DNA of 64,000 bases from Streptomyces sp. DI166 (GTDB lineage Bacteria > Actinomycetota > Actinomycetes > Streptomycetales > Streptomycetaceae), in contig NZ_FLSP01000010.1 in assembly GCF_900091315.1 (NCBI RefSeq), forward strand, positions 62,001 to 126,000, in the 5' to 3' direction. Numbering within the stretch: the stretch's first letter is position 1; every line of letters begins with the position of its first letter. A model generated the notes under the pieces. The model was not told where the DNA came from. It did no database searches and saw nothing but the letters and a program-made list of their open reading frames with translations. This document shows, in pieces, positions 1 to 64,000 of this stretch. The translations under genes were made by a program, and so were the position numbers.

Positions 1-202
1 CGGCCGTGGGACCGAAGTGGCTGCGGATGATCCCCTGCAGGTTCTCCGTGTAGTCGTCCTCGCCGTAGGCGACCTGGTGGCCGCCGTTGGCGAGGGCGAG
101 CGCGGCGAGGACCTCCGGGTGGGCGCCGGCGTAGTTGTCGCTGGCGAATCCGCGGACCTCCGGGTCGTGGTGGCGACGCGCATCGGTCTTCGGGGGGTTC
201 AC
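1..202 (-). CDS. Low-specificity L-threonine aldolase, N-terminal part
   Basis: Partial gene: about 67 codons are visible and the rest lies beyond the left edge. The start of a PLP-dependent threonine aldolase is recognisable from FASDNYAGAHPEVL and the following HQVAYGEDDYT segment, both typical of the family N-terminus. These enzymes cleave threonine or allo-threonine to glycine and acetaldehyde in the cytoplasm. The GTG start overlaps the TGA of the upstream SDR gene (GTGA), so translation is probably coupled. It appears to be the last visible gene of a DUF6421-SDR-aldolase operon. The catalytic lysine is outside the window. Confidence 0.8.
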   Translation of the reverse strand, partial: MNPPKTDARRHHDPEVRGFASDNYAGAHPEVLAALALANGGHQVAYGEDDYTENLQGIIRSHFGPTA

Positions 203-951
203 GGCTTCTCGGTGAGCCACAGACGCTGTCCGTTCACTTCCGCGGCGGGCTTGTCCCAGACGCCGGTGATGGCCTCGGCGAGGTCCTTCACGTCGGTGAA
301 GCCCGCGAACTTCGCGTTGGGCCGCTCGGCACGCATCGCGTCGTGGACCAACGCCTTGACCACCAGGATGGCAGCCGCCGACGTCGGGCCCTCGGCGCCC
401 CCGGCCTTGCGGAAGGCGTCGGCCAGCGCCAGCGTCCACGCCTCGGCGGCGGCCTTGGCGGCGGCGTACGCGGCGTTGCCCGCGGTGGGCTTGGACGCGC
501 CGGCGGCACTGATCAGCAGGTACCGGCCGCGCTCACTGCGCTGCAGCCCCTCGAAGAAGGCCAGCGAGGTGTGCTGGACGGTACGGATGAGCAGCAGCTC
601 AAGGAAGTCCCAGTCGTCCAGGCTGGTCTTGACGAAGGTCTCGCTGCCCCGCCAGCCGCCGACCAGATGGACCAGGCCGTCGATCCGGCCGAACTCCTTC
701 TCGGTCCGGGCGGCCCAGTCCTTGGTGGCGTCCAGGTCGAGCAGGTCGACCGGCTCACCGGTGACGGTGGCGCCGCCCCCGGCGTAGCGGGCCGCGTCGA
801 CGGCCTCCGCCAGCCGCTCGGGGTCGTTGTCGGCGCCGACGACGGTGGCGCCCGCCTCGGCCAGCTTGAGCAGGGTCGCCCGGCCCGCCGGTCCGCCCGC
901 CCCGGCCACCGCGATCACCGCACCGCTGAGCGGCCCGTTCCCGTTCGCCAT
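199..951 (-). CDS. SDR family NAD(P)-dependent oxidoreductase
   Basis: Short-chain dehydrogenase of 250 aa, the usual family length. The Rossmann glycine motif is AVAGAGGPAGRA near the N-terminus. The catalytic Ser lies in YLLISAAGA, and Tyr and Lys lie in YAAAKAAAEAW. The substrate is unknown. I chose the ATG at 951 because AGGAGG stands 5 bases before it. An in-frame GTG at 990 overlaps the DUF6421 stop and would add 13 residues, but has no comparable ribosome binding site. It sits between DUF6421 and a threonine aldolase in one operon, so a role in amino-alcohol or amino-acid metabolism is possible but is inference only. Confidence 0.85.
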   Translation of the reverse strand: MANGNGPLSGAVIAVAGAGGPAGRATLLKLAEAGATVVGADNDPERLAEAVDAARYAGGGATVTGEPVDLLDLDATKDWAARTEKEFGRIDGLVHLVGGWRGSETFVKTSLDDWDFLELLLIRTVQHTSLAFFEGLQRSERGRYLLISAAGASKPTAGNAAYAAAKAAAEAWTLALADAFRKAGGAEGPTSAAAILVVKALVHDAMRAERPNAKFAGFTDVKDLAEAITGVWDKPAAEVNGQRLWLTEKP

Positions 952-986
952 CTTGCCCTCCTGAGCCGTGTCCTCGCTGAGGTCGC

Positions 987-2384
987 TCACGCGGCGACCC
1001 GCTCGGCGCTGTCCGCCGTGATGCCCTTGGCCGAGGCGATCACATTCTTGAGCTTCTTGGACAGGGCCTCATAGAACATGCTCAGGGGAAACTCGTCCGG
1101 AAGCACGTCATCGACGAGCTTGCGCGGCGGCAGGGACAGGTCCATGGCGTCCGGACCCTTGGCCCACTTGGAGCCGGGGTGCGGGGCGAGGTAGGTGGAG
1201 ACCAGCTCGTAGCCGGCGAACCAGTGCACGAGCTTGGGACGGTCGATGCCGTCGCGGTAGAGCTTCTCGATCTCGGCGCACAGCTCGTTGGTGACCTGCG
1301 GGGCGCGCTGCCAGTCGATGAAGAGCTTGTTGTCGGTCCAGCGCACCACGTCGTGCTTGTGCAGGTAGGCGAAGAGCAGCTGGCCGCCCAGGCCGTCGTA
1401 GTTGCGGTTGCGGTCGCCGGTGACCGGGAAGCGGAACATCCGGTCGAACAGCACCGCGTACTGCACGTCACGGGCCTGCGGGACGCCTTCGGCCTCCAGC
1501 TTCACGGCCTCCTTGAAGGCGGTGAGGTCGCAGCGCAGCTCCTCCAGGCCGTACATCCAGAACGGCTGGCGCTGCTTGATCATGAAGGGGTCGAAGGGCA
1601 GGTCGCCGTGGCTGTGGGTGCGGTCGTGGACCATGTCCCACAGGACGAAGGCCTCCTCGCAGCGCTTCTGGTCGTGGACCATCGCGGCGATGTCCTCGGG
1701 CAGCTCCAGGCCGAGGATGTCGACGGCGGCGTCGGTGACCCGGCGGAAGCGGGCGGCCTCGCGGTCGCAGAAGATACCGCCCCAGGTGAATCGTTCCGGC
1801 GCCTCGCGCACGGCGATCGTCTCGGGGAAGAGCACCGCGGAGTTGGTGTCGTACCCGGAGGTGAAGTCCTCGAACTTGATGCCGCAGAACAGCGGGTTGT
1901 CGTAGCGGGTGCGCTCCAGTTCGGCCAGCCAGTCGGGCCAGACCATGCGCAGCACGACCGCTTCGAGGTTGCGGTTCGGGTTGCCGTTCTGCGTGTACAT
2001 GGGGAAGACCACCAGGTGCTGGAGGCCGTCCACGCGGTTCGCGGCGGGGTGGAAGACCATCAGGGAGTCCAGGAAGTCCGGCACCTCGAAGCCGCCCTCG
2101 GCCCACCGGTTCAGGTCCTTCACCAGGGCCTGGTGGTAGTCCGCGTCGTGCGGCAGCAGGGGCGACAGCTCGTCGACGGCCTTCGCGACGCGGGCCACGG
2201 CGGCCTCGGCGTCGGCGACGGCCGGGGCGCCCTCGGCCTCGAAGTCGATCGACCCGTCGGCGGACTGCCATGGCCGGATCTGCTCCACGGCATCCTTGAG
2301 CACGGGCCAAGCAGGGTGTTCCACCACCCTGGCCACAGGAGAAACCTTCTCCCCCACACCCGACTGCACAAGAATTTCCGTCAT
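987..2384 (-). CDS. DUF6421 family protein
   Basis: Protein of 465 aa that I recognise as the actinobacterial DUF6421 family; function unknown. It has no signal peptide or membrane segment. Histidine- and acid-rich stretches such as LWDMVHDRTHSHGDLPFDPF suggest a metal site, but that is only a guess. The start at 2384 follows GGAGG with good spacing; the open frame continues 53 codons upstream through sequence that looks like leader rather than protein. It is the first gene of the operon with an SDR and a threonine aldolase. A strong inverted repeat lies in the leader just ahead of the ribosome binding site. Confidence 0.8.
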   Translation of the reverse strand: MTEILVQSGVGEKVSPVARVVEHPAWPVLKDAVEQIRPWQSADGSIDFEAEGAPAVADAEAAVARVAKAVDELSPLLPHDADYHQALVKDLNRWAEGGFEVPDFLDSLMVFHPAANRVDGLQHLVVFPMYTQNGNPNRNLEAVVLRMVWPDWLAELERTRYDNPLFCGIKFEDFTSGYDTNSAVLFPETIAVREAPERFTWGGIFCDREAARFRRVTDAAVDILGLELPEDIAAMVHDQKRCEEAFVLWDMVHDRTHSHGDLPFDPFMIKQRQPFWMYGLEELRCDLTAFKEAVKLEAEGVPQARDVQYAVLFDRMFRFPVTGDRNRNYDGLGGQLLFAYLHKHDVVRWTDNKLFIDWQRAPQVTNELCAEIEKLYRDGIDRPKLVHWFAGYELVSTYLAPHPGSKWAKGPDAMDLSLPPRKLVDDVLPDEFPLSMFYEALSKKLKNVIASAKGITADSAERVAA

Positions 2385-2400
2385 GTCCCATCCTCCACTG

Positions 2401-2442
2401 GAGAACCTCGTGTAGAGACACCGTACGCACACGAGGTTTCTC
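2401..2442 (-). promoter_or_regulatory. Leader hairpin or operator before DUF6421
   Basis: The arms AACCTCGTGT (2404-2413) and ACACGAGGTT (2429-2438) are perfectly complementary around a 15-base loop. Pairing continues outward through GAG/CTC with a one-base bulge. On the transcribed strand the stem ends only a few bases before the GGAGG of the DUF6421 gene. It could be an RNA hairpin affecting initiation or a two-half-site operator. Confidence 0.55.
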
Positions 2443-2777
2443 TCAGCAAGAGGGACCTCGGGAAAATATCCTGCATCACCCCCACCGTCGCCGCATTTTT
2501 TCCTGCGAGATGGGGTAGAGGCACTCTTACGGGGTAAGCGCAATGGGCCGCCCGGTCAATGCGCCGCGGACTCGCCCACGGCCGGGTGACGCCCGGTCCC
2601 CGCCCCGTACCGGTGCCCGCCAGGTACTGGCCGGATCCATCCGCCCATCGGGCCGATCCGCCGTGTACGCACGGGTTTCATCCGGGGTCCCGGCGGCTAG
2701 GCTGCGCCTGCCGCGCGAACGTCGCGTTCCGGTCGTACGCGCGCGCCGAGCCGCCGTCGACGGAAGCGAGTCGAACC

Positions 2778-3461
2778 TTGAACTTCCTTACCATCGGTCA
2801 CCGCGGAGTCATGGGTGTCGAACCCGAGAACACCCTCCGATCCTTCGTCGCCGCCCAGCACTCCGGCCTCGACGTCATCGAACTCGATCTGCACCTAAGC
2901 AAGGACGGCCATCTCGTCGTCATGCACGACACCGAAGTGGACCGCACGACCGACGGAAGCGGCCCCATCGCCGAGAAGACCCTCGCCGAGCTGCGCGCCC
3001 TGGACGCGGGCAAGGGCGAGCGGGTGCCGGTCTTCGAGGAGGTGCTGGACGCGGTGACGGCACCGCTCCAGGCCGAGATCAAGGACGTGGCGGCGGCGCG
3101 GGCGCTGGCGGAGGTGATGGAGCGGCGGGACCTGGTCTCCCGGGTGGAGGTGTCCTCGTTCCACGACGAGGCGGTCGCCGAGATCGCCCGGCTGGTGCCG
3201 GGGGTGCGCACCGCCCTGATCGGCAGCCGCTACGGCACCGACATCGTCGAGCGGGCCGTCGCCGTGGGCGCGGGCACGCTCTGCCTCAACATCCGCCGGA
3301 TCACCCTGGAAGTGGTGGAGGCGGCCCGCGAGGCGCAGCTCAAGGTCATCGGCTGGGTGGTGAACACCCAGGACCATCTGCGGCTCGTGCGCGCCCTGGA
3401 GCTGGACGGGGCGACCACCGACTTTCCGGAGATCAAGCGCACGGGCCGCTTCACGGCGTAA
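2778..3461 (+). CDS. Glycerophosphodiester phosphodiesterase
   Basis: GDPD-family enzyme of 227 aa that hydrolyses glycerophosphodiesters to glycerol-3-phosphate and an alcohol. The motifs are complete: GHRG with the catalytic His, PENTLRSF, the metal-binding Glu-x-Asp in VIELDLH, and the second His in VVMHD. No signal peptide is seen, so a cytoplasmic enzyme is likely. The TTG start gives NFLTIGHRG at the N-terminus, as expected for the family. The open frame extends further upstream, but that part is Arg/Pro rich and not family-like. It converges on the GNAT gene with 9 bases between stops. Confidence 0.85.
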   Translation: MNFLTIGHRGVMGVEPENTLRSFVAAQHSGLDVIELDLHLSKDGHLVVMHDTEVDRTTDGSGPIAEKTLAELRALDAGKGERVPVFEEVLDAVTAPLQAEIKDVAAARALAEVMERRDLVSRVEVSSFHDEAVAEIARLVPGVRTALIGSRYGTDIVERAVAVGAGTLCLNIRRITLEVVEAAREAQLKVIGWVVNTQDHLRLVRALELDGATTDFPEIKRTGRFTA

Positions 3462-3470
3462 GGGGCGGCG

Positions 3471-4007
3471 TCAGCCGAGTTCCTTGGTGAGCAGCTCGAA
3501 CTGCAGGTCGTCGCGCTGCGGGATGCCGAACCGCTCGTCGCCGTACGGGAACGGCGTCATCCGTCCCGTACGGCGGTAGCCGCGCCGCTCGTACCAGGCG
3601 ATGAGGTCCTCGCGCACGGAGATCACCGTCATGTGCATCTCGGTGACGCCCCACTCCTCGCGGGCGGTCCGCTCGGCCTCCGCTATGACGGTCTTGCCCA
3701 GGCCCCCGCCCTGCAGGGTGGGGCTGACCGCGAACATGCCGAAGTAGGCGTGCCTGCCGCGGTGCTCCAGCTGGCAGCAGGCGACGATCGTGCCGTCCCG
3801 CTCCACCGTCAGCAGTCTGCTGTCCGGCGACTTGATGACCTCCAGCACGCCCTCCGGGTCCGTGCGCTGGCCTTCGAGAATGTCCGCCTCGGTGGTCCAG
3901 CCGGCCCTGCTGGAGTCGCCGCGGTAGGCCGACTCGATCAGCGCCACCAGCGCGTCCACATCGGCGTCGGTGGCGTCCCGGAAGGTCAGTGCGGCGGCGG
4001 TCTCCAT
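3471..4007 (-). CDS. GNAT family N-acetyltransferase
   Basis: Acetyltransferase of 178 aa. The acetyl-CoA binding region is recognisable as FAVSPTLQGGGLGKTVIAEAE (motif A, with the Q/R-x-x-G-x-G/A pattern), followed by the motif B region WYERRGYRRTGR near residues 140-150. The start has GGAG 6 bases upstream. The acceptor substrate cannot be predicted. The gene converges on the phosphodiesterase and is divergent from the VOC gene at 4079. Confidence 0.85.
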   Translation of the reverse strand: METAAALTFRDATDADVDALVALIESAYRGDSSRAGWTTEADILEGQRTDPEGVLEVIKSPDSRLLTVERDGTIVACCQLEHRGRHAYFGMFAVSPTLQGGGLGKTVIAEAERTAREEWGVTEMHMTVISVREDLIAWYERRGYRRTGRMTPFPYGDERFGIPQRDDLQFELLTKELG

Positions 4008-4064
4008 CGGTGTCTCCAGCTTCTCGGCGCTGCGCGAACAGGGACGAGAGTATCCCGGGCCCGT

Positions 4065-4070
4065 TAGGCT
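4065..4070 (+). promoter_or_regulatory. -10 box TAGGCT, leaderless VOC gene
   Basis: TAGGCT lies 8 bases before the ATG at 4079 and there is no Shine-Dalgarno sequence. This spacing fits transcription starting at or near the start codon. Confidence 0.5.
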
Positions 4071-4078
4071 CCCGGATC

Positions 4079-4471
4079 ATGGTGCATGTACTCAGCAGCC
4101 GAATCCTGCTCCGTCCCGTCGACCCCGACCGCACCCGCGCCTTCTACGGCGAACAGCTCGGCCTCGCCATCCAGCGCGAGTTCGGCACCGGCCCCGAACG
4201 GGGCACCGTCTACTTCCTCGGCGGCGGCTTCCTGGAGGTCTCCGGCCGCTCCGAGACCCCGCCCTCCCCCGCGCTCCAGCTCTGGCTCCAGGTCGAGGAC
4301 GCGGCGGCGGCGCACGAGGAGCTCACGGCCAAGGGCGTGGAGATCCTGCGTCCGCCGGTGCGTGAGCCGTGGGGCCTGATCGAGATGTGGATCGCCGATC
4401 CGGACGGCACCCGGATCGCGCTGGTGGAGACGCCGAAGGACCATCCGCTGCGATACCGGCCGGGCATCTGA
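4079..4471 (+). CDS. VOC family protein (glyoxalase/bleomycin-resistance fold)
   Basis: Single VOC domain protein of 130 aa. The N-terminal half has the typical DRTRAFYGEQLGLA helix and the C-terminal half ends with GLIEMWIADPDGTRIALVE, the usual metal-ligand Glu region. The reaction cannot be inferred; these proteins include isomerases, dioxygenases and drug-binding proteins. There is no ribosome binding site, and a TAGGCT box 8 bases upstream suggests a leaderless transcript. A second VOC gene follows 88 bases downstream, but I see no evidence of co-transcription. Confidence 0.85.
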   Translation: MVHVLSSRILLRPVDPDRTRAFYGEQLGLAIQREFGTGPERGTVYFLGGGFLEVSGRSETPPSPALQLWLQVEDAAAAHEELTAKGVEILRPPVREPWGLIEMWIADPDGTRIALVETPKDHPLRYRPGI

Positions 4472-4559
4472 GGGGTCGGCGGACCCTCGCTTTCCGATGG
4501 CCCGGCCGCGGTGCCGGGCTTAGCGTGCTTCAAGGGGTCCGCCGCTCGGAAGGAACGCC

Positions 4560-5327
4560 ATGAAGCTCGACAAGCCGGTGATCGGCGGGCCCTGCTGGAC
4601 CGAGCTGGGGACCAGTGACCTGGACGGCGCCCAGCGGTTCTACCACCGGCTCTTCGGCTGGCGCTCCGAGACGGACCCGCGCCAGGAGGCGGGCGGCTAC
4701 ACGGTGGCCCACCTCGGGGACGCGGCGGTCGCCGCGCTGGCCCCGCTGTACCAGGAGTCCCAGCCCGTCGCCTGGAACGTGTCCTTCCTGGTGGCCGACG
4801 CAGACGCCACCGCCGCCCAGGCCGAGGCTTCGGGGGCGACGGTACTGGTCGGGCCGATGGACGTGTTCGACGTGGGCCGTTTCGTGGTGGTCCTCGACCC
4901 GACGGGGGCCGCCTTCCAGCTGTGGGAGGCCCGTACCTTCCCGGGCGCCGGCCTGTTCAACGCGCCCGGCACGCTCGGCTGGGTGGAGCTGATGACCCGC
5001 GCCCCCGAACGCGCCATCGCCTTCTACCGCGCCCTGTTCGGCTGGAGCGTCAACGCCTCCCCGCACTACACGCAATGGGGCATCGAGGGCGCCGACTTCG
5101 GCGGCATGGTCACCATGGACGAGAAGTTCCCGCACGAGGTGCCCGCACACTGGCTGCCGTACTTCGCCGTCGCGGACGTGGACGAGAGCGCGGCGAAGGC
5201 GACGGAGGCGGGCGGCAGCGCGCTGATGGAACCCACGACCGTGGCCGACGGCCCGCGCATCGCCGTACTGCGCGATCCGCAGGGCGCGATGTTCGGGGTG
5301 TACCGGGCCGGGGACTACGCGGACTGA
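4560..5327 (+). CDS. Two-domain VOC family protein
   Basis: Tandem VOC protein of 255 aa. Domain one spans roughly residues 8-120 (GTSDLDGAQRFYHRLFGW to VVVLDPTGAAFQLWEAR). Domain two spans about 130-250 (ELMTRAPERAIAFYRALFGW to RIAVLRDPQGAMFGVY). Such duplicated VOC proteins are common in Streptomyces, often annotated as hydroxylase or glyoxalase-like, usually without known substrate. The ATG has GGAAGGA upstream. It follows the single-domain VOC gene in the same direction. Confidence 0.85.
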   Translation: MKLDKPVIGGPCWTELGTSDLDGAQRFYHRLFGWRSETDPRQEAGGYTVAHLGDAAVAALAPLYQESQPVAWNVSFLVADADATAAQAEASGATVLVGPMDVFDVGRFVVVLDPTGAAFQLWEARTFPGAGLFNAPGTLGWVELMTRAPERAIAFYRALFGWSVNASPHYTQWGIEGADFGGMVTMDEKFPHEVPAHWLPYFAVADVDESAAKATEAGGSALMEPTTVADGPRIAVLRDPQGAMFGVYRAGDYAD

Positions 5328-5461
5328 GGTGCCCGGAGCGGGTGCCGTGCTCCCCCGCATGCCCCCCGTGTACATCCTTGCGCTCGCGTGCGCGCCGCGT
5401 GGTGCGGGCATTCTCCGACCGACCGCGGGCCAGAGCCCGCACCGTCGAGCGGGGAGGGCGT

Positions 5462-5989
5462 GTGCATCTACCGGCTTCGCCCGGCTGGCTGCTGGTCGCG
5501 CTGTGCGCGGCCACCGGCGCCTACTGCCTGCTGCGCATGCGCAGCGATGTCGAGGAACAGCGCCGGGCCGCGGGCGGCGAGGCGCTGATGGGCTTCGGGA
5601 TGGCCGCGATGGCCGTGCCCGCGGCCGTGTTCACCCCGCCGCGGTGGGCCTGGCCGGTCTACGCGGTGGTGTTCGGCGCGGCGGCGCTGCACGCCCTGTG
5701 GGCGGCCCGGACCAGCGCCCACCACCGGCACCACCTGGTCGGCACCGCCGCGATGGTCTACATGGCGCTCGCGATGGCGGCCTCCCCCGGGCACGGCGGC
5801 TCCGGCGTTGCGCCGGTGACCGGCGCGCTGCTGCTCTACTTCACCGGATACGTGCTGCTCACCGGGGTCCGGCTGGTGCCGGTCGGGGCGGGCGGTACGG
5901 CCGTACGGCTCGGTGACCGGCCGGAGTTGGCGCGCGCCTGCCGGCTGTCGATGGGGATCGCCATGGTCGCCATGCTGCTGACGATGTGA
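5462..5989 (+). CDS. DUF5134 domain-containing membrane protein
   Basis: Small integral membrane protein of 175 aa, recognised as DUF5134, an actinobacterial family of unknown function. I count about five hydrophobic segments, beginning with PGWLLVALCAATGAYCLL and ending with MGIAMVAMLLTM. A His-rich cytoplasmic or lumenal patch (SAHHRHHLVG) lies in the middle, which may bind metal. The GTG start is preceded by GGGGAGG. The M56 metallopeptidase gene follows 70 bases downstream but seems to have its own promoter. Confidence 0.75.
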   Translation: MHLPASPGWLLVALCAATGAYCLLRMRSDVEEQRRAAGGEALMGFGMAAMAVPAAVFTPPRWAWPVYAVVFGAAALHALWAARTSAHHRHHLVGTAAMVYMALAMAASPGHGGSGVAPVTGALLLYFTGYVLLTGVRLVPVGAGGTAVRLGDRPELARACRLSMGIAMVAMLLTM

Positions 5990-6047
5990 AACCGTGGTCT
6001 GTGTCACTTGGCTGTTCGGCCCGTACCCCTGAGCGGCACGCCGCTCA

Positions 6048-6053
6048 TAGGCT
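6048..6053 (+). promoter_or_regulatory. -10 box TAGGCT, leaderless M56 gene
   Basis: TAGGCT lies 6 bases before the ATG at 6060, with no Shine-Dalgarno sequence between. It is the same hexamer as before the VOC gene at 4079. Confidence 0.5.
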
Positions 6054-6059
6054 GATCCC

Positions 6060-6995
6060 ATGATGGTCCCCGCGGCACTGTTGCTGCTCGCCGCTCTGAC
6101 CGCCGTGGTCGCCCCCCGGTTCCTGCACCGGGCCGACTGGCCCGACCGGGAACCGGTGGTCGCGCTGTGGGCGTGGCAGTGCGTCGTGGCGGCCGTCCTG
6201 CTGTGCTGCGCGCTGTCGATGACGCTCAGCGCCGCGGCGGCCTGGCAGGCGGTGCGCGGCCATGTGTTCGCCCCGGCACCGAGCGCGGTGGTGGACGCGT
6301 ACGCCCTCGGCGTGAGGGGTCCCTGGGCGGCGCTCACCGCGGTGACGCTGGCCTGTGGCGGGATCTGGACCGGGGCGATGCTGGTCCGCGAGATCGTACT
6401 GGCCCGGGCCCGGCGTCGGCGCCGACGGGCCGAACTCCTCTTCCGCGCACCGCTGTTGCCCGGCGAGGAGCCCGGTCCCGAGCGGCGCCTGGTGGTCCTG
6501 GAGGGCGAGCGCCCGGATGCCTGGTGGCTGCCCGGCCCGTCACCGCGGCTGGTGGTCACCACGGCGGCGCTGCGCCGCCTGAAGGGGCGGCAGCTGGACG
6601 CCGTGATCGCCCATGAGCAGGGGCACGCCCGGGCGCGGCACGACTGGCTGCTGCACTGCTCGGCCGCGCTGGCCGCCGGGTTCCCGCAGGTGCCGGTGTT
6701 CGCCGGGTTCCGGGACGAGATGCACCGGCTGGTCGAACTCGCCGCGGACGACATGGCCTCCCGCCGCTTCGGCCGCCTCACCACGGCACTGGCCCTGGTC
6801 GAACTCAACGAGGACCGGGGCGTGTTCGGCCCCACCCCGACCCAGGCCCACGTCCCTGAACGGGTCACCCGCCTCCTCACTCCCCCGGACCGCCTCCCCC
6901 CGTTCCGCCGCCTGCGGCTGACGGCGGCCGCGGCGCTGGTACCTGTGGTGCCGGTGCTGGTGACGTTCGTACCGGGGTTGCGGGCACTGGGGTAG
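6060..6995 (+). CDS. M56 family metallopeptidase
   Basis: Membrane zinc peptidase of 311 aa related to BlaR1/MecR1 peptidase domains. Hydrophobic segments at the N-terminus and near residues 40-65 and 85-115 are followed by a cytoplasmic domain with HEQGH (HExxH, about residue 183) and the downstream LAADDMAS region that supplies the third ligand. A final hydrophobic segment closes the protein. In actinobacteria such genes usually pair with a BlaI/MecI-type repressor, but none is adjacent here; the neighbour is DUF5134. Confidence 0.85.
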   Translation: MMVPAALLLLAALTAVVAPRFLHRADWPDREPVVALWAWQCVVAAVLLCCALSMTLSAAAAWQAVRGHVFAPAPSAVVDAYALGVRGPWAALTAVTLACGGIWTGAMLVREIVLARARRRRRRAELLFRAPLLPGEEPGPERRLVVLEGERPDAWWLPGPSPRLVVTTAALRRLKGRQLDAVIAHEQGHARARHDWLLHCSAALAAGFPQVPVFAGFRDEMHRLVELAADDMASRRFGRLTTALALVELNEDRGVFGPTPTQAHVPERVTRLLTPPDRLPPFRRLRLTAAAALVPVVPVLVTFVPGLRALG

Positions 6996-7133
6996 CAGGC
7001 CCGGGTTCCGTGGCTTTCAGGACGGGGTCGCGGACGCCCGGGGCCCGTTCCCGACGGTCGCCCCGCCCCCGCGCAGGCGTCACGCCCCCGCGTCCATTGG
7101 CCTCCGGCGCCCTCGGTCGGCGAGGATCGCAGT

Positions 7134-7826
7134 ATGCAGACGCAGTCCGTCGACTCCTCGCCCCGTATGTCGCTGCGCGGGCCCGCACTCGGCTGGGCGG
7201 GGGCGCTGACGCTGTGCTCCGTCCTGCTGCTGGCGCTGGTCGCGGCCCGGTGGCGTCCGCTCATGGACCTCGACGGTGACATCGCCGGGACCACGCACCG
7301 GTGGGCGGTCGCCGAGTCCGGCGTGACGCAGACGAACCGGATCCTGACGGACTGGGTCTGGGACCCCTGGACGATGCGGATCCTGTGCGCGGTCGCGGCG
7401 GTGTGGCTGATCTGGCGGTACGCGGCGCGATGGACGGCCCTGTGGCTCGCGCTGACCGTCCTCCTGGCCAACATCCTCCAGCAGGGCCTGAAGGCGGCTG
7501 TGGACCGCCCCCGCCCCGTGTGGCCCGACCCCGTCGACTCCGCGCACTACGCCGCCTTCCCCTCCGGCCACGCGATGACCGCCACGGTCGTCCTGGGCCT
7601 CCTGCTGTACCTGCTGCGCCACTACGGCGTCGGCCGGGCCCTGTGGTGCACGGCCGTGGCCGTGGCGGCGGTTTCCGTCGTCGGCGTCGGTCTGACCCGG
7701 GTGTGGCTCGGCGTGCACTGGACGAGCGATGTGATCGGCGGCTGGCTCATGGGCACCGCCGTGGTGGCACTGGCGATCGCCCTGCACCGGCGCCACCTGC
7801 GGCCTCGGGGATCAATGGAACCGTGA
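7134..7826 (+). CDS. PAP2 family phosphatase
   Basis: Membrane phosphatase of 230 aa. The three acid-phosphatase signature motifs are present: KAAVDRPRP (Lys and Arg), FPSGHAM (Ser-Gly-His), and a final motif in RVWLGVHWTSDVIGG (Arg, His, Asp). There are about five to six membrane segments. Family members dephosphorylate lipid phosphates such as phosphatidic acid or undecaprenyl diphosphate at the outer face. The exact substrate is unknown. No clear Shine-Dalgarno; the sequence before the ATG (GAGGAT at 6 bases) weakly resembles a -10 box. Confidence 0.85.
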   Translation: MQTQSVDSSPRMSLRGPALGWAGALTLCSVLLLALVAARWRPLMDLDGDIAGTTHRWAVAESGVTQTNRILTDWVWDPWTMRILCAVAAVWLIWRYAARWTALWLALTVLLANILQQGLKAAVDRPRPVWPDPVDSAHYAAFPSGHAMTATVVLGLLLYLLRHYGVGRALWCTAVAVAAVSVVGVGLTRVWLGVHWTSDVIGGWLMGTAVVALAIALHRRHLRPRGSMEP

Positions 7827-7928
7827 TTGCCGGTGAGAACGACGGTTCGTCGCGCCGCGCGAGCGCCGGGAGGCGCTTCACCGCCCGCTTGCCGCCGGCT
7901 GGACAGTCGCTGAGGTGGTCTCGGTCGG

Positions 7929-8711
7929 TCAGTCTGCTGTCGGGTCCTGTGGGACCTGCGCTCGCGTGAACCCGCTGCTCCGTTCCACTTTCGCCACGTG
8001 CAGCGTGTAGCTCTGGTACCACTCGGCTCGCCCGCGCTGTTGCGCCGCGCGGTGCTCGACATCGGTCCGCCACTTCGTGAGGGCGTCGGCGTCGCGGAAG
8101 TAGCTGACGGTGATGCCCAACCCGCCAGGAGTCTGCGCGTGGTCCGTCCCCAGGTACCCGGGGATGCCCTTCACCAGGTCTTCCAGGCGTGCGTCGGTCT
8201 CGCTGTAGCCGCTCTGGTCCTGGGTGCGCAAGGTAGTGAAGACAGCCATGCAGTAGGGGGGTTCATAGGCCTCGACGGGCACGGCAGGCGCTTCGGAGTG
8301 ACTGCTCACGGCGCCACCGTGAGGCGGGAGGCGCCGCCGTGCGTCCACCTCTATTTCGATCTTCATCCGTGGGTCGGCGAGACCGCACACGAGCATCGTG
8401 GCGGCCGGCCGAACGTCGCCGAAGCAGCGGCGCAGGACCGGCCAGCAGGGTTCGAAGTCCGCACGGTCGGGCAGCAGGTAGCGCACGCGCACCACGTCGG
8501 CAAAGGTGCACTTCGCCTCGGCCAGCGCGGCCTCGATGTTGCGCAGGCACTGCTCGGCCTGGTCCACCACGTCGTCGGAGATCGTCATGGTGGCGTAGTC
8601 GAATCCGGTCGTCCCGGATATGTGCACCCGGTCGCCGTCGACGACGGCCCGGGCGTAGCCGATCTGCTCCTCGAACGTCGAGCCGCTGAGGATCGCGTGT
8701 CGCTCCGTCAT
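7929..8711 (-). CDS. RidA-like domain fused to an antibiotic-biosynthesis-monooxygenase-type domain
   Basis: Fusion of 260 aa. Residues 1-130 form a full RidA/YjgF domain: YARAVVDGDRVHISGT, AEQCLRNIEAALAEA, and the C-terminal ATMLVCGLADPRMKIEIEVDA strand. After a linker, residues 150-250 form a dimeric alpha-beta barrel like ABM enzymes: YCMAVFTTLR, IPGYLGTDHAQTPGGLGITVSYFRDADALTKWR. RidA proteins deaminate reactive imines or bind small molecules; ABM domains are cofactor-free oxygenases or ligand binders. The joint substrate is unknown. The gene has its own leaderless-type promoter and is divergent from a broken LysR gene that probably once controlled it. Confidence 0.75.
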   Translation of the reverse strand: MTERHAILSGSTFEEQIGYARAVVDGDRVHISGTTGFDYATMTISDDVVDQAEQCLRNIEAALAEAKCTFADVVRVRYLLPDRADFEPCWPVLRRCFGDVRPAATMLVCGLADPRMKIEIEVDARRRLPPHGGAVSSHSEAPAVPVEAYEPPYCMAVFTTLRTQDQSGYSETDARLEDLVKGIPGYLGTDHAQTPGGLGITVSYFRDADALTKWRTDVEHRAAQQRGRAEWYQSYTLHVAKVERSSGFTRAQVPQDPTAD

Positions 8712-8718
8712 GCGCGGA

Positions 8719-8724
8719 ACGCTA
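8719..8724 (-). promoter_or_regulatory. -10 box TAGCGT, leaderless RidA fusion
   Basis: On the minus strand TAGCGT lies 7 bases before the ATG at 8711. No ribosome binding site is present. Confidence 0.5.
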
Positions 8725-8735
8725 GGTGACCAGCA

Positions 8736-8773
8736 CTGATACGTCTAATACGGCTGCGTACATGGTCTGATAT
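8736..8773. promoter_or_regulatory. Three CTRATAY direct repeats between RidA fusion and LysR remnant
   Basis: CTGATAC (8736), CTAATAC (8745) and CTGATAT (8767) are spaced 9 and 22 bases apart in the divergent promoter region. They could be the old binding sites of the LysR regulator. Confidence 0.35.
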
Positions 8774-8783
8774 CTCCAGGCGT

Positions 8784-8948
8784 ATGGAGCGCCCCGAACT
8801 CCCCCTCCCGCAGCTGCACGCCTTCGTCGTGCGCGCAGAGGAACTCCACGTCGGACACGCGACCGCCCATGTCGGCCCTCGGGGGCCATGGCACAACGGC
8901 CTGATCCTTCCGCACCGTCGGTCCGCGTTCCGTAGGATTCGAACATGA
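8784..8948 (+). pseudogene. LysR-family regulator remnant (N-terminus only)
   Basis: The first 31 codons read like a LysR N-terminal helix-turn-helix start: LPQLHAFVVRAEELHVGHAT. They match the common actinobacterial pattern (LxQLxxFVAVAEELHFGRAA). The match ends abruptly at GPRGPW, where the recognition helix should follow. The frame runs only to a TGA overlapping the HAD start, 54 codons in all, so the regulator is a stub. Its position, divergent from the RidA fusion, is the classic LysR regulator-target arrangement. The expected effector domain is absent from the window. Confidence 0.6.
8933..8938 (+). promoter_or_regulatory. -10 box TAGGAT, leaderless HAD gene
   Basis: TAGGAT lies 6 bases before the ATG at 8945, with no Shine-Dalgarno sequence. 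Confidence 0.5.
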
Positions 8949-9667
8949 TCGCCGTGCTGTTCGACTTCTCCGGCACCCTGTTCCGTGTCGAGTCCACCGC
9001 CTCCTGGCTGCGCGGGGCGCTCGCCGAGCGGGAGCTGGAACTGCCCGAACCGGAGGTGGCGGAGGCCGCCGCGGCGCTGGAGCGGATGGGGGCGCTGCCG
9101 GGCGGCGCGAGCCCGGCATGGCTGCCGGAGGACGTGGCGAGCGTGTGGGGTGTCCGGGACAAGAGCCAGGAACTGCACCGCGCCGCGTACACGGGCCTGT
9201 CCCGGCACGTCCAGCTGCCCGACGAACGCCTGCACGACACGCTCTACGACCGCCACATGACGCCCGCCGCCTGGGAGCCCTACCCCGACGCGCCCGAGGT
9301 ACTGGCCGGGCTCCGGCAGCGCGGCATCGGCGTCGGTGTGATCAGCAACATCGGCTGGGACCTGCGTCCGGTCTTCCGCGAGCACGGCCTGGACCAGTAT
9401 GTGGACGCCTACGTCCTGTCCTTCGAACACGGCATCCAGAAACCGGACCCCCGCCTCTTCCGCACGGCCTGCGCCGCGCTGTCCGCCGACCCGCGCGAGG
9501 TCCTGATGGTCGGCGACGACCGCCGCGCCGACGGCGGAGCCGCGGCCCTGGGCTGCTCGGTCCACTTCGTCGACCACCTGCCCGCCGCCGAACGCCCCGA
9601 CGGCCTGCGACCGGTACTGGACCTGGCGGAAGGGCGCCGCGCGGAGGGCTCGGGAGTCGGCGCCTGA
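8945..9667 (+). CDS. HAD family hydrolase
   Basis: Haloacid-dehalogenase superfamily protein of 240 aa. Motif I is FDFSGTLF with the nucleophile Asp; the second position, usually Asp in phosphatases, is Ser. Motif II lies in VGVISNIGWD, motif III in IQKPDPRLF, and motif IV in LMVGDDRRAD. A helical cap occupies about residues 20-110. The missing second Asp may mean altered chemistry (dehalogenase-like) or loss of phosphatase activity. Its start overlaps the stop of the LysR remnant, and the gene has its own -10 box. Confidence 0.8.
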   Translation: MIAVLFDFSGTLFRVESTASWLRGALAERELELPEPEVAEAAAALERMGALPGGASPAWLPEDVASVWGVRDKSQELHRAAYTGLSRHVQLPDERLHDTLYDRHMTPAAWEPYPDAPEVLAGLRQRGIGVGVISNIGWDLRPVFREHGLDQYVDAYVLSFEHGIQKPDPRLFRTACAALSADPREVLMVGDDRRADGGAAALGCSVHFVDHLPAAERPDGLRPVLDLAEGRRAEGSGVGA

Positions 9668-9791
9668 TCAAGTCGCCTGGGGCCACCATCCGGGAGAGTG
9701 GCCGCCTGCCTTAGGCGATCCCCCGTGTCGCCCAAGGCAGACGGCACCCGAACCGGCCGGAAACGGAGTCCGGTCGGCTGCGCTGAGTATA

Positions 9792-9812
9792 GTTGGCTGG
9801 CAGCCAGTCAAC
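9792..9812. promoter_or_regulatory. Palindromic operator before the TetR gene
   Basis: Arms GTTGGCTGGC and GCCAGTCAAC flank a central A, with one mismatch over 21 bases. A TATAGT sequence at 9788-9793 touches the left arm, so binding would block the promoter. The site is 13 bases before the chosen ATG and probably mediates autorepression. Confidence 0.65.
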
Positions 9813-9825
9813 GCAGGAGTCCAGG

Positions 9826-10485
9826 ATGTCCCCGCGAAGCGCCTCGGTCAATGAAGAACTCCGACGGCGTTCTCGCGAACGGCTGCTCCAAGCCGCCGTG
9901 GAACTGGTCAGTGAGCACGGCTACGAGGCCACGACCTTGGGAGACATCGCGGACCGGGCCGGTTCGGCGCGCGGTCTGGTGTCGTACTACTTCCCCGGAA
10001 AGCGCCAGCTCGTCCAGTCCGCGGTGCACCGCCTGATGCACCGCACGCTGGAGGAGGCACTGGAGCGCGAGCCGCGTACGGACGACGGACGCGAGCGGAT
10101 GGCACGGGCCATCGACGCGATCCTCGGGCTCGCCCGGGACCGGCCGGTGCTGATGCGGCAGCACATGGCCGGGATCCTCCAGGCCGAGGGGTTCGTGCAG
10201 TGCCCGGAGCAGCGCCGGCTCGCCGAGCTGCTGCGGGACACCTGTGCCCGGCACGGCTCCGAGAACATCGATGTCGACTACCCCATGCTGCGGGCCCTGC
10301 TGATGGGCGCGGTGTTCGCGGCGCTGGTGCCCGGTGTGCCGATGCCGGTTCCGGTTCTCCGTGCCGAACTGTTCAAGCGGTACCGGCTGGACTGGGAGAT
10401 GGGGGTTCCGCCCGAGACGCCGACCCCGACCTGCACCTCGGACCTGTCCCGGTTCTTCGAGACCGGCGAAGGGCCCAAGTGCTAG
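9826..10485 (+). CDS. TetR family transcriptional regulator
   Basis: Regulator of 219 aa. The N-terminal helix-turn-helix is clear: RLLQAAVELVSEHGYEATTLGDIADRAG, then SARGLVSYYFPGKRQLV. The rest is a ligand-binding domain with no close match I can name. I chose the ATG at 9826 because GGAG stands about 8 bases upstream; a TTG at 9793 in the same frame lies inside the operator and is unlikely. The palindrome just upstream predicts autoregulation. A similar palindrome occurs in the paa divergent promoter (39909-39925). It converges on the DUF6214 gene. Confidence 0.88.
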   Translation: MSPRSASVNEELRRRSRERLLQAAVELVSEHGYEATTLGDIADRAGSARGLVSYYFPGKRQLVQSAVHRLMHRTLEEALEREPRTDDGRERMARAIDAILGLARDRPVLMRQHMAGILQAEGFVQCPEQRRLAELLRDTCARHGSENIDVDYPMLRALLMGAVFAALVPGVPMPVPVLRAELFKRYRLDWEMGVPPETPTPTCTSDLSRFFETGEGPKC

Positions 10486-10501
10486 CCGATACGGCTCAGT
10501 G

Positions 10502-11029
10502 TCAGCGCCGGGCGTGGCCGGGTGTGAGGTAGCCCGCGTCCCGGGCCTGGGCGATCAGGCGCAGTGACTTGCGGCGGCTGTGGCCGGTGGCGCACATGAC
10601 GGCGAGGACGGGGTCGTAGCCCTCCTCCTGGGCCGCCAGGTACTCCTGCGCGACCAGCCACCGCCCCTCGATGCCGCGCGGCCACGCGGGCCGGGCCCGC
10701 CGCCCGGTGCCGGTCTCCTCAGCGTCCTCGCGCACCCGGGGTTCGTCGCCCCCGCCGCACGCCTCGAACAGCGGTTCCTCGATCCAGTCGGCGAGTTCCG
10801 CCAGATCGTGCAGGGACAGCGCCGGCTGTGCCCGTACGTCCTCGATGGAGACGCGCCCCTCGGACACCACCGCGAGCGCGTCGACCCGGGCGCCGTCCGT
10901 GAAGGCCAGCCTGACCTGGAACCACGCCGTCGCGCCCGCGCTCTCCCGCACTTCCCACGCGGGCCACACGGACACCTGGCCGTCCGTCGGACAACGATCA
11001 GAAAGATTAAGAAAGGATGCTTCTAGCAC
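10502..11029 (-). CDS. DUF6214 family protein
   Basis: Protein of 175 aa of a Streptomyces-restricted family I recognise as DUF6214; function unknown. Distinctive stretches are VWPAWEVRES, AWFQVRLAFTDGARVDALAVVSEGRVSIEDVRA and, at the C-terminus, HSRRKSLRLIAQARDAGYLTPGHARR, which may be a small basic DNA- or RNA-binding helix. The GTG start at 11029 has a TACGTT box 6 bases upstream and no ribosome binding site. A GTG at 10975 is an alternative that would leave the AT-rich first codons as promoter. Confidence 0.7.
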   Translation of the reverse strand: MLEASFLNLSDRCPTDGQVSVWPAWEVRESAGATAWFQVRLAFTDGARVDALAVVSEGRVSIEDVRAQPALSLHDLAELADWIEEPLFEACGGGDEPRVREDAEETGTGRRARPAWPRGIEGRWLVAQEYLAAQEEGYDPVLAVMCATGHSRRKSLRLIAQARDAGYLTPGHARR

Positions 11030-11035
11030 ACACGG

Positions 11036-11041
11036 AACGTA
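11036..11041 (-). promoter_or_regulatory. -10 box TACGTT, leaderless DUF6214 gene
   Basis: On the minus strand TACGTT lies 6 bases before the GTG at 11029. This is the main support for that start over the one at 10975. Confidence 0.4.
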
Positions 11042-11174
11042 ACCGCATCATCACATTCCATACGAACGGACACGCACGGCCACTCGGCGTCGGCACCCTG
11101 TCAGCGCAGCACCCCAGGTGCGATGCTGGAAACGACAGCACCCTCCTGCGAGCCCACGGGTGAGGAGTTCCGCC

Positions 11175-12512
11175 GTGCTGCGTGTCGCCGTGATCGGCTC
11201 AGGTCCCAGCGGGTGTTACACCGCGCAGAGCCTCGTACAGCAGGATCCGACCGTCCGCGTCGACGTCCTGGACCGGCTGCCGTGCCCGTACGGCCTGGTC
11301 CGGTACGGCGTGGCGCCGGACCACGAGAAGATCAAGTCTCTCCAGACCAACCTGCGCAGGGTGCTGGAGCACGAGCGGGTGCGCTTCCTCGGAGGCGTCC
11401 GGGTCGGCGCCGACGGGGTGTCGACGGCACGGCTGCGGGAGCTGTACCACGCGGTCGTGTACTGCGTGGGCGCCGCCTCCGACCGGCATCTCGGGATTCC
11501 CGGCGAGGATCTGCCGGGCAGTTGGTCGGCGACACAGTTCGTGTCCTGGTACAGCGCCCATCCGGACGCCGTGGACGACGGTTTCGTCCGCGGGGTGCGC
11601 TCGGCCGTGGTGATCGGTGTGGGCAATGTCGCCGTGGACGTCGCGCGGATGCTGGCCCGGGGGCCGGAGGAGCTGAGCCCCACGGACATGCCGCAGGCCG
11701 CGCTCACCGCCCTCGCCGCGAGCGAGGTCACCGACATCCACATGGTGGGGCGGCGCGGCCCCTCCCAGGCCCGTTTCACCACCAAGGAGCTGCGCGAACT
11801 GGGCACGCTCCCCGGCACCGACGTCGTCGTGGACCCCGCGGAGGCCGCCCTGGACCCGGCCTGGTCCGACCCCTCGGAGCTGCCCGCCGCGCAGCGCCGC
11901 AATGTCGACGTGCTGCGCGCCTGGTCCGCGGGCCGGACCCACGACTCGCCCCGGCGCATCCGGCTGCGGTTCTTCCTGCGTCCCGTCGAACTCCTCGCCG
12001 ACGACGGCCGGGTGGGCGCCGTCCGCTTCGAACGCACGGCGCCCGACGGGCGGGGCGGAGTGGTCGGAACCGGCCAATTCGAGGTGATCGAGGCCCAGTT
12101 GGTGCTGCGCTCGGTCGGATACCGCGGAGTGCCCCTGGACGGGCTCCCGTTCGATCCGGCGACGGGCACGGTCCCCAACACGGCCGGCCGCGTGGAGCGC
12201 GACGGCGCGGTCTCCCCCGGCGAGTACGTGGCCGGATGGATCAAGCGCGGCCCGACCGGTGTCATCGGCACCAACAGACCCTGCGCCAAGGAGACGGTGA
12301 CCTCCCTGCTGGAGGACGCCCCGGCCCTGCTCGCCAAGGAGGTTCCCGAGGATCCCGTGGCGGCGCTGCGGGCGCAGGGCGTCGAGCCGGTGAGCTGGGA
12401 GGGCTGGCGGTCCATCGAGCGCGCGGAGGCGGAACTGGGGGCGAGCCTGGGGCGGCGCGTGGTGAAGCTGGCGGACTGGGGCTCCCTGATGGCCGCCGCG
12501 CGGCGCACCTGA
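11175..12512 (+). CDS. FAD-dependent ferredoxin/adrenodoxin-NADP+ reductase (FprA-like)
   Basis: Flavoprotein of 445 aa similar to mycobacterial FprA and adrenodoxin reductase. It shows the FAD site VIGSGPSGCYTAQSL, the NADP site VIGVGNVAVDVARM (about residue 150), and the C-terminal AGWIKRGPTGVIGTNRPCAKET. It transfers electrons between NADPH and ferredoxins, probably feeding cytochromes P450 or other oxygenases. The GTG start follows GAGGAG; the open frame reaches further upstream, but the Rossmann motif begins 5 residues after this start. No ferredoxin or P450 gene is adjacent. Confidence 0.88.
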   Translation: MLRVAVIGSGPSGCYTAQSLVQQDPTVRVDVLDRLPCPYGLVRYGVAPDHEKIKSLQTNLRRVLEHERVRFLGGVRVGADGVSTARLRELYHAVVYCVGAASDRHLGIPGEDLPGSWSATQFVSWYSAHPDAVDDGFVRGVRSAVVIGVGNVAVDVARMLARGPEELSPTDMPQAALTALAASEVTDIHMVGRRGPSQARFTTKELRELGTLPGTDVVVDPAEAALDPAWSDPSELPAAQRRNVDVLRAWSAGRTHDSPRRIRLRFFLRPVELLADDGRVGAVRFERTAPDGRGGVVGTGQFEVIEAQLVLRSVGYRGVPLDGLPFDPATGTVPNTAGRVERDGAVSPGEYVAGWIKRGPTGVIGTNRPCAKETVTSLLEDAPALLAKEVPEDPVAALRAQGVEPVSWEGWRSIERAEAELGASLGRRVVKLADWGSLMAAARRT

Positions 12513-12561
12513 CGCGACTCGGTGCCGTGCGAGGTGCGACGCGCGGGGCCGACGGGGAGGC

Positions 12562-13860
12562 TCAACCCGCCGTGCAGGCGGTCCCGTTGAGCGTGAAGGA
12601 GCCCGGCGCCGCGCTGTTCCCCGTGTGGGTCGCCTGGTAGCCGATGCTGACGCTCGCGCCGGGTGCGAGGGTGCCGTTGTAGGAGGCGTTCGTGGCCGTG
12701 ACCGTCCCGGAGGGCGGGCTGTAGGAGGCGTTCCAGCCGTTGGTGATCGTCTGGCCGGAGGGGAGGGTGAAGGCGAGGCGCCAGCCGTTCACCGTCGTCG
12801 TCCCGGTGTTGGTGAGGGTGACGGTGGCGGTCAGGCCGGTGCTCCAGGCGTTGGTGGTGACGGTGACCTCGCAGGGTCCGGCCGGGGGTTCGGGGGCAGG
12901 GCCGTCCTCGTCCAGGCCGAAGAAGGTGATGGCCAGGGGGCCCATCACGCCGTAGCTGTAGAGGTTGTGGCCGACGCCCTGGAGGCTGATCGTCTCGACG
13001 GGGGCCTGGTCACCGGTGCCGCCGTAGCGGGTGCGGGTCCAGCCCGCGCGGGGCGAGTCGGTGGCGGCGGGGGTCTGGCCGAGTCCGTGGACGTTCGTCC
13101 ACTGCTTGATCTCCTCGCCGAAGTTGGGGTAGCGCAGCACGTCGTCCTCGGTGCCGTGCCAGAGCTGCATACGCGGCCGGGGGCCGGTGTAGCCGGGGTG
13201 CGCGGCGCGGACCAGGTCGCCCCAGGCCGACGGGGTCCGGGTGACCGTGCCGTTCGCGCAGGCGCTGTTCCACTCGGAGCCGTCGGTGGTGGCGAAGCAG
13301 CCGAACGGTACGCCCGCGAAGGCGGCGCCGGCCTTGAAGACGTCGGGGTACACGCCGAGCAGGACGTTGGTCATCATCGCGCCCGAGGAGATGCCGGTGG
13401 CGTAGACGCGCCCGGTGTCCGCGTCGTACGTGCGGACCACCCAGTCGACCATGGACTTGATACCGACCGGATCGCTGCCGCCGCCCCTGGTCAGGGCCTG
13501 GGGTGAGGAGACGTCGAAGCATTTGCTCGCCCGGGTGACGGACGGGTAGATCACGACGAACCCGTAGCGGTCGGCGAGCGAGGCGAACTCGGTGCCGGAG
13601 TGCATGGCCGGGCCGGAGCCGGTGCAGTAGTGCACGGCCACCAGGACCGCGGGACGCTCGGTCACGCTGTCCGGGACGTACACGTACATCTGCAGGCCGC
13701 TGGGGTTGGCGCCGAAGTCGGTGACCTCGGTGAGGGTCGCCGCGGGGACGGCATCGTCGGCGCGGGCGGCCGTGGCGGCGGGGGCGGTGACGAGCAGCGC
13801 CGCGAGGAGCGACAGCAGCGCTGTCAGGAGAACGGCACTTCGTCTGGTGGGGGTGGGCAC
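12562..13860 (-). CDS. Secreted CE1-type esterase with CBM2 (acetylxylan/feruloyl esterase)
   Basis: Secreted protein of 432 aa. A signal peptide (basic start, LLTALLSLLAALLV, then AATAARA) precedes a PHB-depolymerase-like/CE1 esterase domain with the nucleophile elbow GISSGAM, an Asp in the HGTEDDVL region and His in GVGHNLY. A Pro-rich linker (GPAPEPPAGP) leads to a CBM2 cellulose-binding module over the last 100 residues, with the usual Trp and Asn repeats. It probably deacetylates xylan bound to cellulose. The GTG start follows AAGGGA. A CebR-type box lies 84 bases upstream, and a pectate lyase is divergent. Confidence 0.85.
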   Translation of the reverse strand: MPTPTRRSAVLLTALLSLLAALLVTAPAATAARADDAVPAATLTEVTDFGANPSGLQMYVYVPDSVTERPAVLVAVHYCTGSGPAMHSGTEFASLADRYGFVVIYPSVTRASKCFDVSSPQALTRGGGSDPVGIKSMVDWVVRTYDADTGRVYATGISSGAMMTNVLLGVYPDVFKAGAAFAGVPFGCFATTDGSEWNSACANGTVTRTPSAWGDLVRAAHPGYTGPRPRMQLWHGTEDDVLRYPNFGEEIKQWTNVHGLGQTPAATDSPRAGWTRTRYGGTGDQAPVETISLQGVGHNLYSYGVMGPLAITFFGLDEDGPAPEPPAGPCEVTVTTNAWSTGLTATVTLTNTGTTTVNGWRLAFTLPSGQTITNGWNASYSPPSGTVTATNASYNGTLAPGASVSIGYQATHTGNSAAPGSFTLNGTACTAG

Positions 13861-13943
13861 GTCCTGGTCCCTTCTGGTCGCGGCTCGGGGACGTGGGTCA
13901 TCGGTGCTGTTCCACCGGCATCGTGGCATGCACATGGCTGCCA

Positions 13944-13957
13944 TGGAAGCGCTCCCA
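13944..13957. promoter_or_regulatory. CebR-type operator
   Basis: TGGAAGCGCTCCCA differs at one position from the CebR consensus TGGGAGCGCTCCCA known from Streptomyces. It lies in the divergent esterase/pectate lyase region, about 84 bases before the esterase start, so cellobiose-responsive control is likely. Confidence 0.75.
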
Positions 13958-14036
13958 CACCTCGAAAGAATTCGCTCGGGACCGGCGGCCACCGCGACCA
14001 CGGTGGCCGAAAGTGGCGTACGCGAAGCGTTGACCA

Positions 14037-14048
14037 GAAAGCGCTTAC
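14037..14048. promoter_or_regulatory. Second LacI-type palindrome
   Basis: GAAAGCGCTTAC has a perfect AAGCGCTT core with the central GCGC shared with the CebR box. It could bind another LacI-family sugar repressor for either divergent gene. Confidence 0.4.
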
Positions 14049-14124
14049 CCTCTACGTTCCGTTCATCAGCGTGACCAGCTAGCGCCCCAACAGGCGTAAG
14101 TTGCCACGCAGTTCATGGATGGTG

Positions 14125-14152
14125 TTCATATACACGAATGCCGTTCACGAAC
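14125..14152. promoter_or_regulatory. Paired TTC-GAA dyads before pectate lyase
   Basis: TTCATATACACGAA (14125-14138) and GTTCACGAAC (14143-14152) are imperfect dyads one helical turn and a half apart, 45-70 bases before the lyase start. They resemble IclR- or GntR-type sites; the regulator is unknown. The rest of the 336-base gap (13861-14196) shows nothing further. Confidence 0.35.
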
Positions 14153-14196
14153 AGGAGCCGACAGATCTGACCCCACTCAGAAGAAGGCATCGGGAC

Positions 14197-14970
14197 ATGA
14201 CTTCACGAAGGACCAGGCACCGCGCCCTGATCGGCGGGCTCGCCTCACTCGGCGTCACGGTTGGCATGATCACGACTGGCCCGGCCCCGGCCGCGCAGGC
14301 CGCCACCTGGCCGACCCCCACGGGCAGTCAGGCGGTGAGCAGCACCATCTCCGTGTCCGGCACGGTGGACGGCGGGATGAAGCGCTACTACGGCAGCGGC
14401 GACCTGGCCGGTGACGGCCAGGAGGAGGGCCAGGACCCCATCTTCAAGCTCGCGGCGGGCGCGACGCTGAAGAACGTCATCATCGGCGCCCCGGGCGCCG
14501 ACGGCATCCACTGCGAGGGCAACTGCACCCTGCAGAACGTCTGGTGGGAGGACGTCGGCGAGGACGCCGCCACCTTCCGGGGCGGCTCGACCTACACGGT
14601 GACCGGCGGCGGGGCGCAGAAGGCCGCCGACAAGGTCTTCCAGCACAACGGTCCGGGCACGGTGAACATCTCCAACTTCGCCGTGAGCGATTTCAAGACG
14701 CTCTACCGCTCCTGCGGCGACTGCTCCACGCAGTACACGCGCAGGGTCAACCTCAGCAACATCGAGGTGACCGGCACCGGTTCGACCGCCCGTCTGGTCG
14801 GCATCAACGTCAACCGCAACGACGTGGCTACCCTGCGCGGGATCACGATCCTGAACGACTCCGGCCGCAAGGTCATCCCCTGCCAGAAGTACAACAACAA
14901 CACCGCGGTCGGCACCGGCCCGGACAGCACCAACTGCCTGTATTCCAGCTCGGACATCACCTACCGCTAG
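14197..14970 (+). CDS. Secreted pectate lyase (PL3 family)
   Basis: Secreted polygalacturonate lyase of 257 aa. A long signal peptide has twin Arg pairs, SLGVTVGMITTGP and a cut after AAQA. The PL3 parallel beta-helix core begins ATWPTPTGSQAVSSTISV, and includes IIGAPGADGIHCEGNCTLQNVWWEDVGEDAAT with the conserved Asp/Glu calcium region, and later KYNNNTAVGTGP. It cleaves de-esterified pectin by beta-elimination outside the cell. The ATG was chosen over an earlier in-frame start because AAGAAGG precedes it and the signal peptide then has normal length. It ends in a strong terminator shared with paaX-like. Confidence 0.88.
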   Translation: MTSRRTRHRALIGGLASLGVTVGMITTGPAPAAQAATWPTPTGSQAVSSTISVSGTVDGGMKRYYGSGDLAGDGQEEGQDPIFKLAAGATLKNVIIGAPGADGIHCEGNCTLQNVWWEDVGEDAATFRGGSTYTVTGGGAQKAADKVFQHNGPGTVNISNFAVSDFKTLYRSCGDCSTQYTRRVNLSNIEVTGTGSTARLVGINVNRNDVATLRGITILNDSGRKVIPCQKYNNNTAVGTGPDSTNCLYSSSDITYR

Positions 14971-14984
14971 CCCCGGCGGCATCA

Positions 14985-15026
14985 GCGGCCGTACGCACGT
15001 CCCCGCGCGGGGCGTCGTACGGCCGC
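14985..15026. terminator. Bidirectional terminator
   Basis: An 11-base stem (GCGGCCGTACG with CGTACGGCCGC) encloses a second self-complementary CCCCGCGCGGGG. It lies between the convergent pectate lyase and PaaX-like genes and can serve both. Confidence 0.7.
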
Positions 15027-15030
15027 CGTG

Positions 15031-15792
15031 TCATTCCCGGCCGGTACGCGCGCGTACCCGCTCGGTCAGCTCGCTCTGGTACTCGGTGTAGGCGGCCCGC
15101 AGCCGCCCCCCCGGCCAGTCGCCGGGCAGGAGTTCGGGCGGCAGCACCGGATCGGCCAGCAGATGCCGTACGGCGGCGGCCAGCGCCGTGAAGCGGTCGG
15201 CGTAGCCGTCCGTCGCGGCGATGTGGTCCAGCAGTGCCCGCGCGGTGGCGGCCCAGGCGTCCAGGGGCCACAGGCTCGCGGCCAGTTCCCGCGCGGGGGT
15301 GTCGGGGCGGGCCGTGTACCGCTGGGCCACCGGGTCCAGGTCCTCGGGGAGCGGGCGGACGAGGTTGGCGGGGCGCAGCCAGACACCCTCGCGCAGTTCG
15401 GCCAGGCGCAGTTCGGCGAGCCGGGTGCGCAGTTCGGCCCGTTCGGCGGGGCCGCGGCCGGCCGCGGTGATCACGACCATCTCCCAGTCGCCGTCCCACG
15501 TGCGCGTGCGGGGCCGTACGGACTCGTCCTGGCGTCGCTGGCGCTCCAGCAGCCGGTCGCTGAGCCGGTAGACGGTGTCCGTGCGGTGCAGGTCCCCGGC
15601 GGCGACCATCCGGCTGAGGGCGGCCCGCACCGTGGACCCGCCGACCCCGAACGGCTCCACCCCGCGCACCAGGTCCTTCGCGGGCAGCTCGGGCGGATGG
15701 CTGCCGAGCAGCAGGCTCAGCACGACCGACCGCGCGGACAGGGGCCGCAGGGCGAGCCGGTCCGCGGTCGGCGCCGTGTCGTTCGTCCGCAT
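15031..15792 (-). CDS. PaaX family transcriptional regulator
   Basis: Regulator of 253 aa. It has the PaaX N-terminal winged helix (LSARSVVLSLLLGSHPPELPAKDLVR, then GVGGSTVRAALSRMVAAGDL), the central domain with WDGDWEMVVI, and the C-terminal domain. PaaX proteins respond to aryl- or acyl-CoA esters. It is divergent from an acyl-CoA dehydrogenase, not from the paa genes 20 kb away, so that dehydrogenase is its likely target. Two dyads lie in the shared promoter; one covers its own -10 box, implying autoregulation. The start is the ATG at 15792; upstream frame extension is promoter DNA. Confidence 0.85.
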   Translation of the reverse strand: MRTNDTAPTADRLALRPLSARSVVLSLLLGSHPPELPAKDLVRGVEPFGVGGSTVRAALSRMVAAGDLHRTDTVYRLSDRLLERQRRQDESVRPRTRTWDGDWEMVVITAAGRGPAERAELRTRLAELRLAELREGVWLRPANLVRPLPEDLDPVAQRYTARPDTPARELAASLWPLDAWAATARALLDHIAATDGYADRFTALAAAVRHLLADPVLPPELLPGDWPGGRLRAAYTEYQSELTERVRARTGRE

Positions 15793-15797
15793 GAGCA

Positions 15798-15808
15798 CGT
15801 ACTGTACG
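15798..15808. promoter_or_regulatory. Short palindrome over the PaaX-like promoter
   Basis: CGTACTGTACG is a perfect dyad with one central base. It contains the minus-strand -10 candidate TACAGT (15801-15806), 8 bases before the ATG at 15792. Binding here would repress the regulator gene. Confidence 0.5.
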
Positions 15809-15822
15809 CACCGATCTTCATG

Positions 15823-15856
15823 TTGCACTCTTGCTGCGGTCGCAGCGAAAGTGCAA
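15823..15856. promoter_or_regulatory. 34-base dyad in the PaaX-like/dehydrogenase promoter
   Basis: The outer arms TTGCAC and GTGCAA and inner arms GCTGCG and CGCAGC are symmetric about 15839-15840. The site ends 10 bases before the dehydrogenase ATG and covers its core promoter. It is the best candidate operator for the divergent PaaX-like protein. Confidence 0.65.
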
Positions 15857-15866
15857 TATTCGCCGT

Positions 15867-17522
15867 ATGGACCTGACACCCGAGCACGCGCCGTACGCCA
15901 CGCACGACGTCACCAACCAGCCGCCCTTCCTGGCGCCCTACGACGCCTCCGAGGACGTCGCCCTGCTGGAGGGGCTGCGCCGGGAGGGCGCCGGATGGGC
16001 CGAGCGGGACATCCGGCGGCTCGGCACCCTCGCGGGCGGCGCGGAGGCCCAGGAGTGGGCGGAACTGGCCAACCGCCACGAGCCGGAGCTGCGCACCCAC
16101 GACCGGTACGGCCACCGGATCGACGAGGCGGACTTCCATCCGAGCTGGCACGAGCTGATGCGGGTCGCGGTGACCGAGGGGCTGGCCGGGGCGCCCTGGG
16201 CCGACGACCGCGAGGGCGCGCACGTCGCCCGCAGCGCGGGCGGGCTGGTGTGGGGCCACACCGACGCCGGACACGGCTGCCCGACCTCGATGACCTACGC
16301 GGCCGTCCCCGCGCTGCGCGCCCAGCCGGATCTGGCCAAGGTGTACGAGCCGCTGCTCACCAGCCGGGAGTACGACCCGGGGCTGCGGGTGCCCACCGAG
16401 AAGCGGGGCCTGCTGGCCGGCATGGGGATGACCGAGAAGCAGGGCGGCTCCGACGTGCGGACCAACACCACCACGGCCACGCCCACGGACGAGCCCGGCG
16501 TGTACGTCCTGCGCGGGCACAAGTGGTTCACCTCGGCGCCCATGTGCGATGTCTTCCTGGTGCTGGCGCAGGCGCCGGGCGGGCTGTCCTGCTTCCTGGT
16601 CCCGCGCATCCTGCCCGACGGCACCCGCAACACCTTCCGCATCCAGCGCCTGAAGGAGAAGCTCGGCAACCGCTCCAACGCCTCCTGCGAACCGGAGTTC
16701 GACAACACGGTGGCCTGGCTGGTCGGGCCCGAGGGGCGGGGCGTGAAGACCATCATCGAGATGGTCAACTGCACGCGCCTGGACTGCGTGATGATGTCGT
16801 CGGCCCTGATGCGCAAGACCCTCGTCGAGGCCGGGCACCACGCCCGGTACCGCAGCGCGTTCGGGGCACGGCTGCTCGACCAGCCGCTGATGCGCAATGT
16901 TCTGGCCGACCTCGCCCTGGAGTCGGAGGCCGCGACCACGCTCACGCTGCGGCTCGCGGGCGCCGCCGACCGCGCGGTGCGCGGGGACGCCGGGGAGGCG
17001 GCGTTCCGGCGGATCGCCACGGCCGTCGGCAAGTACTGGGTCACCAAGCGCGGCCCGGCCTTCACCGCGGAGGCCCTGGAGTGCCTCGGCGGCAACGGCT
17101 ACGTCGAGGAGTCGGGCATGCCGCGCCACTACCGCGAGGCGCCCCTGCTGTCGATCTGGGAGGGCTCGGGCAACGTCAACGCCCTCGACGTGCTGCGGGC
17201 GCTGGGCAAGGAACCCCAGGTGGCCGAGGCGCTGTTCGGTGAACTCGCCCTCGCCCGGGGCGCGGACGCCCGCCTGGACGCGGCCGTGACCCGGCTGAAG
17301 GACACGCTCCCCAAGGCCACCCAGACCGGCGCCCGGCGCCTGGTCGAACAGATGGCGATCACGCTCCAGGCGTCCCTGCTGGTCCGGCACGCCCCGGCCG
17401 CGGTCGCCGACGCGTTCTGCGCCACGCGGCTCGGCGGCGACTGGGGGCACGCCTTCGGCACCCTGCCCGACACGGCGGACCTGGGCGGCATCCTGGACCG
17501 GGCGCTCCCCGCCGGACACTGA
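15867..17522 (+). CDS. Acyl-CoA dehydrogenase family protein (AidB-like)
   Basis: Protein of 551 aa, longer than classical acyl-CoA dehydrogenases and matching the AidB branch. Recognisable parts are the N-terminal ATHDVTNQPPFLAPY, GMTEKQGGSDVRTNTT (FAD/substrate site), FTSAPMCDVFLVLAQ, and ECLGGNGYVEESGMPRHYREAPLLSIWEGSGN near residues 410-440. AidB itself binds DNA and is linked to alkylation damage; other members oxidise acyl-CoA thioesters. Control by the divergent PaaX-like regulator suggests a CoA-ester substrate. No ribosome binding site; AATATT lies 6 bases upstream, so the mRNA may be leaderless. Confidence 0.85.
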   Translation: MDLTPEHAPYATHDVTNQPPFLAPYDASEDVALLEGLRREGAGWAERDIRRLGTLAGGAEAQEWAELANRHEPELRTHDRYGHRIDEADFHPSWHELMRVAVTEGLAGAPWADDREGAHVARSAGGLVWGHTDAGHGCPTSMTYAAVPALRAQPDLAKVYEPLLTSREYDPGLRVPTEKRGLLAGMGMTEKQGGSDVRTNTTTATPTDEPGVYVLRGHKWFTSAPMCDVFLVLAQAPGGLSCFLVPRILPDGTRNTFRIQRLKEKLGNRSNASCEPEFDNTVAWLVGPEGRGVKTIIEMVNCTRLDCVMMSSALMRKTLVEAGHHARYRSAFGARLLDQPLMRNVLADLALESEAATTLTLRLAGAADRAVRGDAGEAAFRRIATAVGKYWVTKRGPAFTAEALECLGGNGYVEESGMPRHYREAPLLSIWEGSGNVNALDVLRALGKEPQVAEALFGELALARGADARLDAAVTRLKDTLPKATQTGARRLVEQMAITLQASLLVRHAPAAVADAFCATRLGGDWGHAFGTLPDTADLGGILDRALPAGH

Positions 17523-17615
17523 CCGGATCGCACACGGTCACGTCGCGATTCCGCGCCGTTGTCGGTGCGGTGGTGCACACTCCGAACCAGGTGGTAATTG
17601 CCTGGGGAGGACTAC

Positions 17616-19601
17616 GTGTTCACGGGGATCGACGAGGTCGACTGGGCCTCGATGCGACATGCGTACGGAAGCGCCGAGGACGTGCCCGCGCTGTTACGGG
17701 GGCTGGCCTCGGCGGACTCCGCCGAGCGGGAGACCGCGCTGGACGCCATGTACGGCGCGGTGCACCACCAGGGCGACGTGTACGACTCGACGCTCGCCTG
17801 CGTCCCGTTCCTGTTCGACCTGGCGACGCGTCCCGAACTGCAGGAGCGGGGCGCGCTCGTGGAACTGCTCGTCAGCATCGGCGGGGACGACACCGACGGC
17901 GCCGCCGCGGTACGGGCGGGCGCGGAGACGTTCGTCCTGCTCGCCGGGGACCGGGACCCCGGGGTGCGGCGGACGGCACCGGGCGCGCTGGTGCGCTTCC
18001 TGGACGAACCGGCCCGGGTCCTGGGCCTGTTGCGGGAGCGGATCACCGTGGAGCGGGACGACCGGGTCCTGCTCGCCCTCACCGAGAGCCTGGGCCTGTA
18101 CGCCCGGAGGCACCCCGCGCACGCCGACGCCGCGGTGGACCTCCTGGACGCGCAGAGCGCCGAGCCGTACGCGCCGGAACTGCGGCTGGCCGCCCTGGGC
18201 CAGCTGGCGGGCTGCGCCCCCGACCGCACCCCGCCGGACCTGGTGCCCACGGCCCTGGCACTGCTGCGGGAGCGGTCCGAACGACGCGCCCGCCGGGCCG
18301 TGGTGTGCACCCGCCCGTACAGCGACACCCTGGTCGGGCGCCTGCGCCGGCTGCGGCCGTCGGACGAGGAGGGCTCGCATCTGCTGCGCACCCTGCACCA
18401 GGCACTGGACGACCGGGTGTCCGACCGGATCGCCCTGCTGGTGGGGCAGTTGAGCAGCCCCGACTGGGCGGACCGGTGCAACGCGGTGTGGATGTCCGGC
18501 CCGTTGCTGCGCGCCTGGCGCGCCGACTTCAGCGAGCCGGTGGCGCTGATCGGGGCGCAACTGGCCGAGGAGGACGACCGGTTGCGGGACGCGGCGGTGG
18601 CCGCGCTGAAGCCGCTGTTCGGGCTGGCCGCCCCGGCCGCCGACGACCTGCACGGCCTGGTCACGGCCCGCCCCGACCTGTGGGTTCGGCAGTGGGAGCG
18701 CGGCGCTCCGACCCTGGGCGATCCGCTCAGGACGCTGGTGCGGTGCGGGGACCCACGGGCCGTGCCGGTGCTGGGCGAGGTGCTGGCCGGGGCGGTGGTG
18801 CCGGACGACCTGGGTCATGAACTCGCCTGTCTGGGCCCGGCCGCGGCACCCCTGGCCCCGGCGCTGCGGCGCCGCCTGGGCTCCCTCGACCTCGACGATC
18901 CGGCCACTCCGGGGCGGGCGGGGCCGCTGCTGAGCGGGCTCCGGGCGCTGGGGGAACCGGGGGCCGTACCGGAGACCGTCCGGCTGCTGGAAGGCCGCCC
19001 TCCCGGTGACCGTTCCTGGGACACGGCCGTCGAGCACGCGCTCCTGGCGCTCGGTGCGTGGGGAGCGGGCGCGCGGGACGCCATACCCGTACTCCGGGGG
19101 CTGCTGGACACCGGGTTCGGTGTCCCGGCGGCGGCCGCGCTGTGGGCGGTCGAGGCGGACCCGGCGGCCGTACTGCCCGTCCTGCTCCGCGAGTTGGCGG
19201 ACCGGGACTCCCCGCGGTGGGTCACGGCCACGGACACCCTGGGCCGGATGGGAGCGGCGGCCGGTCCCGCGCTGCCGGTGCTGCGCCGGGCGGCGGGGGC
19301 CGCGGCGACAGCACAGGAGCGTACGGCGGCGGCGGGCGCCCTGTGGCGGATCGGCCGAGAGACGGCAGCGGTGACGCCGGTGCTGCGCGCGGCATGGCAG
19401 GAGCAGCCGGGCCTGCGCCGCACGATCGCCGGGTGCCTGCTCGCCATGGGACCGGCGGGCTCGGAGCTGCGGGACCTGGTGGAGCAGGAGCTGGCGACAC
19501 CACGGCGGCACACGGACCAGGAGCACAGCTACAGCAGCCATGACATCGCGCACGACGAGGAGCTGCTGAGGATGTGCGGGGAGGTGTTGGAGGGCCTGTA
19601 G
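17616..19601 (+). CDS. HEAT-repeat protein with a TTA codon
   Basis: Protein of 661 aa made of degenerate HEAT/armadillo-type alpha repeats: LLRGLASADSAERETALDAMYGAV, RRTAPGALVRFL, VLAELADRDSPRWVTATDTLGRMG and similar. Such proteins are scaffolds or ligand-binding solenoids; the partner is unknown. The GTG start follows GGGGAGG at 5 bases. Codon 27 (17694-17696) is TTA, which in Streptomyces needs the bldA tRNA, so expression is probably delayed to developing or stationary cultures. Its TAG stop is the first triplet of a 23-base repeat also found after paaK. Confidence 0.75.
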   Translation: MFTGIDEVDWASMRHAYGSAEDVPALLRGLASADSAERETALDAMYGAVHHQGDVYDSTLACVPFLFDLATRPELQERGALVELLVSIGGDDTDGAAAVRAGAETFVLLAGDRDPGVRRTAPGALVRFLDEPARVLGLLRERITVERDDRVLLALTESLGLYARRHPAHADAAVDLLDAQSAEPYAPELRLAALGQLAGCAPDRTPPDLVPTALALLRERSERRARRAVVCTRPYSDTLVGRLRRLRPSDEEGSHLLRTLHQALDDRVSDRIALLVGQLSSPDWADRCNAVWMSGPLLRAWRADFSEPVALIGAQLAEEDDRLRDAAVAALKPLFGLAAPAADDLHGLVTARPDLWVRQWERGAPTLGDPLRTLVRCGDPRAVPVLGEVLAGAVVPDDLGHELACLGPAAAPLAPALRRRLGSLDLDDPATPGRAGPLLSGLRALGEPGAVPETVRLLEGRPPGDRSWDTAVEHALLALGAWGAGARDAIPVLRGLLDTGFGVPAAAALWAVEADPAAVLPVLLRELADRDSPRWVTATDTLGRMGAAAGPALPVLRRAAGAAATAQERTAAAGALWRIGRETAAVTPVLRAAWQEQPGLRRTIAGCLLAMGPAGSELRDLVEQELATPRRHTDQEHSYSSHDIAHDEELLRMCGEVLEGL

Positions 19602-19621
19602 GTCGCGTCCGCGAAGTCGCG
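19599..19621 (+). repeat. Stop-anchored 23-base repeat, copy 1
   Basis: Starts with the TAG stop of the HEAT-repeat gene (TAGGTCG, then GTCCGC, then AAGTC). It matches 20 of 23 positions of the sequence at 41697-41719, which likewise starts with the stop codon of paaK. Confidence 0.55.
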
Positions 19622-19837
19622 TCGTCCACGCGGAGGGCGGGCCGGGCGGGGCATGGCCCCCCATGAGCCGGGCGGAGCCGGGTCCGAGCGTGGGGAAGCG
19701 TGCTGCCGGCGTGCCGGACGGGCGCCCGCGTGCTGTTTGTACGCGGGGGCGTGGACCGGTGCCGCGAGCGGGCGTGCCGGGCGGCAGGCGGGACTTCCTG
19801 GACACGCCCTGGGCGGGCGGGGAGGCTCCCGTCGGCC

Positions 19838-20401
19838 TCAGCCCGTCGTCCGTCCCCACATAGGGCCGAAGCGGGCCCACTCCGCGGCCCACTGGTCGAT
19901 CCGCTGCCGTTCCAGGCGGCCGCACAGGGTTCGGCCGCCGGCGAAGGGGACCATCGCCGCGCCCGTTCCGACCAGCACACCGGCGAGGGCGGCGCGCAGG
20001 CGGGCCTGGGCGGCGGTGGCGGGCGCGGTGACCAGGCGGCCCGCGCGGTCCGTCCAGACGGTGACCGCGGATCCCGCCGCCCGGCCCGGGCTGACCCGGA
20101 CCTGACCGGTGCGGTGGGAGCCGTCGGGGGCTGTCCAGCTCACCTTGGCCCACATCTGCTCGCCGTTGGGGACACCGGGCGTGCCCTGGGTCAGCCGGGC
20201 CTGCGCCGGGCGCCACTCGGCGCGCTCGCGGGCCATGCCCCGCTCGACGGAACCGGACGTGATCAGGCCCACCGCCACGCCCACCAGGACGGTGGCCGCC
20301 CAGGCCCCCAGCAGCACCCAGGACTCCACCACATCGGCGCGGCGCTTGAGCGGATTGCGCCGCCAGCGCCACAGCCACGCCCTCGGACCTCGCAGCGCCA
20401 T
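19838..20401 (-). CDS. Rv1733c-like membrane protein
   Basis: Membrane protein of 187 aa of the Rv1733c type common in actinobacteria. A basic N-terminus (RAWLWRWRRNPLKRRAD) precedes a first membrane helix (WVLLGAWAATVLVGVAVGLI). An external domain of about 80 residues with WAKVSWTAPDGSHRTGQVRV follows, then a second helix (AALAGVLVGTGAAMVPF) and a short tail. Mycobacterial homologues belong to the dormancy regulon, but the function is unknown. The ATG at 20401 follows AGGAGGAG. The 236 bases between this gene and the HEAT gene hold only the 23-base repeat and nothing else I can see. Confidence 0.8.
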   Translation of the reverse strand: MALRGPRAWLWRWRRNPLKRRADVVESWVLLGAWAATVLVGVAVGLITSGSVERGMARERAEWRPAQARLTQGTPGVPNGEQMWAKVSWTAPDGSHRTGQVRVSPGRAAGSAVTVWTDRAGRLVTAPATAAQARLRAALAGVLVGTGAAMVPFAGGRTLCGRLERQRIDQWAAEWARFGPMWGRTTG

Positions 20402-20616
20402 CGCGGGGCTCCTCCTCATGCGCACACCGACCTGCCCGACCGCCCTCCCATACGGCGCGGGGCCGCCGGATGCTCATGGACTCCGTGATCGGATCGCCGG
20501 ACCGTGCCGGCCCTCGCCGCGCTGACCTGCGGCGGGGCGGCATCGAGAGGTGACTGTCAGTGGTGGGGTGCAGACTGGCCGGTGACTGGGACACAGACGT
20601 CACGGAGGTGTTCGGC

Positions 20617-21702
20617 ATGACCGAGGTACTGCTCACCGTGGGAACCCGAAAAGGCCTGTTCATCGGCCGGAAACGGGGTGACAACTGGGAGTTCGACGAG
20701 AGTCCGTACTTCAACGCGCAGGCGGTCTACTCGGTCGCCATCGACACCCGCGGTGAGCGGCCCCGGCTGCTGGTCGGCGGGGACAGCGCGCACTGGGGGC
20801 CGTCGGTGTTCCACTCCGACGATCTGGGCCGCACCTGGACCGAACCGGCCCGGCCCGCCGTCAAGTTCCCCCAGGACACCGGCGCTTCGCTGGAGCGGGT
20901 GTGGCAGCTGCACCCGGCTGCCGCCGAGCCGGACGTGGTGTACGCGGGTACCGAACCGGCGGCGCTGTACCGCTCGGAGGACCGCGGCGAGAGCTTCGAA
21001 CTGGTCCGGCCGCTGTGGGAGCACCCCACGCGCTCCCAGTGGGTGCCGGGCGGCGGCGGTGAGGGCCTGCACACGATCCTCACCGACGAACGGGATCCCC
21101 GGTCGGTGACGGTGGCCGTGTCCACCGCCGGTGTCTTCCGCACCACGGACGGCGGCGCGAGCTGGGCGCCCTCCAACTCCGGTGTGTCGGCGGTGTTCCT
21201 GCCCGATCCGAACCCGGAGTTCGGGCAGTGCGTGCACAAGGTGGCGCGGGACTCGGCCAACCCGGACCGGCTGTACCTGCAGAACCACTGGGGTGTGTAC
21301 CGCAGCGACGACGCGGGGGCGCACTGGACGGACATCGGCGAGGGGCTGCCGTCCACGTTCGGTTTCGCGGCCGCCGCGCATCCGCACCGCGGTGACACGG
21401 CGTACGTCTTCCCGATCAACGCCGACGCCGACCGGGTGCCCGCGGAGCGCAGGTGCCGGGTCTTCCGTACGGCGGACGCGGGCAAGACCTGGGAGGCGCT
21501 GTCGGCGGGCCTGCCGAGTGAGGACCACTTCGGCACGGTGCTGCGGGACGCCCTGTGCACCGACGACGCCGACCCGGCGGGCGTGTACTTCGGCAACCGC
21601 AACGGCGAGGTGTACGCCTCCGCCGACGACGGCGACTCCTGGCGGCAGTTGGCCTCGCACCTGCCCGACGTGCTGTGCGTGCGCGCGGCGGTGATCGGAT
21701 GA
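20617..21702 (+). CDS. BNR/sialidase-type beta-propeller protein
   Basis: Protein of 361 aa with repeated Asp-box (SxDxGxTW) motifs: [49 protein letters not shown]. This is a six- or seven-bladed propeller as in sialidases and photosystem assembly factors. No signal peptide is visible, so an intracellular role is likely and true sialidase activity is doubtful. The ATG follows GGAGG at 8 bases. It is the first of three same-direction genes, but the uracil-DNA glycosylase downstream has its own promoter. Confidence 0.8.
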
Positions 21703-21762
21703 GGCACAGCCGCTTATCGCGGGGCGTTGGCCACCGGTTGATCTCCGCCGTGTGTACGGCAG

Positions 21763-21768
21763 TAGGGT
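21763..21768 (+). promoter_or_regulatory. -10 box TAGGGT, leaderless uracil-DNA glycosylase
   Basis: TAGGGT lies 7 bases before the GTG at 21776 and no Shine-Dalgarno is present. It also supports this start over the in-frame upstream ATG at 21752, which would precede the promoter. Confidence 0.55.
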
Positions 21769-21775
21769 GACGCCC

Positions 21776-22453
21776 GTGGCTCCACGACCCTTGCATGAAA
21801 TCGTCGAACCGGGCTGGGCGCAGGCCCTCGAACCCGTCGCCGGGAAGATCGCCGAGATGGGGGACTTCCTGCGCGCGGAGATCGCCGCGGGACGGACGTA
21901 CCTGCCCGCCGGTCCGAATGTGCTGCGGGCCTTCCAGCAGCCCTTCGACGAGGTACGCGTCCTGATCGTCGGACAGGACCCCTATCCCACCCCGGGGCAC
22001 GCGGTGGGGCTGTCCTTCTCGGTCGCGCCCGAGGTGCGCCCGCTGCCCGGCAGCCTGATCAACATCTACCGCGAGCTGCACACCGACCTCGGGCTGCCGC
22101 AGCCGTCCAGCGGTGATCTCACGCCGTGGACGAAACAGGGCGTGCTGCTGCTCAACAGGGCGCTGACCACGGCTCCGCGCAAGCCGGGCGCGCACCGGGG
22201 CAAGGGGTGGGAGGAGGTCACCGAGCAGGCGATCCGGGCGCTCGCGGCGCGCGGCAAGCCGCTGGTGTCCATCCTGTGGGGCCGGGACGCACGCAATCTG
22301 CGCCCGCTGCTCGGCTCGCTGCCGTCGGTGGAGTCCGCGCACCCCTCCCCCATGTCGGCGGACCGCGGGTTCTTCGGTTCGCGGCCCTTCAGCAGGGCCA
22401 ATGACCTGCTGATACAGCAGGGCGGACAGCCGGTGGACTGGCGCCTGCCGTGA
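21776..22453 (+). CDS. ung: Uracil-DNA glycosylase
   Basis: Family 1 uracil-DNA glycosylase of 225 aa that removes uracil from DNA. The catalytic Asp is in [19 protein letters not shown], the Asn-containing LLLNRALT follows, and the DNA-intercalating loop [17 protein letters not shown] carries the catalytic His. Streptomyces often carry two such genes. The GTG start fits the TAGGGT box 7 bases upstream. The TGA overlaps the GTG of the sugar kinase (GTGA), an unexpected operon partner for a repair enzyme. Confidence 0.9.
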
Positions 22454-23427
22454 CCGCAGACCGGGTCCTGCTCGCCGTCGACTCCGGGGGCTCGGGCCTG
22501 CGGGTCGTCGTCGGCACCGTCGAGCGGGGCGTGCTGGGGCGGCGGGAGTCCCGGGTGCCGGTGCGCACCGGGGCGCGGGGGATCGACGCCGGGCACCTGA
22601 TGGATCAACTGGTGCCCCTGGTACGGGAGCTGACCGCCGCGTGGGGGTTCACGGAGGTGGGCACCGCCGCGCTGGGGGCCGCGGGGCTCGCCACCCTGGG
22701 GGACGACCTGCGGGCGGAGCTGCCGGGGGCGTTGGCGCGCGAGTTCGGCGTGCGCGCGGTCGCGCTGGCCGCCGACGCGGTGACCGCCTACGTCGGGGCC
22801 CTCGGGTCCCGGCCCGGTGCCGTGGTCGCCGCAGGTACGGGTCTGATCGCCGTGGGCACGGATCTGACGCGCTGGCGCCGGGCGGACGGCTGGGGTCATC
22901 TGCTGGGCGACTGCGGCGGGGGCGCGTGGATCGGGCGGGCCGGTCTTGAGGCGGCGCTGCGGGCGTACGACGGGCGGCCGGGCGGGTCTTCCGCGCTGCT
23001 CGCGCGCGCAGAGGAGAGGTACGGGCCGATGCCGGGGCTGCCCGGCCTGCTCTACCCGCGGACCGACCGGCCCGCCGTCCTGGCCTCCTTCGCGCCCGAC
23101 GTGGCCGCCTGCGCCGGGAGCGATCCGGTTGCCACGGGCGTCCTCCGGGAGGCGGCCCGCGCCATGGCGGAGTCCGCGGCGGCGGTCTGCCCGGCGCAGG
23201 GCGAGCCCCGAGTCGCGCTCACCGGCGGTCTGTTCAAGACGGGGGACGTGCTGCTCGGCCCCCTGGACGAGGAGTTGTCGGCGCGGCTGCCGCACGCGCG
23301 GCGCGTGCCGGCCGACGGGGACCCGTTGCTGGGGGCGGTACGGATCGCCACCGACCTGGCGTCCGGGGCACTCACTCTGCCGAGTGACGGGGTGATGCTC
23401 GGCGTGGTCACCGGCGAGGGGGGTTGA
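22450..23427 (+). CDS. BadF/BadG/BcrA/BcrD-type ATPase, N-acetylglucosamine kinase-like
   Basis: Sugar kinase-like protein of 325 aa in the ASKHA fold. The phosphate-1 motif is [15 protein letters not shown] and phosphate-2 is [27 protein letters not shown] follows, then [14 protein letters not shown] as the adenosine motif. This set matches the N-acetylglucosamine kinase group of the BadF family, which phosphorylates recycled amino sugars in the cytoplasm. Start is GTG overlapping the glycosylase stop by four bases, so translational coupling is likely. No other amino-sugar genes are nearby. Confidence 0.8.
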
Positions 23428-23531
23428 TCGTCCGGCCCGCCCGGTGCCGCAACGCGCGTAACTCATCAGACAAAACCGGACGGATACCGCTCACCTGCAC
23501 CCTCCCCGAACAGGGGAGCACCGGAAACCAG

Positions 23532-23537
23532 TAACAT
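23532..23537 (+). promoter_or_regulatory. -10 box TAACAT, leaderless CbiX-like gene
   Basis: TAACAT lies 8 bases before the ATG at 23546, with no ribosome binding site. Confidence 0.45.
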
Positions 23538-23545
23538 GCGGCGCC

Positions 23546-24466
23546 ATGAGCACCCCCACTGGGCCCGCCGGCCTGCCAGTACGAATGCCGCGCCCCCGCC
23601 AGCCCGGGCGGCACCGCCGACCCGAGCCTCTGGCCGCGCCCGAGGGCGCGCCCGCGCTCGTCCTCGCGGTGCCGGGCTCACCGGGTGCCGCCACGCGCAG
23701 TCTCGCCGAGGAGGTCGTGAGCATCGCCCGCTCCGAGCTGCCCGGCCTCGACGCCCGGATCGGGTACCTCGACGGAGACGACGCGGAGTTCCCCACGCTC
23801 CAGTCCGTCCTCGCGCACACCGCCCAGGAGCGCACCGCCCGCTACGAGCAGGCGATCGCCGCGGGCGTGGAGGCCAAGGAGCCCGAGGGTCCGGTGGCCG
23901 TCGTGGTGCCGCTGCTGGCCGGTCCGGACAGCGCGCTGCTGCGCCAGGTCCGCCAGGCCGTGATGGACAGCCGGGTGGCCGCCGATCTGACCGACGCGCT
24001 CGGCCCGCACCCGCTGCTCGCGGAGGCGCTGCACGTGCGGCTGTCGGAGGCCGGTCTGGCCCGCGCCGACCGCGCCCGCCTGTTCACGGTGGCGACGGCC
24101 GCCGACGGCATCATCCTGGCCTCGGTGGGCGGCGATGAGGCCGTGCAGGCGGCCGGGATCACCGGCATGCTGCTCGCCGCGCGCCTGGCCGTGCCGGTGA
24201 TGGCGGCGGCGCTGGACCAGGAGGGCTCGATCGCCTCCGTCGCCGAGCAGCTGCGCGGTTCCGGGTCGCAGCAGCTCGCGCTCGCGCCGTACCTGATAGG
24301 GCCGGAGATCGACGCCGCGCTGGTCGAGGAGGCGGCCAAGGAGGCGGGCTGCCCCGCCGCCGAGCCGCTGGGCGCCTACCCGGCGATCGGCAAGCTGGCG
24401 CTGGCCAAGTACACGACGGCCCTGGGGATCGCGCCCCAGACGCCGCAGGGGGCTCCGGTCCGCTGA
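23546..24466 (+). CDS. CbiX/sirohydrochlorin chelatase-like protein lacking the metal His
   Basis: Protein of 306 aa with the two-domain chelatase layout: strand-loop ALVLAVPGSPGAATR, the central VAVVVPLLAGPDS, and PLLAEALHVRL, then a second half with FTVATAADGIILASVGG. In active CbiX/SirB the first loop is GHGS and the later loop contains a metal-ligand His; here these read PGSPG and LLAGPDS, so both His are missing. Either metal insertion is lost or the protein does something else. The N-terminal 30 residues are Pro/Arg rich. It ends at a strong terminator. Confidence 0.6.
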   Translation: MSTPTGPAGLPVRMPRPRQPGRHRRPEPLAAPEGAPALVLAVPGSPGAATRSLAEEVVSIARSELPGLDARIGYLDGDDAEFPTLQSVLAHTAQERTARYEQAIAAGVEAKEPEGPVAVVVPLLAGPDSALLRQVRQAVMDSRVAADLTDALGPHPLLAEALHVRLSEAGLARADRARLFTVATAADGIILASVGGDEAVQAAGITGMLLAARLAVPVMAAALDQEGSIASVAEQLRGSGSQQLALAPYLIGPEIDAALVEEAAKEAGCPAAEPLGAYPAIGKLALAKYTTALGIAPQTPQGAPVR

Positions 24467-24481
24467 CGGCGGCGAACGCGA

Positions 24482-24515
24482 GAAGGGCCCGCCCCGGGAT
24501 GGGAGCGGGCCCTTC
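24482..24515. terminator. Bidirectional terminator
   Basis: GAAGGGCCCGC pairs perfectly with GCGGGCCCTTC around a 12-base loop. It separates the convergent CbiX-like and lactonase genes. Confidence 0.8.
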
Positions 24516-24548
24516 GTCGTATCTGCGCGGGCACTTCTGAAGCGAGGA

Positions 24549-25577
24549 TCAGCCGATGACCACGCAGGACGCCGCGGGCACCTCGACGGAGCCGCCGTAG
24601 CGGGGCAGGCCCGAGGCGGGGTCCACGGCGAACCAGGCCACGTCTCCGGAGCGCTCGTTGGCGACGTAGAGGAAGCCGTTGGCCTCGGTGAGGGCGCGCG
24701 GCCAGTGGCCGTGGCAGGGGACGGTGGCGAGCAGCCTGAGCGTGTCGCCCTCGACGGCGAACGCGGACAGGACGTTTTCGCCGCGGGTGGCGGTCCACAG
24801 GAAGCGGCCGTCGGGGGCGACGGCGATGCCCGACGGGTAGGCGTCGCCCGCGGGGGCGCCCGGCAGGACCGGCGTCTCCCACAGGGGCTTGAGGGAGCCG
24901 TCGGCGGTGTCCCAGCGGCAGACGGTGACGGTGGGGGTCAGCTCGTTGACGATGTAGGCATGGCCGCCGTCGGGGTGAAAGGCCAGGTGGCGGGGGCCCG
25001 AGCCGGGGCGCAGGGCGTACTCGCCGTGCACGTCGAGGCGCCCGTCGGTCAGCGTGCAGACCCGGACGGAGTCGGTGCCGAGATCCACGCTGACGGCCCA
25101 GCGCCCACTGGGGTCGGTCTGCACCTGATGGGCGTGCGGGGCCTGCTGGCGGGGCGCGTACGGGCCCGAGCCGGTGTGCGGAAGGACACCGGAGGGCGCG
25201 GGGGCGAGCGAGCCGTCGGAGCGCACGGGGACGGCGCTGACACTGCCGGAGCCGTAGTTCGCGGTCAGCACGTGCCCGGCGTGCAGAGCGAGGTGCGTGG
25301 GTCCGCTGCCGCCGACCGGTGTGGGCGGCGCGATCAGTTCGGGTCTGTCCCCGGTGACGCGGTACGCGGCGACCGCGCCGTCGGTCGTCTCGCTGACCGC
25401 GTAGAGCGTGCGGCCGTCGGGTGCGAGGGCCAGATAGGCCGGGTCGGGCACGTCGTCCGCGCCGGAGAGAACGGTCAGGGCCCCACTCCCGCCGTTCACG
25501 GCCGCGGCGACGATTCCCGGCCCCCCGGCCGCCGTGAACGACCCGATGAAGGCCCGCCTGCGCTCGTCCGCCACCAC
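24549..25577 (-). CDS. Lactonase family protein (seven-bladed beta-propeller, Pgl-like)
   Basis: Protein of 342 aa of the YbhE/6-phosphogluconolactonase propeller family. Typical repeats are DPAYLALAPDGRTLYAV, HAHQVQTDPSGRWAVSVDLGTDSVRV, GPRHLAFHPDGGHAYIVNELTPTV and GIAVAPDGRFLWTATRGENVL. Members hydrolyse sugar lactones; the substrate here is unproven because no pentose-phosphate genes are adjacent. The GTG start follows a GAGAGGGGA stretch. It is preceded by the FUSC gene in the same direction with 134 bases between, where I see no feature. Confidence 0.82.
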   Translation of the reverse strand: MVADERRRAFIGSFTAAGGPGIVAAAVNGGSGALTVLSGADDVPDPAYLALAPDGRTLYAVSETTDGAVAAYRVTGDRPELIAPPTPVGGSGPTHLALHAGHVLTANYGSGSVSAVPVRSDGSLAPAPSGVLPHTGSGPYAPRQQAPHAHQVQTDPSGRWAVSVDLGTDSVRVCTLTDGRLDVHGEYALRPGSGPRHLAFHPDGGHAYIVNELTPTVTVCRWDTADGSLKPLWETPVLPGAPAGDAYPSGIAVAPDGRFLWTATRGENVLSAFAVEGDTLRLLATVPCHGHWPRALTEANGFLYVANERSGDVAWFAVDPASGLPRYGGSVEVPAASCVVIG

Positions 25578-25711
25578 TGTCCCCTCTCGGTCGGGTGCAT
25601 CCGGATGCGACGGTAGCAGTCGATCATGCGCGGTCTAGACCAAGTGGGGGTCGTGTACCGGCGAGTGCGTCTGCCCGGGTGGTGGGGGTGGTCCGTGCGG
25701 CGGGCGTGGGC

Positions 25712-27208
25712 TCAGGCGCCGACCAGGGGTGATCCCGACGGTGTGCGCAGCGGTGCGGCCAGTTCGGCCAGGGCCCGTTCCAGGCCGTGCAGGTGGGCCA
25801 GGGCCGGTCCGGCCGCCGTGGTGTGCGTCGCGGGCGCCGCCGGTTCGTCGGGGGTGTTGCCCGTCAGGGCCTCCACCGCCGCCTCCACGCGCCAGCACGC
25901 CGCCGCGAGGCGGGCGTCGTGGGAGGCCTCCGGGTCGGCGGCCACCGCCACCAGGCCGCGGATCTCCCGGGCGCAGTCGTCCAGGAGGGCGAGGACGCGG
26001 CGGGCGCGGTTCTTGCGGCTCAGCATCGGGTTCAGGGGGTGGACCAGGGGGGCGACCGAGAGGCGGACCCGCGCCAGGAGCTGCTCCAGTTCCGCCACCC
26101 GCGGGGCCGGGTCCGCCGTCGGAGAGCCCGCCAGGCGGGCCGCCGCCTCCGCCGTCGCCGCGTGAACGCAGCGCAGGGCACGCTGGATCCAGGCGTCCGT
26201 CGTGGCGTGGGTCGTCACGGGCAGTACGAACAGGACCGCCAGGACGGCGCCCAGCGCGCCCACCGCGGTCTCCGCGAGCCGGAGTGCCAGCAGGGCGGGT
26301 TCGAGGACGCCCAGCAGGCCGTAGAGGAGTTCGGCGAGGAGGGTGACCCAGAGCATCATCCAGGTGTACGAGACCGCCGCCGTGTAGAAGATGCCGAAGA
26401 CGCAGATCGCGAGGACGACGGCGGAGGGCACCGGCGCGCCCGCCACGGGGACCGCCACGAGCAGGCCCAGTCCGATGCCGATCACCGTGCCGAGGACCCG
26501 GCGGAAGCCGCGGACCAGCGTCTCGCCGCGCGAGGTGGTGTTCACGAAGACCCACCACGTGGCGCCGACGGCCCAGTACCAGCGCTCTCCGGAGACCAGC
26601 TGGCCCACCACGAGGGCGAAGCCCGCGCCGGCGGTGGCCTGCACGGCCTGGCGGGCGGTCACGCGGGACAGTCCGGTGCCACCGGGTGCGGCCGGTACCG
26701 GTGCCGGGGGCAGGCGGCGCTCGTAGCACCACAGGCCGAAGCGGACCCCGGCGGCGACGAGCAGGGACAGCAGGAGGGCCGCGTACAGCTCGGGGAGGTG
26801 GCGCGGGGTCGCCTGGAGGAACTGCGCCACGAAGTACGTCATGAAGGCGAACACGCCGAGGCTGTGCCCGCGCGGGCCCCACCTGCGGGCGTACACCCCG
26901 GCGCCGACGACGGCGAGGAAGGCGAGGTCGCGGGCGAGCGGCCGGTCGTGCAGTTCGGCGGCGACGGCGAGCACGGGCAGCCCCACGACGGGCAGCAGCG
27001 CGGTCGTGACCGCCTGTCCGCGCACGGTGGAGTCGGTGACGGTGAACAGGGCGAGCAGCGCGGCGAGGCCGCCGGTGACGGCGCCCACGAGCGAGTGGCC
27101 GGCGAGTCCGCAGCCCACGACGGCGAGACCGATGCCGAGCACGGCGCGCACGGCGAAGCGCAGCCGCACGCGGCCCGGGTCCGGCGCCACGAACACCCTC
27201 TTCAGCAC
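25712..27208 (-). CDS. FUSC family membrane transporter
   Basis: Membrane protein of 498 aa with the duplicated layout of aromatic-acid exporters (AaeB/FUSC). The first block of about six helices runs from VRAVLGIGLAVVGCGLAG to FGLWCYERRL. A second block from ATAGAGFALVVGQLV contains the RWYWAVGATWWVFVNTTSRGETLVRGFRRVLGT signature. A cytoplasmic C-terminal third has helical repeats. It probably exports aromatic acids or other anions. It is divergent from an Lrp/AsnC gene, whose product may control it. Confidence 0.82.
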   Translation of the reverse strand: MLKRVFVAPDPGRVRLRFAVRAVLGIGLAVVGCGLAGHSLVGAVTGGLAALLALFTVTDSTVRGQAVTTALLPVVGLPVLAVAAELHDRPLARDLAFLAVVGAGVYARRWGPRGHSLGVFAFMTYFVAQFLQATPRHLPELYAALLLSLLVAAGVRFGLWCYERRLPPAPVPAAPGGTGLSRVTARQAVQATAGAGFALVVGQLVSGERWYWAVGATWWVFVNTTSRGETLVRGFRRVLGTVIGIGLGLLVAVPVAGAPVPSAVVLAICVFGIFYTAAVSYTWMMLWVTLLAELLYGLLGVLEPALLALRLAETAVGALGAVLAVLFVLPVTTHATTDAWIQRALRCVHAATAEAAARLAGSPTADPAPRVAELEQLLARVRLSVAPLVHPLNPMLSRKNRARRVLALLDDCAREIRGLVAVAADPEASHDARLAAACWRVEAAVEALTGNTPDEPAAPATHTTAAGPALAHLHGLERALAELAAPLRTPSGSPLVGA

Positions 27209-27317
27209 TGCCTACCGCCCCCTGATCAGAAATGGCATGAAAAAGGCGCCGCGGAGGTCCGCAGCGCCATCGACGGGTTCATTGCAGCATCCAGTCATCT
27301 GCTGGCTCAAGTGGCCT

Positions 27318-27337
27318 CCAATATGCTGGGCCATTGG
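27318..27337. promoter_or_regulatory. Dyad between FUSC and Lrp genes
   Basis: CCAAT and ATTGG flank a 10-base spacer in the 207-base divergent region. It is a candidate Lrp/AsnC site; the surrounding DNA is locally less GC-rich, as expected for promoters. Confidence 0.35.
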
Positions 27338-27415
27338 CATGGACAAATCGGACCCCGGCCGCCCACCGGCGCGCCAACGGTCCAGGCACGACAAGGCACG
27401 AGGAGGACCGGCCCC

Positions 27416-27892
27416 ATGGCCGTGGACGAGCTGGACACCCGGATCCTGCGGCTCCTGCTGGAGCAGCCGCGCACCAGCGTGCGCGAGTACGCCCGCATCC
27501 TCGGGGTGGCCCGCGGCACCCTCCAGGCGCGCCTGGACCGGCTGGAGCGGGACGGGGTGATCACCGGTACCGGGCCCACCCTCTCCCCCGCCGCGCTCGG
27601 CCATCCGGTGCTGGCGTTCGTGCACATCGAGGTGACCCAGGGCCACCTCGACGACGTGGGCGACGCGCTGGCCGCCGTACCGGAGATCGTGGAGGCGTTC
27701 TCGATCACGGGCGGCGGGGATCTGCTGACCCGGGTGGTGGCGCGGGACAACGCACACCTGGAGGACGTGATCCAGAAGCTGATCAGCCTGCCCGGCGTGG
27801 TGCGCACCCGGACCGAGGTGGCGCTGCGCGAGCGGGTCCCGCACCGGCTGCTGCCGCTGGTGGAGTCGATGGGGCGTACGGCGCGCAAGTGA
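27416..27892 (+). CDS. Lrp/AsnC family transcriptional regulator
   Basis: Regulator of 158 aa. The N-terminal helix-turn-helix reads LDTRILRLLLEQPRTSVREYARILGVARGTLQARLDRLERDGVI. The C-terminal RAM domain follows with LAFVHIEVTQGHLDDV, EAFSITGGGDLLTRVV and LISLPGVVRTRTEV. These proteins sense amino acids or related small molecules. The ATG has AGGAGG upstream. It is divergent from the FUSC exporter and overlaps the next HAD gene region, suggesting a small regulon of exporter, regulator and phosphatase. Confidence 0.88.
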   Translation: MAVDELDTRILRLLLEQPRTSVREYARILGVARGTLQARLDRLERDGVITGTGPTLSPAALGHPVLAFVHIEVTQGHLDDVGDALAAVPEIVEAFSITGGGDLLTRVVARDNAHLEDVIQKLISLPGVVRTRTEVALRERVPHRLLPLVESMGRTARK

Positions 27893-27900
27893 CGCTTGGC

Positions 27901-28605
27901 ATGCTGGACCCCATGGGCAAGCTCGGCGGCATCTCGGTCATCTTCGATCTCGACGGAACACTCGTGGACAGCGAGCCGAACTACTACGAGGCGGGCCGGC
28001 TGACCCTCGCCGAGCACGGCGTGCCGGACTTCACCTGGGCCGAGCACGAGGCCTACGTCGGCATCAGCACCCTGGAGACGGTCACCGGCTGGAAGGCCCG
28101 CTACGGGCTCAATGCCTCCGTCGAGGAGTTGCTCGCCGCGAAGAACCGCCGGTATCTCGAACTCGCCCGCGCCTCCACGCGTGCGTACCCGGAGATGCGC
28201 AAGTTCGTCGAGCTGCTGGCCGCCGAGGGTGTGCCGATGGCCGTGGCGTCGGGTTCCTCGCGGGAGGCGATCGAGGCGGTGCTGACCGGTACCGGACTGC
28301 GCGGCCACTTCGGCATCGCGGTCTCCGCCGAGGAGGTCGAGCACGGCAAGCCCGCCCCGGACGTCTTCCTGGAGGCGGCGCGCCGTCTGGGCGCCGAGCC
28401 CGCCGACTGCGTGGTGCTGGAGGACGCCGCCCCGGGTGCGGCCGCCGCGCACGCGGCCGGTATGCGCTGCATCGCCGTCCCGTATGTCGCCGCGCACGCC
28501 GACGCCCCCGAGTTCGCGACGGCGGGGCTGCTGCTGCGCGGCGGGCAGGAGGAGTTCACGGCACGGGCGGCGTACGAGTGGCTGGCCGGGGAGGCGCGCG
28601 CCTGA
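27901..28605 (+). CDS. HAD family phosphatase (beta-phosphoglucomutase-like)
   Basis: HAD superfamily enzyme of 234 aa. Motif I is IFDLDGTLVDSEPNYYEAG with both Asp, motif II is VASGSSREAIEA, motif III is HGKPAPDVFLEAARRLG, and motif IV is CVVLEDAAPGAAAA. This is the sugar-phosphate phosphatase/phosphoglucomutase subgroup. Start choice is uncertain: ATG at 27901 or 27913 has no ribosome binding site, while a GTG at 27889 overlaps the Lrp stop (GTGA) and would give four more residues by coupling. The stop lies inside the first unit of a tandem repeat. Confidence 0.82.
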   Translation: MLDPMGKLGGISVIFDLDGTLVDSEPNYYEAGRLTLAEHGVPDFTWAEHEAYVGISTLETVTGWKARYGLNASVEELLAAKNRRYLELARASTRAYPEMRKFVELLAAEGVPMAVASGSSREAIEAVLTGTGLRGHFGIAVSAEEVEHGKPAPDVFLEAARRLGAEPADCVVLEDAAPGAAAAHAAGMRCIAVPYVAAHADAPEFATAGLLLRGGQEEFTARAAYEWLAGEARA

Positions 28606-28741
28606 CACGGACGATCGACTGACCGGGATGGCGCGCCGCTGACACGGACGAGCGGCCGACCGGGAAGGCGCGCACCTGACACCTACGGGCGGCTGACCGG
28701 GAAGGCGCGCACCTGACACCTACGGGCGGCTGACCCGGAAG
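28596..28741 (+). repeat. 37-base tandem repeat spanning the HAD stop codon
   Basis: Four units at 28596-28630 (35 bases), 28631-28667, 28668-28704 and 28705-28741 (37 bases each). Units begin GCGCGC, contain a TGACAC and end ACCGGGAAG or a close variant. The first unit contains the last codons and TGA of the HAD gene, so the array appears to have grown from the gene end. Units three and four are almost identical, indicating recent duplication. Confidence 0.85.
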
Positions 28742-28820
28742 GTCCGCCCCGGCCCCTCGCGGGTGGCCGGAACTGGTCCCTCCCGAGCCGTTGACCCTCA
28801 GCCGCCCCGTTTCTATCGTC

Positions 28821-28854
28821 TGGTCGACCATCCGTACACCGTTCGATATATCGA
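28821..28854. promoter_or_regulatory. Two perfect palindromes before the GH127 gene
   Basis: TGGTCGACCA (28821-28830) and TCGATATATCGA (28843-28854) are perfect dyads with centres 23 bases apart. The second is flanked by GT/CC and lies 21 bases before the ATG, close to the likely transcription start. A GntR- or LacI-type sugar repressor is a reasonable guess. Confidence 0.6.
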
Positions 28855-28875
28855 CCGGCGCAGAGGAGCACCCCC

Positions 28876-31692
28876 ATGGCACCGCCCCTCTCCAGACGAT
28901 CCCTTCTCCGGGCCGCGGCGCTCGCCTCGGCCGTCCCCGCGGTCTCCCTCTCCCCCACATCCGCCTCTCCGGCGCCCACCGTCCCCGCAGCGCTCCCCGC
29001 ACCGGACGCCTGGACGGTTCGGCCCTTCCCGCTCGACCAAGTCGCCCTCCGCGCGGGCCTCTTCGCCGACAAACGCGAGCTGATGCTGGACCACGCCCGC
29101 GGCTACGACGTGGACCGGCTGCTCCAGGTCTTCCGCGCCAACGCCGGTCTCCCCACGGGAGACGCGGTGGCTCCGGGCGGCTGGGAGGGCCTGGACGGGG
29201 AAGCCAACGGCAACCTGCGCGGCCACTACACCGGTCACTTCATGACGATGCTCGCCCAGGCCTGGGCCGGCACCGGCGAGCAGGTCTTCGCCGACCGGCT
29301 GCGCACGATGGTCGGCGCGCTCACCGAGGTCCGCGCGGCACTCCGCGAGGACCCGGCGGTCACCGTGACGGACGGGAGGTTCGGCACGGCCGTCGAGCAG
29401 ATCCGCGGCTCGTACCAGTACATCGACCTGCCCTCCGGCACCCTCGGCGGCGCCCGGGCCATCACCCTGTCCGTCTGGGTGAGACCCGCCCACGACGGCG
29501 CCTGGGCCCGGGTGCTCGACTTCGGCGACAACACCACGCGCTACCTGTACCTGGCCGCCCGCAACGCCGACGGCGTCCCGCGTTTCGCCGTCACGACCGG
29601 CGGTCCGGGCGCCGAGCAGGGCCTCGACGGCACCGCCGCGCTCCCGCTGAACCGGTGGAGCCACCTCGCCGTCACCCTCGCCGACGGCACCGGCGTCCTC
29701 TACGTCAACGGCACCGAGGTCGCCCGCAACACCGCGATGACCCTCACCCCGGCCGCGCTCGGCACCCCGGTGAACAACTGGCTGGGCCGCTCCAACTACC
29801 CGGCCGACCCCGTCTTCGCGGGCGCCTTCGACGAGTTCAACGCCTGGTCGCGGGCCCTGGACGGCGCCGAGATCGCCGCCCTCCAGGACAGCCGCGCCGC
29901 CGACACTCCGGCCGGGCGTGGTGACCTGGCGTCGTACGCCTTCGACGAGACCTCCGGCGGGACCCTCACGGACGGCTCCGGCCACGGCCGTACCGCCGCC
30001 CTGCGCCGTACCTGGGGCGGGCCGAGCCATCCGGGGTTCCTCGCGGCCTACCCGGAGACGCAGTTCATCGATCTGGAGTCCCGGACCACCAGCGACTACA
30101 CGAAGGTGTGGGCGCCGTACTACACCGCGCACAAGATCCTCGGAGGGCTGCTGGACGCCCACCTCGCCACCGGCGACAACCGCGCGCTCGACCTCGCGTC
30201 GGGGATGGGCGACTGGATGTACTCACGGCTGTCCAGGCTGCCCGCGTCCACCCTGCAACGCATGTGGGGCCTGTTCTCCAGCGGTGAGTTCGGGGGCATC
30301 GTCGAGGCGATCTGCGATCTGCACGCCCTCACCGGCAAGCCCGAACACCTCGCGCTGGCCCGGCTGTTCGACCTCGACCGGCTCATCGACTCCTGCGCCG
30401 CCGGCACCGACGTCCTCGACGGCCTCCACGCCAACCAGCACATCCCGATCTTCACCGGCTGCCTCAGGCTGTACGACACGACCGGCGAGGAGCGCTATCT
30501 CGACGCCGCCCGCAACTTCTGGGGCATGGTCGTCCCGCACCGCATGTACGGCATCGGCGGCACCAGCACCGGCGAGTTCTGGAAGGCACGTGACGTCATC
30601 GCGGGGACGATCAGCGCCACCACGGCCGAGACGTGCTGCGCGTACAACATGCTGAAGCTGAGCCGGACCCTGTTCTTCCACGACCAGCGGCCCGAGTACA
30701 TGGACCACTACGAGCGAGCGCTGTTCAACCAGGTGCTCGGCTCCAAGCAGGACAGGCCCGACGCGGAGAAACCGCTCGTCACCTACTTCATCGGGCTCAC
30801 CCCCGGCCATGTCCGGGACTACACCCCCAAGCAGGGCACCACCTGCTGCGAGGGCACCGGCATGGAGAGCGCCACGAAGTACCAGGACTCGGTGTACTTC
30901 GCGGCGGCGGACGGCAGCGCTCTCTACGTCAATCTCTACAGTCCGTCCGAACTGACTTGGGCGGAGCAAGGGGTGACGGTCACTCAGATCACGGCCTTCC
31001 CGCACGAGCAGGGGACCACGCTGACCGTCGCGGGCGGCAGCGCCTCCTTCGAGCTGCGGCTGCGGGTGCCGGCGTGGGCCACGGCGGGGTTCCGGGTGAC
31101 GGTCAACGGGCGTGCGGTGAGCGGGACTCCGGTGACCGGCAGCTACTTCGGGGTGTCGCGCACCTGGCGCGGCGGGGACACCGTACGGATCGCCATGCCC
31201 TTCCGGCTCCGCGTGGAGAAGGCGCTGGACGACCCCTCGCTCCAGACGCTGTTCCTCGGCCCGGTGAACCTGGTCGGCCGCAACTCCTCGACGGAGTACC
31301 TGCGGTTGGGCCTGTACCGCAACGCCGGACTCTCCGGCGATCTGCTGCCCTCCCTGACCCCGGTGTCCGGTGAGCCGCTCCATTTCACCCTGGACGGCAC
31401 GGAGTTCGCCCCCTTCCACGAGGGGACGGAGGACCCCACCCACGCCTACTTCCGGCGCGTGGAGCCCCGGGTGGTGTTCGGGGGTGTGGACTCGGGTGTC
31501 GCCAACCCTGCCCGCTTCGACGGCACGACGCTGCTGGACGAGGTCTGGGCAGGGGCTCCCTTCGGCAGCAAGGGGGCGCTGGTGGCGCGGGTGCGGGCGA
31601 CCGTGGACGCCTGGGTGGCGGCGGGGCTGCTCGGTGCGGGCGACGGGCGGACCGTGGTGGCGACGGCGCGGCGGGCCGGGTACGCGCCCTGA
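28876..31692 (+). CDS. Secreted GH127 beta-L-arabinofuranosidase with inserted LamG domain
   Basis: Exported enzyme of 938 aa. The N-terminus RRSLLRAAALASAVPA is a Tat-type signal. The GH127 (DUF1680) catalytic core is recognisable on both sides of an insert: GGWEGLDGEANGNLRGHYTGHF before and VWAPYYTAHKILGGLLDAHL after. The cysteine-rich zinc site is present as ETCCAYNML (about residue 585) and TTCCEGTGMES (about 655). Residues about 156-384 form a concanavalin-like LamG domain (SVWVRPAHDGAWARVLDFGDN to YVNGTEVARN), splitting the catalytic domain. Likely removes beta-L-arabinofuranose from plant glycans. GAGGAG precedes the ATG. Confidence 0.85.
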   Translation: MAPPLSRRSLLRAAALASAVPAVSLSPTSASPAPTVPAALPAPDAWTVRPFPLDQVALRAGLFADKRELMLDHARGYDVDRLLQVFRANAGLPTGDAVAPGGWEGLDGEANGNLRGHYTGHFMTMLAQAWAGTGEQVFADRLRTMVGALTEVRAALREDPAVTVTDGRFGTAVEQIRGSYQYIDLPSGTLGGARAITLSVWVRPAHDGAWARVLDFGDNTTRYLYLAARNADGVPRFAVTTGGPGAEQGLDGTAALPLNRWSHLAVTLADGTGVLYVNGTEVARNTAMTLTPAALGTPVNNWLGRSNYPADPVFAGAFDEFNAWSRALDGAEIAALQDSRAADTPAGRGDLASYAFDETSGGTLTDGSGHGRTAALRRTWGGPSHPGFLAAYPETQFIDLESRTTSDYTKVWAPYYTAHKILGGLLDAHLATGDNRALDLASGMGDWMYSRLSRLPASTLQRMWGLFSSGEFGGIVEAICDLHALTGKPEHLALARLFDLDRLIDSCAAGTDVLDGLHANQHIPIFTGCLRLYDTTGEERYLDAARNFWGMVVPHRMYGIGGTSTGEFWKARDVIAGTISATTAETCCAYNMLKLSRTLFFHDQRPEYMDHYERALFNQVLGSKQDRPDAEKPLVTYFIGLTPGHVRDYTPKQGTTCCEGTGMESATKYQDSVYFAAADGSALYVNLYSPSELTWAEQGVTVTQITAFPHEQGTTLTVAGGSASFELRLRVPAWATAGFRVTVNGRAVSGTPVTGSYFGVSRTWRGGDTVRIAMPFRLRVEKALDDPSLQTLFLGPVNLVGRNSSTEYLRLGLYRNAGLSGDLLPSLTPVSGEPLHFTLDGTEFAPFHEGTEDPTHAYFRRVEPRVVFGGVDSGVANPARFDGTTLLDEVWAGAPFGSKGALVARVRATVDAWVAAGLLGAGDGRTVVATARRAGYAP

Positions 31693-31695
31693 GCC

Positions 31696-32421
31696 TCAGC
31701 GGTAGTCGGGATTGGGTGCGTCCAGTCGGCAGCCCGCGTCCCACTCCGAGCGCTGGTTGCCGTGGGCGGGGATCCCTCCGTTGCGCTTGAGCAGGGCCGC
31801 CATGTGCATCAGGTTCCAGGTCATGAAGGTGGTGTTGCGGTTGGTGAAGTCGTTCTCGGGGCCGCCCGAGCCGGGGTCGAGGTACGACGGACCCGGTCCG
31901 GCGGGGCCGATCCAGCCCGCGTCGGCCTGGGGCGGGATGGTGTAGCCGAGGTGCTGGAGGCTGTAGAGGATGTTCATCGCGCAGTGCTTCACGCCGTCCT
32001 CGTTGCCGGTGATCAGACAGCCGCCGACACGGCCGTAATAGGCGTACTGGCCTGCCTCGTTGAGCAGCCCCGAGGCGCCGTACAGGCGCTCGATGACCTT
32101 CTTGGTGACCGAGCTGTTGTCGCCGAGCCAGATGGGTCCGGCGATGACCAGGATGTCGGCCGCCATCACCTGCTCCTGGATCCGCGGCCAGGCGTCGCTG
32201 GTGAAACCGTGCTCGGTCATGTCGGGGTAGACGCCGGGCGCGATGTCGTGGTCCATGGCCCGGACCACCTCGGTGCCGACTCCGCGCGAGTCCATGATCG
32301 CCCGGCTCCTGTCGATCAGGCCCTGGGTGTGGCTGAGCTGCGGCGAGGGCTTGAGCGTGCAGTTGATGTACAGGGCACGCAGATCGTCGAAGCGGTAGGC
32401 GTCGGCGGCGGCTGCGGTCAT
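31696..32421 (-). CDS. Flavodoxin-like NAD(P)H-dependent oxidoreductase
   Basis: Protein of 241 aa of the NADPH-dependent FMN reductase family. The flavodoxin fold shows ALYINCTLKPSPQLSHTQGLID (phosphate loop), ILVIAGPIWLGDNSSVTKKVIERL and the GGCLITGNEDGVKHC strand. It probably binds FMN and reduces quinones or nitro compounds. The ATG at 32421 follows AAGGAG at 6 bases; a GTG directly before it would add one residue. It converges on the GH127 gene with three bases between stops and is followed, on the same strand further upstream, by the LysR effector gene. Confidence 0.82.
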   Translation of the reverse strand: MTAAAADAYRFDDLRALYINCTLKPSPQLSHTQGLIDRSRAIMDSRGVGTEVVRAMDHDIAPGVYPDMTEHGFTSDAWPRIQEQVMAADILVIAGPIWLGDNSSVTKKVIERLYGASGLLNEAGQYAYYGRVGGCLITGNEDGVKHCAMNILYSLQHLGYTIPPQADAGWIGPAGPGPSYLDPGSGGPENDFTNRNTTFMTWNLMHMAALLKRNGGIPAHGNQRSEWDAGCRLDAPNPDYR

Positions 32422-32509
32422 CACGGGCTCCTTCGCACGGAGGTGGTTCCGACACAGCCTCTCCGCCCGACAGCGGTCCTGTCGCGCCCGCTCACCCGCT
32501 CGGGGTGGT

Positions 32510-33250
32510 CTACGAGCGGCGGCGGGGCTTGCCCCGGCGGCCGGGGGCGGCCTTCTTGCCCGGTGCGGGCTTGCGGCGGGGCTGTTCCTGGGGCTTGGTC
32601 TTCGCCTTCGCCTTGGCCTTCGGCTGGTCCTCGGGCTTGGCGCGGCCCCGGGTGCTGTTGACCGTGCGGCCGCGGACCACGCCGATGAAGTCGTCGACGA
32701 GGTCGGTCGTGGCCTCCTCCGGCCAGCACAGGGCGACGCCGGACTGGGGGGCGTCGACCAGGGTGCGGTAGGTGAGGTCCTTGCGGTGGTGGAGGCGGGC
32801 CAGGGACTGGGGCACGATCAGCAGGCCCACATTGGCGGCGACCAGCTCGATCGCGTCCTCGGTGGTGGCGGGCCGTTCGAAGCCCGGCTCCCCCGGCGGT
32901 CGCTCCCAGCCGAGGACGTCGTCCAAGGGGTGGAAGACGACCTCGTCGGCCAGATCCTCCGCGGTGACCTCGTCGACGGCCGCGACGGCGTGGTCCTTGG
33001 GCACCACGACCACGGTGGTCTCGGTGTAGAGAGGGATCGCGCTGAAGTACGTGCGGTCCACCGGCAGCCGGACGAGACCGGCGTCCGCGCGGCCCTCCCG
33101 CAGCACCTGCGGGGCCTCCGCCACGCTGACCGGGATCAGGTCGAGGGGGGTCTCCGGGTAGCGCTCCTGCCAGATCCGCACCCACTTCGCCGGGGTGGCT
33201 CCGGGCACGTAGGCGAGCCGGAAGGTCTGGGGTGCTGCCGAGCCTGTCAC
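32510..33250 (-). CDS. LysR substrate-binding-domain protein without helix-turn-helix
   Basis: Protein of 246 aa. Residues 8-200 form a LysR effector domain: FRLAYVPGATPAKWVRIWQERYPETPLDLIPV, DAGLVRLPVD, ETTVVVVPKDHAVA and ELVAANVGLLIVPQSLARLH. The start of the protein coincides with the first strand of that domain; the usual 90-residue N-terminal DNA-binding domain is absent and no ORF upstream supplies it. Residues 205-246 are a Lys/Arg/Pro-rich tail (many Lys-Ala pairs) that may bind nucleic acid. The GTG start has TAACCT 6 bases upstream. It is divergent from DUF5997 with 57 bases between, a pairing I recall as common in Streptomyces. Confidence 0.8.
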   Translation of the reverse strand: MTGSAAPQTFRLAYVPGATPAKWVRIWQERYPETPLDLIPVSVAEAPQVLREGRADAGLVRLPVDRTYFSAIPLYTETTVVVVPKDHAVAAVDEVTAEDLADEVVFHPLDDVLGWERPPGEPGFERPATTEDAIELVAANVGLLIVPQSLARLHHRKDLTYRTLVDAPQSGVALCWPEEATTDLVDDFIGVVRGRTVNSTRGRAKPEDQPKAKAKAKTKPQEQPRRKPAPGKKAAPGRRGKPRRRS

Positions 33251-33256
33251 CTGGCC

Positions 33257-33262
33257 AGGTTA
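33257..33262 (-). promoter_or_regulatory. -10 box TAACCT, leaderless LysR-effector gene
   Basis: On the minus strand TAACCT lies 6 bases before the GTG at 33250, with no Shine-Dalgarno sequence. Confidence 0.5.
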
Positions 33263-33295
33263 CCGGCCGTGGTCGGCGCGGGTGTCACCGGTGGA

Positions 33296-33301
33296 TACCC
33301 T
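33296..33301 (+). promoter_or_regulatory. -10 box TACCCT, DUF5997 gene
   Basis: TACCCT lies 6 bases before the ATG at 33308. GGAGG follows but is only one base from the ATG, too close to act as a normal ribosome binding site, so a leaderless transcript is favoured. Confidence 0.45.
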
Positions 33302-33307
33302 GGAGGC

Positions 33308-33703
33308 ATGACGCAGCACCAGAGCACCCAGACGATGAAGCCCGCGACGGCGGCCAAGAAGCTGGGTGTGTACCTCGACGCCACCCCCGCAGAGTTCCGT
33401 GAGGGTGTCGTCTCGCGCGCCGAGCTGAACGCGCTTCAGGCCGAGCCGCCGGAGTGGCTGCGCGAGCTGCGCCGCAATGGTCCGCACCCGCGCCCGGTGG
33501 TCGCCGCGAAGCTCGGCGTGTCCATCTCGGGCCTGGCCCGCGGCGGGATCACCGAGCCGCTCACCACGGAGCAGATCGAGGAGCTGAAGCGGGAGCAGCC
33601 CGAGTGGCTGCAGAAGGAGCGCGCCACCCAGGCCGAGGTCCGCAAGGAGGCCGCGCGCGTCAAGGCGAAGCAGGCCGAGCGCGCGGCGCGCGAGGACGAC
33701 TGA
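33308..33703 (+). CDS. DUF5997 family protein
   Basis: Protein of 131 aa, recognised as DUF5997, an actinobacterial family without known function. The middle, RPVVAAKLGVSISGLARGGITEPLTTEQIEEL, resembles a helix-turn-helix (AAKLGVSISGL as turn and recognition helix). The C-terminal 40 residues are a charged helix rich in Lys, Glu and Arg. It is divergent from the HTH-less LysR effector protein, and both promoters fit in 57 bases, so the two may be co-regulated or act together. Its stop is 69 bases before the TerD-like gene. Confidence 0.75.
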   Translation: MTQHQSTQTMKPATAAKKLGVYLDATPAEFREGVVSRAELNALQAEPPEWLRELRRNGPHPRPVVAAKLGVSISGLARGGITEPLTTEQIEELKREQPEWLQKERATQAEVRKEAARVKAKQAERAAREDD

Positions 33704-33753
33704 CCTCACACGCCAGGCGGCCCCACAAAACCCGAATGCGGACAGGTGTACGA

Positions 33754-33772
33754 GCCTGGGATCATCCCAGGC
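33754..33772. promoter_or_regulatory. Perfect 19-base palindrome abutting a start codon
   Basis: GCCTGGGATCATCCCAGGC has 9-base arms around a single C and ends exactly one base before the ATG at 33773. No ribosome binding site is present. It may be an operator at the transcription start or a hairpin that controls initiation. Confidence 0.6.
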
Positions 33773-35938
33773 ATGTCGTACCGCCTGGAACCGCTGGTCG
33801 TCCGCCACACACTCCGCCTGCCCGCACCCACCGGTCCCTCGGGACAGGGTGCCGCGGCCGCGCGGCAGTTCGACGCCGCCCTGATGCAGGTGGGGTTCAA
33901 GCTCTCGGCCGAACTGCTCGCCCGGCTCTCGGAGTTGTCCGAAGAGACGGTCGTGGACACCGCCGTGCGCACCCTGCCGGTCGTCCGCGAGCTGGTCGGT
34001 GACCACGTCCGGCACAACGCGTACTTCATCGACTTCCCGGCCAACGTGCCGGACACCGTGGACTTCTGGCGGGACTGCGTCCTCAAGGCCCTCGCCGACG
34101 AGAAGGTACGGCCGGGCGTCCTCGCCCAGTTGAGCGCGGGCGCCCTGAACCTGCTGACGCTGCCCGCCTACGGTCGCTACCAGCACTCGTACGAGGAACT
34201 GCTCGCCGCGCACGACGAGTTGATCGCTGCCGTCGGTGACCGGGTCACCGTGCTGCACCTGGGCGGACCGCTCGACGAGGAGGTCCGCGCGCTGTACCTG
34301 GCGCTCGCCGGGTCGGTCACGCCGCTGGGCGACGAGCATCTCGCCGATCTCGCGGTACTGGCCGAGGTGTGCGCCGACGGACCACAGCCCGAGGCGATCC
34401 CGGTGAGGGAGAACCGGGCGGTGGTCAACCGGGCCCGGCTGGCGGCGGGCGCCGCGCCGCTGCTGGACACGGTCACGGACGTGCTGCGGCTGGCCTGCGC
34501 CCTGTCCGACGGCGATGTCACGCTCCAGGAGCCCACCAGGTTCCGCTCGCTGTCCCGTCCGGTGCGCCGGGCGCTGCTCGCGGGGCTGGACTCCGTGGTC
34601 GCCGACGCGCCGGGCAAGCTGGCCGATGTCCTGGTGCACCGGGAGGAGTTCAAGCGGCTCGGGGAGCGGCTGCACCCGCACGAGTACCCGCGGTGGCCGC
34701 ACGCGGCCGAGGTGTTCGCGGTGGCGCGCGGCGAGCGCCAGGCCCCGTCGTTCACCGGCCGGGTGGAGGCACTGCTCGACGCGGGCGAGGTTGCCGAGGC
34801 CGCCGAGCTGCTGAAGCACGCGCCCGGTCGGCTGTTCCGGTCCCTGGACCGGCTGCTGCGCAGCTGCGGGACGCAGGAGGAGCGGGACGCCGTCGTGGCC
34901 GCCGCCGAGGCGGTCGCACCCGAGGTCGCGGGGCGCGTACTGCTGTCGGTGCGGGAGCACCTGCACAACCGGGCCGGGGCGACACGTGCGCGCCGGGTGT
35001 TCGTCAACTGGCGTGGCCGGGCCTGGGTGACGGACCCGCTGCGGACGCCGCTGCCGGAGCCCGAACGCCGACGCCTGGTCGAGGCGCTGGACGCCGAGAT
35101 CCGCCGACGGCTGCCGGAGCCCGGGGAGCTCTACGTCGACCCGGACGTGCTGGATGTGGCGCTGCCGCTCAGCGGGCGGGCCACGGCGGCCGGGCTCGGT
35201 GTGCTGCCGCGTGGTTCCCTCTCGCCGGTCGAGGGCGAGCTGCTGCGGTTCTTCGTGTACTGGAAGGAGCGTCGGCGCTCCACGGACTACGATCTGTCGG
35301 CCCTGATGCTGGACGAGAAGTACGCGACAGTGGGCTGGCTGTCGTACACCAACCTCACGGAGGTGGAGGGCGAGCACTCCGGTGACATCACCGAAGCGCC
35401 CTATGGGGCCTCGGAGTTCATCAACCTGCGGCTGGGGGCGGTGCGCGGCGCGTTCGTCGTGCCGCAGGTCAACATCTACTCCGGTGAGGGCTTCGAGGAG
35501 GTGGAGGAGTCGTTCTTCGGGTTCATGCTGCGTGAGGGTGAGCAGAAGGGGCGGCCGTTCGAGCCGCGGACCGTGCGGATGAAGTCGGAGCTGCGCGGGC
35601 CCGGGCGGGTGGCGCTGCCGCTGGCCTTTCTGCGCGGGGCGGACGGGCGGTGGCGGGCGAAGTGGCTGCACCTGTATCTGCACGGCTCGCCGTCGGCCAA
35701 CCGGGTCGAGGGGAACCGGGTGTCGGTGGCGACCCTGCTGCGGGGCATCGTCGAGCGGGAGCAGTTGACGGTGCGCTACCTGGTGGAGCTGATGGCGGCG
35801 GACGCCGTGACGGTGTGGGACGGCGGGGAGTTCCCGGACCGTCCGGTCACCTGGATCGGGCTCCAGCGGCCCGAGGGGCTGCACCCTCAGTCCCGGATCG
35901 TGACCGTGGAAAATCTGCGCGACCTGATCCCGGAGTGA
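33773..35938 (+). CDS. Large protein with C-terminal TerD-like domain
   Basis: Protein of 721 aa. The first 470 residues are mostly helical with no family I can name with confidence (FYWRDC-type segment DTVDFWRDCVLKAL, later RRVFVNWRGRAWV). From about 490 a TerD/TerE-like fold appears: STDYDLSALMLDEKYATVGWLSYTNL, EHSGDITEAPYGASEFINLRLG, then VNIYSGEGFEEVEESFFGFM and WLHLYLHG. TerD proteins bind calcium and act in stress and phage-defence-linked systems. It recalls the SCO0854-type family but lacks that family's N-terminal RING cysteines. The start is the ATG right after a 19-base palindrome. Confidence 0.65.
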   Translation: MSYRLEPLVVRHTLRLPAPTGPSGQGAAAARQFDAALMQVGFKLSAELLARLSELSEETVVDTAVRTLPVVRELVGDHVRHNAYFIDFPANVPDTVDFWRDCVLKALADEKVRPGVLAQLSAGALNLLTLPAYGRYQHSYEELLAAHDELIAAVGDRVTVLHLGGPLDEEVRALYLALAGSVTPLGDEHLADLAVLAEVCADGPQPEAIPVRENRAVVNRARLAAGAAPLLDTVTDVLRLACALSDGDVTLQEPTRFRSLSRPVRRALLAGLDSVVADAPGKLADVLVHREEFKRLGERLHPHEYPRWPHAAEVFAVARGERQAPSFTGRVEALLDAGEVAEAAELLKHAPGRLFRSLDRLLRSCGTQEERDAVVAAAEAVAPEVAGRVLLSVREHLHNRAGATRARRVFVNWRGRAWVTDPLRTPLPEPERRRLVEALDAEIRRRLPEPGELYVDPDVLDVALPLSGRATAAGLGVLPRGSLSPVEGELLRFFVYWKERRRSTDYDLSALMLDEKYATVGWLSYTNLTEVEGEHSGDITEAPYGASEFINLRLGAVRGAFVVPQVNIYSGEGFEEVEESFFGFMLREGEQKGRPFEPRTVRMKSELRGPGRVALPLAFLRGADGRWRAKWLHLYLHGSPSANRVEGNRVSVATLLRGIVEREQLTVRYLVELMAADAVTVWDGGEFPDRPVTWIGLQRPEGLHPQSRIVTVENLRDLIPE

Positions 35939-35964
35939 CTGGTAGCGTAAGGCGCGGCGAGGCC

Positions 35965-36012
35965 ATGAGGGGGCTTCCTTCTATCCTCCGCAGCAGCGGA
36001 TTCCTGAGCTAG
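35965..36012 (+). CDS. Possible 15-codon ORF in a short predicted transcript
   Basis: ATG to TAG encodes MRGLPSILRSSGFLS. TAGCGT at 35942-35947 could be a -10 box and a strong terminator lies at 36042-36087, so a transcript of about 100-130 bases is possible. There is no clear ribosome binding site. It may be a small RNA, a leader remnant or chance. Confidence 0.2.
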   Translation: MRGLPSILRSSGFLS

Positions 36013-36041
36013 TCCTCTCGCTCTCCTCGCCCTCGACGTGG

Positions 36042-36087
36042 AGAACCCCGGCCGTCCGCCGTACGGACAGCCGGGGTTCTTGCTTTT
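36042..36087. terminator. Intrinsic terminator between TerD-like gene and paaE
   Basis: AGAACCCCGGC pairs with GCCGGGGTTCT, with an inner GTCCG/CGGAC pairing, followed on the plus strand by TGCTTTT. It terminates plus-strand transcripts and probably also the paa operon coming from the right. Confidence 0.8.
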
Positions 36088-37166
36088 CAGCTGTCGAAGT
36101 CCACCGTCAGCGTCTCGGAGACCGGGTACGACTGGCAGGTGAGCACATAGCCCGCCTCCACCTCGGCCTCTTCGAGGGCGAAGTTGCGGCGCATGTCGGC
36201 CTTGCCGTCGGTGACCAGGGCGCGGCAGGTGCCGCAGACGCCGCCCTTGCAGGCGAACGGCAGGTCGGGGCGGCTGCGTTGGGCGCCGTCCAGGATGCTG
36301 CTTTCCCTCGGCAGGGCGGAGGTGGTGGTGCGGCCGTCGAGGACGACGGTCACCTGGCTGACGGGGCCGGTGGGTCCGGCCTCGGTGTGGTGCACCTCGC
36401 GCACGGGCTCGTCGTCGGCGTAGAACAGCTCCTGGTGGACGCGGTCGGTGGGCACGCCGAGCCCTTCGAGGACGCGCTGGGCGTCGCGGACCATGCCGTG
36501 CGGGCCGCACAGCCACCAGTGGTCGGCGGTGCTCACGTCGACCAGGCCGTCGATGAGGGTGGAGAGCCGTTCGGCGTCGAGCCGGCCGGAGAGCACCTCG
36601 GCCTCCCGGGGCTCGCGGGACAGGACGTGGGCGAGCTGGAAGCGGCTCGGGTAGAGGTCCTTGAGGTCGGCCAGTTCGTCGGCGAACATCACCGTGCCGG
36701 AGCGGCGGTTGCCGTAGAAGAGGGTGACCCGGGAGCGGGAGTCGGCGGCCAGCACCGACTCGGCGATGGAGATCATCGGGGTGATGCCGGAGCCCGCGGC
36801 GATCAGCACGTGGTGGCCGGGGACGGTCACGTCCGGGGTGAAGTTGCCGGTGGGGGCCATGACCTCGACGGTGTCGCCGGGGCGCACCTCGTTGACCAGC
36901 CAGGAGGAGAACACACCGCCGGGCACCACCCGGACGCCGATGCGCGGGGCCGAGCCGACCGGCGTGCAGATGGAGTACGAGCGGCGCTCGTCGCGGCCGT
37001 CGATCTCGCGCCGCAGGGTCAGTGACTGACCCGGCTCGAAGGCGAACTCCTCGGCCAGCTCGGGCGGGATCTCGAAGCCGACGGCGGCGGCGTCCTCGCA
37101 CAGCGGGCGCACCTCGGCGACCCGCAGCGCGTGGAAGACCGGGCGGCGGCGCGGGCGCGGCTTCAC
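36087..37166 (-). CDS. paaE: Phenylacetyl-CoA epoxidase reductase subunit PaaE
   Basis: Reductase of 359 aa. The N-terminal ferredoxin-NADP reductase half has the FAD motif RRSYSICTP and the NADP loop LIAAGSGITPMISI. The C-terminal 2Fe-2S ferredoxin domain has the cysteine set CKGGVCGTC with a last Cys in VLTCQSYP. It passes electrons from NADPH to PaaA in the epoxidase. The GTG start overlaps the stop of a 9-codon mini-ORF that is itself coupled to paaD, so the true N-terminus is uncertain; homologues start with a similar basic Pro/Arg stretch. Last gene of paaABCDE, ended by a terminator. Confidence 0.9.
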   Translation of the reverse strand: MKPRPRRRPVFHALRVAEVRPLCEDAAAVGFEIPPELAEEFAFEPGQSLTLRREIDGRDERRSYSICTPVGSAPRIGVRVVPGGVFSSWLVNEVRPGDTVEVMAPTGNFTPDVTVPGHHVLIAAGSGITPMISIAESVLAADSRSRVTLFYGNRRSGTVMFADELADLKDLYPSRFQLAHVLSREPREAEVLSGRLDAERLSTLIDGLVDVSTADHWWLCGPHGMVRDAQRVLEGLGVPTDRVHQELFYADDEPVREVHHTEAGPTGPVSQVTVVLDGRTTTSALPRESSILDGAQRSRPDLPFACKGGVCGTCRALVTDGKADMRRNFALEEAEVEAGYVLTCQSYPVSETLTVDFDS

Positions 37167-37192
37167 GGCCTCGGCGGGGCGGTCGGGGCCAT
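37163..37192 (-). CDS. Nine-codon mini-ORF between paaD and paaE
   Basis: ATG GCC to TGA encodes MAPTAPPRP. The ATG overlaps the paaD stop (TGATG) and has AAGGAG 5 bases upstream, the best ribosome binding site at this junction. Its TGA overlaps the paaE GTG. Either ribosomes re-initiate through it or it marks the original paaE start followed by a one-base shift. Confidence 0.4.
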   Translation of the reverse strand: MAPTAPPRP

Positions 37193-37698
37193 CAGATCTC
37201 CTTGACGTACTCGAACGGCTCGCGGCAGGCGCGGCAGCGCCAGAGCGCCTTGCAGGAGGTGGCGGCGAACCGGGAGGTCTCCTCGGTGTCCGCCGAGCCG
37301 CACCGCGGGCAGGGCACCTCGCGCCGGGTCGGCGACAGGGTGAGCGGCACGGGGCCGCGCGGGGCGGCGTCGGGCGGGGCGATGCCGTGCTCGGCGAGCT
37401 TGCGGCGGCCCTCGGGGGTGATCCAGTCGCTGGTCCACGGCGGGTTCAGGACGGTGCGGATCTCCACGCGCTCGTAGCCGGCCTCCCGCAGCCGGGCGGC
37501 GACGTCGGCGCGCATCTCGGCCATGGCGGGGCAGCCCGAGTAGGTGGGGGTCAGCTCGGCGACGACCGTGCCGTCCTCGGTGAGCCGGACGTCCCGCAGG
37601 ACGCCCAGGTCGGCGAGGGTGAGCATGGGCAGCTCGGGGTCCGGCACCCGCTCGGCGATCTCCCGGGCGTGCCGTGTGCCGAGCTGGAGGGTCACCAT
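37192..37698 (-). CDS. paaD: Phenylacetyl-CoA epoxidase accessory protein PaaD
   Basis: Protein of 168 aa. It has the DUF59/MIP18-like fold for Fe-S maturation (PDPELPMLTLADLGVLRDV, then PTYSGCPAMAEM) and a C-terminal zinc-ribbon with CPRCGSADTE and CRACREPF. PaaD helps assemble the iron centre of the epoxidase. The ATG at 37698 overlaps the paaC end; a GTG one codon later is possible. It is followed by the coupled mini-ORF and paaE. Confidence 0.9.
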   Translation of the reverse strand: MVTLQLGTRHAREIAERVPDPELPMLTLADLGVLRDVRLTEDGTVVAELTPTYSGCPAMAEMRADVAARLREAGYERVEIRTVLNPPWTSDWITPEGRRKLAEHGIAPPDAAPRGPVPLTLSPTRREVPCPRCGSADTEETSRFAATSCKALWRCRACREPFEYVKEI

Positions 37699-38519
37699 GT
37701 CGCCCCCGGGGTGGCGCGGGCGACGCCCTGCAGCTCCGCGAGGAGCGGGGCGAGATGCTCGGTGTGCTCGCCGGCCCGGCCGGAGCCGGAGGACGGGCGG
37801 TAGGCGGGCATGGGCAGCCCGGCCTCCTCGGTGACCTGGCGCAGGACGGCGACGACCTCGTCGCGTACGTCGCAGGCGGTGAACAGTTCGCCGAGGTAGG
37901 GCGCGACCTTGTCGAGCGCCTTGCGCATCCGGCTGTGGGACTCCTCGGTGCCGTCGCCGAGGCGGACGGCCCACTCGGCGGCGTACTGCCGGTGGTACGT
38001 CAGCTCCTTGGCGCCCTTGGCGGCAACGGCGGCCAGCACCGGGTCGGGGTGGCCGAGCAGCCGCTCGAACTGGGCGAGCCGCCAGGAGGAGAGGACCAGC
38101 AGCCGGACGACGCAGAACGCGAAGTCGCCGCGCGGGAGTTCGGCGAGCCGTACGTTGCGGAAGTCGGCGGCGTCGCGGAAGTAGGCGTAGGCGTCCTCGT
38201 CGCGGCCGGTGCCGTCGACCTGGCCCGCGCGGGAGTACAGCAGGCGGGCCTGGCCGAGCAGGTCGAGGCCGATGTTGGCGAGCGCGACCTCCTCCTCCAG
38301 CTCGGGGGCGCGGGTGATCCACTCGGCGAGGCGCTGGGCCGAGACCAGCGCGTCGTCGCCCAGGGCGACGCAGAGAGCGGCCAGTTCCCCGGCGTCGACG
38401 GTGTCGGGCACGGTGGTGTCGACGCCGTGCAGGGGGTCCTCGAAGCCGGTGCCGTAGGCCCAGCGGCTGTCGTCCTCGTGGCCCTCGGCGAGGGTCATGT
38501 AGACGTGGTCCTCACTCAT
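37692..38519 (-). CDS. paaC: Phenylacetyl-CoA epoxidase structural subunit PaaC
   Basis: Ferritin-like protein of 275 aa that forms the AC heterodimer with PaaA but lacks the di-iron site. Recognisable segments: LGDDALVSAQRLAEWITRAPELEEEVALANIGLDLLGQARLLYSRAG, RDEDAYAYFRDAADFRNVRL and KELTYHRQYAAEW. The ATG follows AGGAG at 6 bases. The order paaA-B-C-D-E is standard, with short or overlapping junctions. Confidence 0.92.
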   Translation of the reverse strand: MSEDHVYMTLAEGHEDDSRWAYGTGFEDPLHGVDTTVPDTVDAGELAALCVALGDDALVSAQRLAEWITRAPELEEEVALANIGLDLLGQARLLYSRAGQVDGTGRDEDAYAYFRDAADFRNVRLAELPRGDFAFCVVRLLVLSSWRLAQFERLLGHPDPVLAAVAAKGAKELTYHRQYAAEWAVRLGDGTEESHSRMRKALDKVAPYLGELFTACDVRDEVVAVLRQVTEEAGLPMPAYRPSSGSGRAGEHTEHLAPLLAELQGVARATPGATW

Positions 38520-38528
38520 CCCCGGCTC

Positions 38529-38816
38529 CTAAATGTGCGGGACATCGTCGGGGATGTCGTAGAACGTCGGGTGGCGGTAGACCTTGTCGGCGCTGGGGGC
38601 GAAGAAGGGGTCCTTCTCGTCGCGGGTGGAGGCGGCGATGTGCTCGGAGCGCACCACCCAGATCGACACGCCCTCGTTGCGCCGGGTGTACAGGTCGCGG
38701 GCGTGGGTGAGGGCCATCTGGTCGTCGGCGGCGTGCAGGGAGCCCACGTGGACGTGGTTCAGGCCGCGCTTGCCGCGTACGAAGACCTCGTACAGGGGCC
38801 AGGTCTCTTTGCTCAT
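38529..38816 (-). CDS. paaB: Phenylacetyl-CoA epoxidase subunit PaaB
   Basis: Small subunit of 95 aa bridging AC dimers. The signature [50 protein letters not shown] is typical. Its ATG overlaps the paaA stop (ATGA), and the frame ends just before paaC. Required for complex assembly, without catalytic residues of its own. Confidence 0.92.
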
Positions 38817-39790
38817 GCCGCCGGTTCCTTCCGGGCCCGCTTGGCCGCGTGGGCGGTGGCCGCCTCGCGCACCCAGGCGCCTTCCTCGTGGGCGCTTCTG
38901 CGCCGTTCCATCCGCTGGGCGTTGCAGGGCCCGTTGCCCTTGATGACCCGCATCAGCTCGTCCCAGTCCGGGGTGCCGAAGTCGTGCCGGCCCCGCTCGG
39001 GGTTCCACTTCAGCTCCGGGTCGGGCAGCGTCACGCCGAGCTTCTCGGCCTGCGGGACGGTCATGTCGACGAAGCGCTGGCGCAGTTCGTCGTTGGAGTG
39101 CCGCTTGATCTTCCAGGCCATGGACTGCGCGGAGTTCGGCGAGGCGTCGTCGGGCGGGCCGAACATCATCAGCGACGGCCACCACCAGCGGTTCACCGCG
39201 TCCTGGACCATGGCGCGCTGCTCGTCGGTGCCGCGCATCATCGTCATCAGCAGTTCGTAGCCCTGCCGCTGGTGGAAGGACTCCTCCTTGCAGATGCGGA
39301 CCATGGCGCGCGCGTAGGGGCCGTAGGAGCTGCGGCACAGGGGGACCTGGTTGCAGATCGCGGCGCCGTCCACGAACCAGCCGATGACGCCGACGTCGGC
39401 GAAGCTGAGCGTGGGGTAGTTGAAGATCGAGGAGTACTTCTGGCGGCCCTCGATCAGGCGGTCGGTGAGCTCCGCGCGGTCCACCCCGAGGGTCTCGGCA
39501 GCCGAGTACAGGTACAGGCCGTGTCCGGCCTCGTCCTGCACCTTGGCGAAGAGGATCGCCTTGCGGCGCAGCGACGGCGCGCGGGTGATCCACTCGCCCT
39601 CGGGCTGCATCCCGATGATCTCCGAGTGGGCGTGCTGCGCGATCTGCCGGACGAGGGTCTTGCGGTAGCCCTCGGGCATCCAGTCGCGCGGCTCGATGCG
39701 CTGGTCGTGCGCGATCGTCGCGTCGAAGTGCGCCTGGAGCTCCTCCGGCGACTCGGGGGGCGAGTCCTCGGCGAGGCGTGTCGTGGTCAT
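38813..39790 (-). CDS. paaA: Phenylacetyl-CoA epoxidase catalytic subunit PaaA
   Basis: Di-iron oxygenase subunit of 325 aa that epoxidises the ring of phenylacetyl-CoA with PaaBCDE. The ferritin-like ligands lie in [19 protein letters not shown] (Glu, Glu-x-x-His) and in [16 protein letters not shown] (second Glu-x-x-His). The ATG at 39790 follows the mirror-image operator repeat; the longer frame runs into the promoter. First gene of the operon, divergent from paaI-paaK. Downstream pathway genes (paaF, G, H, J, Z) are not in this window. Confidence 0.93.
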
Positions 39791-39801
39791 CTGCACCAGC
39801 T

Positions 39802-39817
39802 TCCCAACCGACCATTC
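39802..39817 (-). promoter_or_regulatory. paaA-side operator repeat
   Basis: Sixteen bases identical to the minus-strand image of 39934-39949, read as GAATGGTCGGTTGGGA towards paaA. It ends 11 bases before the paaA ATG. Extended, it includes a CCGA/TCGG dyad typical of TetR-type sites. Confidence 0.6.
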
Positions 39818-39908
39818 GTTCGGCTCCCAGTGTGACGCGTTTCGGCGCCCCGGGCAAGACCCCATTGGTCCCCGGACCGCCCTTGACAGGCCCTTGCGCG
39901 GCTGATTG

Positions 39909-39925
39909 TTTGGCCGGGAGCCAAA
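39909..39925. promoter_or_regulatory. Central palindrome in the paa divergent promoter
   Basis: TTTGGCCGGGAGCCAAA has perfect 6-base arms around CGGGA. Its core TTGGC-GG-AGCCA is shared with the operator before the TetR gene at 9826 (12 of 14 positions). Confidence 0.55.
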
Positions 39926-39930
39926 TGCAG

Positions 39931-39949
39931 ACCGAATGGTCGGTTGGGA
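39931..39949 (+). promoter_or_regulatory. paaI-side operator repeat
   Basis: ACCGAATGGTCGGT (39931-39944) is a dyad with ACCGA and TCGGT arms. With the following TGGGA it repeats the paaA-side sequence in mirror orientation, 14 bases before the paaI ATG. Confidence 0.6.
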
Positions 39950-39963
39950 CTGAGGTGGTGGAG

Positions 39964-40389
39964 ATGACCACGGCACACCCCGCGGAGGCGATGTTCGCCG
40001 CGGACGAGGCCTCGCGGAGCCTGGGGATCGAGCTGCTGGAGCACGGCCCGGGCCGGGCCGAGCTGCGGATGACGGTGACCCGGGCCATGGTCAACGGGCA
40101 CGGCATCGCCCACGGCGGCTATGTCTTCCTGCTCGCCGACACCGCCTTCGCCTGCGCCTGCAACAGCCACGGCCCGGTAACGGTCGCGGCGGGCGCCGAC
40201 ATCACCTTCGTCGCCCCGGCCCACGCGGGCGACGTCCTGGTGGCCCGCGCCGAGGAGCGGACGCGGTTCGGCCGCAGTGGCATCTACGACGTGAGCGTCC
40301 GGCGCGGTGACGAGGTCATTGCGGAGTTCCGCGGCCGCAGCCGCAGCGTCGGCCGCGCAACCGGTGACGCGCCGAAGGAGTCGCAATGA
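39964..40389 (+). CDS. paaI: Hydroxyphenylacetyl-CoA thioesterase PaaI
   Basis: Hotdog-fold thioesterase of 141 aa. The active-site region is [30 protein letters not shown], with the catalytic Asn/Asp and the HGG helix start, followed by [20 protein letters not shown]. PaaI clears dead-end CoA esters of the phenylacetate route. The ATG has GGTGGTGGAG upstream. It overlaps paaK by four bases (ATGA), so both form a divergent operon with paaABCDE. Confidence 0.9.
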
Positions 40390-41699
40390 GCAACCTGGGT
40401 GAGCCCCTCCCCCACGACCTGCTGGACGACGGCGAGCGGATGAGCCGTGAGCAGCTCAGGGAGCTCCAACTGGACCGGCTGCGCGCCACGTTGCGGCACG
40501 CCTACGACAACGTGGAGCTGTACCGCAGGAAGTTCGACGCGGCCGGGGTGACCCCGCAGGACTGCCGCACGCTGGAGGACCTCGCCCGGTTCCCCTTCAC
40601 CACCAAGGCCGACCTGCGCGACACCTACCCCTTCGGCATGTTCGCGGTCCCCATGTCCGAGGTGCGGCGCGTGCACGCCTCCAGCGGCACCACCGGCCGC
40701 CCCACGGTCGTCGGGTACACCGAGAACGACCTGTCGATGTGGTCGGACATGGTCGCCCGCTCGATCCGCGCGGCCGGCGGCCGTCCCGGCCACAAGGTGC
40801 ACATCTCCTACGGCTACGGCCTGTTCACCGGCGGCCTGGGCGCCCACTACGGCGCCGAGCGCGCCGGATGCACGGTGATCCCGGCCTCCGGCGGGATGAC
40901 GGCCCGGCAGGTGCAGATCATCCAGGACTTCCGGCCCGAGATCATCATGGTCACGCCGTCCTACATGCTCACCCTGCTCGACGAGTTCGAGAAGCAGGGG
41001 GTCGATCCGCGGGACACCTCGCTCCGGGTCGGCATCTTCGGCGCCGAGCCGTGGACGGAGGAGATGCGCCGCGAGATCGAGGAGCGCACCGCGATCCACG
41101 CCGTGGACATCTACGGCCTGTCCGAGGTGATCGGGCCGGGCGTGGCGCAGGAGTGCGTGGAGACCAAGGACGGTCTGCACATCTGGGAGGACCACTTCTT
41201 CCCCGAGGTCGTCGACCCGGTCACCGACGAGATCATGGCGGAGGGCGAGGAGGGCGAGATCGTGTTCACCTCGCTCACCAAGGAGGCGCTGCCGATCATC
41301 CGCTACCGCACCCGCGACCTGACCCGGCTGCTGCCGGGCACCGCGCGGCCGGCGTTCCGGCGGATGCAGAAGGTCACCGGGCGCTGCGACGACATGATCA
41401 TCCTGCGTGGGGTGAATGTGTTCCCCACTCAGATCGAGGAGATCGTGCTGCGCACGCCCGCCGTCGCCCCGCACTTCCAGATCCAGCTCACCCGGCGCGG
41501 CCGGATGGACCATCTCACCGTGCGTGTGGAGAGCCGCCCCGACGCGAACCCCGAGCAGCGCGAGGCGGCCGCGCGGGCCATCGCGCAGGGCGTGAAGGAC
41601 GGCGTCGGTGTCAGCGTCGACGTGGAGATCGTCGAACCGGAGACACTGGAGCGCTCGCTGGGCAAGCTGAAGCGGGTGAAGGACCTCCGCGAGCCGTAG
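40386..41699 (+). CDS. paaK: Phenylacetate-CoA ligase PaaK
   Basis: AMP-forming ligase of 437 aa that activates phenylacetate, the first step of the pathway. Motifs: VHASSGTTGRPTVVGYT (phosphate loop), IYGLSEVIGPGVAQEC, RTRDLTRLLPG and the hinge/C-terminal QKVTGRCDDMIILRGVNVFPTQIEE, ending with SLGKLKRVKDLREP containing the catalytic Lys. AAGGAG precedes the ATG by 5 bases. Its TAG stop begins the second copy of a 23-base repeat. Confidence 0.93.
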   Translation: MSNLGEPLPHDLLDDGERMSREQLRELQLDRLRATLRHAYDNVELYRRKFDAAGVTPQDCRTLEDLARFPFTTKADLRDTYPFGMFAVPMSEVRRVHASSGTTGRPTVVGYTENDLSMWSDMVARSIRAAGGRPGHKVHISYGYGLFTGGLGAHYGAERAGCTVIPASGGMTARQVQIIQDFRPEIIMVTPSYMLTLLDEFEKQGVDPRDTSLRVGIFGAEPWTEEMRREIEERTAIHAVDIYGLSEVIGPGVAQECVETKDGLHIWEDHFFPEVVDPVTDEIMAEGEEGEIVFTSLTKEALPIIRYRTRDLTRLLPGTARPAFRRMQKVTGRCDDMIILRGVNVFPTQIEEIVLRTPAVAPHFQIQLTRRGRMDHLTVRVESRPDANPEQREAAARAIAQGVKDGVGVSVDVEIVEPETLERSLGKLKRVKDLREP

Positions 41700-41719
41700 G
41701 TCGGGTCCGCAAAGTCCCG
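41697..41719 (+). repeat. Stop-anchored 23-base repeat, copy 2
   Basis: Begins with the TAG of paaK and matches 20 of 23 positions of 19599-19621. The two host genes are unrelated, so the shared element includes their stop codons by something other than common ancestry of the genes. Confidence 0.55.
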
Positions 41720-41740
41720 GCTGCCGCCCGACGACCCAGG

Positions 41741-42190
41741 TCAGCCCGGTTGCCCTTCGATCCGGGCGAGGTGCGCCACGTTCTCCCGGTCCTCGGCGTC
41801 CTCGCTGGCCTCGGCCGCGAACCAGGCGTCGAGGATCTCCTTCAGCAGTGGCCCGGAGGTCAGCCGCAGGCTGAGCGCGAGCACATTGGCGTCGTTCCAG
41901 CGGCGCGCGCCGTCCGCCGTTCCGGCGTCCGTGCACAGGGCGGCGCGTACGCCGGGCACCTTGTTCGCGGCGATGGAGGCGCCGGTGCCGGTCCAGCAGC
42001 AGACCACGGCCTGATCGGCACGTCCGTCGGCGACGTCACGGGCGGCGGCCTCGGAGCAGACCGCCCACTGGGGGTCCGCGCCCGGCCGCAGGGCCCCGTG
42101 CGGCACGGTCTCGTGGCCGCGCCGCTCCAGCTCCTCAACGAGGAGGCGGGCGACGGGTTCGTCCATGTCGGAGGAGACGGAGATCCGCAT
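41741..42190 (-). CDS. RpiB/LacA/LacB family sugar-phosphate isomerase
   Basis: Isomerase of 149 aa. Typical RpiB parts are ISVSSDMDEPVARLLVEELERRGHETV, the nucleotide-like loop CCWTGTGASIAANKVPGVRAALC and NDANVLALSLRL. The canonical cysteine base of RpiB in the C-G-T-G loop is replaced by the CCWTGTG context, so a Cys is still near. It may interconvert ribose-5-phosphate and ribulose-5-phosphate or another aldose phosphate. The ATG at 42190 fits a TAGGCT box 7 bases upstream; the frame extends further but without support. Confidence 0.82.
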   Translation of the reverse strand: MRISVSSDMDEPVARLLVEELERRGHETVPHGALRPGADPQWAVCSEAAARDVADGRADQAVVCCWTGTGASIAANKVPGVRAALCTDAGTADGARRWNDANVLALSLRLTSGPLLKEILDAWFAAEASEDAEDRENVAHLARIEGQPG

Positions 42191-42197
42191 GCCCCGC

Positions 42198-42203
42198 AGC
42201 CTA
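42198..42203 (-). promoter_or_regulatory. -10 box TAGGCT, leaderless RpiB-like gene
   Basis: On the minus strand TAGGCT lies 7 bases before the ATG at 42190, with no ribosome binding site. Confidence 0.5.
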
Positions 42204-42296
42204 CTCAGCGCCTCTTCCGTGATCCACGCCACAGGCTGTCACAGGGTTCGTCCGCGCGGTGTCTTGAGGCCGACACCTTGATGCGGAGGAGACACC

Positions 42297-43481
42297 ATGA
42301 CTGCCCACTCGCACGTGATCGTGGTCGGCGGCGGCTTCGCGGGCGTGATGGCCGCGAACCGGCTGACCCAGCGCCCCGATGTGACCGTGACCGTGATCAA
42401 CTCCCGCCCGGTCTTCGTCCCCCGGCTCCGGCTGCACCAGCTGGTGGGCGGCGCCGACGACGTACTCGTCCAGTACCGCGAGGTCCTGGCGGACCGGGTC
42501 CGGCTCCTCGTCGACCACGTGACCCGGATCGACGCGGCCGGGCGCGCGGTCGAACTGGCCGACGGCAGCCGCCTCGACTACGACTACCTCGTCTACGCCG
42601 TGGGCAGCGGCGGGGCCGAACCGCGGGTGCCCGGCGGCGAGTTCACCCACGCCGTGGCCACCCTGGAGGCAGCGCGGGCGTTGCGGTCGCGCCTCGACGA
42701 CACGCCGGGGACCGCCGCGGTGACGGTGGTCGGTGGCGGCCCGACCGGTATCGAGACCGCCGGTGAACTGGCCGAGCGCGGACGCCGGGTCACCCTGCTC
42801 TGCGGCGGCACGCTCGGCCCGTACCTGCACCCCCGTGCCCGCCGTACGGCGGCCGGGCGGCTGGCCCGGCTCGGCGTGACCGTGCTCGACGGCCCGGGGA
42901 CCAAGGTGACGCGGGTGACGCGGGAGGCTGTGCACCTGGCCGACGGGCGCGTGCTGCCGAGCGAGGTCACCGTCTGGACCGCCGGGTTCGGGGTGCCGGA
43001 CCTGGCCGCGCGCAGCGGCCTGACCACCGACTCGGCGGGCCGGCTGCTCACCGACGAGACCCTGACCTCCGTGGACGACGAGCGCGTCGTGGCGGCCGGC
43101 GACTCGGCGGCGCCGTCCGACCTGCCGTTCCGGATGAGCGCCTACGCGGCCGGATGCCTGGGCGCACACGCCGCGGACACCGTCCTCAACCGGCTCGCCG
43201 GGCAGCCGGCCGAGCCCCTCGACCTGTCGTTCAACGCCATGTGCGTCAGCATCGGCAGCGGGGCGGGCATCTTCCAGCTCGCCAGCAAGGACGACACCGC
43301 CAAGCGCCTCTACGTCAGCGGCCGCGCGGGCGCGAAGCTCAAGGGGCTGACCTACACCTTCAGCGTGAAGCACCTGGTGAAGGAGGCCCGCAAGCCCGGC
43401 TCGCACCACTGGCCGAAGGGCGAGTACCGCCGCGAGGTCCTGCGCGACCGGCCCGCGCAGGCACCGGTCGCACAGCGGTGA
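42297..43481 (+). CDS. NDH-2-like FAD-dependent pyridine nucleotide-disulfide oxidoreductase
   Basis: Flavoprotein of 394 aa. FAD site VIVVGGGFAGVMAANRL at the N-terminus, NAD(P) site VTVVGGGPTGIETAGELAERG (about residue 145) and the second FAD motif VVAAGDSAAPSDLPFRMSAYAAGCLGAHAAD. This is the type II NADH dehydrogenase/carotenoid-oxidoreductase group. It may feed electrons from NADH to quinone at the membrane; its location next to the sulfur regulon could also fit a sulfide:quinone-reductase-like role, but no Cys pair of that family is seen. GGAGGAG precedes the ATG. Confidence 0.82.
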   Translation: MTAHSHVIVVGGGFAGVMAANRLTQRPDVTVTVINSRPVFVPRLRLHQLVGGADDVLVQYREVLADRVRLLVDHVTRIDAAGRAVELADGSRLDYDYLVYAVGSGGAEPRVPGGEFTHAVATLEAARALRSRLDDTPGTAAVTVVGGGPTGIETAGELAERGRRVTLLCGGTLGPYLHPRARRTAAGRLARLGVTVLDGPGTKVTRVTREAVHLADGRVLPSEVTVWTAGFGVPDLAARSGLTTDSAGRLLTDETLTSVDDERVVAAGDSAAPSDLPFRMSAYAAGCLGAHAADTVLNRLAGQPAEPLDLSFNAMCVSIGSGAGIFQLASKDDTAKRLYVSGRAGAKLKGLTYTFSVKHLVKEARKPGSHHWPKGEYRREVLRDRPAQAPVAQR

Positions 43482-43496
43482 CGGGTGCGGCCCCCG

Positions 43497-44099
43497 TTAC
43501 GCGCCGCCCGCCCCCTGGGCCGCGCGCAGGCGCAGGGCTTCGCGGGTGGCCGCGACGTGGGTGCCGCGCGGGCGGTTGTGGGGGAGCTTGGCGAGGACGG
43601 CGGCCATGCCGCAGGTGTTGGTGAGCGCGGAGAAGACCAGGCCGCCGCCGATGCCCGCGGAGAGCAGCTGCCAGGCCGGGTGGACGAAGGCGCCCAGGAG
43701 GATGCCCAGGACCACCAGCGAGCCCGCCGTGAGGCGCACCTGGCGTTCCATGCCCCAGACCGTGCGGGCGGTGCCGGGTTCGGGGTGGTGGAGGTCGTGG
43801 CCCTCGGCGGCCCAGGCGCTGGTGCCTCCGGCGAGGGTGGCGGCCTCGATGCCCTCGGCGGCCAGGACGCGGCAGGCGTTCTCGGAGCGGGCGCCGGAGG
43901 CGCACACCAGCAGGAGCCCTGCCGTCTCGCGCAGCTCGGGCAGCGCGCCGCGGATCTGGTCGAGCGGGAGGTTGAGAGCGCCGGGCAGGTGGCCCGTGGC
44001 GTGCTCTCCGGGGGTCCGGACGTCGATCACGGTGAACTCGTGCAGGCGGGCGCGGGCCTGGCCCGGGGTGATGACGACGGGGGTCAGCGGTGCGGTCAT
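43497..44099 (-). CDS. Rhodanese domain fused to DUF2892 membrane domain
   Basis: Protein of 200 aa. Residues 10-105 form a rhodanese domain with the active-site loop VCASGARSENA (Cys). Residues 115-175 contain two membrane helices of DUF2892 (RLTAGSLVVLGILLGAFVHPAW and LLSAGIGGGLVFSALTNTCGMAAVL). Such proteins handle persulfide sulfur at the membrane. It is divergent from CstR across a promoter with one CstR box, so it belongs to the same regulon. Confidence 0.87.
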   Translation of the reverse strand: MTAPLTPVVITPGQARARLHEFTVIDVRTPGEHATGHLPGALNLPLDQIRGALPELRETAGLLLVCASGARSENACRVLAAEGIEAATLAGGTSAWAAEGHDLHHPEPGTARTVWGMERQVRLTAGSLVVLGILLGAFVHPAWQLLSAGIGGGLVFSALTNTCGMAAVLAKLPHNRPRGTHVAATREALRLRAAQGAGGA

Positions 44100-44154
44100 G
44101 GCAGATGTGATCCTTGTTGTTCGATGTTCGACGTGTTCCCGAACCGGGACGTAG

Positions 44155-44473
<319 letters not shown>

Positions 44474-44475
<2 letters not shown>

Positions 44476-44575
44476 GCGCCCGCCCGCGGCGGAGGGCCTG
44501 AGCGCCCGTCTCGGCGGAGTGCCAGAGCACCCGCCCCGGCGGAGAGCCAGAGCACCCGCCCCGGCGCGGAGGGCT
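44474..44575 (+). repeat. 25-26-base tandem repeat starting in the cstR stop codon
   Basis: Four units at 44474-44499, 44500-44524, 44525-44549 and 44550-44575, each GAGC(A/G)CCCG followed by CGGCGGAG-type sequence. The first unit begins with the GA of the TGA stop. The array fills the gap between cstR and the convergent TauE gene. Confidence 0.8.
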
Positions 44576-44595
44576 CGGGCCCGGCTTCCGGGTGT

Positions 44596-45348
44596 TCAGA
44601 GCGCGGCCTCCGCCAGCATGAAGGCCGACACCGCCAGCAGGGCCATCGCGAACGCCCGTTGCAGGGTGTCCGCGGACGTCCTGGTCGCCAGCCGACGGCC
44701 GTCCCAGGCGGCCAGCATCGCCGCGGCGGCGAACGGGGCCACCAGGGACCAGTCCAGGTCGGCGGTGGTGTCGGCGCGGGCGGTGAGCGCCGTCAGCGAG
44801 TTGACGGTGATCACCAGCAGGCTGGTGCCCACCGCGACGCGCATCCGCAGGCCCACGCCCGTCACCAGTGCCGGTACGGCCAGAAAGCCGCCGCCCACCC
44901 CGAGCACGCCGGTGACGGCGCCGAGCCCCGCGCCGACCCCGGCCGCGCGCCGGGGCCGTAGGGGACGCTCCCCGATGGCCGGTCCGGGCCGGCCGGCGCG
45001 GAGCATACGGGTGGCGACCACGGCCGCCAGCACCGCGAAGGCGGCGGTGAGCAGGGCGTCGGGGATACGGGCGGCCAGGGTGCCGCCGAGCAGGGCCGGG
45101 ACGGCGCCCGCCGCCGCGAAGGCGAGACCGGCGCGCCAGCGGACCCGCCCGTCGCGGGCGTGCCCGTACAGGGCCGTGGCGGAGGTCAGGACGACGATCA
45201 CGAGCGAGGCCGTGGTGGCCGCCGCCGGGCTGAAGCCGAGCAGGTAGATCAGCGCGGGGACGGCGAGCACGCTGCCGCCGCCCCCGAGGGCGCCGAGGGC
45301 CAGCCCTACGACGGCACCGGCCGCCAGGGCGAGGAGCACGGGAGTCAC
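44596..45348 (-). CDS. TauE/SafE family sulfite exporter-like permease
   Basis: Membrane protein of 250 aa with about eight helices in two repeats. Each repeat has the family signature: ALAAGAVVGLALGALGGGGSVLAVPAL and AVTGVLGVGGGFLAVPALV. It exports or imports sulfite, thiosulfate or sulfonates. The GTG start overlaps the stop of the rhodanese gene (GTGA), placing it third in the MBL-rhodanese operon and consistent with removal of sulfite produced from persulfide. Confidence 0.87.
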   Translation of the reverse strand: MTPVLLALAAGAVVGLALGALGGGGSVLAVPALIYLLGFSPAAATTASLVIVVLTSATALYGHARDGRVRWRAGLAFAAAGAVPALLGGTLAARIPDALLTAAFAVLAAVVATRMLRAGRPGPAIGERPLRPRRAAGVGAGLGAVTGVLGVGGGFLAVPALVTGVGLRMRVAVGTSLLVITVNSLTALTARADTTADLDWSLVAPFAAAAMLAAWDGRRLATRTSADTLQRAFAMALLAVSAFMLAEAAL

Positions 45349-45668
45349 GGCGTGGCGCCGTCCGGTTCCACGGGCAGTCCGGCCCGCGCCCACTCGGTCA
45401 TCCCGCCGATCACGTCCACCGCGTCGACGCCCAGGCCGGTCAGCAGGTCGGCGGCCCACTGGGAGCGGTTGCCGGAACGGCAGATCAGCAGCAGGGGGCG
45501 GCCCTGCGCCTCGGGCGGCAACTGGGGCAGGGCCCCGAGCGGCAGATGCAGTGCCCAGGGGACGTGGCCCGCTTGCCACTCGTCCGTTTCGCGTACGTCC
45601 ACCAGCAGGGCCGGACCGCCGTCGCGGGTCAGTTCGGCCGCCTCCTGGACGGTGATGCGCCCCGCCAT
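45345..45668 (-). CDS. Rhodanese-like sulfurtransferase
   Basis: Single rhodanese domain of 107 aa. LLVDVRETDEWQAGHVPWALHLPLG is the typical N-terminal part and the active-site loop is LICRSGNRSQWAA with the catalytic Cys followed by Arg. It transfers sulfane sulfur between carriers. It lies between the MBL-rhodanese and TauE genes with one-base and four-base junctions, so it is part of one operon. Confidence 0.9.
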   Translation of the reverse strand: MAGRITVQEAAELTRDGGPALLVDVRETDEWQAGHVPWALHLPLGALPQLPPEAQGRPLLLICRSGNRSQWAADLLTGLGVDAVDVIGGMTEWARAGLPVEPDGATP

Positions 45669-45669
45669 G

Positions 45670-47037
45670 TCAGCGGGCCCGCACGACGAGACCGGCGCGT
45701 TCCGCGGAGTCGAAGGCGTCGTCCACCGCGACGACGCGCCGACCCGCCGCGTCGAGCAGGGACGCGGCGATCGCCGCCCGCGTCCCGCCCGCGCAGTGCA
45801 CCCACACCTCGCCCTCGGGGACCTCGTCGATCCGGCGGTGCAGGGTGTGCAGGGGGATGTGGACGGAGCCCTCGATGTGTCCGTCCGCCCGCTCGGAGTC
45901 GCGCCGTACGTCGAGGACGACCGTGCCCTCGGCCGGGTGACGGCGGGCCAGTTCGGCGAAGTCGGCGCGCGGGAAGGCGGCGGCCGTCCCGTCCGCGGGG
46001 AGCCAGTCGGCGGGACCGCCGGTGGCCGCGGCGGCGGGCCGGTCGATGCCGACGCGCGTCAGCGCGCGCTGGGCGTCGGCCAGTTGCTCCGCCGACTCGG
46101 CGAGCAGGGTCACCGGCCTGCCCCAGGGGATCAGCCAGGCGAGGTACATCGCGAACTGGCCGACGGCCTCGAAGTTGAACGTGCCCGCGACGTGCCCCTC
46201 GGCGAAGGCGACCCGGCTGCGCAGGTCCACCACCCACTCCCCCGCGGCGAGCCGGGCGGCGATCTCCTCGGCGTCGGCGACGGCGGGCGGGGTGAGGTCG
46301 ACGGGCCGGGGTCCGGCGGCGTTGAGCGGGCCCATGTGCGTGTAGTAGGCGGGTATGTCGTCGAGGCCGGCGAGGAGTTCGGCGACGAAGGTGTCGACGT
46401 CCAGGGTGAGCGCCTCGTTCTGCGCCTTCTCCTTGCCGATCGTCGTGGCGTCGCCCGCGGCCTGGGTCGAGGAGCAGAAGCTGCCGAAGCCGTGCGTGGG
46501 CAGGACCGGCGTCTCGTCGGGGAGTTCGGCGGCCAGACGGTGCGCGGAGGCGTGCTGGGCGCGGGCCAGCCGCTCGGTCAGCCTGGGCTCGACCAGGTCC
46601 GGACGGCCGACAGTGCCGATGAGCAGGGAGCCCCCGGTGAAGGCGGCGACCGCGGTGCCGTCCTCCTCCAGGACGTAGGAGGTGTGGTGCGGGGTGTGGC
46701 CCGGCGTGGCCAGGGCGCGCAGGGTGAGGCCCGCGCCGGCGTCGACGGTCACCCGGTCGCCGTCGCGCACCGGGGTACGGGCGAAGGAGACCTGGGCGTC
46801 GGCGGGGACCAGGTAGACGGCGCCGGTCAGCCGGGCCAGCTCCAGGCCGCCGGAGACGTAGTCGTTGTGCAGGTGCGTCTCCACGACGTGCGTGATGCGT
46901 ACGTCCCGCCGTACCGCTGCCGCCAGCACGTGGTCGATGTCGCGCGGCGGGTCGACCACCACGGCCGTCCGCTCGCCGCCCGCCAGATAGCCGCGATTGC
47001 CGAGTCCTGCCACGTCGACGGTGTCGATGAAGAACAC
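45670..47037 (-). CDS. Persulfide dioxygenase-rhodanese fusion (MBL fold)
   Basis: Protein of 455 aa. Residues 1-240 are a metallo-beta-lactamase domain of the ETHE1 type: ETHLHNDYVSGG, ATPGHTPHHTSY and LPTHGFGSFCSST. Two rhodanese domains follow (WVVDLRSRVAFAEGHVAGTFNF, and VVLDVRRDSERADGHIEGSVHIPLHTLHRR with the active loop VHCAGGTRAAIAA). It oxidises glutathione-like or low-molecular-weight persulfide to sulfite. The GTG at 47037 follows AAAGGAG at 8 bases; an upstream ATG would add eight residues. Two CstR boxes lie in its promoter. Confidence 0.9.
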   Translation of the reverse strand: MFFIDTVDVAGLGNRGYLAGGERTAVVVDPPRDIDHVLAAAVRRDVRITHVVETHLHNDYVSGGLELARLTGAVYLVPADAQVSFARTPVRDGDRVTVDAGAGLTLRALATPGHTPHHTSYVLEEDGTAVAAFTGGSLLIGTVGRPDLVEPRLTERLARAQHASAHRLAAELPDETPVLPTHGFGSFCSSTQAAGDATTIGKEKAQNEALTLDVDTFVAELLAGLDDIPAYYTHMGPLNAAGPRPVDLTPPAVADAEEIAARLAAGEWVVDLRSRVAFAEGHVAGTFNFEAVGQFAMYLAWLIPWGRPVTLLAESAEQLADAQRALTRVGIDRPAAAATGGPADWLPADGTAAAFPRADFAELARRHPAEGTVVLDVRRDSERADGHIEGSVHIPLHTLHRRIDEVPEGEVWVHCAGGTRAAIAASLLDAAGRRVVAVDDAFDSAERAGLVVRAR

Positions 47038-47065
47038 TCCGGGCACTCCTTTCCCATCCACGGAT

Positions 47066-47079
47066 TACCCCCCGGGGTA
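47066..47079. promoter_or_regulatory. CstR-type operator, box 2
   Basis: TACCCCCCGGGGTA, a perfect palindrome, 28 bases before the MBL-rhodanese start. Same motif as box 1. Confidence 0.8.
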
Positions 47080-47099
47080 TACGGCGAATGTAGCACGGG

Positions 47100-47113
47100 T
47101 ACCCCCAGGGGTA
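47100..47113. promoter_or_regulatory. CstR-type operator, box 3
   Basis: TACCCCCAGGGGTA, 34 bases from box 2 centre to centre, about three helical turns, so two CstR tetramers could bind the same face. Confidence 0.75.
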
Positions 47114-47147
47114 TTTTTCGGAGCCTGGAACGGCCGAGATCGGCGTC

Positions 47148-47153
47148 TAAGGT
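47148..47153 (+). promoter_or_regulatory. -10 box TAAGGT, leaderless mop-modBC operon
   Basis: TAAGGT lies 7 bases before the ATG at 47161, with no ribosome binding site. It starts 34 bases after CstR box 3, so it may or may not be affected by CstR. Confidence 0.5.
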
Positions 47154-47160
47154 GATCGGC

Positions 47161-47556
47161 ATGCAGTCCTACACAATCGGCCAGGCCGCACGGCTCCTCG
47201 GCGTGAGCCCCGACACCGCGCGCCGCTGGGCGGACGCCGGCCGCGTGGCCACCCGCAGGGACGAGACCGGTCGGCGTCTGGTGGACGGAAAGGATCTGGC
47301 CGCCTTCTCCGTGGAGCTGGCCAAGAGCGGCGGGGCCGAGGGCGAGACCCCCTACACGTCCGTCCGCAACTCCTTCCCCGGCATCGTCACCGCGATCAAG
47401 CTCGGGGACGTGGCGGCGCAGGTGGAGATCCAGGCCGGACCGCACCGCCTGGTCTCCCTGCTGACCCGCGAGGCGGTGGAGGAGCTGGGCCTGGAGGTCG
47501 GCATGGAGGCCACGGCCCGGGTGAAGTCGACAAACGTACACATCGACCGGCCGTGA
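47161..47556 (+). CDS. Molybdopterin/molybdate-binding protein with excisionase-type HTH and TOBE domain
   Basis: Protein of 131 aa. Residues 1-60 are a MerR/excisionase-like winged helix (YTIGQAARLLGVSPDTARRWADAGRVATRRDETGRRLVDGKDL). Residues 68-130 are a TOBE/Mop domain: SVRNSFPGIVTAIKLGDVAAQVEIQAGPHRLVSLLTREAVEELGLEVGMEATARVKSTNVHI. It probably binds molybdate and may regulate its own operon. It overlaps modB (GTGA), leaving no room for modA. Confidence 0.87.
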   Translation: MQSYTIGQAARLLGVSPDTARRWADAGRVATRRDETGRRLVDGKDLAAFSVELAKSGGAEGETPYTSVRNSFPGIVTAIKLGDVAAQVEIQAGPHRLVSLLTREAVEELGLEVGMEATARVKSTNVHIDRP

Positions 47557-48374
47557 CCCGCACCGGCAAGACCGCCGCCCGGCGCCGACGCCTCCGCGCG
47601 GGCGCCCCCGTGCCCCTGCTGGTGCCCGCGCTGCTGGGGCTGGCGTTCCTGGTCGTCCCGCTGATCGCCCTGCTCGTACGGGCTCCCTGGCGCAGCATGC
47701 CCGAGCTGCTGACCAGCGCCGAGGTGTGGGACGCCCTGCGGCTGTCCCTGGTGTGCGCGACGGCGGCGACCGCGGTGAGCCTGGTCGTGGGCGTGCCGCT
47801 GGCCTGGCTGCTGGCCCGCGTCGAGTTCCCGGGGCGGGGTCTCGTACGGGCTCTGGTGACCCTTCCGCTCGTGCTGCCGCCGGTGGTCGGCGGTGTCGCG
47901 CTGCTGATGGCCCTGGGCCGCAACGGCATCGTCGGGCAGTGGCTGGACTCCTGGTTCGGGATCACCCTGCCCTTCACCACGGCGGGGGTCGTGGTCGCAG
48001 AGGCGTTCGTGGCGATGCCGTTCCTGGTCATCAGCGTCGAGGGCACGCTGCGGGCGGCCGACCCGCGCTTCGAGGAGGCCGCGGCCACCCTGGGCGCCTC
48101 CCGGTTCACCGCGTTCCGCCGGGTCACGCTGCCCCTGATCGCGCCCGGTGTCGCGGCCGGTGCCGTGCTCGCGTGGGCGCGGGCACTCGGGGAGTTCGGC
48201 GCGACGATCACCTTCGCGGGCAACTTTCCGGGCCGGACCCAGACCATGCCGCTCGCTGTCTATCTGGCGTTGCAGAGCGACCCCGAGGCGGCCATCGCCT
48301 TGAGCCTCGTCCTGCTCGCCGTGTCCGTCGCCGTCCTGGCCGGACTGCGCGACCGCTGGATGACCGCCTCATGA
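47553..48374 (+). CDS. modB: Molybdate ABC transporter permease ModB
   Basis: Permease of 273 aa with about six helices. The ABC permease coupling loop is AAATLGASRFTAFRRVTLPLIAPGVAAGAVLAWARALGEFGATITFAGN, which is typical of ModB (EFGAT). The GTG start overlaps the mop stop, and the stop overlaps modC (ATGA). A periplasmic ModA substrate-binding protein is not encoded before it, unlike the usual mop-modA-modB-modC order. Confidence 0.87.
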   Translation: MTRTGKTAARRRRLRAGAPVPLLVPALLGLAFLVVPLIALLVRAPWRSMPELLTSAEVWDALRLSLVCATAATAVSLVVGVPLAWLLARVEFPGRGLVRALVTLPLVLPPVVGGVALLMALGRNGIVGQWLDSWFGITLPFTTAGVVVAEAFVAMPFLVISVEGTLRAADPRFEEAAATLGASRFTAFRRVTLPLIAPGVAAGAVLAWARALGEFGATITFAGNFPGRTQTMPLAVYLALQSDPEAAIALSLVLLAVSVAVLAGLRDRWMTAS

Positions 48375-49411
48375 CCGGACTCGACGCCCATCTGGTGGTG
48401 GACCGCGGGGAGTTCCGCCTCGACATCGCGCTGACCGTCGCCCCGGGCGAGGTGGTCGCGCTGCTCGGCCCGAACGGCGCCGGCAAGTCCACCGCGCTGC
48501 GCGCCCTCGCCGGACTGACCCCGCTCAGCGACGGCCACCTACAGCTGGACGGCGAGGAGTTGGACCGTACCCCGCCCGAACACCGGCCGGTCGGGGTGGT
48601 GTTCCAGGACTACCTGCTGTTCCCGCATCTCACGGCGCTCGACAACGTGGCCTTCGGACCGCGCTGCCAGGGCGCGTCCAGGGCGGAGTCCCGGGCGCGC
48701 GCCGCCGAGTGGCTGGACCGTATGGGGCTCGCCGACCACGCCCAGGCCAAGCCGCGCAGGCTGTCCGGCGGGCAGGCGCAGCGTGTGGCGCTGGCCCGCG
48801 CCCTGGCCTTGAACCCCCGGCTGCTCCTGCTCGACGAGCCCCTCGCCGCCCTGGACGCCCGTACCCGGCTGGAGGTGCGGGCCGCGCTGCGGCGGCACCT
48901 GGCCGACTTCGAGGCGGTGGCCGTTCTCGTCACCCATGACCCGCTGGACGCGATGGTGCTGGCCGACCGGCTGGTCGTCGTCGAGCACGGCCGGGTGGTG
49001 CAGCAGGGCGCGCCGTCGCACATCGCCCGGCATCCGCGTACCGACTACATCGCGCAGTTGGTCGGCCTGAACCTGTACCGGGGTGAGGCGGACGGACACG
49101 CCGTGCGGGTCGAGGGCGCGGCCGAGGTGATCACCACGGAGGATCTCCGCGGCCCGGTGTTCGTCGCCTTCCCGCCGAGCGCGGTCACCCTGCACCGGGA
49201 CCGGCCGACCGGTTCCAGCGCCCGGAACCTGTGGCGCTGCGAGGTGGCGGGCCTGGAGAGTCACGGCGACCAGATCCGCGCCGACCTGACCGGTGAGCTG
49301 GCGCTCGCCGCCGACCTCACCACCGTCGCCGCGGCCGAGCTGGAGCTGCACCCGGGCGCCACGGTGTGGGCGACGGTGAAGGCGGCCGAGACGCACGCCT
49401 ACCCGGCGTGA
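48371..49411 (+). CDS. modC: Molybdate ABC transporter ATP-binding protein ModC
   Basis: ATPase of 346 aa. Walker A is LLGPNGAGKST, the Q-loop VVFQDYLLFPHLTA, the signature LSGGQAQRVALARAL and Walker B LLLLDEPLAALD with H-loop VTHDPLDAM. The C-terminal 110 residues form a TOBE-like regulatory domain (VFVAFPPSAVTLHRD to ELELHPGATVWATVKAAET). Powers ModB. It abuts the convergent CBS gene with no intervening base. Confidence 0.9.
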   Translation: MTGLDAHLVVDRGEFRLDIALTVAPGEVVALLGPNGAGKSTALRALAGLTPLSDGHLQLDGEELDRTPPEHRPVGVVFQDYLLFPHLTALDNVAFGPRCQGASRAESRARAAEWLDRMGLADHAQAKPRRLSGGQAQRVALARALALNPRLLLLDEPLAALDARTRLEVRAALRRHLADFEAVAVLVTHDPLDAMVLADRLVVVEHGRVVQQGAPSHIARHPRTDYIAQLVGLNLYRGEADGHAVRVEGAAEVITTEDLRGPVFVAFPPSAVTLHRDRPTGSSARNLWRCEVAGLESHGDQIRADLTGELALAADLTTVAAAELELHPGATVWATVKAAETHAYPA

Positions 49412-49837
49412 TCAGTGGGTCGGGTCCGCCCGGGTGATGTCGGCGAGCGCGGTGTGCGGCTCCTCGGTGACGGCGAGGTCGCCGAGACTGACCATGCCGA
49501 CGGGGCAGCCGCCGCGTTCCACGACGGGCAGCCGGCGCACCGCGTACTGGCGCATCAGCTCCGCCGCGTGGTCGGTGGTGTCCTCCGGGCTCACGGTGAC
49601 CACCGGGGGCCTGCTGCACACCGAGCCGACGGCCGTGGTGTGCGGGTCGACGCCCTCGGCGACGGCCCGGACCACGATGTCGCGGTCGGTGAGCACACCG
49701 AAGAGGTCGCAGTCGTAGGCCACGAGCACATCTCCGACGTTGTGCTCGTTCATCACGCGGGCCGCCTTCTCCAGCGTGGTCATCGGTTCGACGGCCACCG
49801 CTCCGGGCGACATCACATCGCGTATCCGATGGGTCAT
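49412..49837 (-). CDS. CBS domain-containing protein
   Basis: Protein of 141 aa consisting of a CBS pair (Bateman module): DVMSPGAVAVEPMTTLEKAARVMNEHNVGDVLVA, GVLTDRDIVVRAVAEG and later SPEDTTDHAAELMRQYAVRRLPVVE, MVSLGDLAV. CBS pairs bind adenine nucleotides; stand-alone proteins like this are common stress-related proteins in Streptomyces. AGGAG precedes the ATG at 8 bases. Downstream of PolX in the same direction with 29 bases between. Confidence 0.9.
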   Translation of the reverse strand: MTHRIRDVMSPGAVAVEPMTTLEKAARVMNEHNVGDVLVAYDCDLFGVLTDRDIVVRAVAEGVDPHTTAVGSVCSRPPVVTVSPEDTTDHAAELMRQYAVRRLPVVERGGCPVGMVSLGDLAVTEEPHTALADITRADPTH

Positions 49838-49866
49838 GGGGGCATCTCCTGTCCGGGTCGGTCCGG

Positions 49867-51588
49867 CTACGCGCGCCCCTTGCGCAGGAAGCGCCTGAGC
49901 CGGGTCAGGGTCCAGGTGTTGATCACGTCGTCCTTGGTCAGCCAGCCGCGCTGGGCCGTGGCCACGCCGTAGCGCATATGGGCCAGGTGGGGTACGGCGT
50001 GGGCGTCGCTGTCGACGGCGAAGCGCACGCCGTGCCGTTTGGCCCGCAGGATGTGCTCGTCGTTGAGGTCGAGCCGGTCCGGGTGGGCGTTGATCTCCAG
50101 GGCGGTGCCGGTGCGGGCGCAGGCGGCGAAGACCTCGTCGAGGTCGGCGTCGATGCCGGACCGCCTGCCGATCAGGCGGGTGGTGGGGTGGCCGATGACG
50201 TTGACGCAGGGGTTCTCGCAGGCCCGCACCAGGCGCCGGGTGAGCGCGTCCCGGCTCTGGTCGAAGTGGGAGTGGATCGAGGCCACGCAGACGTCGAAGT
50301 CGGCGAGGAAGTCGTCCGGCCAGTCGACGCCGCCCTCGGGGCCGATGTTCAGTTCCACGCCGTGCAGGAGCCGCATGCCGCGCGGGGGACTGAGTTCCCG
50401 TACCTGTGCGCGCTGGGCGAGCATCCGCTCCTTGGTCATGCGCTGCATGGACAGGTCGGGGGCGTGGTCGGTGATCGCGTAGTAGGCGTAGCCGCGCCCG
50501 GCGGCCGCGGCGACCATGTCCTCCAGGGAGGCGAGTCCGTCGGTGAGGTCGGTGTGGGTGTGCAGGTCGCCGCGCAGGTCCGCCTCGGTGACCAGCTCGG
50601 GCAGGGTGCCCTCCAGGCCGGCCTCGATCTCCCCGCGGTCCTCGCGCAGCGGGGGCGCGATCCAGGGCAGCCCGAGCCGGGCGTACACGTCCTCCTCGGT
50701 GCGGGAGACGATCCGCTCGCCGGTCTCGGTGTCGAAGAGTCCGTACTCGGAGAGCTTCAGCTTCTGGTGGACGGCCCGTTCCCGGATCCTGATGTTGTGG
50801 GCCTTGGAGCCGGTGAAGTACAGCAGGGCCGCGCCCCAGGAGTCCTTCGGCACGACGCGCAGGTCGACGTTGAGTCCCCGGTCGGTGCGCACGGAGGTCT
50901 TCTTGTCGCCGTGGGCGATGACCTCGGTGACGTACGGCAGCTCGGTGAACGCCTTCATCACCGGTCCGGGCGTGCGGGCGGCGACCAGGACGTCGATGTC
51001 GCCGATGGTCTCGCGGCCCCGGCGCAGCGAACCCGCGTAGGCGCACCGCAGTACGCCGCTCGCCTCGGACAGCGCGTCGACGACGGACTCGGCGAGGTCG
51101 GCGGCGACGTCGACGAGGACCCGGTCCCCGGCGGAGCGCAGCAGGTCGATGCCGTGCAGGAGTTTCTCCTCGGTGCGCGGGCCGAAGCCCTTCAGGTCGC
51201 GCAGTTTCTGTTCGTGGATGGCGTCGGCGAGTTCGTCGACCGAGGAGATGCCCAGCTCCTGGTAGAGCACCAGGGCCTTCTTGGGGCCGAGGGAGGGGAT
51301 GGCGGTCAGCCGCCGGACTCCGGCCGGGATCTTCGCGCGCAGTTTCTCGACCGCGGCGACGCTGCCGGTGCCCAGGTACTCGACGATCTTCTCGGCGGTC
51401 GACTTGCCGACGCCGGGGATCTCCTGGAGGCCCTTGAGGTCGAGGGTGGAGACATCGGCGTGGTGGCCGCCGATCGCGCGGGCGGCCTTCTCGTAGACGC
51501 GCGCCCTGAACGCGTCTCCTCCGGTGATCGAGATCAGGTCCGCGTACTCCTGGAAGAGCGCGGCCACCTCGTCGTTGGCACGAGCCAC
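49867..51588 (-). CDS. polX: DNA polymerase/3'-5' exonuclease PolX
   Basis: Protein of 573 aa with the full bacterial PolX layout. Helix-hairpin-helix motifs (LQEIPGVGKSTAEKIVEYL; GFGPRTEEKLLHG) are followed by the polymerase nucleotidyltransferase motif YAGSLRRGRETIGDIDVLVAA with catalytic Asp pair, then a C-terminal PHP exonuclease domain: DLHTHTDLTDG, AITDHAP, SIHSHF and NAHPDRLDL. It fills short gaps in base-excision repair. The GTG start fits TACCCT 6 bases upstream, which excludes the longer upstream frame. Confidence 0.92.
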   Translation of the reverse strand: MARANDEVAALFQEYADLISITGGDAFRARVYEKAARAIGGHHADVSTLDLKGLQEIPGVGKSTAEKIVEYLGTGSVAAVEKLRAKIPAGVRRLTAIPSLGPKKALVLYQELGISSVDELADAIHEQKLRDLKGFGPRTEEKLLHGIDLLRSAGDRVLVDVAADLAESVVDALSEASGVLRCAYAGSLRRGRETIGDIDVLVAARTPGPVMKAFTELPYVTEVIAHGDKKTSVRTDRGLNVDLRVVPKDSWGAALLYFTGSKAHNIRIRERAVHQKLKLSEYGLFDTETGERIVSRTEEDVYARLGLPWIAPPLREDRGEIEAGLEGTLPELVTEADLRGDLHTHTDLTDGLASLEDMVAAAAGRGYAYYAITDHAPDLSMQRMTKERMLAQRAQVRELSPPRGMRLLHGVELNIGPEGGVDWPDDFLADFDVCVASIHSHFDQSRDALTRRLVRACENPCVNVIGHPTTRLIGRRSGIDADLDEVFAACARTGTALEINAHPDRLDLNDEHILRAKRHGVRFAVDSDAHAVPHLAHMRYGVATAQRGWLTKDDVINTWTLTRLRRFLRKGRA

Positions 51589-51594
51589 ATGTTC

Positions 51595-51600
51595 AGGGTA
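51595..51600 (-). promoter_or_regulatory. -10 box TACCCT, leaderless polX
   Basis: On the minus strand TACCCT lies 6 bases before the GTG at 51588; no ribosome binding site. It lies in the 28-base gap after the hydrolase gene, so polX has its own promoter. Confidence 0.5.
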
Positions 51601-51616
51601 GGCACGCGGGACGGTT

Positions 51617-52285
51617 TCAGTCCCCCGAGGCGGCCCGTACGTGGTCCGCGCACCACTGCCGGGCCGCGTCGGCGACGGTCTCCAGCGCGCCGGGCTCCTC
51701 GAACAGGTGCGTGGCTCCGGACACGACATGCACGGTGCAGGGCACCCGCAGCCGCCGGGCCGCGTCCTCGTTGAGCCGCATCACTTCCAGGTCCCGCCCG
51801 CCCACGATCAGCAGCACGGGCGCCCGTACGGCCTCCAGGGCGCCCTCGGCCAGGTCGGGACGGCCTCCGCGGGAGACCACGGTCAGCACGCGCGCGGGGC
51901 GCTCGGCGGCGGCCACCAGTGCGGCGGCGGCGCCGGTACTGGCGCCGAACAGCGCCACCAGCAGGTTCCGGGTCTCCTCCCGCTCCGCCAGCCAGTCGAT
52001 CGCGGCCACCAGGCGCCCGCCGAGCAGCGGGATGTCGAAGCGGTACCCGCGCGTGATCTCGTCCTCGCGTGCCTCCTCCTCGGTGAGCAGGTCCATCAGC
52101 AGCGTGCCGAGGCCGACGCCGTGCAGGGCCTGGGCGACCTTCCGGTTGCGGGGGCTGTGCCGGGAACTTCCGCTGCCGTGCGCGAACAGCACGACGGCCC
52201 GGGCCCGGGAGGGCAGGACCAGTTCACCGGCCAGTTCGACGCCCCGGCCCGCGGGCACGACGACCGCTCGGGAGATCATCGCCAT
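51617..52285 (-). CDS. Alpha/beta hydrolase (dienelactone-hydrolase-like)
   Basis: Cytoplasmic hydrolase of 222 aa. The nucleophile elbow is LFGASTGAAAAL, the acid is in LLIVGGRDLEVMRLN and the His in VVSGATHLFEEPG. FAHGSGSSRHSPRNRKVAQAL is the oxyanion strand region seen in DeoC-type and phosphoribosyltransferase-fused relatives. Substrate unknown. Two ATGs two codons apart (52285, 52279) are possible starts. It lies upstream of polX in the same direction and divergent from the CapA-like gene. Confidence 0.85.
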   Translation of the reverse strand: MAMISRAVVVPAGRGVELAGELVLPSRARAVVLFAHGSGSSRHSPRNRKVAQALHGVGLGTLLMDLLTEEEAREDEITRGYRFDIPLLGGRLVAAIDWLAEREETRNLLVALFGASTGAAAALVAAAERPARVLTVVSRGGRPDLAEGALEAVRAPVLLIVGGRDLEVMRLNEDAARRLRVPCTVHVVSGATHLFEEPGALETVADAARQWCADHVRAASGD

Positions 52286-52387
52286 CGCCTGCTTTCCCTG
52301 CTCCGCCGTTTTCCGTGTCTGCTTCCACGATCCCCGGCATCGGCGGTTTCCACGATCGGTACCGGGTTCCGGGTGCCGCGGGCGGCC

Positions 52388-52393
52388 TACCGT
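52388..52393 (+). promoter_or_regulatory. -10 box TACCGT, leaderless CapA-like gene
   Basis: TACCGT lies 6 bases before the ATG at 52400. GGAG between them is too close to the ATG (3 bases) to be a normal ribosome binding site. Confidence 0.45.
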
Positions 52394-52399
52394 GGAGTC

Positions 52400-53497
52400 A
52401 TGGGCGGCGGTGTCGTGACGCTGTTCCTGTGCGGCGATGTGATGCTCGGGCGCGGCGTCGACCAGATCCTCGCGCACCCCGGCGACCCGGCCCTGCGCGA
52501 GACGTACGTGACGGACGCCCGCGCCTACGTCCGTCTCGCGGAGGCCGCGAACGGTCCGGTCCCGGCGCCCGTGCCGCCCTCCTGGCCGTGGGGCGAGGCG
52601 CTGCCCCTGCTCGCCGCGAGCGCCCCCGACGTGCGGATCGTGAACCTGGAGACCTCGGTCACCGCCGACGGCTCCTTCGCGCCCGACAAGGAGATCCACT
52701 ACCGGATGCATCCGGCCAACCTCCCCGCCCTGACCGTGGCCCGCCCCGATGTCTGTGTGCTCGCCAACAACCACGTCCTGGACTTCGGCACCCTCGGGCT
52801 GGCCGAGACCCTCACCGCGCTCCCCCGCGCGGGGCTGCGCACGGCGGGCGCCGGGCGGGACGCCGAGGAGGCGTACGGACCGGCCGTGGTACCGCTCGGC
52901 ACGGGCGGCCGGGTGCTGGTGTGGGCGCTGGCTTTTCGGTCCAGCGGTGTGCCCGACTCGTGGGCGGCGACGGCGGAACGGGCGGGCGTGGCGTACCTGC
53001 GCGCGGCGACGCCTGATGCGGCCACCGCCGTGCTGGAGCGCGTGGAGCGGTTGCGGCGGCCCGGTGACCTCGTGGTCGTGTCGGTGCACTGGGGGTCCAA
53101 CTGGGGCTATCAAGTGCCCGGGTCCCACGTCGAGTTCGCGCACGCCCTGGTCGACGGCGGGGTCGACGTGGTCCATGGGCACTCCTCGCACCATCCGCGT
53201 CCGGTGGAGGTGTACCGCGACCGGCTGATCCTGTACGGGTGCGGCGACTTCGTCGACGACTACGAGGGCATCGGCGGATTCGGGGAGTACCGGGCGGAGT
53301 TGCGGCTGATGTTCCTGTTGTCGGTGGCGGACAGCGGGCGGCTGACGGGGCTGCGGACGGTGCCGTTGCGGGCCCGGCGGATGCGGCTGGAGCGGGCCGG
53401 GGCGGCGGACACGGAGTGGCTGCGGGAGACGCTCGGGCGGATCAGCGCGGGGGTGCGGGTCACGGTCGCCGACGACGGTTCGCTCACGCTCACTTGA
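52400..53497 (+). CDS. CapA/YwtB family poly-gamma-glutamate-type metallophosphatase
   Basis: Protein of 365 aa of the bacterial capsule-synthesis CapA family, a calcineurin-like phosphoesterase fold. Conserved parts: LFLCGDVMLGRGVD, VRIVNLETSVTADG, VCVLANNHVLDFGTLGLAETL, VVVSVHWGSNW and VDVVHGHSSHHPRPVE. No signal peptide is visible, whereas capsule CapA proteins are usually anchored outside. It may act on polyglutamate-like or other intracellular substrates; function unclear. Confidence 0.85.
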   Translation: MGGGVVTLFLCGDVMLGRGVDQILAHPGDPALRETYVTDARAYVRLAEAANGPVPAPVPPSWPWGEALPLLAASAPDVRIVNLETSVTADGSFAPDKEIHYRMHPANLPALTVARPDVCVLANNHVLDFGTLGLAETLTALPRAGLRTAGAGRDAEEAYGPAVVPLGTGGRVLVWALAFRSSGVPDSWAATAERAGVAYLRAATPDAATAVLERVERLRRPGDLVVVSVHWGSNWGYQVPGSHVEFAHALVDGGVDVVHGHSSHHPRPVEVYRDRLILYGCGDFVDDYEGIGGFGEYRAELRLMFLLSVADSGRLTGLRTVPLRARRMRLERAGAADTEWLRETLGRISAGVRVTVADDGSLTLT

Positions 53498-53551
53498 AAC
53501 AGTTTCGCTGCAGGTCAGGCACCCCGGCGCCGCGTTGTCAGTGGTCTCCCC

Positions 53552-53590
53552 TAAAGTTCCCGTCACTTGATCGACGAAGTGACGGGGAGG
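53552..53590 (+). promoter_or_regulatory. -10 box, dyad and ribosome binding site of the MoxR-vWA operon
   Basis: TAAAGT (53552-53557) is a -10 candidate. CCGTCACTT (53560-53568) and AAGTGACGG (53577-53585) are perfect 9-base arms around an 8-base loop. The right arm shares its last two G with the GGGGAGG ribosome binding site (53584-53590). It may be an operator at the transcription start or a 5'-end hairpin that hides the site. Confidence 0.6.
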
Positions 53591-53595
53591 CACCT

Positions 53596-54450
53596 GTGGG
53601 GTGGGTGAGCGCGGGCGACTACGAGGTCGCGCTGGACGCGGGGAAGGTCGTGTGCCGCAACGCGGCCGGGCGGCGGCTGAAATCGGTGCCGGCCAAACTC
53701 GCCGACGAGCCCGCGGTGGTGGGCCTGCGTCAGCTCGCCGAGTGGCTCCAGCGGCACGAACGGCAGTGCCTGACCGACGTGGAGCGCTGGATGGTGCGCT
53801 CCCTTCCGGTGCCGCTCGCGGTGATCGCCCGGGTGTGGCCGGACCCGGCCTGGCAGGCGGCGCTGCGCGACCTGGTGGTCACCGGGCCGGACGGTGAGGT
53901 CGCCGGGTTCCTGCGGGACGCCGACACCGAGCGCGGACTCGGTCTCGTCGATCTCGACGGCGACACCGTGCGCATCAGCCCCGACCTGGTGCGCATCCCC
54001 CACCCGGTGCTGCTGGAGGACCTGGAGGAACTGCGGGAGTTCGCCGTCGAACTCGGCGTCGAGCAGCGCGCCCAGCAGCTGTTCCGCGAGGTGTGGCACC
54101 GCCCGGAGAACCTCGGCGCGGACGCCACCTCCGTCGACGAGTACGCGGGCGGTGTCTTCAAGGAACTGCGGTTCCTGGCCGGACGGGTCACCCAGCTCGG
54201 TTACCGGGTGCGCGGCGGCGACGCCGTGTGCGCGCTGCGCGAGGACGGGCGCGCGATCGAGGCCCGCGTCTGGATCGGCGACTACGAGACCTACATGGAG
54301 ACCGAGACCGGCCCGCTCACCTGGACGGACGACGCCGGGAAGATCCTGAGGCTCGGTCAGGTCGGGCCGGTGTCCTGGTCGGAGGGCATGCGCATGGCGG
54401 CCGCGCTGTACGCGGGACGCGACATCGAGGACGAGGAGAAGGCCGCGTGA
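53596..54450 (+). CDS. DUF4132 domain-containing protein
   Basis: Protein of 284 aa, first gene of the MoxR-vWA operon. The second half is DUF4132-like: LREFAVELGVEQRAQQLFREVWHRP, then GVFKELRFLAGRVTQLGYRVRGGDAVCALREDG and ARVWIGDYETYMETETGPLTW. DUF4132 occurs in MolR/YehI-type proteins next to MoxR ATPases. No signal peptide or membrane segment. The GTG start follows GGGGAGG at 5 bases, and its stop overlaps the next gene (GTGA). Confidence 0.78.
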   Translation: MGWVSAGDYEVALDAGKVVCRNAAGRRLKSVPAKLADEPAVVGLRQLAEWLQRHERQCLTDVERWMVRSLPVPLAVIARVWPDPAWQAALRDLVVTGPDGEVAGFLRDADTERGLGLVDLDGDTVRISPDLVRIPHPVLLEDLEELREFAVELGVEQRAQQLFREVWHRPENLGADATSVDEYAGGVFKELRFLAGRVTQLGYRVRGGDAVCALREDGRAIEARVWIGDYETYMETETGPLTWTDDAGKILRLGQVGPVSWSEGMRMAAALYAGRDIEDEEKAA

Positions 54451-57400
54451 CCACCTACGACGAAACCACCGCGGCCGCCCTGCTGGACGCGGGCGCGATC
54501 CTCCCGCCGGGCGCCACCTCCCGCGAGGACGCCGACACCCTCACCGTCCGCACGTACACCCACCCCGCCCTGGACGAGCGGCCGGTCGTCCGGCTGGTGC
54601 CGGGCACGCTCGGCGAGGCGGAGGATCTGGCCCTGGAGTTCCTGGGGCTCGGCCGGGACCCGGAGGCGCCCGAGGTCGGGCAGGTGCGGCGGGAGACGCT
54701 CGGCTTCCCCGCCTGGGCACTGGTCCACGACCCGGCCAACGGCCACCACGCGCTCGCCCTGGTCAAGGACGTGGAACGGCTCTCCCGGCAGGCCAAGTCC
54801 CGCCCCGGCGCGGCCAAGGACGGCTTCGAGGAGCTGGGCGAGCGGCTCGGCCGTGCCGTCCCGCACTTCCTGCCGACGTTCTACGAGCAGGCCGCGCGGG
54901 TCTTCCTCCAGCACGAGAACACCACGTACGCGGCGGCCTTCTTCGGCAAGGCGCGCGAGGCCGAGCGGGTGCACGCGCTGACCGTGGACGAGGAGCGGCA
55001 GCGTGCGGTGTTCCTGGAGTTCGCCTTCGCGGGGGCGCTGACCGTCAAGGCGCTCAAGGAGCACGTGAAGGCCCTGTCCCAGCGGCTCGACCCGGCCGAG
55101 GCGTGGGCGCAGTACCGGCAGTTGACGGTGGAGCGGTGCGCGGCGGGCATGCCGCCGTACGCCTCGCTGCCGCAGGACGCCCGCGGCCTGATCAAGGCGG
55201 CCGGTCTGAACCGGGTGGCCGAGGAGTGCGCGCTGGTCGCGGACCTGATCGCCTCCCCGGCGGCGGTGCGCGCGCCCGCGTCCTTCTGGAACACCTATCG
55301 CGCCACCCTCGCCGTGCTCGCCAAGGAGCGCCCGGAGACGCGCGTCCGGCTGCTGGAGATCATGCCGTCCGGGCTCGGACGCTCCGTCGAGGACGACGAG
55401 TTCTGGCTGGCGCTGCTCGCGGAGACCGGCGCGGACCGGCTGCTGACCGGTGAGGACGAGGGGCCGGTCGACGCGGCGGACTGGCTGAGCCGGTGGGCCA
55501 CGTACCGCAAGCACGGCGCCGCTTCCGCCAAGCGCTCCCCCGCCACGCTCGCGCTGGTGGAGCGGATGGCACCGCGGCTGCGCGCGGACGGACGGCCGGT
55601 CGACCTGTTCGTCGGCCGTTGGCACGCAGGCGCCGATCTGGACCTGCTCGACCTGTGCGCGGCCGAGGGCGTCCCGCTGTCGGTCCCCGACCGGGACACC
55701 CCCGTCCATCTGGATCTCGACCGCTGGCTGGGCGAGAGCCGGGGACGCCGGGACCTGGTGGCCACCGCCGCCGACCCGCGACTGCGGCGCCTGATCTACG
55801 AGGAGCTCGGCAGCCTCGGCCGGGGCCAGGTGCCCCAGTACCGGCAGGAACAGATCGCCGAGCATCCGGTGCTGAGCGGAGTGCTGCGGGAGTGGATCGC
55901 CGACCGGGCCGAGGAGTACACCCGCGCGACCGGGCTGCCCGCCGTCAACGCGGCCCTGGACCGGCTGCGCATCTACCGCTCGGTCGCCGCCCAGGTCCAC
56001 GGCGAGGCCGTGGCGAGGGTCACCGCCCACGACCTCGCCCCGCTGCTGGGCCGCACCCTGCGCACGGGCATCATGGCCGAGCTGGGCTGGCCCGCCCTGG
56101 ACGAGGCGTTCACCCGGCTCGGCCCCGAGGTCCTGCCCAAGGGACAGCGCAATCATCTGCTCGTCACCGAGGCATGGCCCGCCCTGATCCTCTGCCGGGG
56201 CAACAAGGCGGTCGTCGTCGGCCCGGACAGCGTGCTGCTCGAACACGAGCTGCGCGTGCCGGTCCCGCTGGACCAGTGGAACCGCCCGCGCTTCCGCTAC
56301 ACCGACGGCGAGCTGCTGGTGATGTGGCAGCAGGACGGGAAGGAGCACGGCTACTGGTCGTCCCGGCCGTCCGAGGTGTTCACCGTGAGCGGTGAACACG
56401 TGGGCTACTGGTACGGCAATCAGCTCGACGCCCCCTCGGTCCCGCTGCCCGGCGGCGGCCGGGCCACCGGTGGCCGCACGCTCCACGCGGGCGACACCGT
56501 CCTGCCCCCGAACCGCCCGGTGCTGAGCGACGGCACCACGCTGTGGCGCCAGGGGCGGGACGGCATCCGGCAGGTGTGGCTGGAGTACGACCCGGCGACC
56601 GGTGCCCACGGCCGCGCCTCGCTGCCCGCGTTCCTGCGGTCCGGCATCTGTGAGGGCGCCACGCTCGACCAGCATCTGTGCGAGGTGCTGCCGCTCCAGC
56701 CCGGTCTGGAGAACACCCCGTTCGGCACCGACGGCACCGTCCTCGGCCGCTGGGTGCGCACCGCGGCCGAGGACGAGCGGGTGACGACCGCCGGAACGCC
56801 GGACGGCCGTACGGTCACCCTGCGCGCCAAGGGCGTTCCGCTCGGCGCGCTGCGGCTGCCCGGCGGCGCCGAGCCCGTTGTCGCGCAGGTCGGCTCGCAC
56901 ATCGCCCTGTTCGCCGCCGACGACACCTCGGACGGCGCTCAGCTCACCCGCGTCACCACGGGCGAACAGCACGGCGAGTTCGACAAGGAGTTGCCGTATC
57001 TGCCCCCGCCGGCGTTCTGGCACGCGCTGCGGCCCCGCGACGAGCGGGGCTCGGCGGCCCTGCGCGCCCTGAGCGACGAGCGCGCGGCCGAGCTGCTGCG
57101 GGTCGGCGCCGCCGCGGTGGCCGAGTACCACGCGCAGGTCGCCGCCACCAAGTCGTTCGAGGGGAAGGCCAAGATTCCCAGCACGCCGAGGTTCGTCCTG
57201 ACGGCTGTCCGCAAGGCGCTGCCGGAAGTGACCGACGAGCGGCTGCTCATCGGTGTCACGGTGGAGGTCCGTGCCGCGCAGCACATCATCGAGCAGGCCG
57301 CCGCCTTCACGAAGCGGCCCGCCGAGCAGCAGCCCGCGACCCGGAAGCAGCCGGTGCGGGAGATGTTCGCCGACTATCGCCCGCGGCACGGCGACGACCG

Positions 57401-59399
57401 CACCCTGCTCGACGCGGCGGACGGGCTGGCCCGGATGTGGGGCGGCTGGGGCGGCAAGGACCAGTGGAGCGCGCTGCGCCAGATCCGCGCGGTGAACCAC
57501 GTTCTGTCCGGGCTCCCCGCCGAGGGCCCCGCGCTGACCGCCGAGCACAAGGCGTCCGCCGGCGACGGCTGGATCAGCGACGGGCACACGATCCCGCGTA
57601 TGGGCCCGACTTGGCCGTCGCTGCTCGACGCGGTCCGGCCGCTCGCCTACCGGGCCGCTCTGCCCGCGGTGTCCGACGAGCACCGCGAAGCGCTGGTGCT
57701 GCTGTTCGAGGCGTTCGCCGAGGGGCATCTCGCCAAGGGGGAGAACCTGCGCGAGGTCGTCCTCGGCGAGCCGCACGACAATCAGCAGCGGACCGGGCAG
57801 GTACTGCGCCGCGACGGGCGCACGGTCGTCGTGCTCGGCTGCCAGAACATCGACAACGCCAAGGGCCGGGTCAACTGGCTGGCCCTGGACCACGACCCGT
57901 CCGGCGCGTTCGGTGCCGTCGCCCACTTCACCCTGGAGCAGGAGAAGCGGTTCGCGCGGGCCTTCCCCGACGACGGGCTCGCCGCCCTGGCCCGGCTGAT
58001 CCGGGACAAGGGCGCCGCGCCCTGGCGGCCCGAGGCGATCGGGGCGTTCGCCGCCGGGACCGGGGGCGGACTGGGCCCGCTCCAGGCGGGCGTGCTGCTG
58101 GCCGCGCTGCCGCAGGACCGCGACCGGGCGCTGGAGCTGCTGGGGCTGAAGCCTCGTCAACTCGACCGGGCGAACGGCATGCTGGGCTCGCTCGACCAGC
58201 AGGACCGGGCGGCACTGCTGTCCGCCCTGCTGCCCGCCGAACCCGCCGACCTGTGGTCCACCGGCCCCGACGTGGCGGCCGCGAGCCGGGGGTGGGCCGA
58301 ACGGTTCGGCTCGGTCGTGCGGATCCCCGAGGAGCTCTCGGACGACCTGGCGGGGCTGCCCGTGCAGTCCGCCGACGCGGTCCTCAACCCCGCCCGCACC
58401 CGCTGGATCAGCGGCACCACGGCCCTGTGCCACGACAAGGACGGCAACCTGGCCGAGGAGGACCCGGCGGCCGCGGTCGGCGGGCATCTGCTGTCCAACG
58501 CGGTCGACGCGCTGGTCTCCCTCGCCTACGCCCTGCCGTACGGGCACCGGTTGCGCGCCGTCCTGCCGGAGGGGCTGGCCGCGCTGCGCCGCCGGATCGC
58601 CGACCCGCAACTGTTGCTCACGGTCGGCGCCGAGTGGACCGAGAAGGGCCGCCAAACCGCCCTGGAGTTGCGCACAATGTACGGCCTCGCGGAGTCCGGC
58701 GGCGGCGACGAACTCGGCCTGGTCCGGCTCAGCGAGACGCTGGTCCTGCGGCCCTGGTACCGCGACCGGGAGTCGCCGGTGATCCGCACGGCCGCCCTCA
58801 CCGGCCCGGACGACCCGGTGTTCGGGCTCCTCCAAGGGCTAGCGGGTCCGCTGCGCGCCGGTCTCGACGGACTGCGGGCGCTGCTCGCCGACGATCTCAC
58901 CCGTACGGTGACCGCGGGCCTCGACCCCGAGGGACCCACCGGTTACGCCCAGGACCCGACGTCCGTCGTGCCGGACCTGGTCCGCGAGGTCGCCGCGGAC
59001 CGGGGGCTGAGCGAGGACGCGGCGGCGCTGTACCTGCAGTTGCTGGCGCTGCCCGATCCGACGGACCGCAACTGCGCCCGCTGGACCGGCTGGAAGCCCG
59101 CGCGGCTGAAGAAGGCCCGGGCCGAGCTGGCGGCGACCGACCTGGTCGTCGAGGCCAAGCGGGCCCGCGCGGGACGCACCCTGTTCCTGCCCGGCCCCTG
59201 GCGTGACCTGAAGGGCTCCGCGCTGCCGATCGAGGCGTGGAAGGAGGGCCTGTTCCCGGTCCCCGGCAACGCGCGCGCCGTCCCGCACCTGCCGCTGCCC
59301 GAACTGTTCGCCCGCGCCTGGAAGCGCATCCAGGACGGCGACAGCCCGGCCTACGAGGAACTCGTCACGCGCGCCACCCGGAAGGGCCGCCGCCGATGA
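54447..59399 (+). CDS. Giant DUF4132/YehI-like protein of the MoxR-vWA operon
   Basis: Protein of 1650 aa, not assignable to a known enzyme. It is soluble, with helical repeats in the first half (EEYTRATGLPAVNAALDRLRIYR), a beta-rich middle (about 580-830) that reads like a propeller or sensor (FRYTDGELLVMWQQDGKEHGYW, VGYWYGNQLD), then DGLARMWGGWGGKDQWSALRQIRAVNHVL. The last 120 residues (WTGWKPARLKKARAELAATDLVVEAKRARAGRTLFLPGPW) look like a winged helix. No Walker motif, membrane segment or signal. Position and size fit the YehI-type partner of MoxR. GTGA and ATGA overlaps on both sides imply equal, coupled production. Confidence 0.8.
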   Translation: MTTYDETTAAALLDAGAILPPGATSREDADTLTVRTYTHPALDERPVVRLVPGTLGEAEDLALEFLGLGRDPEAPEVGQVRRETLGFPAWALVHDPANGHHALALVKDVERLSRQAKSRPGAAKDGFEELGERLGRAVPHFLPTFYEQAARVFLQHENTTYAAAFFGKAREAERVHALTVDEERQRAVFLEFAFAGALTVKALKEHVKALSQRLDPAEAWAQYRQLTVERCAAGMPPYASLPQDARGLIKAAGLNRVAEECALVADLIASPAAVRAPASFWNTYRATLAVLAKERPETRVRLLEIMPSGLGRSVEDDEFWLALLAETGADRLLTGEDEGPVDAADWLSRWATYRKHGAASAKRSPATLALVERMAPRLRADGRPVDLFVGRWHAGADLDLLDLCAAEGVPLSVPDRDTPVHLDLDRWLGESRGRRDLVATAADPRLRRLIYEELGSLGRGQVPQYRQEQIAEHPVLSGVLREWIADRAEEYTRATGLPAVNAALDRLRIYRSVAAQVHGEAVARVTAHDLAPLLGRTLRTGIMAELGWPALDEAFTRLGPEVLPKGQRNHLLVTEAWPALILCRGNKAVVVGPDSVLLEHELRVPVPLDQWNRPRFRYTDGELLVMWQQDGKEHGYWSSRPSEVFTVSGEHVGYWYGNQLDAPSVPLPGGGRATGGRTLHAGDTVLPPNRPVLSDGTTLWRQGRDGIRQVWLEYDPATGAHGRASLPAFLRSGICEGATLDQHLCEVLPLQPGLENTPFGTDGTVLGRWVRTAAEDERVTTAGTPDGRTVTLRAKGVPLGALRLPGGAEPVVAQVGSHIALFAADDTSDGAQLTRVTTGEQHGEFDKELPYLPPPAFWHALRPRDERGSAALRALSDERAAELLRVGAAAVAEYHAQVAATKSFEGKAKIPSTPRFVLTAVRKALPEVTDERLLIGVTVEVRAAQHIIEQAAAFTKRPAEQQPATRKQPVREMFADYRPRHGDDRTLLDAADGLARMWGGWGGKDQWSALRQIRAVNHVLSGLPAEGPALTAEHKASAGDGWISDGHTIPRMGPTWPSLLDAVRPLAYRAALPAVSDEHREALVLLFEAFAEGHLAKGENLREVVLGEPHDNQQRTGQVLRRDGRTVVVLGCQNIDNAKGRVNWLALDHDPSGAFGAVAHFTLEQEKRFARAFPDDGLAALARLIRDKGAAPWRPEAIGAFAAGTGGGLGPLQAGVLLAALPQDRDRALELLGLKPRQLDRANGMLGSLDQQDRAALLSALLPAEPADLWSTGPDVAAASRGWAERFGSVVRIPEELSDDLAGLPVQSADAVLNPARTRWISGTTALCHDKDGNLAEEDPAAAVGGHLLSNAVDALVSLAYALPYGHRLRAVLPEGLAALRRRIADPQLLLTVGAEWTEKGRQTALELRTMYGLAESGGGDELGLVRLSETLVLRPWYRDRESPVIRTAALTGPDDPVFGLLQGLAGPLRAGLDGLRALLADDLTRTVTAGLDPEGPTGYAQDPTSVVPDLVREVAADRGLSEDAAALYLQLLALPDPTDRNCARWTGWKPARLKKARAELAATDLVVEAKRARAGRTLFLPGPWRDLKGSALPIEAWKEGLFPVPGNARAVPHLPLPELFARAWKRIQDGDSPAYEELVTRATRKGRRR

Positions 59400-60610
59400 C
59401 GACCGCCCCTGCCTCCGTCCCCTCCGACCGACCGGAAGAACCACCGACGATGACCACCGCCGCACCGGCCCGCCAGATCGTCCCGCCGGAGGATCTGTAC
59501 GCCACCGAACTGGCCTTCCTCGCCGCCTACGACGACGGCCCCCGCCCGCCCGCCTGGCGGCTCACACCGCGCGCCGTCGTCACGTTCGTGATGGGCAGCG
59601 GCGGGCAGCCGCTGAAGCTGCCCGACTCCGCCGAGGCACCGGAAGGGGTGCCTCGGCGGCTGGAGGTGTCGGCGAAGTTCGTCGGCGACCGCGCGCTGGT
59701 CGAGCGGTGCGTCGTCACCCTGGCCGGAGAGCGCGGACTGCTGCTGGTCGGTGAGCCCGGCACCGCCAAGTCCATGCTCTCGGAGCTGCTGTCGGCCGCG
59801 GTGTGCGGCACCAGCGGCCTGGTCGTGCAGGGCACCGCGGGCACCACCGAGGACCAGCTCAAGTACGGCTGGAACTACGCCCTGTTGCTGGCCCAGGGAC
59901 CGAGCCGGCAGGCCCTGGTGCCGTCGCCGGTGCTGACCGCCATGAGCCGCGGCGCCATCGCCCGGGTCGAGGAGGTCACCCGCTGTCTGCCCGAGGTGCA
60001 GGACTCGCTGGTGTCGCTGCTGTCCGAGCGGCGGATCGCGATTCCGGAACTGGCGGGCGGTCAGGAGTCGTTGGCGCACGCCGCGCCCGGCTTCAACCTC
60101 ATCGCCACCGCCAACCTGCGCGACAAGGGCGTCTCGGAGATGTCGGCCGCGCTCAAGCGCCGCTTCAACTTCGAGACGGTCGGCCCGATCGCGGACCTCG
60201 ACGCCGAGACCGCGCTGGTGCGCAGCCAGGCCCGCGCCTCGGTGGAGCGGGCCGGTGCCGCCTTCAAGGTCGACGACGCGGTACTGGAGGCGCTGGTGAC
60301 CGCGTTCCGGGACCTGCGCGAGGGCCGGTCCGCGGAGGGCTGGGAGGTCGAGCGGCCGTCCACCGTGATGAGCACGGCGGAGGCGGTGTCCGTGGCGGGC
60401 GCCCTGGGCCTGGCCACCGCGTACTTCCCGGGCGACCACGACGTGCTCGGACTGCTGCCCGGCCATCTGCTCGGCGTGGTCCGCAAGGACGACCCGGCCG
60501 ACGCGGCCCGGCTGCGCGGCTACTGGGACGGCCCGGTCCGGCGCCGCGCCGAGCAGGGCTCCGCGACCTGGCGCACCCTGTGGGACCTGCGCACGGTGCT
60601 GGAGGACTGA
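59396..60610 (+). CDS. MoxR-type AAA ATPase (YehL-like)
   Basis: ATPase of 404 aa. Walker A is LLVGEPGTAKSMLSELLS (about residue 119; Ala replaces the usual Gly). The Walker B region is GAIARVEEVTRCLPEVQDSLVSLLSERR, with Glu-Glu where most MoxR have Asp-Glu. Sensor 1 is FNLIATANLRDKGVSEMSAALKRRFNF, also containing the arginine finger. MoxR ATPases act as chaperones with vWA partners. Its ATG overlaps the previous stop; a second ATG at 59450 is possible. The next gene begins 4 bases later. Confidence 0.9.
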   Translation: MTTAPASVPSDRPEEPPTMTTAAPARQIVPPEDLYATELAFLAAYDDGPRPPAWRLTPRAVVTFVMGSGGQPLKLPDSAEAPEGVPRRLEVSAKFVGDRALVERCVVTLAGERGLLLVGEPGTAKSMLSELLSAAVCGTSGLVVQGTAGTTEDQLKYGWNYALLLAQGPSRQALVPSPVLTAMSRGAIARVEEVTRCLPEVQDSLVSLLSERRIAIPELAGGQESLAHAAPGFNLIATANLRDKGVSEMSAALKRRFNFETVGPIADLDAETALVRSQARASVERAGAAFKVDDAVLEALVTAFRDLREGRSAEGWEVERPSTVMSTAEAVSVAGALGLATAYFPGDHDVLGLLPGHLLGVVRKDDPADAARLRGYWDGPVRRRAEQGSATWRTLWDLRTVLED

Positions 60611-60614
60611 CGCC

Positions 60615-63600
60615 GTGTCCCTCTCCCCCGACGAGGCCGTGACGGCCCTCACCGACCCGGCCGCGCCGTACCTCATCGGCGTACGGCACCACGCGCCCTC
60701 CCTGGCCGCGGCCGTGCCCGCGCTCCTGGAGGCGGCCGAGCCCGATGTGCTGCTGGTGGAGCTGCCCGCGGAGATGCAGGAGTGGCTGCCGTGGCTGGGC
60801 CACGCCGAGACCCGGGCGCCGGTCGCTCTCGCGGCGGCGCCCACGGGCCAGGAGACGGCCGCCGGACCGGCGTTCTACCCGTTCGCCGACTTCTCGCCCG
60901 AGCTGGCGGCGGTGCGCTGGGCGGACCGGCACGGGGTGCCGGTCGTCGCGTGCGATCTGCCGCTGGCGGACCGCGCGTGGGCCGAGGGACGGACGGCGGC
61001 ACGGTCGGCATCCGTGGGCCCCGGGATCGCCGACGCGCTGCGCGCCCGGCTCACCGGCCGCCCGGGGGACGATCTGTGGGACCGGCTCGTGGAGGCCACC
61101 GCCCCGGGCTCCCCGCCCGAGGCGCTGCGCCGGGCGGCGCTGCTCACGGGCTGGGCGCTGCGCGAGGACGCGACGGCCTGCGGGGGCGTGCCCGAGCTGG
61201 ATCTGCGGCGCGAGCGGTGGATGCGGGCGCGGATCGCGGAGGCCATCGCGCGGGGGGAGCGAGCGGCGGTGGTCGTGGGGGCGTTCCACGCTCCGGCACT
61301 GTTGTCGGGGGACACCGAGGTCGAGACGGTCGCGGGCACGCACTGGACCACCTCCCTGATTCCCTACGCCTACTCGCTGCTGGACGAACGCTCCGGGTAT
61401 CCGGCGGGCATCCGCGACCCCGAGTGGCAGCACCTGGTACTGGAGGCGGGCGGGGAGCCGGACGCTCTGGAGGAGGCGCTGACGCGGGCGGCGGTGCGGG
61501 TGTGTGCCGAGCTGCGGTCGCTCGGACATCCGTCGGGGCCCGCCGACGCGCGGGAGATCAGCCGTCTCGCCGGTGATCTGGCCCGGCTGCGGGGGCTGCC
61601 CGCGGCGGGGCGCGGAGAGCTGGTCGAGGCGGTGCAGACGGTCCTCGCGCAGGGCGAACCGTACGGCAGGGGGCGGGCGGTGGCCCGCGCGATGGAGCGG
61701 GTGCTCGTCGGCACCCGGGTCGGGCGGCCCGCGCCGGGCGCGCCCCGCAGCGGCCTCGCCCCGGCGGTGGAGGCCGAGGTCGCGGCGCTCGGTCTGCCGG
61801 GGCCGGACGACGGGGCGGCACGGGATCTGCGGCTCGATCCGCTGCGGTCGGACCTGGACCGGCGGCGCGAGCTGCTGATGCGGCGTCTGACGGTGTGCCG
61901 GGTGCCGTACGGGCAGGCCCAGGAGGTGACCGGGGCGGGCGGCACCGAGGCGCTGACCTCGCGCTGGGAGGTGCGCTGGACCCCGGCGACGGCGGCGATG
62001 CTGACCGCGGCCGGGGTGCGCGGGGTCACCGCCGCGCAGGCCGCCGAGGGCGTGCTGCGGGAGCGGCGGCGGGCGGAGCTGGACGACGGCGGGTGTACCG
62101 CCGAGCAGGTGCTGCGGGGCCTGCGGGAGGCGGCGGAGTGCGGTCTGCCCGCGCTCGCGGACGAGCGGCTCGCCGATGTCGCCGACGTGCTGCCGAACTC
62201 CGGCACCCTGCCCGAACTCCTCGCCGGGCTCGCCCTGTTGGACCGGGTGCGGGCCGGACACATCGCCGGGCTCGGGGTCGAGAAGGACCGCGGCGCACGG
62301 GCCGTCGCGGTGGCCGAACTGCTGACGTCCGCCGCGGTGCGCCAGGTGGACGGGCTGACCGGGTCCGAGGACCCTTCCGACGCCCACGCCCTGCTCGAAC
62401 TCGCGCACCGCGCCGACCTGTTGGGCGGTATCCGGCTGACCGACGCGCTCGCCCGGCTCGCCGCCGACGGCTCGCCGCTGATGCGGGGCGCCGCCGGGGC
62501 GGTGCGGGTGCTGCTCGGGCACGAGGCGCCGGAGGCGCTGGGCGGCCGGATCGCCTCCTGGGTGGACTCGGCGACCGGCCCCGAGGCGCGGTCGGCGCTG
62601 GCCGCCCGGCTCGCGGGCGTGCTGACCGCGGCCGGGCCGCTGCTGGAGTCGGCGCCGGCCGCGCTGGAGCCGCTGCTGGGCCGGGTGGTGGAGCTGGCGG
62701 ACCGGGCCTTCCTGGACCGGCTGCCCGCGCTGCGCGGGGGCTTCGACACCCTCAGTCCGGCCGCCCGCGAACGGCTGCTCTCCACGGTGGAGGACCGTCT
62801 GGGCGGCGGGCGCCACGTGACCGACACCGGCGATGTGGATCCCGTCGCGCTGGCCACCTGGACCCGCGCCGACCTGGCGGCGCGGGCGGACCTGGACCGG
62901 CTGGGGCTGCTGCCGTCGCCGCGCGGCGCGTCCGCGGAGCCCGAAGCGCCCAGGCCCGTACCGGACCTGCCGGACCGGCAGCTGTCCCCCGCCGATCGCT
63001 GGCGGCTGGTTCTGGGGCGGCGGCAGGACCGGCTTCCGCCGTCGGCCGCCGGGTTGGCGACCGCGCTGGACGAGTTGTACGGCTCCGGGCGCGGCGAGGG
63101 CAGCCGGGGCGGGCTGCCCGGTTCGGGCGGCGGCCGCGAGGCGCCGTATCCCGGTGTGCGGGAGTGGTCGGAGGAACTGGCCGCGCTGTTCGGGCCGGGG
63201 ATCCGGGAGGAAGTGCTGGCCGCGGCCGCTGCCGAGGGCCGTACCGATGTGCTCGCCGAGCTGGACCCGCAGAGCGTGCGGCCCTCGGTGGACCTGCTGC
63301 GGACGGTGCTCCGGCACGCCGGAGGGCTGCCCGAGGCGCGGCTGGCCGCGCTGCGGCCGCTGGTGCGGCGTCTGGTGGACGAGCTGACACGGGAGCTGGC
63401 CACCCGGCTGCGGCCCGCCCTGCACGGCACCGCGCTCCCCCGGCCGAGCCGCCGTCCGGGCGGCGGCCTGGACCTGCCGCGCACCCTGCGCGCCAACCTG
63501 GCCACCGCGCGACGCGGGGAGGACGGGCGGGTCGTGGTCATTCCGGAGCGGCCGGTGTTCCGCACCCGGGCCAAACGGGCGGCGGAGTGGCGGCTGATCC

Positions 63601-64000
63601 TGGTCACGGACGTGTCCGGGTCGATGGAGGCGTCCACGGTGTGGGCGGCGCTGACGGCCTCCGTGCTGGCAGGGGTGCCGACGCTGTCCACGCACTTCCT
63701 CGCCTTCTCCACGAAGGTCGTCGACCTCACCGACCACGTCGACGACCCGCTGTCGCTGCTGCTGGAGGTCAGGGTCGGAGGCGGCACGCACATCGCGGCG
63801 GGGCTGCGGCACGCGCGTGAGCTGGTGACGGTGCCGTCGCGCACGCTCGTGGTGGTGGTCAGCGACTTCGAGGAGGGCTACCCCGTCGGCGGGCTCCTCG
63901 CCGAGGTGCGCGCCCTGGTCGGGGCGGGCTGTCAGGTGCTGGGCTGCGCGAGCCTCGACGACGCGGGCCGGCCCCGCTACTCCACCGGCGTCGCGGGACA
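60615..64000 (+). CDS. DUF5682-vWA fusion protein, 3' end beyond the window
   Basis: Open frame of at least 1128 codons, no stop to the window edge. Residues 1 to about 750 are DUF5682-like (YLIGVRHHAPSLAAAVPALLEAAEPDVLLVELPAEMQEW, VVACDLPLADRAW, AAVVVGAFHAPALL). From about 995 a vWA domain starts: LILVTDVSGSM with metal-site residues Asp999, Ser1001 and Ser1003, Thr1058 in VGGGTHIAAGL, and Asp1084 in VVVVSDFEEGYP. In E. coli the equivalents YehM and YehP are separate. The GTG start follows GGAGG at 9 bases and lies 4 bases after the MoxR stop. The vWA presumably binds MoxR or the client. Confidence 0.85.
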   Translation, partial: MSLSPDEAVTALTDPAAPYLIGVRHHAPSLAAAVPALLEAAEPDVLLVELPAEMQEWLPWLGHAETRAPVALAAAPTGQETAAGPAFYPFADFSPELAAVRWADRHGVPVVACDLPLADRAWAEGRTAARSASVGPGIADALRARLTGRPGDDLWDRLVEATAPGSPPEALRRAALLTGWALREDATACGGVPELDLRRERWMRARIAEAIARGERAAVVVGAFHAPALLSGDTEVETVAGTHWTTSLIPYAYSLLDERSGYPAGIRDPEWQHLVLEAGGEPDALEEALTRAAVRVCAELRSLGHPSGPADAREISRLAGDLARLRGLPAAGRGELVEAVQTVLAQGEPYGRGRAVARAMERVLVGTRVGRPAPGAPRSGLAPAVEAEVAALGLPGPDDGAARDLRLDPLRSDLDRRRELLMRRLTVCRVPYGQAQEVTGAGGTEALTSRWEVRWTPATAAMLTAAGVRGVTAAQAAEGVLRERRRAELDDGGCTAEQVLRGLREAAECGLPALADERLADVADVLPNSGTLPELLAGLALLDRVRAGHIAGLGVEKDRGARAVAVAELLTSAAVRQVDGLTGSEDPSDAHALLELAHRADLLGGIRLTDALARLAADGSPLMRGAAGAVRVLLGHEAPEALGGRIASWVDSATGPEARSALAARLAGVLTAAGPLLESAPAALEPLLGRVVELADRAFLDRLPALRGGFDTLSPAARERLLSTVEDRLGGGRHVTDTGDVDPVALATWTRADLAARADLDRLGLLPSPRGASAEPEAPRPVPDLPDRQLSPADRWRLVLGRRQDRLPPSAAGLATALDELYGSGRGEGSRGGLPGSGGGREAPYPGVREWSEELAALFGPGIREEVLAAAAAEGRTDVLAELDPQSVRPSVDLLRTVLRHAGGLPEARLAALRPLVRRLVDELTRELATRLRPALHGTALPRPSRRPGGGLDLPRTLRANLATARRGEDGRVVVIPERPVFRTRAKRAAEWRLILVTDVSGSMEASTVWAALTASVLAGVPTLSTHFLAFSTKVVDLTDHVDDPLSLLLEVRVGGGTHIAAGLRHARELVTVPSRTLVVVVSDFEEGYPVGGLLAEVRALVGAGCQVLGCASLDDAGRPRYSTGVAG

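What the first reader, a model, noticed from the sequence alone, without database searches (positions are those of the whole stretch)
53596..64000. MoxR-vWA operon with DUF4132, a 1650-residue partner and DUF5682
Four genes with 4-base overlaps or gaps encode a DUF4132 protein, a giant soluble protein, a MoxR-type ATPase and a DUF5682-vWA protein. As I recall, the same module is E. coli yehI-yehL-yehM-yehP-yehQ, whose function is unknown. MoxR-vWA pairs act as chaperone-type machines, and related ternary systems have been proposed for conflict or stress responses. The giant second protein with a sensor-like middle could be the specificity component. A SWIM zinc-finger gene would be expected just past the right edge.
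Basis: partly seen in the sequence, partly recalled or inferred. Interest (0 to 1): 0.85.

Follow-up and report, generated by a model that had tools for sequence, protein, structure and literature searches.

The report
DNA-damage-controlled MoxR–vWA machine in Streptomyces
Five overlapping Streptomyces genes encode a large ATP-driven protein machine related to an unexplained E. coli gene cluster, and a conserved DNA-damage-type promoter in front of them suggests that the machine is switched on to deal with damaged DNA.

Summary
Genes for a DUF4132 protein, a 1650-aa protein, a YehL-type MoxR ATPase and a DUF5682-vWA fusion overlap or abut; the predicted SWIM gene starts just past the edge, cut by the contig end. 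The module matches E. coli yehI-yehQ in four parts; the giant has no E. coli counterpart and holds a predicted beta-propeller.

It is exact in 27 and within one mismatch in 37 of 45 distinct orthologous operons; backwards control 0. All 23 DUF5682 systems of the sampled same-genus genomes, of four architectures, carry such a site; outside the genus only 4 of 26. The genome has 36 exact sites (control 0), some before recA, uvrA, uvrB, ruvC and ung, and a pafBC-like locus. The DUF5682 N-terminal domain looks like a Tiki/TraB hydrolase. Best reading: a DNA-damage-induced AAA+ remodelling and hydrolase machine. Regulation is well supported by sequence; induction is untested and the substrate unknown.

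The parts
53535..53557 (+). RecA-NDp (PafBC-type) promoter, TTGTCAGTG-N8-TAAAGT
   Evidence: The only exact match in the window; 0.02 matches expected by chance at up to 1 mismatch, 2 found. Before orthologous operons: 27 of 45 exact, 37 of 45 within 1 mismatch, 42 of 45 within 2; backwards control 0 of 45 within 2. One of 36 exact sites genome-wide, control 0.
53596..54450 (+). Gene 1: small DUF4132 protein, 284 aa
   Evidence: Pfam DUF4132 7.2e-30; matches the C-terminal part of the YehI family, hhalign 97.8%.
54447..59399 (+). Gene 2: 1650-aa protein; conserved N-terminus, helical parts, predicted beta-propeller (about residues 540-865), conserved C-terminal region (about 1500-1600)
   Evidence: No Pfam family above cut-off and no NCBIfam match at E 0.1; AlphaFold model of residues 451-1650, mean pLDDT 85.8; weak propeller matches; conservation profile.
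59396..60610 (+). Gene 3: MoxR AAA+ ATPase of YehL type, 404 aa (P-loop GEPGTAKS)
   Evidence: AAA_5 1.8e-37; 46% identity to E. coli YehL.
60615..64000 (+). Gene 4: DUF5682 (Tiki/TraB-like N-terminal domain and helical repeats) fused to a vWA domain with MIDAS residues (DVSGS, GGGT, VSDF); ends at 64079, outside the window
   Evidence: DUF5682 1.1e-215, VWA_CoxE 9.4e-65; invariant HH, E, RExxM and GxxH residues in 51 sequences; sub-cut-off TraB matches and a fold match to a TraB protein.

Best explanation
The genes form one operon of the DNA-damage response. Shown by sequence: a RecA-NDp-type promoter, the kind used by PafBC, stands in front of it; the genome has a pafBC-like pair near Pup-ligase-family genes; the promoter goes with the operon in most orthologues. 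Inferred mechanism: when DNA damage activates PafBC, the operon makes a MoxR-vWA AAA+ machine. The giant (propeller, helical arms, conserved C-terminal region) and the SWIM and DUF4132 proteins recognise a target that arises at damaged DNA. The vWA domain docks that target, by its metal-binding site, onto the MoxR ring. ATP hydrolysis remodels the target, and the Tiki/TraB-like head of DUF5682 cleaves or hydrolyses it. The giant is the changeable recognition part; MoxR, vWA and DUF5682 are the constant motor. It is a Streptomyces form of the E. coli yehI-yehQ module, which would then also belong to DNA-damage biology.
For: Promoter: exact in 27 of 45, within one mismatch in 37 of 45 distinct type-B upstream regions, backwards control 0 of 45 within two. 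All 23 DUF5682 systems of the same genus in an even class sample have a site, 20 of them exact; at the observed genome-wide density the chance of an exact site starting in a given 250-bp stretch of one strand is about 0.0005. Positive control: the same motif precedes recA, uvrA, uvrB, ruvC, ung, an O6-methylguanine methyltransferase, an MgsA/RarA ATPase and a DEAD helicase in this genome. The motif is present in 61 of 61 sampled same-genus genomes, 1511 sites against 6 for the control. Two adjacent WYL genes near two Pup-ligase-family genes. Literature: D. radiodurans DUF4132 and WGR genes rise strongly when the damage-response repressor DdrO is depleted, and MolR of E. coli (a WGR protein) was described as a LexA-regulon member (PMC8533742, one passage). 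A LexA-like box precedes yehF. P-loop and MIDAS sequences intact. Tiki/TraB: two GxxH motifs, 13 of 51 members hit the TraB family at E 1 or better, Foldseek match to a viral TraB protein, probability 1.00, rank 5.
Against: No expression data were available; the promoter is inferred from sequence. A paper states that an initial search suggested that the M. smegmatis PafBC motif is not conserved in S. venezuelae (PMC9380542). Outside the genus only 4 of 26 systems have an assigned site within one mismatch. One orthologous locus (L046) keeps the promoter, gene 1 and the giant but lacks MoxR, DUF5682-vWA and SWIM, so the giant can be retained without its own motor. Six orphan relatives of the giant lack the promoter (L105 has only an unrelated one-mismatch site). 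Hydrolase activity is inferred from motifs and a weak fold match; the TraB hit of the window protein does not pass its Pfam cut-off. PMC8533742 itself discusses molybdate for DUF4132 and MolR, though it saw no change of molybdate genes. Nothing tested shows binding to DNA or names a substrate.
Confidence: 0.6

Rival explanations
1. A conflict (anti-phage or self-limiting) system of the MoxR-vWA kind, in which the giant senses an invader and the Tiki-like domain or an unknown activity harms the cell. DNA damage is only the alarm that raises its level.
For: Patchy distribution: P0002 relatives in 28 of 61 close genomes. The giant is less conserved than DUF4132, MoxR and DUF5682-vWA in 205 of 210 non-independent pairs. 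Orphan and duplicated giant copies, and a locus without motor genes (L046). Variable flanks (59 of 134 flank genes are singletons). Published MoxR-vWA ternary systems have a conserved motor and variable further parts (PMC7159879, passages).
Against: No relevant PADLOC match, no VMAP-named Pfam match, no recognised toxin or effector domain in the five proteins; gene 4 matches only 1 phage record, over 15% of its length. The predicted regulon it shares includes recA and excision-repair genes.
Confidence: 0.25
2. A maturation chaperone like NorQ-NorD or RavA-ViaA that inserts a metal or assembles one enzyme complex which is needed after damage.
For: MoxR-vWA pairs are known as such chaperones (PMC3893208, passages; PMC13036017, abstract start in the listing); the vWA model matches the NorD vWA (Z 10.7, rmsd 3.3, 133 aligned), though that part of the model has low confidence.
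Against: No client enzyme gene stands out: operon flanks vary between loci. It does not account for the DUF5682 head, SWIM, DUF4132 and giant proteins.
Confidence: 0.1
3. The promoter motif is a general promoter type and says nothing about DNA damage.
For: 12 of 20 genes scanned downstream of exact sites are not known repair genes, among them a sigma factor, a SUKH protein and MoaA.
Against: Only 36 exact sites in 8.87 Mb, with 8 repair genes among the 20 scanned; PafBC acts through the RecA-NDp motif in mycobacteria (PMC6789036, passages).
Confidence: 0.05

Closest known systems
E. coli K-12 yehI-yehL-yehM-yehP-yehQ
   Same: DUF4132, YehL-type MoxR, DUF5682, vWA and SWIM genes in the same order (yehK lies between yehI and yehL)
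   Different: Streptomyces adds the giant, keeps only the DUF4132 end of YehI, and fuses DUF5682 to the vWA domain; the promoter is PafBC-type
MoxR-vWA ternary conflict systems (VMAP, iSTAND, FtsH, beta-propeller; PMC7159879)
   Same: MoxR plus vWA core with large further parts; a propeller occurs
   Different: No VMAP-, STAND- or FtsH-named match; the propeller sits on a separate protein rather than on the vWA protein; the main text has no occurrence of YehL, DUF4132, SWIM, WGR or Tiki
NorQ-NorD and RavA-ViaA chaperones
   Same: MoxR ATPase with a vWA partner; vWA fold matches NorD
   Different: Extra DUF5682, SWIM, DUF4132 and giant proteins; damage-type promoter; no client enzyme linked
DUF5691-type DUF5682 systems (type C here, e.g. 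L090, L098)
   Same: MoxR, DUF5682, vWA and SWIM; RecA-NDp sites in the same genus
   Different: The further large protein is DUF5691, and in the same genus the SWIM gene is transcribed away from MoxR
Tiki/TraB superfamily
   Same: Two GxxH motifs and a predicted fold match in the DUF5682 N-terminal domain
   Different: Followed by helical repeats and coupled to a MoxR-vWA motor; Pfam score of the window protein below cut-off

Membership tests
E. coli yehI-yehQ-type module | YehL-type MoxR ATPase | tested here: met
   46% identity over 373 columns to YehL; the YehL subfamily is named in PMC3893208
E. coli yehI-yehQ-type module | DUF5682 protein and CoxE-type vWA | tested here: met
   Pfam 1.1e-215 and 9.4e-65; YehM 26%, YehP 36%
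E. coli yehI-yehQ-type module | SWIM zinc-finger gene | tested here: inconclusive
   CxCx5CxH present and the gene conserved in 21 of 24 loci, but Pfam SWIM 11.9 bits against 19.6 and no Pfam match at E 0.1 for the full-length L106 gene
E. coli yehI-yehQ-type module | DUF4132 protein of YehI type | tested here: met
   DUF4132 7.2e-30; hhalign 97.8% to the YehI family; only the C-terminal part is present
VMAP-type MoxR-vWA ternary conflict system | VMAP component | tested here: inconclusive
   No VMAP-named Pfam match at E 1 or better in any of the five proteins; that the library holds such models was not checked
[quoted passage not shown]
   The vWA match ends at residue 1149 of 1154; the predicted propeller is on the giant. 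bpMoxR scores 21.1 against a cut-off of 27
PafBC (RecA-NDp) regulon | tTGTCRGTG-N8-TAnnnT promoter (consensus recalled) | tested here: met
   Exact at 53535-53557; conserved
PafBC (RecA-NDp) regulon | PafBC encoded in the genome | tested here: met
   Two adjacent WYL hits at C58:11251 and 12253 and Pup-ligase-family hits at C58:14754 and 21274, all on one strand; orthology to PafB and PafC was not tested further
PafBC (RecA-NDp) regulon | PafBC-dependent induction by DNA damage | not testable with these tools
   No expression data
Tiki/TraB superfamily (DUF5682 N-terminal domain) | Pair of GxxH motifs (hallmark recalled) | tested here: met
   GVRH and GAFH in the window protein; both histidines and the second glycine invariant in 51 sequences; the first glycine is kept in 87% of 67 rows and is lost in the type-D systems
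Tiki/TraB superfamily (DUF5682 N-terminal domain) | Profile score above the family cut-off | tested here: inconclusive
   13 of 51 members hit TraB and 3 of 51 hit ChaN at E 1 or better; window member 19.1 bits against 26.8
Tiki/TraB superfamily (DUF5682 N-terminal domain) | Shared fold | tested here: inconclusive
   Foldseek rank 5, Marseillevirus TraB protein: probability 1.00, E 4.4e-3, target TM 0.42, rmsd 12.9 over 235 columns; VIA Z 10.8, rmsd 4.7, 207 aligned, to 8b6h_DQ of a complex that contains a TraB-family subunit (that DQ is this subunit was not confirmed)

The most novel reading that the evidence does not exclude
DUF5682-MoxR-vWA-SWIM systems, in at least four architectures with interchangeable large recognition proteins (YehI/DUF4132, DUF5691, this giant, and an unnamed protein of about 475 aa), are an unrecognised family of DNA-damage-response machines. 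Three unrelated regulators have captured parts of them: PafBC in Streptomyces, LexA in E. coli and DdrO in Deinococcus. They use a AAA+ motor and a Tiki-like hydrolase to remodel or cut proteins at damaged DNA.
Probability: 0.45. Interest if true: 0.9.

Novelty: new variant of a known kind. Interest (0 to 1): 0.74.

Why it matters
I found no assigned role for the E. coli yehL–yehQ genes in the listings (one search listed 40 of 693 papers, mostly chance words and names). A conserved damage-type promoter gives the family a testable function and points to which stress, which regulator and which mutants to examine. It also indicates that a RecA-NDp regulon exists across Streptomyces (61 of 61 sampled genomes), where one paper left the matter open. 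If the DUF5682 head is a real hydrolase, this would be a AAA+-coupled hydrolase in the DNA-damage response with a changeable recognition subunit.

Tried and rejected
Giant as a longer YehI or a DUF5691 relative: rejected by profile comparison (hhalign probability at most 0.3% for all four pieces). Giant profile against the PDB sequences: one chance-level match, E 0.13. DUF5682 N-terminal profile against the PDB sequences: only a designed TIM barrel at E 0.044. E. coli YbaP (TraB family) against the PDB found no evident relative, so the identity of 8b6h_DQ could not be checked by sequence. Foldseek of the gene-4 model against the PDB: no match at E 0.001 or better. PADLOC: nothing relevant. TraB family in the own genome: none at E 0.001. 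LexA box test in other Enterobacteria: not possible. RecA-NDp text in PMC8151990: no occurrence. A 10-bp inverted repeat after the -10 element was considered as an operator; by eye its second arm is not kept in most orthologues, so it was not pursued. The giant profile matched only 3 of 149 phylum genomes, all of one genus; the protein search also reached another family of the order.

Full report
1. The observation. The window lies in an unnamed 8.87-Mb genome as C10:62001–126000; the named close relatives of the giant are all Streptomyces (20 of 20 loci). The contig goes on for 514 bases: gene 4 ends at window coordinate 64079 and a fifth gene starts at 64076 with the SWIM-type motif CGCLLAPDCLH. 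Pfam identifies DUF4132, AAA_5, DUF5682 and VWA_CoxE far above cut-off, and nothing above cut-off in the giant.

2. Conservation. Of 24 loci examined for it, 21 hold all five genes in the same order and on one strand; 53 of their 84 junctions are 4-base overlaps by my simple gene caller. L050 and L053 are cut by contig ends. L046 (S. phaeofaciens) is a true exception: promoter, gene 1 and a full-length giant are there, but the next gene is the one that follows the operon elsewhere, and MoxR, DUF5682–vWA and SWIM are missing. MoxR is the most conserved (mean pairwise identity 0.886), the giant the least (0.644). In 205 of 210 pairs the giant is less alike than DUF4132, MoxR and DUF5682–vWA; pairs are not independent, and the SWIM gene (0.671, one copy truncated) is nearly as variable. 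Within the giant, residues 51–200 and 1501–1600 are the most conserved and several middle stretches the least. Flanking genes vary: 59 of 134 are singletons.

3. Relation to E. coli. MG1655 holds yehI, yehK, yehL, yehM, yehP and yehQ in that order. MoxR is 46% identical to YehL, the vWA part 36% to YehP, the DUF5682 part 26% to YehM. The small DUF4132 protein matches the C-terminal part of the YehI family (97.8% probability), whereas no piece of the giant matches the YehI or DUF5691 families (at most 0.3%). The giant is thus an addition, not the missing part of YehI.

4. The promoter. Upstream sequences of orthologous operons share TTGTCAGTG-N8-TAnnnT. This is the RecA-NDp motif; its consensus is recalled (Gamulin 2004, which PMC6789036 cites; an early Streptomyces recA promoter report by Ahel and colleagues is recalled only). 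PMC6789036 states that PafBC activates its targets through RecA-NDp (passages). In the window the only exact match is at 53535–53557, 38 bp before the start codon. Of 45 distinct type-B upstream regions, 27 are exact, 37 within one and 42 within two mismatches; the pattern read backwards gives 0 within two (7 duplicates and 2 loci with too little upstream sequence were dropped).

5. Is the motif a damage promoter here? The genome has 36 exact copies against 0 for the control, and 61 of 61 sampled same-genus genomes have 11–44 copies, 1511 in all against 6. The 30 loci made readable hold 31 of the 36 sites; 27 of these 31 have a called same-strand gene downstream, 26 of them within 105 bp. I scanned 20 of the 27 genes. 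The first ten were mostly picked because they looked like repair genes; eight are: recA, uvrA, uvrB, ruvC, uracil-DNA glycosylase, O6-methylguanine methyltransferase, MgsA/RarA and a DEAD helicase (DinG-like by recall); the others are a WGR–propeller protein and one without a family. The second ten gave no known repair gene: a SUKH protein, a weak HNH match, a sigma factor, MoaA, a weak TPR match and five without a family. Two adjacent WYL genes lie near two Pup-ligase-family genes, the usual pafBC setting.

6. All four architectures. DUF5682 occurs in 31 of 148 class genomes; this genome has three systems. I collected 49 systems; one at a contig end (G181:C264) and one hit below cut-off (G095:C11) were left out. 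Type A: YehI, MoxR, DUF5682, vWA, SWIM. Type B: this one. Type C: SWIM, DUF5691, MoxR, DUF5682, vWA (DUF5691 was confirmed by Pfam in three loci). Type D: a SWIM-like gene, a protein of about 475 aa, vWA, MoxR and a divergent DUF5682. In the same genus all 23 systems have a site at an operon start: A 3 of 3, B 7 of 7, C 11 of 11, D 2 of 2; 20 are exact, 3 have one mismatch. For L006, L142 and L143 the script did not assign the site because the gene start was called wrongly. Checked again, the L006 site lies about 60 bp before the start of the WGR domain of YehI, and in L142 and L143 a SWIM reading frame has a start codon 8 bp after the site, as in the other type-C loci that this check could read (it did not read L144, where one search shows the same spacing). 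In the other genera only 4 of 26 systems have an assigned site (L096 and L155 exact, L150 and L158 one mismatch); L157 and L169 have one-mismatch sites that were not assigned. Over all 49 loci, 20 exact sites were assigned to system genes by script, 2 (L142, L143) to none, and the backwards control found none.

7. Other phyla. A paper on D. radiodurans reports that dr2173 (WGR) and drA0165–drA0166 (DUF4132) rise strongly on DdrO depletion, and that MolR of E. coli was described as a LexA-regulon member; it also discusses a molybdate role but saw no change in molybdate genes (PMC8533742, one passage). In MG1655 a LexA-like box (13 of 20 consensus positions, consensus recalled; one of two such boxes in the 26 kb scanned) ends 7 bases before yehF. 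Whether yehI–yehQ share that promoter is not known. Against this reading, PMC9380542 reports that an initial search suggested the M. smegmatis PafBC motif is not conserved in S. venezuelae; I did not search that species by name.

8. The proteins. DUF5682: in 51 diverse N-terminal domains H11, H12, P14, E35, E82, D100, E146, R185, E186, M189, G208 and H211 are among the invariant columns, a pattern with two GxxH motifs like Tiki/TraB enzymes (hallmark recalled). 13 of 51 hit the TraB family and 3 of 51 ChaN at E 1 or better; the window member is below cut-off. The gene-4 model has mean pLDDT 75; 15 of its first 23 ten-residue blocks are at 90 or more, while the vWA part is mostly between 39 and 74. 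It matches a viral TraB protein (probability 1.00, E 4.4e-3, rank 5) and chain DQ of Tetrahymena complex IV (residues 1–235, Z 10.8, rmsd 4.7, 207 aligned), a complex whose paper lists a TraB-family subunit (PMC10060162, one passage). The vWA part matches CMG2 (Z 13.0, rmsd 2.8, 133 aligned) and the NorD vWA (Z 10.7, rmsd 3.3, 133 aligned) in spite of its low confidence. Giant, residues 451–1650: mean pLDDT 85.8. Model residues of about 90–413 match a spliceosome component, WD-domain and other propeller entries (best Foldseek E 7.4e-4, rmsd 15.5; VIA Z at most 6.1, none of 974 chains at 8), so 'propeller' is a prediction at fold level only.

9. Mechanism. Shown: operon, promoter motif, its company in the genome, intact P-loop and MIDAS sequences. 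Inferred: PafBC control in this organism, assembly of the five proteins, target recognition by the giant and the SWIM protein, remodelling by MoxR, and hydrolysis by DUF5682. I put the damage-response part at about 0.9, the specific remodelling-plus-hydrolase mechanism at about 0.35, and the joint statement at 0.6 as a working explanation. L046 shows that the giant can persist without its own motor; it might use another DUF5682 system of that genome, which was not tested.

10. Known or new. Library searches: DUF5682 and DUF5691 in 0 papers; DUF4132 in 3; two or more of the yeh gene names or DUF5682 in 3; any yeh gene name in 693, of which 40 were listed, mostly chance words. The held main text of the eLife survey of MoxR–vWA conflict systems has no occurrence of YehL, DUF4132, SWIM or WGR. 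I therefore call it a new variant of a known kind: a MoxR–vWA machine with a giant component that no family searched describes, and a damage-type promoter.

Noticed in passing
G000:C37 (L088), G000:C82 (L006): The same genome carries two further DUF5682-MoxR-vWA systems of other architecture, with an exact (L088) and a one-mismatch (L006) RecA-NDp-type site.
   Followed up: yes
L046:9135-15143: Streptomyces phaeofaciens keeps promoter, DUF4132 gene and full-length giant but lacks MoxR, DUF5682-vWA and SWIM there.
   Followed up: partly
L117:1581-3023: A WGR-beta-propeller gene has an exact RecA-NDp site 58 bp upstream; a WGR domain also starts the YehI-type protein L091:3017-6637.
   Followed up: partly
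L135:468-1481: A MoaA (molybdenum cofactor) gene lies 20 bp behind an exact RecA-NDp site; the WGR protein MolR has been discussed for molybdate in print.
   Followed up: no
L100-L105: Stand-alone relatives of the giant (950-1650 aa) without MoxR, DUF5682 or the promoter nearby.
   Followed up: partly
L109:14817-17989, L110:3538-11447: Duplicated giant and DUF4132 pieces next to the operon.
   Followed up: no
window 53559-53586: Perfect 10-bp inverted repeat (CCCGTCACTT / AAGTGACGGG) between the -10 element and the start codon; the first arm is kept in many orthologues, the second mostly is not.
   Followed up: partly
window 17559-17581: One-mismatch RecA-NDp-like site on the + strand.
   Followed up: no
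L126, L129, L133: Genes behind exact RecA-NDp sites also include a SUKH protein, an HNH-like protein and a sigma factor.
   Followed up: no
NZ_CP108277.1, NZ_CP109382.1 and other Streptomyces megaplasmids: Relatives of the giant and of DUF5682-vWA lie near each other on large Streptomyces plasmids; the giant is annotated there as DNA-binding protein.
   Followed up: no
E. coli plasmids CP088875.1, NZ_CP103756.1: YehP-like vWA genes occur on E. coli plasmids.
   Followed up: no
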